Of a DNA stretch of 31,282 nucleotides, positions 1-31,282 are shown in pieces. The notes beneath the pieces were generated by a model. That model ran no database searches and was not told the DNA's origin. It was given only the letters and a program-made list of their open reading frames with translations. The first letter of the stretch is position 1. Each line of letters opens with the position of its first letter. The DNA is from Oscillospiraceae bacterium. GTDB taxonomy: Bacteria > Bacillota > Clostridia > Oscillospirales > Ruminococcaceae. A program made the translations under genes and the position numbers. The DNA lies in assembly GCA_031281115.1 (NCBI GenBank), contig JAITFV010000080.1, positions 1 to 31,282 on the forward strand. The letters are read 5' to 3'.

Positions 1-617
1 TTGTTAATTTGCTCTTCTATGCTCTTAAAGCCGAAGGGGTCCAAGTACCGCAGAGATAAGTCTTCCATTTCCTCTTTAAGTTCGTTCATGCCGAGACGGT
101 GCGCAATGGGCGTGTAAAAACTCATGGTTTCGAGAGCTGTGTGGCGTTGTTTTTCGGGGGGTCTGTGATTTAATGTTCGCAGATTATGAAGCCTGTCGGC
201 AAGTTTTATAAGTATAACACGCACATCCTTCGCCATGCCGAGCAGAATTTTGCGGATATTTTCGGCGTGTTCCTCCTCTTTAGTGGCGTTGATGGAAACC
301 CGCCCGATTTTCGTTACGCCGTCAACCATCAGGGCGACATCTACGCCGAATTTCTTGCGGATTACATCGAGTTCGACTCCCGAATCTTCCACGACATCGT
401 GCAGAAGCGCGGCGATAATCGTGTCGGTGTCCATATAAAAGTCTAAAAGCAGGCAGGCGACGGCGAGCGGGTGCGAAATATACGGCTCGCCCGAACTGCG
501 CAGCTGCCCTTCATGCGAGCTGTTCGCAAGGTCATAGGCATCCATGATTTTATCCAAATCATAGCCGCCTTTTGCTTCCGATAGTTTCGACATTAAAATT
601 TTGATGGTGTAGTTCAT
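1..617 (-). CDS. rel: Bifunctional (p)ppGpp synthetase/hydrolase Rel, N-terminal part (cut by window edge)
   Basis: The 205 visible codons are the N-terminal HD hydrolase domain of a long RelA/SpoT homologue, the enzyme that makes and degrades the stringent-response alarmone (p)ppGpp in the cytoplasm. The HD motifs are visible: HPLAVA near residue 48, AALLHDVVED near residue 70 and KLADRLHNLRTL near residue 142. An intact HDVVED suggests that hydrolase activity is kept. The synthetase, TGS and ACT domains lie outside the window. The ATG at 617 is preceded by AGGTGA, which overlaps the recJ stop, and only 4 nt separate the two genes, so recJ and rel should be co-transcribed and perhaps translationally coupled. 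A recJ-rel neighbourhood is common in Bacillota, often with apt in between; here apt is missing. Confidence 0.93.
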   Translation of the reverse strand, partial: MNYTIKILMSKLSEAKGGYDLDKIMDAYDLANSSHEGQLRSSGEPYISHPLAVACLLLDFYMDTDTIIAALLHDVVEDSGVELDVIRKKFGVDVALMVDGVTKIGRVSINATKEEEHAENIRKILLGMAKDVRVILIKLADRLHNLRTLNHRPPEKQRHTALETMSFYTPIAHRLGMNELKEEMEDLSLRYLDPFGFKSIEEQIN

Positions 618-621
618 AATT

Positions 622-2628
622 TCACCTCGTTAAAGACCGAACCTTTGCAAGCATAACCGAACTTTCCAAATCTGCCTTTTGGGCAGACGGCGCTGTTAAT
701 AAATTAATTTTGCTGCTTATCAGATTATATTCGAGCAATCCGAATTCTTTCAAAATATCAATAATAATCCTGAACTTGCAATAATTTATGCCTTTCGCGG
801 CGGCTTCTGTGTATATGCGCTCGGCGTCTGTAATTCCAAGCCGCAGAATATCATAAATAATTTTTACGTCTTCTTTTTCGGGGATTACGCGGGCTTCAAG
901 CCCGACATCAATACTTTCGCCGCGCACTAAGCGCTCATATGTACGCAGAGCCGCGAAGTATCTGTCCTGATTAAAGCCTGACGGACGTATATCTTTCAAT
1001 TGTGCTGAAATACTTCTGGTTCCGTTATATTCGTTTATGTCGAGAGTGACTAAAATGTCAACCGACTGATTGTTCTCATAATTAAAATCGTCATAGGTGC
1101 AGTTAAAATTAAGTATTTTTTGCACAATATTTCCGATTTTAACGTTAAACGAGAGAAACTTGCCGTCTTTTAAAGGCTTTTTCGAGAGGATTGCACAATT
1201 CTGCATTAAAAACAGCGGCATGGGATTCGATTCACCGAAAGGTGCGAGTGATTTCAAGCTTTCGATATTTTCGAGGCTTAAATCCTCCGGCACTATAATT
1301 TTATCTATGTTTAAAACATCAAACGGCATTTCGGGGAAATGCTCTGCGCTGTAAGCTTTGATTTTTGCGGCGACTGAACTTAAATTTTCGCTTTTTGCGG
1401 TGAGTCCTGCCGCTTTCACGTGTCCACCGAATTTTTCGAGATGAACAGAGCAATGTTCTAAAAGCGGCACAAGCGGGAAGCCATCAACACTCCGTGCGCT
1501 GCCGCGGATAAATTCACCATCGTTGTTAATAACAATGTTGGGCTTACCCCATCTTGTCAGCAAGCGCGAACTGATAATCCCGATAATCCCGTCATGCCAG
1601 TTTTCGCCGTTTATAATCAGGACCCGCTCTGACAAAAGCGCAGGGTTCCCTGTTATTATAGCATCAACCTGACTTAGAATCTGTCCCTCGGCTTCACGGC
1701 GGCTGTTGTTTAACACGGTAAGCTCTGCGCTGCGCACTTCCGCTAATTCCTCGGTTTCCGAAAGCAGAAGCTCGGCGGCTTTCTTAGCGTGTGCGAAGCG
1801 CCCCGCAACGTTAATCCGCGGGCAGACGGTGAAAGAAAGCGCACCGGCTGTTAATTTCCCGTCGTCTTCCTCAAGAGAAAAACCGCTGTGTTTCAAAAGC
1901 TTATATAAACCGATGTTCTCGGTATAAGGCATGATTTCAAGCCCGCGCTTAACGATTATGCGGTTCTCGCCCAACATAGGCACTACGTCGCCTATTGTGC
2001 CGAGAGCGGCTAAGTCTGCGAACTGCTCTAAAACGCCCTCGATGTCATCTTCTATCGCCATGATGAGCTTCAGCACCACGCCGCAGCCTGCAAGTTCTTT
2101 GAAAGGCGAGGTGTCGTCCGGACGTTTCGGGTTCACTACTGCGTCAGCTTCCGGCATTGTTCCGCAGGAGGGAGCCGTATGGTGGTCGGTGATTATGAGT
2201 TTTATGCCTTTTTCTTTTATGTAGGCGGCTTCGGGCGCGCAGCTGATACCGTTGTCAACGGTTATGATTAATTTTGCACCTTTTTCCTTTATACTGTCAA
2301 TTGCTTCAAAGTTAAGCCCGTAACCCTCATCACGGCTCGGAATATACCAGTCAACCTCACCGCCTTGCGCCGCGAGATACTGGCAGAGGATTACTGTGCC
2401 GGTTATGCCGTCGCAGTCGTAGTCACCGAAAACGACGATTTTCTCGCCGTTGCAGAGTGCGGATTTTATAATTTCGACAGCTTTATCCATGTCTTTAATC
2501 AAGAGCGGGTCGGAGATTCTGTCGTCTTCTATGTCAATGCCGCGAGCGGCGAGAACCGCCGAAGCAAGGGAGTTATCGGCGGAATTTGCGTTCTGCTGCC
2601 GCAGGTTCCAGCGTTTCATGCCTTTCAT
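622..2628 (-). CDS. recJ: Single-stranded-DNA-specific exonuclease RecJ
   Basis: This is a 668-residue DHH-superfamily 5'-3' single-strand exonuclease of recombination and repair. The catalytic metal-binding motifs are intact: GDYDCDG (D69, D71, D73), TVDNG (D125) and TDHH (D148, H149, H150). The DHHA1 region follows, with NGENWHDGIIGI and GSARSVDGF and a GGH motif near residue 400, then a C-terminal OB-fold-like part. The length lies between the E. coli (577) and B. subtilis (786) proteins. Two starts are possible (MKGMKRW or MKRW). I keep the first because AAAGGA sits 8 nt upstream of it, while the second has almost no room for a ribosome site. A promoter lies at 2664-2692. The gene runs into rel. 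Confidence 0.95.
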   Translation of the reverse strand: MKGMKRWNLRQQNANSADNSLASAVLAARGIDIEDDRISDPLLIKDMDKAVEIIKSALCNGEKIVVFGDYDCDGITGTVILCQYLAAQGGEVDWYIPSRDEGYGLNFEAIDSIKEKGAKLIITVDNGISCAPEAAYIKEKGIKLIITDHHTAPSCGTMPEADAVVNPKRPDDTSPFKELAGCGVVLKLIMAIEDDIEGVLEQFADLAALGTIGDVVPMLGENRIIVKRGLEIMPYTENIGLYKLLKHSGFSLEEDDGKLTAGALSFTVCPRINVAGRFAHAKKAAELLLSETEELAEVRSAELTVLNNSRREAEGQILSQVDAIITGNPALLSERVLIINGENWHDGIIGIISSRLLTRWGKPNIVINNDGEFIRGSARSVDGFPLVPLLEHCSVHLEKFGGHVKAAGLTAKSENLSSVAAKIKAYSAEHFPEMPFDVLNIDKIIVPEDLSLENIESLKSLAPFGESNPMPLFLMQNCAILSKKPLKDGKFLSFNVKIGNIVQKILNFNCTYDDFNYENNQSVDILVTLDINEYNGTRSISAQLKDIRPSGFNQDRYFAALRTYERLVRGESIDVGLEARVIPEKEDVKIIYDILRLGITDAERIYTEAAAKGINYCKFRIIIDILKEFGLLEYNLISSKINLLTAPSAQKADLESSVMLAKVRSLTR

Positions 2629-2663
2629 ACAGGAATCCTTTCCATAGTGAAATAGATAAAGTT

Positions 2664-2692
2664 ATTATACCATATGTTGAGAGAAAAGTAAA
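2664..2692 (-). promoter_or_regulatory. recJ-rel promoter
   Basis: Read on the minus strand, TTTACT (2692-2687) and TATAAT (2669-2664) are separated by exactly 17 bp. Transcription would start about 30 nt before the recJ start codon. It is back to back with the promoter at 2705-2733. Confidence 0.7.
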
Positions 2693-2704
2693 GTAAAATA
2701 TTGC

Positions 2705-2733
2705 TTGAATAAACGCTCTTAAAATGTTATAAT
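2705..2733 (+). promoter_or_regulatory. Promoter of the flavodoxin/ferredoxin operon
   Basis: TTGAAT (2705-2710) and TATAAT (2728-2733) are 17 bp apart, with a TG extended -10 at 2725-2726. The predicted transcript starts at about 2740, so the mRNA would begin with the 2739-2773 palindrome. Confidence 0.75.
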
Positions 2734-2738
2734 TTAAC

Positions 2739-2773
2739 TATAGCAATTCCACATTTCATATGGAATTGCTATA
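2739..2773. repeat. 35-bp palindrome with TATAGC/GCTATA ends (MITE-like)
   Basis: Two perfect 13-bp arms (TATAGCAATTCCA and its complement) enclose a 9-nt loop. The outer six bases, TATAGC at the left and GCTATA at the right, are the same as those of the 172-bp elements at 4240 and 8791. This may be a minimal member of the same family. In RNA it would form the 5' stem-loop of the downstream mRNA. There is no good U-tract, so it is not an obvious terminator. Confidence 0.7.
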
Positions 2774-2775
2774 TC

Positions 2776-2806
2776 GGGAGGTACAAATCCTCCTCAAGAG
2801 GAAGGA
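2776..2806 (+). promoter_or_regulatory. Possible translational switch around the ribosome site of 2819
   Basis: GGAGG (2777-2781), CCTCC (2789-2793) and GAGGAAGGA (2799-2807 region) follow one another. The middle segment can pair with the upstream GGAGG or, as TCCTC-AA-GAGGA, with the ribosome-binding site. The two hairpins exclude each other, as in anti-Shine-Dalgarno switches. This is seen in the sequence only; no known riboswitch class is recognised. Confidence 0.35.
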
Positions 2807-2818
2807 ATAGTCATAAAA

Positions 2819-3481
2819 GTGAAAATTGTTATAATTAATGCAAGCCCGCGCAAAACGGGCGCAACCGCAAAAACACTTAATGAGTTTGCTGAAAATCTAT
2901 CCGCGAGGAATGGCACTGAAGTAAAGAGTATAAATTTATCCGATTATAAACTTAATTTCTGCTTAGGCTGCTGCGGGTGCTATAAAACCGGAGTCTGCCA
3001 TATTGACGATGACGCGGAAATGATTTCCGCGCTGATTGACAGTGCTGACGGCGTTATAATCGGGACACCTACATATGCAAGCAATGTTTCGGGGCAATTG
3101 AAAGTGCTGATAGACAGAGGGCATTTTGTAATCGAACAGATGTTGAAAAATAAATATACAATAGGCGTTGTGACTTACGAAAACGCAGAAGGCGGCGCTG
3201 CGCTGAAAGTTCTGAAAAAATTATTAATTTTTTCGGGAGCGAAAAGATTCGACAAACTAATCGTGAAGCTGCCTTTTAATTCAAACCCTGCCGTAAGCGG
3301 GAAAATCAAGCGCAAAAGCGATAAACTTTATAATTCGATTTTGAAAAAGAAGTCTGCCGGCTTTATAAATTCTATAATTCATTTCTTTGTTTTTAATTTT
3401 GGAATCAAGCCTTTTGTCTTGAGAAAAGGCGATAAGTATGATGGCGTAAAAAAACACTGGGAGAGAAGAAATATATGGTAA
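2819..3481 (+). CDS. Flavodoxin-fold NAD(P)H-dependent oxidoreductase (FMN reductase family)
   Basis: The 220-residue protein opens with the FMN phosphate-binding loop of the NADPH-dependent FMN reductase and iron-sulfur flavoprotein families (N7-ASPRKTGAT). A cysteine cluster follows at C48, C51, C52, C54 and C60 (CxxCCxC), then GTPTYASNVSGQLK near residue 83, which lines the flavin. The cluster might hold an Fe-S centre or redox thiols; that is inference. The start is GTG at 2819 after AGGAAGGA. The C-terminal 60 residues are basic and hydrophobic and match no domain I know. It overlaps the next gene by 7 nt, so the two are co-translated and may act together in electron transfer. The cellular substrate is unknown. 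Confidence 0.85.
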   Translation: MKIVIINASPRKTGATAKTLNEFAENLSARNGTEVKSINLSDYKLNFCLGCCGCYKTGVCHIDDDAEMISALIDSADGVIIGTPTYASNVSGQLKVLIDRGHFVIEQMLKNKYTIGVVTYENAEGGAALKVLKKLLIFSGAKRFDKLIVKLPFNSNPAVSGKIKRKSDKLYNSILKKKSAGFINSIIHFFVFNFGIKPFVLRKGDKYDGVKKHWERRNIW

Positions 3482-4230
3482 TATTTTACTTTTCAGGCAC
3501 GGGAAATTCAAAACACATAGCGGAATTATTTGCGCAGAAAATGAACTGCGCTTGTCATTCGATTGAGGAAGATACAGACTTTGAAGCACTGATTAAATCT
3601 GCAGAAACGATTGCGTTCTGCTATCCGATATATTTTTCGCGGGTGCCGCGGATTATGCGCGAGTTTGTGAGCGTAAATACAGAACTGCTGAAAGGCAAAA
3701 AGCTGATTATTTTCTGTACGCAGCTGATACTTTCGGGGGACGGCGCGAGGGCTTTCGCTGCTTTGTTTCCGAAAAATTATATGCAGGTTATTTACGCTGA
3801 ACACTTTTTTATGCCTAACAACGTGACGAATTTTTCTATACTGCCGGACTCTTTAATCAGTGATAAGAGAATCAAAAAAATAGCTTTAAAAGCCGGAGAA
3901 AAAATGCAAAAAGTCTGCGGGGATATCAAACGCGGGAAGGTGCATAAACGCGGATTTAACGTGGGTTCACGGGCGCTCGGTTTGTTTCAGGCATGGCTTG
4001 TCAAGCCGTCTGAAAAAAAGGCGAACAACTCGGTAAAGATTACACAAAACTGCACTAATTGTGAACTTTGCGTTTTAATTTGCCCTATGAAAAATCTCGT
4101 GCTTGAAAACGAAAAAATAACACACAGGCATAATTGCACCGTGTGTTACCGCTGTGTGAACAAATGCCCGCAAAAGGCGATTACAGTCGCATTTCACGGG
4201 AAAGTGAAAAAACAATACAAAGGGCTATGA
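3475..4230 (+). CDS. EFR1-type flavodoxin-ferredoxin fusion protein
   Basis: This 251-residue protein joins a flavodoxin-like domain (residues 1-170; the FYFSGTGNSKHIAE start binds FMN phosphate) to a C-terminal bacterial ferredoxin domain. The two [4Fe-4S] motifs are complete: C193, C196, C199, C203 and C221, C224, C227, C231. The architecture matches the EFR1 family of ferrodoxin-type proteins in anaerobes, which are thought to pass electrons between flavin and Fe-S carriers. The ATG lies inside the end of the upstream flavoprotein gene (7-nt overlap). The gene ends 9 nt before the 172-bp element at 4240, whose first hairpin may help end transcription. The partner and direction of electron flow cannot be read from sequence. 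Confidence 0.88.
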   Translation: MVIFYFSGTGNSKHIAELFAQKMNCACHSIEEDTDFEALIKSAETIAFCYPIYFSRVPRIMREFVSVNTELLKGKKLIIFCTQLILSGDGARAFAALFPKNYMQVIYAEHFFMPNNVTNFSILPDSLISDKRIKKIALKAGEKMQKVCGDIKRGKVHKRGFNVGSRALGLFQAWLVKPSEKKANNSVKITQNCTNCELCVLICPMKNLVLENEKITHRHNCTVCYRCVNKCPQKAITVAFHGKVKKQYKGL

Positions 4231-4239
4231 TTTTACTGT

Positions 4240-4411
4240 TATAGCCAGTTAAGTTAAAAACGCTTTAGCGTTTTTAACCCGCGGCGTATACGCCGCGAAC
4301 CGCCAAAGGCGGCTTGACTTGACTGCATAGCTGATTGTCCGTGCTGATGGCACGGCGACAAGCGTCGCTTGCCGAGAAAACACTTTAGTGTTTTCAATTT
4401 AATCAGCTATA
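4240..4411 (+). repeat. 172-bp multi-hairpin element, copy 1
   Basis: The element has imperfect terminal inverted repeats (TATAGCCAGTTAAG and the complement of TATAGCTGATTAAA, differing only by transitions). It divides into two arms. The left is closed by CAGTTAAGTT pairing imperfectly with AACTTGACTG-type sequence near 4315-4325. The right is closed by a perfect ATAGCTGATT (4327-4336)/AATCAGCTAT (4401-4410) stem. Inside are hairpins with stems AAAACGC, CGCGGCGTA, CCGCC, CCGTGC, GCGAC and GAAAACAC. It codes for no protein. Copy 2 at 8791 has the same length and orientation, with six differences. Its right end supplies the stop codon of the kinase gene at 4407. Confidence 0.9.
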
Positions 4412-7400
4412 TATTTTTATCCGCAGCTTCTATAACTTTTTCAAACTCGCCGCAAAGCAGAGCTTCCGCAATCTCGTCTAATAAATTATTCGTTTCATCC
4501 GGCCACGATTTCGCTTTCAGTTCATCCAGCGCTGCTTTCGCTTCTCTCTTCTTGAAGCACGCACACGCCGCCGCGATTTCCGTCAATTTTTCCCGCAAGA
4601 ACTCGGGGCAGCCGCAGGAAGCTTTATCCGAGCCGTTCCTGTTTTTATTTAAGAGGGTTAATTTTTCGAGCAGAGCGAGAAGCGCATCCGCGAACAGCGG
4701 GGCTTCTTTACGGATTGTATTTGTTTCGCAGTTTACACCTGCTTTTTCCAGCTTGAGCGCAGTGTTTGAAAGCATTGTTTCATTTATATTTGCAAGCGCG
4801 CTTTTTAAGCCGTGAGCAGTAGTTGCAAGCAATTCAAAATTAATCTTCTCTTCACCGAGTAAATTCTCCAGCACGGCAAGCGCGCTTTTTATGTCGAGAG
4901 CAACTGCCGCCGCGAGTTCCCCGTCAACAGGCTTTTTCCGTCCCTGTTTTGCTTTGCGGCGCGCCGCTTCAAGCACTACGGGCGGCTGCTTATCGCGGAT
5001 AAAACGGTTAAGTATGATGTTAAGCTCGCGCAGGTCAACCGGCTTGGAAATATAGCCGTCGAAACCCTTGCTTAAAAACATCTCTGACGAGCCGGAAATC
5101 GCGTTTGCAGTCAATGCGACTATAGGCTGCTTGTATCCTGTGCCGCGTATAATTTCAGCCGCTTCCACACCGTTCATCTCAGGCATCATGTGGTCCATGA
5201 AAATTATGTCGTATTGCTTGCCGTTCTTGATTTTCTTCACAGCTTCAAAGCCGCTCGAGGCTGTTTCTATTCTAAGTCCGTAAGGCATCATCATGCCTTT
5301 TGCCACGTAAAGGTTCGAATCAATGTCGTCAACGACCAAAACACTGCCGTAAGGCATATATTCGTGTACGATTTGTGCGCGTTTAAGTTTCAGCGTGTCT
5401 CTGAAGCGGCTGGAAAGCAGGCTGCTGACAATTTCCGCCCCGCATACGGCGGTGCCTATGCGCCTTTGAGGCAGGCGAACGGTAAATACCGAACCTTTCC
5501 CGGGTTCGCTTTCAACGATAACATCGCCGCCCATCGCATAAACAAGACGTTTTGTTATGTTCATGCCCAGCCCTGTCCCTACCGTACTACGATTTACGTC
5601 CTTGGCGAAGCGGGCGTATTCCTCGAAAAGCTTGCTGATTTGCTCCTCTGTCATACCCTGACCGGTATCGCTCACGCACAAGACAAGAGTGATGTCATCG
5701 TCCGATTCGGAAACTGCGGGTTCCGACCAAACGGACAGCTCTACCCCGCCTTTTTCTGTGTATTTGAAGGCGTTGGAAAGTATATTGTTGAGAATTTGTT
5801 TAATACGCAGCTCATCGCCGTATAAATCAAGCGGAGTGTTTTCGTCTAACTTCAGCGTAAATTCAATCGTCTTGCTTTCGTGGCACAGCAGATTAAGCTG
5901 CATTGTATCATTTATGATACTGGGAGTACTGTAATGGGTCGGTATTATTTCAAGTTTACCCGCTTCAATTTTAGAAAGGTCTAAGATATCGTTAATTATG
6001 CTGAGCAAGAGATTCCCCGAGTTATATATTATACTGAACGCTTCCTCCGTGTCGGGATGGTTTGCTTCTTTTTGCAGCTGGAACTCGGCGGTACCGAGGA
6101 TTGCGTTCATCGGGGTACGGATTTCATGGCTGATGTGCGAGAGGAACTTGCTCTTGGCTTTATTTGCGGCTTCGGCTTTTGCCCGCTGTTTTTCCGCCTC
6201 GTGAATAAGGTTTCTCATTTCTGTCATGTCGAAAATTGCGCCCACGGCATGAATAGGATTTCCCTCTTCATCGCGGATTGTTTCGCCGGTCGCATGGATA
6301 TAACCGAGGTCGCCGTTCTTTTTAATTACACGGTAGTTAATGTTAAAGGGTGTTTTTCCGGTTTTATCCAAGATATGAGCGGAAAGAGCGTCAGGAACTA
6401 TGTTTAAGTCTTCCGGATGCAGACTTTCGATAATACTGCCGTTTAAATTCGGGAAATCATTGACGTCGTTATATCCGAGCATGCGCCGGAATTCATTCGA
6501 CCAAATAATTTCATTTTCGGGATTTGTCGGGTCTTCCGGTACCACCTTCATATCCCACAAGCCTATATCTCCGGTTTTTATTGCAAGATTCAGCTTCGCT
6601 AACTGCAACTCTTTTTCTTCGGCGGCGGCTTCAATCTCCTGCATCATTTGTTTATGCTCACGTAAATCGCGGCTGTATCCCGCAACGAACTTTTCACCTT
6701 TGAAATCAATGCAGACATAGGTATCTTCATGCGGCAGCGGTTCTCCTTCCGGCGTAAAACACAAAAACTCGACTTTTTGGCAGCCTGTTTCAAAGGTTCT
6801 TTTAACAGCTTCTCTTAAATAGAAATCAGAGCGGGTTCCGCAGGGCTGAAACTCAGGCATTAGCTCAAAGTATCTTTTTACATATTCATCTTTTGTCAGG
6901 TTAAACATTTTTGCCGCTGCCTCATTGCAGTCGGTCATGTTTAGGCTTCTGTCCCAGAAGTGCGCGGCGAACGGCGTTGAATCAAACAGTATCCGTACAC
7001 GTTCATCCATTTTATACGCCTGCTCCATCTCTACGAGCTGAGCATTAACGAGTATATTCTTTGTGTGTTCAACTTTAACATCTTTCTTTGATTTAACTAT
7101 GCAGTTTTCCGGAATATTTACGTTCAGCGCGATTTTTCGAGCCATGTCATGGCAGGTTTTCGAGCCGCAGGCGTAGCAGTCAATGTGCTGCTGCTCATAA
7201 TCGTTCTTGTCTAAGAGCTGATAAGCATTTTCTATATCCTCGTTTGTTATTTTCGGGAAAGGTGTATAAACAGGCTTGTACTCCCGTAAAAAATGTGAGA
7301 GGTCAAGGAGCTCGTCAAACATTTTGCGAGCCGAATTATAATGTTCTTTTTTGCGTTCTTCAATTACGTTATGTGCGCTTTTATTCATCGTTTTATCTAT

Positions 7401-8333
7401 TTCAAAAATACACTTGTCACGCAAAGAGGCGCTGCCGATATTGCAGCCGTCGGTACAGCCTAATACATCATATACGTCGGGCAGAAAATCCTCTAAAGAT
7501 TCTGCATATTTATTCAGCTTGTCATAGACACCGATACCTTCCGCGTTCGCTATGTGCAGTTTTTTGCTCATAAAATATTCCAAATTTTCTTTAAAGCCGC
7601 CCGGCATGGGGAACAGCGAACCTAAGCCGCTTTCAGCGTGGTCGAAAGCGGTTTCCTCATCAGGGAGTTGAATCCCGTTCTTTTCCAAGTGTTCAAGCAG
7701 CTTCGCAAACGTGATGCTGTAATCGGCGAGCCCGGTGCTTTCAAACTCAGTTTTCTTCGCCATACACGGCGAAAGAGCGGCAATCCTGTCGTTAATGCCG
7801 CGATACTCCTTCATATAAACAGAAGTGCATGCCATCGGGCTTTGAACAGGGGATAATCTTTTCAACAGGTCATGGCGGTAAATCTCGCAGTATGTAACGA
7901 TTGGCGGGCAGGGCTGGGTTATAATCGGGGCAGTGTTCTCCTCCAAGTATTTAATATGCGCCCAAATGCAAATATCGGCTCCGAGTGAAACATCGTAGAT
8001 TTTGTTCACGCCGAGCCGTTTTAAACAAGTAAATAATCTTTTGTATTCCGGGATATTCGTTTTGATTGCGGGTGCGGCGATTACCGAAACAGGGACTCCG
8101 CTCGCCAGGTCATCAAAAAAGCGCTCGGTATCATCCCGGAAGCACCTCGCATCATGTTTGCAGGCGGAAACACAAAAACCGCAGACTATGCATTTCTCAT
8201 GGTTAATTTTAACCTTGATATTGCCGGCTTCATCAAGATACGTGATATTCGCCATTTCCATCGGACATTCGCGTATACACCGATTACAGCCGGTACATAA
8301 ATCAAGCCGTTCCCTAACAACTTCAATCATCAT
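4407..8333 (-). CDS. [FeFe]-hydrogenase-like sensor fused to a hybrid histidine kinase with receiver and Hpt domains
   Basis: This 1308-residue cytoplasmic protein has no membrane segment. Domain order: two [4Fe-4S] ferredoxin motifs (C13, C16, C19, C23; C48, C51, C54, C58); a [FeFe]-hydrogenase large-subunit-like domain (about 65-370); an Fe-S domain (C386, C389, C394, C411); PAS (440-560); a second PAS (580-705); HisKA (H736); HATPase (N850, N854; DTGQGM and GTGLGM); receiver (D1002, D1003, phospho-acceptor D1047, K1097); Hpt (H1174). The four cysteines that hold the H-cluster cubane are present (C142; C190 with K193; C293 and C297). The proton-relay cysteine next to the first is replaced by proline, as expected for a sensor. 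Histidine-kinase-linked sensory hydrogenases (group C type) are known. The start overlaps the receiver gene by 11 nt. The stop TAG lies in the 172-bp element. Its kinase core is a close paralogue of 20731-23358. Confidence 0.9.
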   Translation of the reverse strand: MMIEVVRERLDLCTGCNRCIRECPMEMANITYLDEAGNIKVKINHEKCIVCGFCVSACKHDARCFRDDTERFFDDLASGVPVSVIAAPAIKTNIPEYKRLFTCLKRLGVNKIYDVSLGADICIWAHIKYLEENTAPIITQPCPPIVTYCEIYRHDLLKRLSPVQSPMACTSVYMKEYRGINDRIAALSPCMAKKTEFESTGLADYSITFAKLLEHLEKNGIQLPDEETAFDHAESGLGSLFPMPGGFKENLEYFMSKKLHIANAEGIGVYDKLNKYAESLEDFLPDVYDVLGCTDGCNIGSASLRDKCIFEIDKTMNKSAHNVIEERKKEHYNSARKMFDELLDLSHFLREYKPVYTPFPKITNEDIENAYQLLDKNDYEQQHIDCYACGSKTCHDMARKIALNVNIPENCIVKSKKDVKVEHTKNILVNAQLVEMEQAYKMDERVRILFDSTPFAAHFWDRSLNMTDCNEAAAKMFNLTKDEYVKRYFELMPEFQPCGTRSDFYLREAVKRTFETGCQKVEFLCFTPEGEPLPHEDTYVCIDFKGEKFVAGYSRDLREHKQMMQEIEAAAEEKELQLAKLNLAIKTGDIGLWDMKVVPEDPTNPENEIIWSNEFRRMLGYNDVNDFPNLNGSIIESLHPEDLNIVPDALSAHILDKTGKTPFNINYRVIKKNGDLGYIHATGETIRDEEGNPIHAVGAIFDMTEMRNLIHEAEKQRAKAEAANKAKSKFLSHISHEIRTPMNAILGTAEFQLQKEANHPDTEEAFSIIYNSGNLLLSIINDILDLSKIEAGKLEIIPTHYSTPSIINDTMQLNLLCHESKTIEFTLKLDENTPLDLYGDELRIKQILNNILSNAFKYTEKGGVELSVWSEPAVSESDDDITLVLCVSDTGQGMTEEQISKLFEEYARFAKDVNRSTVGTGLGMNITKRLVYAMGGDVIVESEPGKGSVFTVRLPQRRIGTAVCGAEIVSSLLSSRFRDTLKLKRAQIVHEYMPYGSVLVVDDIDSNLYVAKGMMMPYGLRIETASSGFEAVKKIKNGKQYDIIFMDHMMPEMNGVEAAEIIRGTGYKQPIVALTANAISGSSEMFLSKGFDGYISKPVDLRELNIILNRFIRDKQPPVVLEAARRKAKQGRKKPVDGELAAAVALDIKSALAVLENLLGEEKINFELLATTAHGLKSALANINETMLSNTALKLEKAGVNCETNTIRKEAPLFADALLALLEKLTLLNKNRNGSDKASCGCPEFLREKLTEIAAACACFKKREAKAALDELKAKSWPDETNNLLDEIAEALLCGEFEKVIEAADKNI

Positions 8334-8700
8334 CTTTACCTTTACGAATATGTGCTTTTATGCGGCTGAGAAGAGACGGCGCGGAAAAAGGCTTGTAAAC
8401 AATATCAACTGCGCCGAGCGCGAACCCCTGTGCTTCTATTGAGGTATTTCTGTTCCCTGTCAGGAAGATTACCGGAATATCCGCGAATTTAGCGTCGGCT
8501 TTCAAGCGCTCCAAAGCTTCAAAGCCGTTAATCTCCGGCATCATTATGTCAAGCAGAATTAAATCAGGTATAACGTCATTCAGCATCTTGAACATGATGT
8601 CTGCAGACAAAATTGTAATCACCTCATAATGCCCGGATAATGCCTGCTCCGCCATTACAAGGTTTGCTCTGTTGTCATCTACCGCGAAAATCGTTTTCAT
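8323..8700 (-). CDS. Single-domain response regulator (CheY-like)
   Basis: A 125-residue receiver domain with nothing attached: acidic pair D8 and D9, phospho-acceptor D51 (LLDIMMP), T81 and K103. It has no output domain, so it should act as a phosphate shuttle or by protein contact. Its 3' end overlaps the start of the hydrogenase-like kinase by 11 nt, so it is the probable partner, perhaps carrying phosphate to or from the Hpt domain at H1174. It resembles the receiver part of the HD-GYP protein at 23378 (shared pattern KTIF-VDD, NLxMAxxAL, FEALxRLK, IPVIFLT, IKPFS-type end). A strong ribosome site (AAGGAGAG) precedes ATG 8700. The predicted leader of about 300 nt contains element copy 2. 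Confidence 0.92.
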   Translation of the reverse strand: MKTIFAVDDNRANLVMAEQALSGHYEVITILSADIMFKMLNDVIPDLILLDIMMPEINGFEALERLKADAKFADIPVIFLTGNRNTSIEAQGFALGAVDIVYKPFSAPSLLSRIKAHIRKGKDDD

Positions 8701-8790
8701 CTTTACTCTCCTTACTGTGTCATCAAACTCAAAAGTCTTCTCACTCGAGGTTAGGAATTGCCAAGAAATAAACTTGACATCTGATACTGT

Positions 8791-8962
8791 TATAGCCAGT
8801 TAAGTTAAAAACGCCAAAGCGTTTTTAACCCGCGGCGTATACGCCGCGAACCGCCAAAGGCGGCTTGACTTGACTGCATAGCTGATTGTTCGTGCTGATG
8901 GCACGGCGGCAAGCGCCGCTTGCCGAGAAAACACTTTAGTGTTTTCAATTTAATCAGCTATA
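8791..8962 (+). repeat. 172-bp multi-hairpin element, copy 2
   Basis: Same length, orientation and hairpin order as copy 1 at 4240. Identity extends a few bases outside the ends (8785-8963). Differences: three in a hairpin loop (TTTA becomes CAAA), one pair that keeps a stem paired (GCGAC/GTCGC becomes GCGGC/GCCGC), and one C-to-T at the base of the CCGTGC stem that leaves a wobble pair. It lies between the minus-strand promoter at 9016-9044 and the receiver gene at 8700, so it would be part of the 5' leader of that mRNA. The flank 8963-8979 forms a small extra hairpin (TCCATT/AATGGA). Confidence 0.9.
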
Positions 8963-9015
8963 TCCATTCAAGAAATGGACAACAGTATTAGCATTAAGCA
9001 GGAAACCCCTTATTA

Positions 9016-9044
9016 ATTATAGTGGTTTTTGTACCGTTTGTCAA
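9016..9044 (-). promoter_or_regulatory. Strong promoter of the receiver/hydrogenase-kinase operon
   Basis: Read on the minus strand, TTGACA (9044-9039), a 17-bp spacer and TATAAT (9021-9016): a full consensus. Transcription would start near 9009, giving a leader of about 310 nt before ATG 8700 that includes the structured element at 8791-8962. Confidence 0.8.
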
Positions 9045-9113
9045 GAAAAATTTTAATCCCGCCCCAAGAAAATGGGACAAATACGGAACCTTCGCGTTTT
9101 TAGGTTTCGGAAA

Positions 9114-9122
9114 TGATATAAT
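9114..9122 (+). promoter_or_regulatory. Extended -10 promoter before receiver gene 9178
   Basis: TGATATAAT is a TG-extended -10 box (TATAAT at 9117-9122). I see no good -35 at 17 bp, which extended -10 promoters can lack. It diverges from the promoter at 9016-9044. It lies downstream of the most distal ATG of this frame (9022), which argues for the shorter start. Confidence 0.45.
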
Positions 9123-9177
9123 GTCAGTGTCTATGCTATGTTTCTGTAGTAAAAGCGGAGGTGGGGGTTATGCGGAA

Positions 9178-9768
9178 ATGTCCATGAAAAAAATTATCGT
9201 AGTAGATGATACTCCTTTTAACTTAAATATGTGCAAGAGTGCGCTGAAAGATTTATACGATGTATATCTTGTGCGTTCTGCGGAAAGTATGTTTGATGTA
9301 TTAGAAAAAATCATTCCGGATTTAATACTGCTGGACGTGGATATGCCCGGCATACATGGGTATGACGCCATGAAGATGCTGCAGAGCAATGAATCTTTTA
9401 AAAGGATTCCCGTTATATTTCTTTCCGCTATGGATGACGAGCAGAACGAAATGAAAGGCTTAGATTTGGGCGCTGTTGATTATATCCATAAACCTTTTGT
9501 CAGAGCGCTGCTTGTAAAACGCATTGAAATACATATAAGACTAATTGAAGAAAAAAAAGAACTGTCGGCATATAAAAAATCTGTCGAGCACCTGCTGACA
9601 TCAAAAGCGGGTGAATGGCGCGTATCGCTGAACGCGATTGACGAAATGATAGAGTCGTCAATGCTGTCAGATAATCTTAGTGAAATAAAACATTGTCTAA
9701 GCAGGGCAAAAACTGAATCAGCGCTTGTTATTCAAGCCATTGATAATTATTTAAATACGCAGACTTAA
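9178..9768 (+). CDS. Response regulator: receiver domain with helical C-terminal extension
   Basis: The 196-residue protein has a complete receiver domain (D10, D11, phospho-acceptor D53 in LLDVDMP, S83, K105). It is followed by about 70 residues of charged, probably helical sequence that I cannot assign to a known output domain. No DNA-binding helix-turn-helix is visible. I chose ATG 9178 over an in-frame ATG at 9022 because the extra residues do not look like protein and a promoter lies inside them. A second ATG at 9184 (MKKIIVVDD) is equally possible. GGAGGTG lies at 9157-9163. The antiporter gene follows after 19 nt, so the two probably form an operon. Confidence 0.85.
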   Translation: MSMKKIIVVDDTPFNLNMCKSALKDLYDVYLVRSAESMFDVLEKIIPDLILLDVDMPGIHGYDAMKMLQSNESFKRIPVIFLSAMDDEQNEMKGLDLGAVDYIHKPFVRALLVKRIEIHIRLIEEKKELSAYKKSVEHLLTSKAGEWRVSLNAIDEMIESSMLSDNLSEIKHCLSRAKTESALVIQAIDNYLNTQT

Positions 9769-9787
9769 GAGTTAGGAGGTAGTTAAA

Positions 9788-10936
9788 ATCGACGTTATAC
9801 TGATATTGGGAATTATTTTGGTTATCAGCGCCTGGTCATGCAAAACAACAAGCAAAGTCGGATTACCTACATTAGTCGGTTTTATATTAATCGGTTTACT
9901 GATTGGAAACTGGTTTGAGTTTACAGACCTTGCCGCTATAGACCAGTTTACTAACTTTGCTTTGCTTCTGATTGTTTTCACGGGCGGATTCCAGACTAAT
10001 TTTTCCAAAGCGAAGCCTGTACTGGCGATGTCGTCGGTAATATCAATTGCAGGGACTCTTTTAACAGCGTTTTTCGCGGGTGCGTTTGCGTATTTCATGC
10101 TGAACATCGGATTTACTCAATCTTTACTGCTCGGTGTTATTATTTCGTCAACAGACGTAACCTCGGTTTTATCGGTATTACATTTGAAGCAGGTAAACTT
10201 AAAAAATAATTTAGACTCCGTTTTAACGTTAGAGAGCGGCTCGAACGAGCCGTTTGCCCACGTTCTTACATATGTTTCCATAGCGTATGCGGTCGGTTCT
10301 TATAATCTTCCACTGCTGTTTATACAAGAGATTGTTTTCGGGGTGGCTGCAGGGATTATTTTCGCGAAAGTAGGACAGTTCCTTATAAACCGTCTTAATT
10401 TGCAGATAGACGGTATTTATGGGGTATTGCTTTGCGGTATTGCTTTTCTTACTTACGGAGTGGCGGCACAGTTTGGCGGAAGCGGATTTTTAGCGGTATA
10501 CATAGGCGGGGTTATACTCGGAAACGGGAAGCTCGTGCATAAAGGCTCGCTCTCAAGGCTGTACAGTGCGTTCTCCATGCTTATGCAAATCACGCTCTTC
10601 ATTATGCTGGGAATCCTTTGCGTACCCTCCTCTGTTATGGCAGTTATGGGAAGCGGGCTGTTGTTTTCTTTAGTCCTTATATTCATTATAAGACCCGCTG
10701 TTATATTCATGCTGATGAAGCCTTTCCGCCGCCCGTTAAATGAAATCGCGCTTGTATCGTGGGCAGGGTTCCGCGGTGCTCCCTGCATTGTATTCGCCAC
10801 GCATTTATTGACCGTAGAACTGCCGTACGGCGAATATATTTTCAGTATTGTTTTTTTCGTCTGCATGATGTCGGTAATCCTGCAAAGCTCGTTTATAGTC
10901 CCGTTAGCAAAAAAACTCAAACTGCTTGATGATTAA
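9788..10936 (+). CDS. Cation/proton antiporter, NhaP/CvrA-like (probable ATC start)
   Basis: A very hydrophobic protein of about 382 residues with roughly 11-12 membrane segments, from the Na+/H+ or K+/H+ exchanger superfamily. Family signatures are GLPTLVGFILIGLLIG in the first segments, STDVTSVLSVL (the Asp of the ion site) and LESGSNEPFA, all typical of the NhaP2/CvrA branch. The cytosolic TrkA-C or RCK regulatory tail of longer members is absent. No ATG, GTG or well-placed TTG fits: GGAGGT (9775-9780) lies 7 nt before an in-frame ATC (9788), from which the protein reads IDVILILGIILVIS, like the usual start of the family. TTG at 9806 lies too far from the ribosome site. It probably shares a transcript with the receiver gene at 9178. 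Confidence 0.85.
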   Translation: MDVILILGIILVISAWSCKTTSKVGLPTLVGFILIGLLIGNWFEFTDLAAIDQFTNFALLLIVFTGGFQTNFSKAKPVLAMSSVISIAGTLLTAFFAGAFAYFMLNIGFTQSLLLGVIISSTDVTSVLSVLHLKQVNLKNNLDSVLTLESGSNEPFAHVLTYVSIAYAVGSYNLPLLFIQEIVFGVAAGIIFAKVGQFLINRLNLQIDGIYGVLLCGIAFLTYGVAAQFGGSGFLAVYIGGVILGNGKLVHKGSLSRLYSAFSMLMQITLFIMLGILCVPSSVMAVMGSGLLFSLVLIFIIRPAVIFMLMKPFRRPLNEIALVSWAGFRGAPCIVFATHLLTVELPYGEYIFSIVFFVCMMSVILQSSFIVPLAKKLKLLDD

Positions 10937-10964
10937 AAATGCAAGTTCTGTCGGATATATTGAT

Positions 10965-11033
10965 ATGCGTCTAATTTATATTAGGCGAAGCAGGGACGAA
11001 CTGCATTCGTCCGAGGCGTAGAAAATCTGTATT
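10965..11033 (+). repeat. Repeat leader A before the transposase (REP palindrome unit)
   Basis: A 69-bp unit: a CTAATTTATATTAGGC palindrome, then a GGACGAACTGCATTCGTCC palindrome, then a tail ending CTGTATT. The same unit occurs at 11567-11640 with 5 extra bases. It ends just before the ribosome site of the transposase gene. Confidence 0.85.
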
Positions 11034-11048
11034 TTGCGAGGTGGGCGT

Positions 11049-11546
11049 ATGCAAAAAGAATTGCCTGTAAGAAAAAATATAAGATTGCAAGGATACGATT
11101 ATTCAAGCGCGGGATATTATTTTGTGACGATATGTGCTAAAAACGGTCACGAAATGCTGGGTTCGATTGATGTAGGGACGAACTGTGTTCGTCCGTGTTT
11201 CTCCGAATACGGGTATATCGTAGACAAAGAAATAGCAGTTTTATCAAACACTTATGATACAGTCCATGTTGATAAGTATGTTATTATGCCGAACCATATT
11301 CACATGATTATTGTAATCGAAGCGGATAACGACGGACGAACACAGTTCGTCCCTACGATTTCACGTATCATAAAACAATTTAAGGGTTCTATTACGAAAC
11401 AAATTGGGTTTTCATTATGGCAACCGAGATTTTATGATGAAATAATCAGAAATGAAGAAGCCTATCGTAACATATGGCATTACATAGACGAAAATCCATT
11501 GAAATGGGTTGAAGATAGATATAATTTGAAGGAGACACTTCGATGA
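11049..11546 (+). CDS. REP-associated tyrosine transposase (RAYT, IS200/Y1 family)
   Basis: The 165-residue protein has the Y1-transposase HUH motif (YVIMPNHIHMII, H83 and H85), the N-terminal RKNIRLQGYDYS...YYFVTIC strand pattern and the C-terminal WQPRFYDEIIRNE...YIDENP block. These are typical of RAYTs, single-copy enzymes that process REP palindromes as single-stranded DNA. I chose ATG 11049, with GAGGTG 5-6 nt upstream, over TTG 11034. REP-type palindromes flank the gene (10965, 11567). Two copies, in opposite orientation and identical over 25 bp, lie inside the coding sequence (11172-11196, 11332-11356; residues 42-49 and 95-103). The frame is open, so the protein is probably intact. 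Confidence 0.88.
   Translation: MQKELPVRKNIRLQGYDYSSAGYYFVTICAKNGHEMLGSIDVGTNCVRPCFSEYGYIVDKEIAVLSNTYDTVHVDKYVIMPNHIHMIIVIEADNDGRTQFVPTISRIIKQFKGSITKQIGFSLWQPRFYDEIIRNEEAYRNIWHYIDENPLKWVEDRYNLKETLR
11172..11356. repeat. Pair of inverted REP palindromes inside the transposase gene
   Basis: 11172-11196 and 11332-11356 are perfect 25-bp inverted copies of each other, with the core GGACGAACTGTGTTCGTCC. Each arm is itself a palindrome. Related copies lie in the leaders at 10965 and 11567 and, with C/T changes, at 20711-20735. Confidence 0.9.
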
Positions 11547-11556
11547 ATATAATGGC

Positions 11557-11583
11557 ATTACCTTTAATGCGCCTAATTTATAT
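11557..11583 (+). repeat. Left boundary motif L1 (before VOC gene)
   Basis: ATTACCTTTAATG, three free bases, then CTAATTTATAT. The same 24 of 27 bases occur at 17610-17636, before the serine hydrolase gene. Confidence 0.7.
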
Positions 11584-11640
11584 TAGGCGAAGTTGCGTAG
11601 GGACGAACTGCGTTCGTCCGAGGCGTAGAAAATCTGTATT
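11567..11640 (+). repeat. Repeat leader B before the VOC gene (REP palindrome unit)
   Basis: A second copy of the unit at 10965-11033: a GCCTAAT/ATTAGGC palindrome, a GGACGAACTGCGTTCGTCC palindrome and the same tail ending CTGTATT. It differs by a 5-bp insertion and a few substitutions. The VOC ribosome site follows directly. Confidence 0.85.
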
Positions 11641-11658
11641 AGTGGAGGCGAACTGATA

Positions 11659-12099
11659 ATGTCAAAAATTGTACCATTTTTAAATTTTGCAGGGCAAGCA
11701 GCACAAGCAATGGCATTGTACGAAAAGGCTTTTGGCGCAAAAATTATAACAAAGTTGACTTATGCAGATATGAACCCTGCTGATGCGATAAGTGAAGTCA
11801 AAAATGAACATAAGGACTTTATTGGTTATTCTGAAATTGAGATTAGAGGGGAAATCATTTCGTTGTATGACGATAGTAATGCAGCGGAAAACCCAATACC
11901 AATTTCAGGCAATACGTGCGTAATAGCCTTGTTAGTGCATTTTGATTCTGACGAGGAATTGAAAACAGCTTATGATATATTGTCCGAGGGCGCAACGATA
12001 ATCACACCGTTATTTACCCAAACATATTGCTCTTTGGCTGCTGATTTAATTGATAAATTTGGGGGGCGTTGGTCGTTAATGAGTGGGTACAAAGGATAG
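11659..12099 (+). CDS. VOC-superfamily protein, PhnB-like
   Basis: The 146-residue protein belongs to the PhnB branch of the vicinal-oxygen-chelate (glyoxalase/dioxygenase) fold: KIVPFLNFAGQAAQAMALYEKAFGA at the start, a central GEIISLYDD strand and the ending DKFGGRWSLMSG, which is the usual PhnB finish (FGxxW). PhnB proteins are often cytoplasmic, and their substrates are unknown. GGAGG at 11644-11648 precedes the ATG. The gene sits between transposase and kinase genes with no functional link to signalling. It is flanked by boundary motifs L1 (11557) and R1 (12116) that also bracket the serine hydrolase, which suggests cargo. Confidence 0.85.
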   Translation: MSKIVPFLNFAGQAAQAMALYEKAFGAKIITKLTYADMNPADAISEVKNEHKDFIGYSEIEIRGEIISLYDDSNAAENPIPISGNTCVIALLVHFDSDEELKTAYDILSEGATIITPLFTQTYCSLAADLIDKFGGRWSLMSGYKG

Positions 12100-12115
12100 A
12101 AGATTTATGTACCTA

Positions 12116-12134
12116 ATAAGCATTATCTGCATAT
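12116..12134 (+). repeat. Boundary/leader motif R1
   Basis: ATAAGCATTATCTGCATAT, identical over 19 bp to 18672-18690. Both end 49 nt before a start codon of a signalling gene (12183 and 18739) and lie 13-17 nt after the stop of an unrelated gene. It could be a shared operator or the end of an inserted segment. Confidence 0.7.
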
Positions 12135-12182
12135 AAACACACAAGTCTGACATAACGAATTTTATACAAGGCGGGTTAAGGC

Positions 12183-15100
12183 GTGGAAAGATATTTTTTC
12201 AAACAAAAATTGTTTACAAGCTCGCTGCTCGCAAGGTCGCTGCTTGTATTAACAGCGTTTGTTTTGATGGTTACTTCAAGTTGTTTTATTATGTTCCGCA
12301 CGTTAAATTCAAAACATTTGCAAAATGTGGACGAAATAATGAACAGTACGGCGTCCTTTATTACGCACCTTCTTGCAGAGCCGGAGGCAACATTAAATTT
12401 TATCGCCAGCAACATAGAGGAAATGTATATCCGCGGCGAAGGAATAGATGCGATTAAAGCATATATGGCGGAATGTTCTACCCCGGAATTCAGGGAAAGG
12501 ACAAGGATTTTAACTTATAACAGTATCTACGGCTATTTTTATGCAGCGGATGAGTTTTTTGACGGTGCGGGGTGGCTGCCCGGAGAGGATTATAATCCCA
12601 AAGAACGCCCGTGGTATAAGGCTGCTGCGGGCAGCGGCGGGAATGTAGTGATTACATCGCCTTATATCGCTACAGACACGCAGGTGCTTGAAGTTGCCTA
12701 CGCTCGCGTTATATTTAACAGCGCCGGCAATCCGGCGGGCGTTATATGCATTAACTATCAAATCGGACATCTCAGGGATTTTATTGTAAATAAAAGCATT
12801 ACCCCGAATGGCTACGGATTTATGATGGATGAGGTTTTAAATGTAATCATCCATCCGAACAACGAGTTCCAGGGCGAGGCTTTCAGCGAGGTAAATCCGT
12901 ATATGATGCAATTCCATGACGTCATAGCCGACGGTTCGGACGTTTTACTGCAAAAAGTCCGGAATTATGCGGGTGTGCAGTCTTTTATGTTCGGCAGGCA
13001 GCTTAACAATGGCTGGCACCTGATGATTGTGATTCCCGAACACGAGTATTACAAAGAATTATACGAAATGGTCACAATCATAAGTATTTTAGGCGTCATT
13101 TTTGCAGGAGCGCTTATAATCATATTAGTGCGCCTTGAGGCGGCAAAGAAGAAATCGGATATAGCGCATCAGGAAAAAAGCATGCAGGTAGCGGAGCTGG
13201 AGATGCTTCGGGAGGCAGATGACCGCCTGCAATTGATGTTAGATGCCAGCCCTTTTATCATAACCCCTTGGAATGAAGATTTACGATGTATAACAGCGAA
13301 CGAAGAATCGGTCAAAATGTTCGGCGTATCGGACAAGCAGGAATACCTTGACAGATTCTACGAACTTTCTTCGGAATATCAGCCCGATGGAGAACGGTCA
13401 AGGGATAAAAGCAAAAGGCTTATTAAAAAAGCTTTTGAAGAGGGCTATCATCGTGTCGAGTGGATGCACCGTTCGCTCGACGGCGAACCCATACCCTGTG
13501 AAATCACATTAGTGCGCGTTAAATACCGGGACGATTATGTGGTAGCGGGTTACACCCGGGATTTGCGTGAATTGAAAACCGTTTTGGCAGAACTGGAGGA
13601 CGCACTCGAAAACGCGAAAGCGGCAAGCCACGCGAAAACCTCTTTCCTTGCAAATATGAGCCACGAAATACGAACACCTATGAACAGCATAATCGGATTT
13701 TCGGAGCTTTCATTAGACGATGATATTCCGCCTAAAACAAAAGAACGCCTGACAAAGATTTTAGAAAACGCTAACTGGCTTTTACAAATCATAAACGATA
13801 TTCTTGATATTTCAAAGATAGAATCGGGTAATATGGAGCTGGAGAAGATTCCCTTTGATTTACGTGAGTTGTTTACCGGCTGCAGAACGGTCATCACTCC
13901 CAAAGCAGATGAAAAGGGGCTTTCAATGTATTTTTATGCGGAACCCTCCGTAGGGAAAATTACGCTGGGTGACCCTGTCAGGCTGTTGCAAATACTTGTA
14001 AACCTTCTTTCTAACTCCGTAAAATTTACAAAAAACGGCATTATAAAGCTACACGCCGTTGTAAAAAATATAAGCGAAAACACAGTCACCATATACTTTG
14101 AAGTAAAAGACAGCGGCATCGGCATGACGCCCGAACAAATCGCGGTAATATTTGAACCGTTCAAACAAGCGGAATCCGGTACGACACGCAAATACGGCGG
14201 CACGGGGCTCGGGCTCGCAATTACCAAAAACATTGTGGAAATGATGGGCGGAAAGCTTTCGGTGGAAAGCACACCCGGCGTAGGCAGTAAGTTCAGCTTT
14301 GAGTTAGTTTTCGATGCGATAAACGAGGACGGAGAAGGTCTTTATGAAAAAAAGGCGGTTTCGTCTGAAATGGAGAAACCTACTTTCGAGGGTGAGATTC
14401 TGCTGTGCGAGGATAATGATATGAATCAGCAGGTTATTTGTGAACATCTCGAACGAGTGGGCCTTAAAACCGTTGTAGCTGAAAACGGCAAGGTTGGCGT
14501 GGATATGGTGCGGGACCGTATAGAAAAAGGCGAAAAATTATTTGACTTGATTTTCATGGATATACACATGCCTGTAATGGACGGCTTTGAGGCTGCCGCA
14601 AAAATATTTGAGATGAATATCGGCATCCCTATTGTAGTAATGACAGCGAACATCATGTCTAATGACAAGGAACTCTATAAAGCGAGCGGCATGAACGACT
14701 ACGTAGGCAAACCATTCACATCGCAGGAATTGTGGCGGTGCCTGATGAAATATTTCAAACCCGTTAAATGGCAGAAGGAAGACGCGCTCTATCGCAATCA
14801 AGCCGACGAAGAGCTGCGCTTAAAGCTTATAAATAATTTTGTGAGGAGCAACAGTGAGAAATTCGCCGAGATAACGGACGCCGTAAATGCAGGGGATATA
14901 AAATTAGCGCACAGATTAGTACACACATTAAAGAGCAACGCCGGTCAATTAAATAAAAACCTGCTGCAGCAAGCGGCAGAGGTTGTGGAGAACAATCTCA
15001 AAAGCGGAGAGAACCTCACGACTCCGGAACAGATGTCGGTGCTTGAAGCGGAACTGAGTGCGGCGCTTGCCGAGTTTGCGCCTATGGTCACTATACAGCC

Positions 15101-15317
15101 CGAACCCGCAGCGGAGCAGTCTTTTGACGTGGAAGCTGCAAGGGGGCTGATAAACAAACTTGAGCCGCTGTTTGAAAACGGCAACCCGGAATGCTTAAAT
15201 TATATCGGCAGTCTCCGTTTGATACCGGGGAGCGAAGAAGTAATCCGGCATATGGAGGATATAGATTTTCAGTCAGCGTCGGCAGCTCTGAAAAAATTAA
15301 AAGAGGAGATGGTGTGA
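12183..15317 (+). CDS. Membrane hybrid histidine kinase: dCache-PAS-HisKA-HATPase-REC-Hpt
   Basis: The 1044-residue sensor kinase has TM1 (about 18-38), an extracellular dCache_1 domain (45-290; NPKERPWYKAA and ITSPYI are typical ligand-site motifs) and TM2 (296-316). A coiled linker, PAS (345-465), HisKA (H494), HATPase (N607-N611 region; DSGIGM and GTGLGL), receiver (D744, phospho-acceptor D793, K843) and Hpt (H914 in LVHTLKS) follow. Cache domains bind small metabolites outside the cell; the ligand is unknown. The PAS domain is close to the first PAS of the hydrogenase-like kinase (both end AGY-RDLRE-K). The start is GTG at 12183; the ribosome site is weak. The next kinase begins 1 nt after the stop, so the two are coupled. 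Confidence 0.93.
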   Translation: MERYFFKQKLFTSSLLARSLLVLTAFVLMVTSSCFIMFRTLNSKHLQNVDEIMNSTASFITHLLAEPEATLNFIASNIEEMYIRGEGIDAIKAYMAECSTPEFRERTRILTYNSIYGYFYAADEFFDGAGWLPGEDYNPKERPWYKAAAGSGGNVVITSPYIATDTQVLEVAYARVIFNSAGNPAGVICINYQIGHLRDFIVNKSITPNGYGFMMDEVLNVIIHPNNEFQGEAFSEVNPYMMQFHDVIADGSDVLLQKVRNYAGVQSFMFGRQLNNGWHLMIVIPEHEYYKELYEMVTIISILGVIFAGALIIILVRLEAAKKKSDIAHQEKSMQVAELEMLREADDRLQLMLDASPFIITPWNEDLRCITANEESVKMFGVSDKQEYLDRFYELSSEYQPDGERSRDKSKRLIKKAFEEGYHRVEWMHRSLDGEPIPCEITLVRVKYRDDYVVAGYTRDLRELKTVLAELEDALENAKAASHAKTSFLANMSHEIRTPMNSIIGFSELSLDDDIPPKTKERLTKILENANWLLQIINDILDISKIESGNMELEKIPFDLRELFTGCRTVITPKADEKGLSMYFYAEPSVGKITLGDPVRLLQILVNLLSNSVKFTKNGIIKLHAVVKNISENTVTIYFEVKDSGIGMTPEQIAVIFEPFKQAESGTTRKYGGTGLGLAITKNIVEMMGGKLSVESTPGVGSKFSFELVFDAINEDGEGLYEKKAVSSEMEKPTFEGEILLCEDNDMNQQVICEHLERVGLKTVVAENGKVGVDMVRDRIEKGEKLFDLIFMDIHMPVMDGFEAAAKIFEMNIGIPIVVMTANIMSNDKELYKASGMNDYVGKPFTSQELWRCLMKYFKPVKWQKEDALYRNQADEELRLKLINNFVRSNSEKFAEITDAVNAGDIKLAHRLVHTLKSNAGQLNKNLLQQAAEVVENNLKSGENLTTPEQMSVLEAELSAALAEFAPMVTIQPEPAAEQSFDVEAARGLINKLEPLFENGNPECLNYIGSLRLIPGSEEVIRHMEDIDFQSASAALKKLKEEMV

Positions 15318-15318
15318 G

Positions 15319-17625
15319 GTGGCAGACAGCTTGAAAAAGAACAGCATACTCATAGTGGATGATGATGCGGCGAACCTTATGCAGCTGATTCACATACTGC
15401 AGCCGGAGTATACGGTTTTCACAGCTAAAAACGGTTCGGCAGCGCTGGAAATCGCGGCGAAGTCCGTACCTGACCTTATTTTGCTTGACATTGTCATGCC
15501 TGAAATGAGCGGCTTTGAGGTTTTGTCTGAGCTTAAAAAGTCTGATAAAACCAACGAAATACCCGTTATATTTATAACCGGCATAAACGACAGCGACAAC
15601 GAAAGCGAGGGCTTGTCCCTCGGCGCCGTGGATTATATACGCAAACCTTTTTACGATATGGTTGTAAAACTGCGGGTTCGCCATCAGATTCAGATAATAA
15701 ATTTAAAGCAGAATTTAGAAAGCGTAGCCGAAGCAGCTGAAGCCGCCAACCGCACAAAGTCGTCCTTCTTAGCCAGCATGTCTCATGAAATACGTACCCC
15801 TATGAACGCTGTTATTGGTATGCTGGAGCTTCTGACCCACGAGCCCTTAAACAGCCGTCAGATGAGTTACGTCAAAGATATAAACCAATCCGCAACGTCC
15901 CTGCTGACCATCATCAACGACATACTTGACATGTCGAAGATAGAGTCCGGGAAAATGGAACTTGTTCCCGTTGATTATGATTTTTTAGCTCTCTTGGATA
16001 ATATTCACTCTATGTTTACATACGTTTCTGAAGAAAAGGGGCTCAAATTCAATTTTGAAGCAGACAGCAAAGTTCCCCGCTACTTATTCGGCGATGATAT
16101 AAGGTTAAGGCAGGTTCTTATCAACATTTGCGGAAATGCTGTAAAGTTCACCGAGAAGGGCTATGTGCAGCTCAATGTTATCAATTCGGGCGACACCTTA
16201 ACTTTCGAGGTCTCAGACACCGGCGCCGGCATCAAGAATGAAGACATAGGCAGGCTCTTCAACGCTTTCCAGCAAACCGATTCAACCAAGAACCGCGGAA
16301 TCATAGGAACCGGGCTCGGGCTGGCGATTTGCAAATCATTTATTGAGATGAAAGGCGGCACAATTACTGTTGAAAGCGAATACGGAAAGGGAAGCACATT
16401 TATTATAACAATTCCGTTAATCAAAGGAGACGGCGAAAAAGCCAAGACAGCAGCCACCCCGAAAGGCAGAAAACTTTCTGCGCCGAAGGCAAAGGTTTTG
16501 GTTGTTGACGACAATGAATTTAACCTGAAAGTGGCGGTCGGGCTGCTTAACCTGTCGGGTATCAGCGCAAAAACGGCATCCTCCGGCTTAATAGCTCTTG
16601 AAATGGTGCAGCAAGCTGATTTTGATATTGTTTTTATGGACCACATGATGCCGGAAATGGACGGCGTTGAAACAACGACCGCGATTCGCGCTCTCGGCGG
16701 AGAGTTTAATACTGATTCCAATCAGAGATTGGAATCGCGGATGCCGCAGTCTGCGAACTGCGGGCGCTGTCGCAGCAGCGCAATCCCTGTTTCTGAACAA
16801 ACAAAGTTTGTTCAGAAACAGTTTAAGCAGCCGATTATCATCGCTTTGACTGCCAATGCGGTTCACGGCGTTAAAGACTTTTTTCTCGCCAACGGTTTCA
16901 ACGATTTTGTATCTAAACCAATTGACGTCCGGGAACTCGTTTCTGTTTTGGAAAGATGGCTGCCGGAGGGCATACTTGAAAATATTACGGCAGCTCCCGA
17001 CGCACCGGACAGCGGGGAACCGGGCTTTTTGGACATGCTGGGCGGGATTGAGGATATTAACGTAAATATAGGATTAAACAGTGCGGCAGGGTCGGAATGT
17101 TTGTATTATGAAGCGGTTGAGATGTGCTGCAAACAGCTTCCCGCAGAATGTACAAAAATGTCTTCAAGCCTGTCCGGCGGGGACATAAACGGATTTGCTA
17201 TTTCGGTACACGCTATGAAATCTATCCTTGCCACTATCGGCGCTATGGACCTTTCCGATGCGGCGTTCAAGCTTGAAACAACGGCTAAAGCCGGCGATTC
17301 TGCCGTCTGTGAGGAACTTTTCCCAAGTTTCCGTGACGATTTGACGGAATTGCACAGGCAATTATCAGTGATTTTCCCTGCAAAGACGGCAACGGTCAAA
17401 ACACCGGGCGATTTCGAGGTGTTGCGGAAAGGCGTTGAAGCAGCTTTGATTGCCGTCAAGGATTTTGATGACGATGCGGGGGTTGCCGCAATTGAACCTC
17501 TTTTGGTATATGACTTCGGCGAGGATATAAACGCCTTGCTTGAAGAAGCCGCAACGGAGTTCGGGGAATTTGAATGTAAAAAGGCAGGAGAAGCTTTGGG
17601 CAAAATAGTATTACCTTTAATGTAG
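15319..17625 (+). CDS. Cytoplasmic hybrid kinase: REC-HisKA-HATPase-REC-Hpt, with in-frame hairpin insertion
   Basis: The 768-residue kinase has no membrane segment. It starts with a receiver (D14-D16, phospho-acceptor D57, K109), so its input is probably phosphate from another kinase. HisKA (H156), HATPase (DTGAGI and GTGLGL), a second receiver (D397, D398, phospho-acceptor D441, K533) and Hpt (H631 in VHAMKS) follow. In the second receiver, about 40 residues (462-501) separate the TAIRALGG helix from the QPIIIALTAN strand, where homologues need only a few. This stretch is encoded by four successive hairpins (16714-16821) and looks inserted. The fold may tolerate it as a surface loop. The start is GTG 15319, 1 nt after the upstream kinase. 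The last codons (VLPLM) lie in motif L2. Confidence 0.92.
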   Translation: MADSLKKNSILIVDDDAANLMQLIHILQPEYTVFTAKNGSAALEIAAKSVPDLILLDIVMPEMSGFEVLSELKKSDKTNEIPVIFITGINDSDNESEGLSLGAVDYIRKPFYDMVVKLRVRHQIQIINLKQNLESVAEAAEAANRTKSSFLASMSHEIRTPMNAVIGMLELLTHEPLNSRQMSYVKDINQSATSLLTIINDILDMSKIESGKMELVPVDYDFLALLDNIHSMFTYVSEEKGLKFNFEADSKVPRYLFGDDIRLRQVLINICGNAVKFTEKGYVQLNVINSGDTLTFEVSDTGAGIKNEDIGRLFNAFQQTDSTKNRGIIGTGLGLAICKSFIEMKGGTITVESEYGKGSTFIITIPLIKGDGEKAKTAATPKGRKLSAPKAKVLVVDDNEFNLKVAVGLLNLSGISAKTASSGLIALEMVQQADFDIVFMDHMMPEMDGVETTTAIRALGGEFNTDSNQRLESRMPQSANCGRCRSSAIPVSEQTKFVQKQFKQPIIIALTANAVHGVKDFFLANGFNDFVSKPIDVRELVSVLERWLPEGILENITAAPDAPDSGEPGFLDMLGGIEDINVNIGLNSAAGSECLYYEAVEMCCKQLPAECTKMSSSLSGGDINGFAISVHAMKSILATIGAMDLSDAAFKLETTAKAGDSAVCEELFPSFRDDLTELHRQLSVIFPAKTATVKTPGDFEVLRKGVEAALIAVKDFDDDAGVAAIEPLLVYDFGEDINALLEEAATEFGEFECKKAGEALGKIVLPLM
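16702..16821. repeat. In-frame block of four consecutive hairpins inside a receiver domain
   Basis: Hairpin 1 has 10-bp arms GATTCCAATC (16714-16723 and 16727-16736) and a 3-nt loop. Hairpin 2 has CCGCAGT arms (16744-16750, 16757-16763). Hairpin 3 has GCGCTG arms (16764-16769, 16776-16781). Hairpin 4 has 16-bp arms CTGTTTCTGAACAAAC (16787-16802, 16806-16821) and a 3-nt loop. About 120 bp (40 codons) are added without breaking the frame. Confidence 0.85.
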
Positions 17626-17636
17626 CTAATTTATAT
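17610..17636 (+). repeat. Left boundary motif L2 (before serine hydrolase gene)
   Basis: ATTACCTTTAATG, three bases, CTAATTTATAT: 24 of 27 bases as at 11557-11583. Its first half forms the last codons of the kinase at 15319. Confidence 0.7.
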
Positions 17637-17653
17637 AATGTGCAGGAGAATTC

Positions 17654-18658
17654 ATGATGAATTATGAGCAAATTTGGAATGATTGGGCTGACTCTGCCCA
17701 ATTTTCGGGAGTGTTTTCTGTTAGCGATGAAAACGGCATAATATTTGAAAAATGCTGTGGTTGTCGTAATAGAAGTGAAAAACTTTCAAACAACAAAAAT
17801 ACTGCGTTCAGTATAGCATCAGGCACTAAACTTTTTACAGGATTAGCTGTCTGTAAACTTATTGACGAGAACAAACTGACACTTGATGTTCATCTCTGCG
17901 AGATTTTACCTTATGACTTAGGGCAAATAGATAAGAGTGTCACGATTTATCAGCTATTAACGCATACGTCCGGTGTCGGCGATTATATTGACGAGGAATC
18001 AGAAAACTGTATCGAACAATTGCATTCGTTGTATAATAAGTATCCGAGTTATTTATGGGAGCGGCTCGAATACTACTTGCAAATGATTACGCCGTTACCG
18101 CCTAAATTTGAGCCGGGTACACGTTATGCCTACTCTAATTCGGGGTTTATTTTGCTTGGCTTAGTGATTGAAGCGGTTAGCGGGGTTTCCTATCAGCAAT
18201 TCGTGACCGACAACATAATAAAACCGCTTGAACTTGCACATACAGGATTTTACCGTATGGATTCACTCCCCGAAAACACCGCACTTGGGTACATGAGAAA
18301 CGGACGCTCTAACATTTTTAATTTACCTGTTATCGGCGGTTCTGACGGCGGATTATTTACTTGTTCAAGCGATTTAGATATATTATGGCGGGTATTATTT
18401 TCTAACAAGATTCTGTCCGAAAATATGTTTGAAAATTTTTTGAAACAACAATCTGTTATTAACGAAACAGAGAGTTACGGACTTGGCATTTATCGCTATA
18501 ATCTAAACGATAAACTGTTTTATTACGCAGTCGGTGGCGATTTCGGCGTTGACTTCTTTACTGCATACTTACCGAAACAAAAAGTAGTGATTTCTGCACT
18601 TGGAAACACAGAGGTTAATACTTATCCTTTAATGGAAGCAATTATTTCATCATTGTAA
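17654..18658 (+). CDS. Beta-lactamase-family serine hydrolase (class C / AmpH-like fold)
   Basis: The 334-residue protein of the beta-lactamase/penicillin-binding-protein-like superfamily has the catalytic SxxK motif (S56-G-T-K59), the YxN motif (Y160-S-N162) and a GGDFG stretch near residue 295, where the third motif of the family lies. TPLPPKFEPGTRYAYSNSGFILLG is characteristic. I see no signal peptide, so it is probably cytoplasmic and more likely an esterase or peptidase than an antibiotic-resistance enzyme; this is inference. AGGAGAA (17644-17650) precedes tandem ATGs at 17654 and 17657. It interrupts the kinase operon and is bracketed by motifs L2 (17610) and R2 (18672). Confidence 0.9.
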   Translation: MMNYEQIWNDWADSAQFSGVFSVSDENGIIFEKCCGCRNRSEKLSNNKNTAFSIASGTKLFTGLAVCKLIDENKLTLDVHLCEILPYDLGQIDKSVTIYQLLTHTSGVGDYIDEESENCIEQLHSLYNKYPSYLWERLEYYLQMITPLPPKFEPGTRYAYSNSGFILLGLVIEAVSGVSYQQFVTDNIIKPLELAHTGFYRMDSLPENTALGYMRNGRSNIFNLPVIGGSDGGLFTCSSDLDILWRVLFSNKILSENMFENFLKQQSVINETESYGLGIYRYNLNDKLFYYAVGGDFGVDFFTAYLPKQKVVISALGNTEVNTYPLMEAIISSL

Positions 18659-18671
18659 GTTACTTCTGATT

Positions 18672-18690
18672 ATAAGCATTATCTGCATAT
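18672..18690 (+). repeat. Boundary/leader motif R2
   Basis: 19 bp identical to R1 at 12116-12134 and at the same distance (48 nt between motif and start codon) from a signalling gene. The next 48 bp are also partly alike, roughly 26 matches without gaps. Confidence 0.7.
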
Positions 18691-18738
18691 CAACGCAATT
18701 ATCCGACACAGCTAAAATAAAATATAAGGAGTTTAAAC

Positions 18739-19527
18739 ATGATAGAAAAGGAACGGCTTTTGAAGCTTTCGGAACTGGACAGCAACAGCATAAACCAAAT
18801 GGAGGACAGTCAGCTCGGCGTTTTTTCCGATGCCGCTGCTTCGTTTATTAACGAATACCCTATGCTGGAAAATAACATTAAAGACGCCTTAAAGGCAGAT
18901 GACCGCAGCGCAGTATTTAAATCCCTTTCGGCAGTCTGTGAAATGCTGCGGCGGATATATGCTGAAAATTTAGCCGCAAAATGCTCAGACTATATCGGTA
19001 AAGCAGAAGGCACCCCGCATGAAGATTTGCAGACGTTTGTAATTGATTTCTTAAAAGCTGTTTCTGCACTGTCCATTGATTTGCAAATGCTTGAACATCA
19101 GGACATCAGCAAAGCAGCCGCTGAACAGATTGCTGTCAGTTTTAAGGCGGAAAATAACATATTAGCCGTTGATGACGTTAATTTCTTCCTGCGAACGATT
19201 AAAAGCATACTCCGTGACTCCGGATATAATGTGACCTGTGTCAATTCCGGTTCAATGGCTCTTGATTACCTTAAAGCCCATAAGCCTGACCTTTTCATTC
19301 TCGACATTGATATGCCGGAGATGGACGGATACGAGCTTGCCCGCGAAATCAAAAACGCGGGGCATACCGCACCAATCATTTTCCTTACCGGGAACGCCAG
19401 AAAAGATTCCGTGGCAAAGGCGGTGCAAGCCGGAGCGGTTGACTTTATTATAAAGCCGGTCAGAAAAGACCATCTGCTTGAAAGAATCGGAAAATATATA
19501 AAACCGGAGACAAAAGAAGACGAATGA
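18739..19527 (+). CDS. Degenerate Hpt-like domain fused to a receiver domain
   Basis: The 262-residue protein has an N-terminal all-helical part (about 30-120) and a C-terminal receiver (D145, D146, phospho-acceptor D189 in ILDIDMP, T217, K239). The helical part resembles an Hpt bundle around AENLAAKCSDYI. At the position of the phospho-histidine motif (HxxKG) it reads SLSAVCE, so there is no acceptor histidine (S64 by my alignment) and no Lys-Gly. It may be a docking domain that no longer relays phosphate. AAGGAG precedes the ATG. It is the last gene of the plus-strand kinase operon and is followed at once by a terminator. No DNA-binding output is present. Confidence 0.82.
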   Translation: MIEKERLLKLSELDSNSINQMEDSQLGVFSDAAASFINEYPMLENNIKDALKADDRSAVFKSLSAVCEMLRRIYAENLAAKCSDYIGKAEGTPHEDLQTFVIDFLKAVSALSIDLQMLEHQDISKAAAEQIAVSFKAENNILAVDDVNFFLRTIKSILRDSGYNVTCVNSGSMALDYLKAHKPDLFILDIDMPEMDGYELAREIKNAGHTAPIIFLTGNARKDSVAKAVQAGAVDFIIKPVRKDHLLERIGKYIKPETKEDE

Positions 19528-19565
19528 AAAAAGCGGAACGCCCCATTTGAGGCGTTCCGCTTTTT
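19528..19565. terminator. Bidirectional intrinsic terminator
   Basis: The stem AAAAAGCGGAACGCC pairs with its exact complement ending CGCTTTTT around an 8-nt loop. A- and T-runs on either side let it work for both the receiver gene ending at 19527 and the sugar-binding protein gene ending at 19575 on the other strand. Confidence 0.92.
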
Positions 19566-19574
19566 AAATTTTGA

Positions 19575-20648
19575 TTAATTAATATCATCTTCCGACAAAT
19601 AACCGGATTCAATGACAAGCTGGCGGTAATTATCAATATCTACCGTATACGGCACTAACAGGTATGAAGGCACAAATTTAATGTTATTGTGGTATGTGGT
19701 GGTGTCGTTGATAGTGGGTTCGCGCCCTCCCAATACAGTTTCAACCATGTCAGCCGCCACTCCGGCGAGGTCGCGGGTATCTTTAAGGACAGTTGAATAC
19801 TGCTCGCCTGTTCTGATTAGCGAGATTGAGGCGGCTTCAGCGTCTTGACCGGTGACTATAGGCCAGTCGTCTGTTCCGGGCTGAAAGCCGAACGAAATGA
19901 AGGACGATATAATCCCGCGAGAAAGCCCGTCATACGGCGAGAGAACTCCGTGCAGCGGCGTTCCGTCGTTGTAATGGGCAGCGAGGACAGCGTCCATGCG
20001 GGTTTGAGCAACGGCTCCGTCCCAGCGCAGCGTACCTATCTGGTCCTGACTTGTCTGTCCGGAGCGAACGGTAATCTCTCCGCTGTCGATATACGGCTGA
20101 AGAACGCTCATCGCGCCGCTGAAAAAAAAGAAGGAGTTAGTATCATCCGGAGAACCTGCGAAAAGCTCGATGTTCCACGGGCCGGGACCTCTTTTTTCTC
20201 TCAGACCTTCGATAAGCGACTGCGCCTGAAGCTCCCCGACTTTTACATTGTCGAATGTTGCGTAGTAAGCAACTGCCGCCGTATCTACGAGAAGACGGTC
20301 ATACGAAATGACAGACACACCGTCACTTGCGGCTTGATTCAGTACGCCGGAAAGAGTTGAGCCGTCAACAGCTGCGATAACCAAAACTTTGGCGCCTTTC
20401 TCCAGCATATCTTCGATTTGCTGCCTTTGAGTGGGAATGCTGTCCTCGGCAAATTGTAAATCGACATCAAATCCCCGTTCAATAAGGATATTGCTCAATG
20501 TGTTGCCGTCAACTATCCAGCGTTCGCTTGACTGTGTAGGCATCGAGATACCGACAAGCGGAAGACCGTCGTCACTGTCGCCGCCGCAGGCGGTAAACAG
20601 TGCGAGTACCATTGTAAGTGCGATTAGAACCGAAAGCTTGCGTTTCAT
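19575..20648 (-). CDS. ChvE-like multiple-monosaccharide-binding lipoprotein
   Basis: The 357-residue substrate-binding protein has a lipoprotein signal (lipobox LFTAC, lipidated Cys21), so it is anchored outside the membrane. The body follows the ChvE/periplasmic-binding-protein type I pattern closely: VGISMPTQSSERW, the IPTQ...QIEDMLEKGAKVLVIAA block, AYYATFDN, IELFAGSPDD, QTRMDAVLAA, LSPYDGLSRGIISS, VTGQDAEAASI and VPSYLL. ChvE binds aldoses and, in Agrobacterium, also presents them to the sensor kinase VirA. Here no ABC permease or ATPase gene is near, and the gene follows a membrane kinase in the same operon (82-nt gap with a REP copy). I infer a sensory role. GGAGG precedes the ATG. Confidence 0.92.
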   Translation of the reverse strand: MKRKLSVLIALTMVLALFTACGGDSDDGLPLVGISMPTQSSERWIVDGNTLSNILIERGFDVDLQFAEDSIPTQRQQIEDMLEKGAKVLVIAAVDGSTLSGVLNQAASDGVSVISYDRLLVDTAAVAYYATFDNVKVGELQAQSLIEGLREKRGPGPWNIELFAGSPDDTNSFFFFSGAMSVLQPYIDSGEITVRSGQTSQDQIGTLRWDGAVAQTRMDAVLAAHYNDGTPLHGVLSPYDGLSRGIISSFISFGFQPGTDDWPIVTGQDAEAASISLIRTGEQYSTVLKDTRDLAGVAADMVETVLGGREPTINDTTTYHNNIKFVPSYLLVPYTVDIDNYRQLVIESGYLSEDDIN

Positions 20649-20710
20649 TTTGTGACCTCCATCATATTTTTATTTTTTATGTAAGATTTGTGCATTTGTA
20701 TGCGATTGCG

Positions 20711-20735
20711 CGAGCGAACACAGTTCGCCCCTACG
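20711..20735 (-). repeat. REP palindrome supplying the stop codon of the upstream kinase
   Basis: Core GCGAACACAGTTCGCCCC, a variant (T to C changes) of the palindromes in and around the transposase at 11049. Read on the minus strand, its CGTAGGGG segment contains the TAG that ends the kinase gene at 20731. Confidence 0.8.
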
Positions 20736-23358
20736 GTACATTCGCGGTCTGTTCTGTCGCCATAAATTTATCTATATCCTCTGAAACCTCATCAAAATCA
20801 CTATGCAGCAGCTGTTCTGAAATTGCCTCTAACAGCTCACGGATTTTCTGCGGCAGAGATGTATTTTTAAGTTCGTTTAATACCTCTTCTGCGGTGTTTT
20901 TGTCATATTCTTCACACGCCTCTTTGATTTTAAGCAGGTTCTCCCTTAAATACGGCATATCAACGTCTGTTGCGTCATCAGCCGATACTTCTTCCTCCTG
21001 CGGCGCAATCCCTCTGACAACGGCGCGCAGAGAATCCAGGAACCCGGGGGTTTCAGCCGTGATGAATTCGATATCGTTGTCCCGCCCGGACTGCTCTAAT
21101 TTCATGGCAACGGCCGACAAATCCTTTTTCCCTAAATTTGCCAGGGCGCTTTTCATGCCATGCACATGAATAATATAAGTCCGAATATCATCCTCACTGT
21201 ACGGGGCGCCTTTTTCCATGACTGCGTCCAGCGCAGCAAGAGATTTTTTCGCGTCTCTCACGAAAGATTCCGCAATCAGCACATCAATAGACGGCCGCGG
21301 CGCAGCGGGGGCGGTTTGTTCAGGCGGCTTGTTTTTTTCCGCTTCTGCCTGTTTTCTCGCTGCTTCTATTACCTCCGGCGGCTGCTTATCGCGTATCAGC
21401 TTGTTCAATACCACGTCTAAAAGGCGGGTATCTATAGGTTTAGAAATGAAATCATCGAAGCCGTTTGCAAGGAATATTTCCGACTGCCCCACCACAGCGT
21501 TCGCAGTCAAAGCTACGATAGGTTCCTTGTACCCCATTTCACGCAGAATCTTTGTTGCTTCAACACCGTCCATCTTCGGCATCATATGGTCCATGAATAT
21601 AATGTCATAAACTTTGCCGCTTTTAATTATATCAATTGCGGCAAATCCACTGTCGGCAGCGTCGGTATTTATCCCGTACTGAACCATGAGTCCTTTGGCG
21701 ACATATATATTAGTTTCCACATCGTCTACAATTAACACATTTCCGTACGGCATAGGGTCACGCACGATTTGGGTGCGTTTCATCTGGGTTCTGCTGGTTG
21801 TGCGGAAATTATGCAGATTATCGGTCATTTCTTTGCCTAATACTTCAGGTCCCGCCGTGACTTGCGGAATACGCACGGTGAAAGTTGAACCTTTTTCCGG
21901 TTCGCTTTCTATGGCAATCGCACCATCCATCATACGTATCAAGTTGCGCGTTATGCTCATTCCGAGACCGGTACCCTCTGTCGTGCGGTTAGCTTTCATA
22001 TTGAACTGCGAATACTCGTCAAACAGCTTGTCTACCTGCTCCTTGCTCATACCCTGCCCTGTATCGCTTACGCTGAAAGCCAACGTCACTTCACCATCGG
22101 CACCGCCCGCTTCCGCAGTAACCGACAAAGTAACCATGCCTGCCGCCGTGTATTTAAAAGCATTGGAGAGGACATTGTTCAGTATCTGTTTTATGCGGAG
22201 TTCGTCGCCAAGCAGGACAACGGGTAAGTTTTCATCTATGTAAAGTTCAAACTCAATCGGCTTGCTTCCTATACGCATTACATTAAGTTGCACGGTATCG
22301 CTGAGAAGGCTGGCTATTTCGTAATTTTCATTAAGCAGCTCAAGTTTCCCGGCTTCAATTTTCGAGAGGTCAAGCACGTCGTTTATTATACCGAGCAGCA
22401 TATAACCGGACGAATAAACTTTTTCAAGAGATTCTCTCATGTTTTTCTCAAGCTCGTTATTCTGGAGCTGCATCTCTGTAATGCCTAAAATTGCATTCAT
22501 CGGCGTACGGATTTCATGCGACATGGTGGCAAGGAAGTCGCTTTTAGCTTTGTTGGCGACATGCGCCTCGCCCAGCGTCTCTTGGATTTTGCGGGCAAGG
22601 TCTCCTATTTCATCATCTCTGTACGTACCATATACAGAGTTTTCATCGATGTTACTCTTAGATACGCTGGTCGTGAGACGACTCAAAGGCATTACCACAA
22701 AACGCCGTATGATAATAATGTTAGTACCCATTACCGCGGTAAGCACAATTACGAGGATAATAATGTTGACAGTCGCGGCTTGTTGGCTTGCCTGAATAAA
22801 ACGGTCCTCTATATCGGTGCTGATAACGCCGATAACCTCTCCGCTTCTGATAATGGGAACCGCTCCGGTGCTGAAAGTTCCCCACTGGTCCGTGAGATTC
22901 ATTATACCCACTGAATTTAAGCCGCCGAAGGCATCTAAGTGAACTTTCCCGATACCCTCATATTCTTCAAAAATAGAGTCATTTCTGTCGGGGTCGTCGG
23001 GAAACGGAAAGGGGTCGCTGTCGAATATGAAGAAGTACTCGCCGTCTATCTCCTTGAGAGCATAGATGTATGAAGCGCCGGTAAGCCTTGTTAAAGTACG
23101 CAGGGAGGCAAGCGTTTGGTAATAAGCGTTATAATCGTCAAATACGTCCTCTCTGCTGTTATATGAATGAAACCTTTCTATATCAAGAAGCTCGCGCGCG
23201 GCAACCGAGATGGAAAGTAAATTTGCTTCCACGCTTTCACTGAGTATAGCGCTGTGGTTACGGTTGTTTATTATCGTAAGTAAAACACTCATTGAAAGCA
23301 CAACAAACAGCAAGCCAACGACTACGGAGATTAAAAGCCGCTGCAATTTTTTATTCAT
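20731..23358 (-). CDS. Membrane hybrid histidine kinase: Cache-HAMP-HisKA-HATPase-REC-Hpt
   Basis: The 875-residue kinase has TM1 (8-30), an extracellular Cache-like domain (31-195; YIYALKEIDGEYFFIFDSD, then VPIIRSGEVIGVISTDI), TM2 (196-217) and a short HAMP (218-265). HisKA (H281), HATPase (N394-N399 region; DTGQGM and GTGLGM), receiver (D545, D546, phospho-acceptor D590, K640) and Hpt (H733 in HGMKSALAN) follow. From HisKA to the C-terminus it closely matches the hydrogenase-like kinase at 4407 (for example GDELRIKQILNN, DIIFMDHMMP, IRDKQPP), with a different sensor part. It lies between an HD-GYP regulator (19-nt gap) and a ChvE-like protein, so sugar sensing with c-di-GMP output is likely. 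The stop TAG comes from a REP copy. Confidence 0.93.
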   Translation of the reverse strand: MNKKLQRLLISVVVGLLFVVLSMSVLLTIINNRNHSAILSESVEANLLSISVAARELLDIERFHSYNSREDVFDDYNAYYQTLASLRTLTRLTGASYIYALKEIDGEYFFIFDSDPFPFPDDPDRNDSIFEEYEGIGKVHLDAFGGLNSVGIMNLTDQWGTFSTGAVPIIRSGEVIGVISTDIEDRFIQASQQAATVNIIILVIVLTAVMGTNIIIIRRFVVMPLSRLTTSVSKSNIDENSVYGTYRDDEIGDLARKIQETLGEAHVANKAKSDFLATMSHEIRTPMNAILGITEMQLQNNELEKNMRESLEKVYSSGYMLLGIINDVLDLSKIEAGKLELLNENYEIASLLSDTVQLNVMRIGSKPIEFELYIDENLPVVLLGDELRIKQILNNVLSNAFKYTAAGMVTLSVTAEAGGADGEVTLAFSVSDTGQGMSKEQVDKLFDEYSQFNMKANRTTEGTGLGMSITRNLIRMMDGAIAIESEPEKGSTFTVRIPQVTAGPEVLGKEMTDNLHNFRTTSRTQMKRTQIVRDPMPYGNVLIVDDVETNIYVAKGLMVQYGINTDAADSGFAAIDIIKSGKVYDIIFMDHMMPKMDGVEATKILREMGYKEPIVALTANAVVGQSEIFLANGFDDFISKPIDTRLLDVVLNKLIRDKQPPEVIEAARKQAEAEKNKPPEQTAPAAPRPSIDVLIAESFVRDAKKSLAALDAVMEKGAPYSEDDIRTYIIHVHGMKSALANLGKKDLSAVAMKLEQSGRDNDIEFITAETPGFLDSLRAVVRGIAPQEEEVSADDATDVDMPYLRENLLKIKEACEEYDKNTAEEVLNELKNTSLPQKIRELLEAISEQLLHSDFDEVSEDIDKFMATEQTANVP

Positions 23359-23377
23359 GGTTGAATCTCCTAAAAGC

Positions 23378-24394
23378 TTATATTTTTACCGCCTCAAATT
23401 GTTTTCTTATTTCGTAAAACACATCGGCTATTGCCGGGTCAAACTGCGTTCCGGCGCCTTCCATTATGATTTTAATTGCTTCTTCAGACGAGAACGCTTT
23501 TTTATACGGACGCTCGGAAACAAGCGCGTCATACACATCGGCAAACGCCATAACCCGCCCGTGAATCGGGATGTTCTCTCCCGCTAATCTGTAGGGATAA
23601 CCTTTGCCGTCCCAGCGTTCATGATGACTGCCCGCAAATAACCTGGCATCAAGCAGAAATTCCACATCGTCCGTCCGGGAGATGATTTGGTCAATAGCGC
23701 CCTCTCCTTCCGTGGTGTGGGTCTTCATGATTGCAAATTCTTCGTCTGTCAGTTTCCCGGGTTTGTTCAGAATAATATCTGATATGGCGATTTTCCCGAC
23801 ATCATGCAAGCGCGCTGACGAAACAAATGAATCCAAATCCAATTGTTTGATTTCATCAGCGTATATGCCGCTTTTCGCCATCGCTTCCACTAATATTCTT
23901 ACGTATGCTGCCGTGCGGTCTACGTGCCCACCTGTTCCCTCGTCACGACCTTCCACCATATCCGCGAAACCGAAAATGATAGCGTTTTGCAGATTCTGAA
24001 GCTTCGATGTCCGTTCGCGGATAATACTGTCAATATCTAAATGAGTCTTAATGCGGTTTATAAGTACAGGGGTAGAGAAAGGTTTTATTACAAAATCAAC
24101 TACACCGAGCTGAAATCCGCGAACTTCCACCGTATTATCGGTCATACTGGTAAGAAATATTACGGGTATATCTGCCTGCGAATTATTTTCTTTTAAACGC
24201 TTTAACGCCTCAAATCCGTCCATTTCCGGCATTTCAATGTCAAGCAGTATTAAATCCGGCTTTATTTTTTCTAACAGCTTGAACATTTTCGCAGCCGACG
24301 GCAAGGTCATTACCCGATAATGCTCTTTTAAAGCTTCGTTTGCCATGGCTAAGTTTGTATCTATGTCATCGACAACGAAAATTGTTTTCTGCAT
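23378..24394 (-). CDS. Response regulator with HD-GYP domain (probable c-di-GMP phosphodiesterase)
   Basis: The 338-residue protein joins a receiver domain (D9, D10, phospho-acceptor D52, K104) to an HD-GYP domain. HD-GYP hallmarks are intact: H157, ARLHDVGK (H197, D198, K201), H226, GSHHERWDGKGYP (H257, H258) and AFADVYDAL (D286). Such proteins hydrolyse c-di-GMP to pGpG or GMP, here presumably under control of phosphorylation. It is the only clear output domain among the signalling genes of this window. I chose ATG 24394 (MQKTIFVVDD), with AGAGGTG 6 nt upstream, over ATG 24412, which would place that ribosome site inside the gene. It is the first gene of the operon with kinase and ChvE-like protein, expressed from the promoter at 24602-24630. 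Confidence 0.93.
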   Translation of the reverse strand: MQKTIFVVDDIDTNLAMANEALKEHYRVMTLPSAAKMFKLLEKIKPDLILLDIEMPEMDGFEALKRLKENNSQADIPVIFLTSMTDNTVEVRGFQLGVVDFVIKPFSTPVLINRIKTHLDIDSIIRERTSKLQNLQNAIIFGFADMVEGRDEGTGGHVDRTAAYVRILVEAMAKSGIYADEIKQLDLDSFVSSARLHDVGKIAISDIILNKPGKLTDEEFAIMKTHTTEGEGAIDQIISRTDDVEFLLDARLFAGSHHERWDGKGYPYRLAGENIPIHGRVMAFADVYDALVSERPYKKAFSSEEAIKIIMEGAGTQFDPAIADVFYEIRKQFEAVKI

Positions 24395-24565
24395 TTTTAC
24401 ACCTCTATGCAACTTCCATCAAATCATTCCGCGCATGGAAATTAGTTTTGCAATCTTCTCTAAAGTTTAACATAAAACGAAAACAAAAACGCAAAAGTCC
24501 CGAATATGTCACCTTGCCGTTATTTTTATTTGCCGCTTTCCATGAAATGGCGAAAAAAAGTCCAT

Positions 24566-24579
24566 AAAGGTGTACCTTT
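24566..24579. promoter_or_regulatory. Palindrome AAAGGTGTACCTTT in the HD-GYP leader
   Basis: Six-base arms AAAGGT/ACCTTT around GT, about 16-30 nt downstream of the predicted minus-strand start. The core recurs in the palindrome at 24685-24714. It could be an operator; the binding protein is unknown. Confidence 0.45.
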
Positions 24580-24601
24580 ACGAACATGTAATATTATCGT
24601 C

Positions 24602-24630
24602 ATTTTACCATATTTTTCCTGTTTTGTCAA
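24602..24630 (-). promoter_or_regulatory. Promoter of the HD-GYP/kinase/sugar-binding operon
   Basis: Read on the minus strand, TTGACA (24630-24625), 17 bp, TAAAAT (24607-24602). The leader to ATG 24394 would be about 200 nt. Confidence 0.8.
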
Positions 24631-24684
24631 GGTATGTTTTATAGCTTTTGCTTAAAATATATTGATTAATTCTTTAAGTTTGAC

Positions 24685-24714
24685 CTTTCCGTAAAGGTAC
24701 ACCTTTACGGAAAG
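24685..24714. promoter_or_regulatory. Perfect 14-bp-arm palindrome just before the LRR ribosome site
   Basis: Arms CTTTCCGTAAAGGT and complement flank a 2-bp centre. It ends 2-3 nt before AGGAG of the LRR gene, so it would form an RNA hairpin against the ribosome site or serve as an operator. It shares GTAAAGGT/ACCTTTAC with 24566-24579. Confidence 0.55.
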
Positions 24715-24727
24715 ACAGGAGAAAAAC

Positions 24728-27247
24728 ATGAAAAAGCGCATAATATCTATGTTTATCGCGGTCGCGGTAATAATTACAACAATGCCGACAATTACGCTGA
24801 CGGCGGGGGCGGCGGTTTCGGGCATTGGTTGGCATTTTTCAAACGGAACGCTGACGATTTCCACCGATGAGGGAACGACAGCTTGGCGAACAGGAAGAGG
24901 GTTTGCGACTTTCCAGATTACAGATGTAACGACTGTAGTGATTGAAAATAGCGTTGAAACTATAGGCAATTGGGCGTTTTATGGTTGCACAAGCCTTGTA
25001 TTTGTAACAATCGGGAACGGCGCTGAAGCTATAGGCGGCGAGTCTGCGTTTATAGGTTGCACAAGCCTTGAATCAATTGATGTTGACATAAACAATCCTA
25101 ATTTTTCGAGTATAGACGGAGTTTTATTCAACAAAGAGCAAACCGCATTAATTCAATATCCCGCCGGCAATACAAGAACGAGTTACACAATCCCCGACAG
25201 CGTTAGGAGCATAGGAAATAGTGCATTTTCGTTGTGCACAAGTCTTGAATCAATTGTAATCCCCGACAGTGTTACAAGCATAGAAACCGCTGCGTTTTAT
25301 GGTTGCACAAGTCTTGAATCAATTGTAATCCCCAACAGCGTTAGGAGCATAGGTGACAATGCGTTTTATGGTTGCACAAGCCTTGTATCTGTAACAATCG
25401 GGAACAGCGTTGAAACTATAGAAAGCGGTGCGTTTCGAAATTGCACAAGCCTTAAATCTGTAATAATCGGGAACAGCGTTACGAGCATAGGGAGCCTTGC
25501 GTTTACAGGTTGCACAAGCCTTGAATCAATTGTAATACCTGACAACGTTACGAGAATAGGAAATTCTGCGTTTCAGGGTTGCACAAGCCTTGTGTCTGTA
25601 ACAATCGGGAACGGCGTTACGAGCATAAGAAATTATATGTTTCTGGATTGCACAAGCCTTGAATCTGTAACAATCGGGAACGGCGTTACGAGCATAGATT
25701 TGAATGCGTTTCGCAATACTGCATTGCTTGATAATCAATCGGACGGAGTAGTTTATATAGGAAATATAGCGTGTACATGGAAAGGAACAATGCCTGAAGA
25801 AACATCAATAACATTAAAAGAGGGTACAAGGATAATAGCAGATGATGCATTTAGAAGCAGCATAAATCTTATATCAATCACAATCCCAGATAGCGTTGAA
25901 ACTATAGGAAATTATGCGTTTTATGGCTGCACAAGCCTTGAATCAATTGTAATCCCAGATAGCGTTACGAGCATAGGATACAGTGCGTTTTCAAATTGCA
26001 CAAGCCTTGAATCAATTGTAATCCCCGACAGCGTTACGAGCATAAGAGATTGGGCGTTTGCAGGTTGCACAAGCCTTGAATCTGTAACAATCGGAAACAG
26101 CGTTGAAACTATAGGCGGTTGGGCGTTTCGCGGCTGCACAAGCCTTGAATCAATTGTAATCCCCGACAGCGTTGAAACTATAGGCATGTTTGCGTTTTCT
26201 GATTGCACAAGCCTTGAATCAATTGTAATCCCCGACAGTGTTACGAGCATAGGACACTTTGCGTTTATTGATTGCACAAGCCTTGAATCTGTAACAATCG
26301 GGAACGGCGTTACGAGCATAGGAAATTATGCGTTTGACGGTTGCACAAGCCTTGAAACGGTTTCTTTCAGAGGGGAAACTCCTCCGGAATTCGGCTTTAG
26401 TGTTTTTTGGGACACACCGGTATTAACAACGATTTTCGTGCCTTTAGGTGCGGCGGCGGCGTATCAAGCTGTTCCGCAGTTACGTTTTTATGAAATTATT
26501 GAAATAGATATGAGTTGCACCGATTGTAATAAACACCCCTGCGAGTGCGAAAAAGCTCACGATTGCGCCGCCCTCGGTCATAAATTCGGCGCGTGGAACA
26601 TTACGGTAACTGCGACAACATCAAGAACGGGTTCACGCGAGCGGATTTGCGAAGTTTGTGAACATAAAGAAACTGAAACAATCGCGAGATTAACAGGCGG
26701 CGGTGGCGGCGGCGGTGGCGGCGGTTCGTCCACTCCGACAGATACACCGACAACCCCAACCGTAGCCGTAACAACAGGAACGGCTACATGGACGGTTACG
26801 AGTATTCCGCGCACTGCCTTAACCGCTCTCGGTCTTAGCGCGGATATTCCTGTTAATCAAATTAGAATCCCGACAGGCGCGACAGGAAATACAAGTGTAA
26901 GCGTGGGCGCGGATTACATAGGGCAAAATGCGGTTTTAGTGCAACTCAATGCAGAAACAAACGAACTTGAATTTGTTTCCGCTTCCACGGTTGGCGCAAA
27001 CGGCAACGCGAGTATAAATATTAGGGAAACTGGGGATTTCTTAGTGCTGACGTTCAAGACTGGCGATATTACAGGAACAGGCGAGGTTGACACGGGCGAT
27101 GCGCTCGCGGTGTTGCGTGACGTTGCGGGGATTGCAAAGCTGAACAGCATACAAAGTTTCGTTGCGAACGGCGGCAAAGGCGATATAGGCACAAATAACG
27201 CACTGGATATTCTTAGGCTCGTGGCGGGGATTGTTGACAGGATTTAA
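24728..27247 (+). CDS. Secreted BspA-like leucine-rich-repeat protein with C-terminal dockerin-like domain
   Basis: The 839-residue protein has a signal peptide (basic start KKR, hydrophobic core, AGAA cleavage region near residue 29). Some 16-17 BspA/Treponema-type leucine-rich repeats of 23 residues follow (pattern AFxGCTSLESIVIPDSVTSIG), interrupted once near residue 330-380. Then come a Cys-rich CTDCNKHPCECE segment, an HKFGAWN-type module, a ten-glycine linker with Thr/Pro, a beta-rich domain, and two dockerin-like calcium-loop segments (GDITGTGEVDTGDALAVLR; GDIGTNNALDILRLVAG). BspA-like repeats mediate surface adhesion; a dockerin would bind a cohesin on a scaffold, none of which is in this window. 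AGGAG lies 6 nt before ATG. No sortase motif is visible. The repeat DNA is nearly identical from unit to unit. Confidence 0.9.
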   Translation: MKKRIISMFIAVAVIITTMPTITLTAGAAVSGIGWHFSNGTLTISTDEGTTAWRTGRGFATFQITDVTTVVIENSVETIGNWAFYGCTSLVFVTIGNGAEAIGGESAFIGCTSLESIDVDINNPNFSSIDGVLFNKEQTALIQYPAGNTRTSYTIPDSVRSIGNSAFSLCTSLESIVIPDSVTSIETAAFYGCTSLESIVIPNSVRSIGDNAFYGCTSLVSVTIGNSVETIESGAFRNCTSLKSVIIGNSVTSIGSLAFTGCTSLESIVIPDNVTRIGNSAFQGCTSLVSVTIGNGVTSIRNYMFLDCTSLESVTIGNGVTSIDLNAFRNTALLDNQSDGVVYIGNIACTWKGTMPEETSITLKEGTRIIADDAFRSSINLISITIPDSVETIGNYAFYGCTSLESIVIPDSVTSIGYSAFSNCTSLESIVIPDSVTSIRDWAFAGCTSLESVTIGNSVETIGGWAFRGCTSLESIVIPDSVETIGMFAFSDCTSLESIVIPDSVTSIGHFAFIDCTSLESVTIGNGVTSIGNYAFDGCTSLETVSFRGETPPEFGFSVFWDTPVLTTIFVPLGAAAAYQAVPQLRFYEIIEIDMSCTDCNKHPCECEKAHDCAALGHKFGAWNITVTATTSRTGSRERICEVCEHKETETIARLTGGGGGGGGGGSSTPTDTPTTPTVAVTTGTATWTVTSIPRTALTALGLSADIPVNQIRIPTGATGNTSVSVGADYIGQNAVLVQLNAETNELEFVSASTVGANGNASINIRETGDFLVLTFKTGDITGTGEVDTGDALAVLRDVAGIAKLNSIQSFVANGGKGDIGTNNALDILRLVAGIVDRI
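24985..26360 (+). repeat. Tandem 69-bp coding repeats of the LRR gene
   Basis: Units carry GGTTGCACAAGCCTTGAATC, followed by one of two strand cassettes (IPDS or IGNS/IGNG) and one of three ends (VTSI, VETI, VRSI). The cassettes are mixed in no fixed order. The 69-bp period equals 23 codons, so unit gain or loss keeps the frame. Confidence 0.9.
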
Positions 27248-27321
27248 TTTTCTGCTCCGTTTGTGAACATTTTTCATTTGAAAATTAATATTCAGCAGAA
27301 TTCTGTAAAATAAGAGCAAAA

Positions 27322-27354
27322 AGGATAAGCCCTGTATTAATCAGGGCTTATCCT
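27322..27354 (-). terminator. Intrinsic terminator of the tRNA-Phe transcript
   Basis: 13-bp stem AGGATAAGCCCTG and complement with a 7-nt loop. On the minus strand the right arm runs into TTTTT, which fits transcripts coming from the tRNA gene at 27382. It may also stop the LRR mRNA, though the T-run on that side is poor. Confidence 0.85.
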
Positions 27355-27381
27355 GTGCTTGTATAAAAAATATGTTTTCAC

Positions 27382-27454
27382 TGCCTCCGGCCGGAATTGA
27401 ACCAGCGACACGTGGATTTTCAGTCCACTGCTCTACCGACTGAGCTACAGAGGC
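27382..27454 (-). tRNA. tRNA-Phe (GAA)
   Basis: 73 nt with acceptor stem GCCTCTG/CGGAGGC (one G-T pair), D arm GCTC/GAGC, anticodon stem GTGGA/TCCAC with loop CTGAAAA (anticodon GAA), T arm GCTGG-TTCAATT-CCGGC and discriminator A. The 3' CCA is not encoded. It has its own promoter and terminator. Confidence 0.97.
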
Positions 27455-27566
27455 GCATTAAATCTCAATAGTGCAACGCGAATATAATCAATAATTGCCG
27501 TTGGAAACAGAGATTTTTAGCTTCCGGACACGGTTAGTTCTCTTTATTTAACACGCTGACCTATAT

Positions 27567-27595
27567 ATTATACACGTTTTCGGGGAACTTGTCAA
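27567..27595 (-). promoter_or_regulatory. tRNA-Phe promoter
   Basis: Full consensus on the minus strand: TTGACA (27595-27590), 17 bp, TATAAT (27572-27567). The leader before the tRNA is about 105 nt, and I see no other gene in it. Confidence 0.88.
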
Positions 27596-27603
27596 GGTTT
27601 TTT

Positions 27604-27640
27604 AAAAAAACCCCGCAAACGTGCTTGTTTACAGGGTTTT
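27604..27640 (-). terminator. Intrinsic terminator of the tRNA-Ser transcript
   Basis: On the minus strand AAAACCCTGTAAAC pairs with GTTTGCGGGGTTTT (14 pairs, two G-U) and is followed by seven T in all. It lies directly before the tRNA-Phe promoter, so the two tRNA genes are separate units. Confidence 0.85.
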
Positions 27641-27647
27641 GCATGGA

Positions 27648-27734
27648 CGGGAAAGGAGGGAATTGAACCCTCGCGCCGTTTTACCGACCTACCCCCTTAG
27701 CAGGGGGGCCCCTTCACCGCTTGGGTACTTTCCC
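27648..27734 (-). tRNA. tRNA-Ser (GCT)
   Basis: 87-nt class II tRNA with acceptor GGGAAAG/CTTTCCC, discriminator G, anticodon stem CCCCC/GGGGG with loop CTGCTAA (anticodon GCT), long variable arm with a GTCGGTAAAACGGC hairpin, and T arm GAGGG-TTCAATT-CCCTC. CCA is not encoded. Confidence 0.96.
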
Positions 27735-27750
27735 GCGAGGCGCAAATTTT

Positions 27751-27779
27751 ATTTTATCACAAAAAAAAACTCTTGTCAA
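27751..27779 (-). promoter_or_regulatory. tRNA-Ser promoter
   Basis: On the minus strand TTGACA (27779-27774), 17-bp spacer with a run of nine T, TAAAAT (27756-27751). The start is about 10 nt before the tRNA. Confidence 0.85.
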
Positions 27780-27831
27780 GCGTTTTGTTATCACTTTTAC
27801 CTAAATATTTTACGTAAAATCTCAAAAACAC

Positions 27832-27860
27832 TTGACAACAGTAAAAATATACTTTAAAAT
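27832..27860 (+). promoter_or_regulatory. rny promoter
   Basis: TTGACA (27832-27837), 17 bp, TAAAAT (27855-27860). Start near 27867, which leaves a leader of about 128 nt before RNase Y. Confidence 0.83.
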
Positions 27861-27884
27861 AAAAAGTGATATGCTTGTATAAGT

Positions 27885-27921
27885 TGCCTAATTGTGCAAT
27901 TGTACAGTTAGGCAGTTTTTT
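27885..27921 (+). terminator. Intrinsic terminator inside the rny leader (attenuator or small-RNA end)
   Basis: A 30-nt palindrome TGCCTAATTGTGCAA / TTGTACAGTTAGGCA (two G-U pairs) is followed by G and six T. It lies about 20 nt after the predicted start and 74 nt before the RNase Y ATG, so most transcripts could end as a leader RNA of about 55 nt. Confidence 0.8.
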
Positions 27922-27994
27922 AATATAAAGCAAATCAATTTTTTTAATCCCGTAATCAAAAACGGGTTAAATATAGTATAGGAGGACACTGCCA

Positions 27995-29596
27995 ATGAAT
28001 GAATGGCAGATAATCGCTCTGTGGTGTATAGTCAGCTTTGTCGCAGGGGCCGCACTTTTCGGCTTGATTATGTTTAAAAAAGGCGAAAAACACCGCATGA
28101 AGTTCGCGGAAGCGCACATCGAATCCGCGGAAAAAGAAGCACTGAGAATTATCAACGAGGCAAATGAAAAATCTCAAGCAAAAAAGAAAAACGCCTTAAT
28201 TGAGGCAAAAGACGAAATTTACAAGTTCAAGGCTGAGGCGGAGAAAGACATAAGCCGCCAAAAACAAGAGTCCGAGAGGGACATAAAAGAACGCAGGTCA
28301 GAACTCAACCGCAACGAAAAAAGATTACAGCAGAAAGAAGAAAATCTTGAGAAAAAAAGCGACAAAATCGAAAAACTGGAGGAGTCATTAGTCCACAAGA
28401 ATAAACTTTTGGACGAAAAAGTTGAAGCCGCAGAGCGCGAAAAACAGCTTCAGCACGACAAATTAGTGCAATTATCGGAACTCACCCGCGAACAGGCGAG
28501 AGAACAACTGCTCGCGCTGCTCGACAGAGAACTTGACCACGAGAAGGCAGTCCGGATTTTAGCACATGAACAGCGAGTTAAAGACGAGTGTGACAATAAA
28601 GCCCGCGCATACATCTCCCTCGCTATATCGCGGCTTGCGTCAGAAACCGTGTCAGAACTTGCAGTTTCTGTGGTTCCGCTGCCCAGCGACGAAATGAAAG
28701 GCAGAATCATCGGGCGCGAAGGACGCAATATCCGTACTTTGGAACAGCTCACCGGCGTTGACTTAATCATCGACGACACGCCCGAAGCAATCACGCTTTC
28801 AAGCCATGACCGTGTAAGGCGGGAAATTGCGAGGATTTCGCTTGAGCGGCTTATTCAGGACGGCAGAATACATCCGACACGCATAGAAGAAATGGTTGAA
28901 AAAGCCAAGCACGACGTTGAAGTGAAAATCAAGCAGGAAGGCGAACGCGCCGTGCTTGACACCAACGTAAACGGTTTGAACCACGAGATTGTAAAGCTTC
29001 TCGGCAGGCTCTATTATCGTACTTCCTACAGCCAGAATGTGCTTGCGCACTCGGTTGAGGTCGCGCACCTTTCCGGCATACTTGCTTCCGAGCTGGGCGT
29101 AGACGCGAATTTAGCGCGCAGAGCGGGTTTACTGCATGACATAGGCAAGGCGCTGACGCAGGAAATCGACGGTTCGCACGTTCATATCGGCATCGAAGTC
29201 TGCAAAAAGTACAAGGAAAGCAGTGAAGTTCTGCATGCGATTGAAGCGCACCACGGCGATGTTGAAGCCAAGACTGTCATCGCTGCAATCGTGCAGGCCG
29301 CTGATGCCATCAGCGCAGCACGTCCGGGCGCAAGAAGTGAAAATTACGAAAATTACATCAAACGTTTGCAAAAGCTCGAAGAAATCTGCACAGCCTATAA
29401 CGGAGTTGAAAAATCTTTCGCGATACAAGCGGGGCGCGAGGTCAGGATTATGATTAAACCCGATAGCATGGGCGATGACGGTATGATAATTTTAGCGCGT
29501 GAAATTGCTAAGAAAATTGAGGACGATATGGAATATCCAGGGCAAATCAAGGTTCATCTCATAAGAGAGAGCCGCGCAATAGACTTCGCGAAGTAA
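27995..29596 (+). CDS. rny: Ribonuclease Y
   Basis: The 533-residue membrane-anchored endoribonuclease starts mRNA decay in Bacillota (B. subtilis protein: 520). It has an N-terminal membrane helix (about 5-27), a long charged coiled coil (30-195), a KH RNA-binding domain with [12 protein letters not shown] (236-247) and an HD domain with catalytic H381-D382 (LLHDIGKAL) and EAHHGD (417-422). TAGGAGG lies 11-12 nt before the ATG. The promoter at 27832 is separated from the gene by a terminator-like hairpin, so expression may be attenuated. A terminator follows at 29604. Confidence 0.97.
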
Positions 29597-29603
29597 TAGA
29601 CAT

Positions 29604-29631
29604 AAGGGCTGTATTAAAATACAGCCCTTTT
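29604..29631 (+). terminator. rny terminator
   Basis: 12-bp stem AAGGGCTGTATT and complement with a 2-nt loop, ending in TTTT, 7 nt after the rny stop codon. Confidence 0.88.
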
Positions 29632-29674
29632 CAAAAAACTTTAAAAGATTGACACTCCTTTGCACATTTTATCG

Positions 29675-29703
29675 TTGAATACTGCCGATTGCTGTCGTAT
29701 AAT
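29675..29703 (+). promoter_or_regulatory. Promoter of the DUF1492-like gene and addB
   Basis: TTGAAT (29675-29680), 17 bp, TATAAT (29698-29703). It uses the same -35 variant and spacing as the promoter at 2705. The start is near 29710, 28 nt before ATG 29738. Confidence 0.75.
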
Positions 29704-29737
29704 TAAAATTATACTTATTCACGAAAGGATTTTAATT

Positions 29738-30169
29738 ATGACACTTAAAGAATACCTTTCTCAAGCCATAAAGCTTGACAGGGTCATCGACAGCGCGATT
29801 CTCCAAATTGATGAATGGAAAAAGTTCAGTCTAAAATCGAGGAGTTTCCTAAGCACCGGCAGCGCAAATTATGCAAACTCAAGCAGCGTTGAGCGAACAA
29901 TAATGAAAATCACCCGCACCGAGGAAAGGCTCAATAAAGACATCGACAGGTATATTGACCTGCACGATGAAATTCAAAGCTTGATTTTTACCCTTGAAAA
30001 TCACGAGGAACGTGCGCTTTTAGAACGACATTATCTGTTGGGGCAAACATGGGATAAGGTTGCGGAGGAATGTTTTGTGAGCCTGCGAACCGTGCATTAT
30101 ATTCATAACAGAGCTCTCAAAAAATTGGAGCCGTATTATATTGAAACAAAGGAACGCTTAGCATGTTAA
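29738..30169 (+). CDS. DUF1492-like / phage-type sigma-region-4-like protein
   Basis: The 143-residue protein begins MTLKEYLSQAIKLDRVID, the usual opening of DUF1492 proteins of phages and prophages in Bacillota. A coiled helical middle (50-90) and a C-terminal helix-turn-helix like sigma region 4 follow (TWDKVAEECFVSLRTVHYIHNRALKKL, 104-130). Such proteins often sit near phage packaging genes as late regulators. Here no other phage gene is present, and the gene overlaps addB by 7 nt. ATG 29738 has AAAGGA 8 nt upstream; the in-frame ATG at 29660 lies before the promoter and is rejected. The target promoter is unknown. Confidence 0.75.
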   Translation: MTLKEYLSQAIKLDRVIDSAILQIDEWKKFSLKSRSFLSTGSANYANSSSVERTIMKITRTEERLNKDIDRYIDLHDEIQSLIFTLENHEERALLERHYLLGQTWDKVAEECFVSLRTVHYIHNRALKKLEPYYIETKERLAC

Positions 30170-31282
30170 GGTTGATTATTTCTCCCCCCGGCACAGGGAA
30201 AACAGCTCATATAATGCGAAAAATCAACTCGGGCGCTATTCTTATAGTGCCCGAGCAAAACCACTTTGAAACCGAGCGGATGATTTACCGGAAACTCAAG
30301 GCAAAAGCCTTCGCGGGTGTCAATATTCTTTCATTTACGAAGCTCAGCGAAATCATTACCGCAAAGTTTAATGCAGTCAGTGTGCCTTATGCAGAAGATA
30401 CGATGCGGGAAGTCACCATGATGCGCGCGGTTCGCGGGCTTCAGGAAGAACTCACGTTTTACAGGCAATCGGACAAACCCGGCTTTGCCGCACGTATGCT
30501 TCACTCTGTCGGCTTGTTTCAACGCGAGGCGCTGTCTCCGCAGGAACTTGCCGAATTTGCCGGCAGCATAACAAATCCCCGCCTTAAAGCTAAAATTTCC
30601 GACCTTGCTCTTATTTACGAAAAATATAACGGGCTGCTCGCTTCGGGGAAATTCATGGACAAGCAGGATGAAATCCGGACTGCAGCGCGCCTCGCCCGCG
30701 AGCATAATTACTTTGCAGGCAAAAGTATTTTTGCTGACGGATTTGACGGATTTACAGGCGGGCAGTTTAAACTGCTTGAAATCGCGCTTGAACAAGCATC
30801 AGAGCTGACAATCACGCTGACAGCAGACAAGTTTGACAGCACTGATTCAAGGTACATAACATCTGTAAAACTCATTAATAAACTCAAAGAATCCGCCGGA
30901 AAAAGAAGGATTGAAGTCACTGTTGAAGCGCCCGGGGATTACGTTCCGGAACGCGACCCAAGCGACAAAACCGAGATTTATTTGCTTCCTGATGTTTATA
31001 ACGAGAGCAGTTTTGTTGCGGCAAAAATCCGCGAACTAATTACTACCGGGAACTATTCTCAAAGCGAGATTGCGGTGCTGAATCCGCCATCGCCGCAAGT
31101 TCTTTTAGGTGCATTCGAGGCTTACGGACTCACCGGATTTTCCGATATTCCCGAGTCAATAATTGAAAAACCGATTATACGCTTCATTATAACCGTATTG
31201 GATGCGGCGGGTGGCGAACCAGGCAAACCTGATGCCGTCTCAGAGCTGATTCGGAGCGGATTTATTCGGATTTCGGCAGCTT
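30163..31282 (+). CDS. addB: AddB-type helicase/exonuclease subunit, N-terminal part (cut by window edge)
   Basis: 373 codons are visible, open to the end of the window. The protein starts MLRLIISPPGTGKTAHI with a Walker A motif (P8 to T14) and has VPEQNHFETERM and LSFTKLSEII blocks, as in AddB/RexB. AddAB processes double-strand breaks for recombination, in place of RecBCD, in Bacillota. The C-terminal nuclease domain and its Fe-S cysteines lie outside the window. The ATG lies inside the DUF1492-like gene (7-nt overlap), so the two are co-translated. AddA would be expected downstream. Confidence 0.85.
   Translation, partial: MLRLIISPPGTGKTAHIMRKINSGAILIVPEQNHFETERMIYRKLKAKAFAGVNILSFTKLSEIITAKFNAVSVPYAEDTMREVTMMRAVRGLQEELTFYRQSDKPGFAARMLHSVGLFQREALSPQELAEFAGSITNPRLKAKISDLALIYEKYNGLLASGKFMDKQDEIRTAARLAREHNYFAGKSIFADGFDGFTGGQFKLLEIALEQASELTITLTADKFDSTDSRYITSVKLINKLKESAGKRRIEVTVEAPGDYVPERDPSDKTEIYLLPDVYNESSFVAAKIRELITTGNYSQSEIAVLNPPSPQVLLGAFEAYGLTGFSDIPESIIEKPIIRFIITVLDAAGGEPGKPDAVSELIRSGFIRISAA

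Follow-up and report, generated by a model that had tools for sequence, protein, structure and literature searches.

A probable IS630-type miniature transposon with a predicted two-arm, six-hairpin fold in an Oscillospiraceae bacterium

Introduction

The window analysed here, a 31,282-nucleotide stretch of DNA from an Oscillospiraceae bacterium, carries two copies of one 172-bp element in the same orientation (Table 1). The original prediction, made from the letters alone, held that the differences between the copies preserve pairing and point to selection on a fold, in RNA or in single-stranded DNA, and did not recognise the family. What is this element, how would it move, and is its fold what selection sees?

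Results

The two copies were found exactly where they had been placed, with the equal length and shared orientation claimed for them. They differ at six element positions (25, 26, 27, 100, 119 and 126), and most of what had been read into these differences was correct: positions 25-27 lie in the loop of the first hairpin, and the change at position 100 turns C-G into U-G, the wobble described at a stem base. The last two changes had been taken for a compensatory pair, but both in the best fold of the consensus and in helix 6 as conserved between species the partner of position 119 is 133, and 126 lies unpaired in a loop. The changes at 119 and 126 restore pairing only in a weaker 5-bp hairpin that excludes the conserved one, and in the latter they break a pair, which cmsearch flags as non-standard in copy 1. 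Two window copies alone cannot show selection on the fold.

Copy 1 contains the TAG stop (4407-4409) of a reverse-strand gene (4407-8333) in which an iron-only hydrogenase large-subunit domain is fused to PAS, histidine kinase and response-regulator domains. The window also holds a gene for a BspA-type leucine-rich repeat protein with 69-bp DNA repeats (24728-27247, forward strand) and three copies of a short repeat, AGGGACGAACTGYRTTCGTCCG (10992-11033, 11174-11215 and 11599-11640).

Table 1. Features of the two element copies in the window
Feature	Position	Strand	Description
Element copy 1	4240..4411	+	172 bp, TATAG...CTATA; cmsearch 154 bits
Element copy 2	8791..8962	+	172 bp; cmsearch 158 bits
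Copy 1 left terminal inverted repeat	4240..4255	+	first TA is the presumed target duplication
Copy 1 right terminal inverted repeat	4396..4411	-	last TA is the presumed target duplication
Copy 1 arm 1	4244..4326	+	closing stem and hairpins 4253-4278, 4280-4297, 4300-4312; folds of copy 1 and consensus
Copy 1 arm 2	4327..4410	+	closing stem and hairpins 4339-4355, 4356-4374, 4376-4395; folds of copy 1 and consensus
Copy 2 arm 1	8795..8877	+	closing stem and hairpins 8804-8829, 8831-8848, 8851-8863; positional, from consensus fold and model alignment
Copy 2 arm 2	8878..8961	+	closing stem and hairpins 8890-8906, 8907-8925, 8927-8946; positional, from consensus fold and model alignment
Copy 2 target repeat, left part with TA	8784..8792	+	ATACTGT; intact empty repeat in L015, L017, L038
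Copy 2 target repeat, TA and right part	8961..8988	+	TCCATTCAAGAAATGGACAACAGTAT; comparison of filled and empty repeat

Copy 1 was folded together with seven flanking bases, giving z scores of -8.4 as RNA, -10.2 as the + strand of DNA and -9.4 as the - strand, and none of 200 shuffles folded as well in any of the three cases. The middle of the element holds complements of both ends, so that each half is a closing stem round three hairpins; the predicted two arms with about six hairpins were recovered as three hairpins per arm in the folds of copy 1 and of the consensus. The closing stem of arm 1 is completed through G-U pairs on the + strand. Exactly two three-hairpin arms were predicted on the + strand for all nine lineage sequences (one each from G000, G044, G102 and Th196P3bin36, three from G026 and two from G054) and on the - strand for eight of them; two arms of at least three hairpins appeared in 1 of 900 dinucleotide shuffles. 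The fold was more stable on the + strand in six of the nine sequences and on the - strand in three. Predicted stability is about equal on the two strands and does not decide between DNA and RNA.

The genome of the window (G000; 2.18 Mb in 333 contigs, 87% complete) has 40 scored element places, 12 of them cut by contig ends. These were the 40 scored of 73 candidates, and all 40 proved to be element places; other rows were palindromic matches within the first hairpin. Each of the 40 rows carries 0-5 substitutions relative to the consensus, deletions apart, which suggests a recent burst. Among the 21 of 22 loci that were parsed (L015 was left out), 16 were intergenic and five lay in a reading frame of at least 100 codons of the joined flanks.

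Imperfect inverted ends, TATAGC..GCTATA, were seen in most copies with ends present. The ends mostly start TATAG and finish CTATA, with exceptions on the left (L015, L033, L035) and on the right (L020, L024), and some copies are missing an end. Copy 2 of the window and the copy at L004 are inserted in opposite arms of a second dispersed palindromic repeat, about ATACTGTTATCCATTTAAGAAATGGATAACAG (ATACTGTTATCCATT..AATGGATAACAG), at the equivalent position after CTGT, and this repeat is intact and empty at L015, L017 and L038. TA flanks the element on both sides in the two filled repeats and occurs once in the empty repeat, indicating a two-base TA duplication seen twice, in a comparison of two filled with three intact empty repeats whose sites are paralogous, not orthologous across strains. 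The left flank of copy 1 has only ACTGT in common with the second repeat. Window positions 8755-8779 and the 3' flank of L014 have a common stretch, GAATTGCCAAGAAATAAACTTGACA, possibly a piece of a third repeat.

At 172 bp, the element is too short for its own transposase. It is a small non-coding mobile element of a gut bacterium, and we put the probability that it is a non-autonomous, mobile miniature transposon (MITE) of the IS630 (Tc1/mariner-like) type at about 0.72, a figure that covers identity and mobility. No Rfam family reached its threshold: at gathering level the window gave two tRNAs only, and at E up to 10 the element drew five weak matches of 12.3-18.3 bits against thresholds of 35-100. 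The family, which the original prediction did not recognise, can now be recognised as an IS630-type MITE. An inverted pair of structured units, present in many and mostly intergenic copies (16/21), would also be expected of a palindromic element of REPIN type that a RAYT (Y1) transposase mobilises as single-stranded DNA. We consider this highly improbable, given the TA target duplication and ends that resemble those of IS630 elements; PF01797 was found in none of four genomes, all incomplete, against 5 of 14 control genomes.

Within the genus, 10 of 71 genomes contain IS630-family DDE_3 transposases. Of seven transposase matches in G016, four run to TATAGTCAATTAACTTGAAAA or TATAGTCGATTAACTTAAAAA, all being fragments located at the edges of contigs; the others (C82, C101) are without such ends. 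The end TATAGTCAATTAACTTGAAAA agrees with MITE ends at 20-22 of 24 bases in the sister species G026 and 17 in G000, the end TATAGTCGATTAACTTAAAAA at 18-22 and 18, respectively, and agreement with the MITE ends of other lineages is 13-19 of 24. Two IS630 elements, in G100 and G036, have both ends visible and start TATAGC (ends read by eye), and these ends match MITE ends at only 7-15 of 24 bases. An intact cognate transposase was not found in G000, G026, G044 or G054. With PF13358, the single match in G000 was a fragment of another subgroup, with different ends as read by eye, and the other three genomes had zero matches; a search of these four genomes with the G016 transposase end returned only a decayed 31-residue remnant in G044. 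The window's copies would have an IS630-family transposase, supplied in trans, as their partner. A 1.6-kb pair of ends in G054, considered as an autonomous element, turned out to be two separate MITEs flanking one GTPase gene, which we take to be of the der/EngA type.

Searched as DNA against 99 genomes, its own included, the window's element matched in 4. Counts of the terminal pattern (forward/reverse) were 40/41 in G000, 47/51 in G026, 64/68 in G044 and 44/47 in G054, with 0-1 for a reversed-pattern control; they clearly exceeded the control in these four genomes and in G003, G016 and G102, were marginal in G019 (2/8) and G006 (3/4), and lay near the control in the remaining genomes. When named genome contigs were searched with a pattern spanning the G000 and G054 ends, 50 stretches matched, 48 of them in the Oscillospiraceae MAG Hs463_bin91 (which is G054) and one each in Hm464_bin56 and Th196P3bin36; Th196 denotes the termite Termes hospes (PMC7024585). 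Viral contigs had no terminal-pattern matches, and plasmid and phage records no match to the element. A covariance model run over the genus under strict filters, with 40 candidates scored per genome, found matches in 9 of 71 genomes, both of those in G101 being short. At L139 (363-695, G026) a copy with the two three-hairpin arms, a double cloverleaf, is split by a palindromic insert of another kind of about 163 bp, perhaps flanked by TTA.

We compared seven lineage sequences in a MAFFT alignment (A2) in which three rows are G026 subfamilies. RNAalifold predicted 61 pairs, 28 of which have changed on both sides. Cells were paired in 93.6% of cases, against 84.5% in shuffled and 33-42% in slid alignments, although the structure was derived from the same alignment and this favours it over the slid versions. 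Double-changed cells numbered 52, against 19.1 in shuffles, none of 500 being as high; 'further pair types' were not above shuffles (317 of 500 as high). The two sides of each closing stem are separated by about 65 bases, and these stems covary at 4 of 11 and 5 of 11 pairs. The arm 1 hairpin nearest the middle is absent from the A2 and A6 consensus structures (seven helices each) because it is out of register in the alignments. Since a joint MAFFT alignment (A1) misaligns the hairpins of G054, this genome was analysed apart, with 6 of its 12 full-length elements (A3). Here changes on both sides were seen in 5 of 65 pairs, a number reached in 7 of 500 shuffles; nine cells were double-changed against 2.8 in shuffles (0 of 500 as high), and two of the six copies had linked pair changes in hairpins 2 and 3.

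The covariance model, in whose construction G054 had no part, recovered 11 full-length places in that genome at E values from 2e-18 to 4e-14 on the better strand, within an overall span for full-length copies of 2e-18 to 2e-13; in a contrast set of long-hairpin MITEs (L231, L232, L235, L243 and L249), L249 alone was matched, at E 0.61. Seven model-aligned sequences, six of them outside the model and four from G102, had 35 of 60 pairs changed on both sides, in a model-guided alignment that leans towards the structure. Ten new matches were folded, and six gave two three-hairpin arms; G102b, G102e, L259 and L265 did not.

Put to the check named with the original prediction, whether further copies break pairs as often as they keep them, the inference from the two copies failed in G000: 21 G-U, six Watson-Crick and one double change stood against 17 A-C and seven otherwise broken pairs. 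Changes per site in the 40 rows of this genome were 0.0126 at paired and 0.0173 at unpaired sites, with one double change against 0.39 in shuffles (largest 2). The 26 older copies of G044, taken from 30 rows after leaving out L104, L110, L116 and L117 (cut or with another end), had rates of 0.0925 and 0.0824, and 10 double changes that pair against 8.3 in shuffles. The similar rates and shuffle-like doubles indicate no visible selection on the fold in the resident copies of these two genomes. The 26 copies of G026, from several subfamilies, changed at 0.044 per paired and 0.160 per unpaired site, with 10 double changes against 3.4 in shuffles (largest 8 of 300). They came from 33 hits, leaving out L042, L045, L058 and L135 (other subfamily or duplicates), L130 and L132 (query not spanned) and one identical row, and the own copy of L084, whose row repeats L081, was not counted. 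Selection on the fold, as first proposed, finds support between lineages (28/61 pairs; 52 cells against 19.1) and none in the two window copies or the residents of G000 and G044. The two three-hairpin arms persist in related species although a large part of their sequence differs. In our reading, lineages that go on moving retain the fold, and resting copies decay mostly irrespective of pairing, less so in G026.

The architecture was also met outside these sequences. G024 and G055 have one element each of 187-190 bp, against 169-176 bp for the other double cloverleaves, with other ends (TATACT...) and the same two three-hairpin arms, as if the shape were common to separate MITE families. The model by which both were found favours this fold, and their borders are provisional. 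At E 1e-3, one 15-base stretch was their sole BLAST match to the other lineage sequences, and their global identity to the G000 element was 0.61-0.62, shuffled sequences reaching 0.57. MITEs of G003 and G016 with like ends are mostly single long hairpins and not cloverleaves, and G054 also has shorter multicopy forms of 52, 88 and 119 bp. Its three 88-bp copies consist of one closing-stem unit with its own ends and may be monomers or deletion products. Should the single hairpins and the short G054 forms have moved in their present shape, movement would not require the double cloverleaf. We think it unlikely that the two three-hairpin arms are themselves what functions, as a mobile architecture that recurs whatever the end sequence and whose shape cells or transposases recognise.

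Alternatively, copies could be transcribed and act as RNA, whether as structured leaders, as sRNAs or as substrates of RNase III, along the lines proposed for NEMIS, with selection keeping the fold of the transcript. Sigma70-like promoters with a 17-base spacer read into the element in 8 of 27 3' flanks of G000 (mean 0.84 and largest 4 in 200 shuffles), the -10 box ending 4-8 bases from the element at L008, L009, L016, L018, L023, L032, L035 and L036. Extended -10 boxes, another criterion, were present in 7 of 27, and none of 500 shuffles had as many. Some copies are probably transcribed as leaders, judging from these promoter-like motifs. The excess was found after looking and in G000 only among four genomes, and we treat it as a lead: 5' flanks of G000 had promoters in only 3 of 28 cases, and there was no excess in G026 (3' 2/32, 5' 1/25), G044 (0/12, 0/13) or G054 (0/30, 1/41). 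The G-U pairs that complete the closing stem of arm 1 would suit a + strand transcript, but the promoters read the strand on which these wobbles become A-C. Resident copies have little bias towards G-U: changes to G-U and to A-C numbered 21 and 17 in G000, 86 and 91 in G044, and 52 and 37 in G026, and the element stays below the threshold of every Rfam family. We regard a selected RNA fold as unlikely.

The hairpin loops bear on events in DNA. Six of the 14 informative loops, defined as those that differ from their reverse complement by at least two bases, recur as the exact reverse complement, in three genomes: TAAA to TTTA in two rows of G000; ATTT/AAAT (13/11) and CGAG to CTCG (four) in G026; and TAAAT to ATTTA (one), TTT to AAA (three) and TTTA to TAAA (one) in G044. 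Loop inversions and multiple compensatory changes, though not both together, are reported as enriched footprints of template switching (PMC8794818). The inversions hint at template switching in DNA, for which the hairpins would need to form in DNA. Replication template switching might by itself, copying one side of a hairpin into the other, have produced the paired changes with no selection for a function of the fold, as the match of inversions and compensatory changes to the published footprints (PMC8794818) and the linked differences in hairpins 2 and 3 of two of six G054 copies would allow. Against this, 8 of the 14 informative loops show no inversion, the ATTT/AAAT split in G026 may be one inherited event, decaying G044 copies have no excess of doubles (10 against 8.3), and the closing stems covary across about 65 bases. 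A mutational process alone also leaves the three hairpins per arm and the persistence of 169-176 bp unexplained. We judge it improbable as a sufficient cause.

Discussion

IS630-type MITEs are already known, an example being RUP of Streptococcus pneumoniae, a 107-bp element for which IS630-Spn1 is the proposed mover (PMC2229807). The element resembles RUP in its TA target, many intergenic copies and, probably, IS630-like ends (PMC2229807). It differs in that RUP termini are described as pairing with each other (PMC3049150); in the present element the partner of each end is the middle, so that each closes a three-hairpin arm of its own. The comparison is by description, not sequence, and the hosts differ. 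TA at the termini, long terminal repeats and target duplication are shared with the Correia/NEMIS elements of Neisseria, and NEMIS also has a structured transcript (PMC2229807). The non-CIR repeat elements treated in that source form a stem loop by pairing of 5' and 3' ends, with no separate arms (PMC2229807). Set apart by description, the element differs from Correia/NEMIS in pairing its ends with the middle and not with each other, and a six-hairpin plan goes unmentioned for those repeats in the portions available.

The 5' and 3' halves of the CIR repeats of Caulobacter and Brucella do form two separate arms, but these are long stem loops in elements of about 110 bp with a GANTC motif, and terminal inverted repeats, present here, are not listed for CIR (PMC2229807). 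BOX repeats of S. pneumoniae are likewise modular, structured and MITE-like, but are built of boxA, boxB and boxC modules, and the ends compared in that study are those of ISSpn2 (PMC3049150). Dispersed hairpin elements that diverge in structure and composition are also described from sponge mitochondria, unlike the present ones in their mitochondrial location, a transposase link and TA duplication being unstated in the abstract (PMC2800124). No description of a two-arm, six-hairpin MITE was found in the literature searched, which takes in few subscription journals.

We propose that an IS630-family transposase moves the MITE in trans. Less surely, the plan may be kept since folding takes place in DNA in those copies that later move. 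The hairpins would be exposed in single-stranded DNA at replication, where template switching within them could help to repair the arms and sometimes invert a loop; after insertion, a copy would decay mostly neutrally. Such a DNA-level role of the fold is a tentative proposal to which we give less than even odds.

The analysis separates two things that are usually confounded, namely covariation among resident copies, absent in two of the three genomes tested, and covariation between moving lineages, which is strong. Applied to a mixture of copies from a genome, a covariation test could therefore give the false impression that each site holds a functional RNA. With its loop inversions, this MITE offers a natural setting in which to test template switching and hairpin formation in DNA. 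If the shape is indeed kept, MITEs may be grouped by their fold where sequence search fails.
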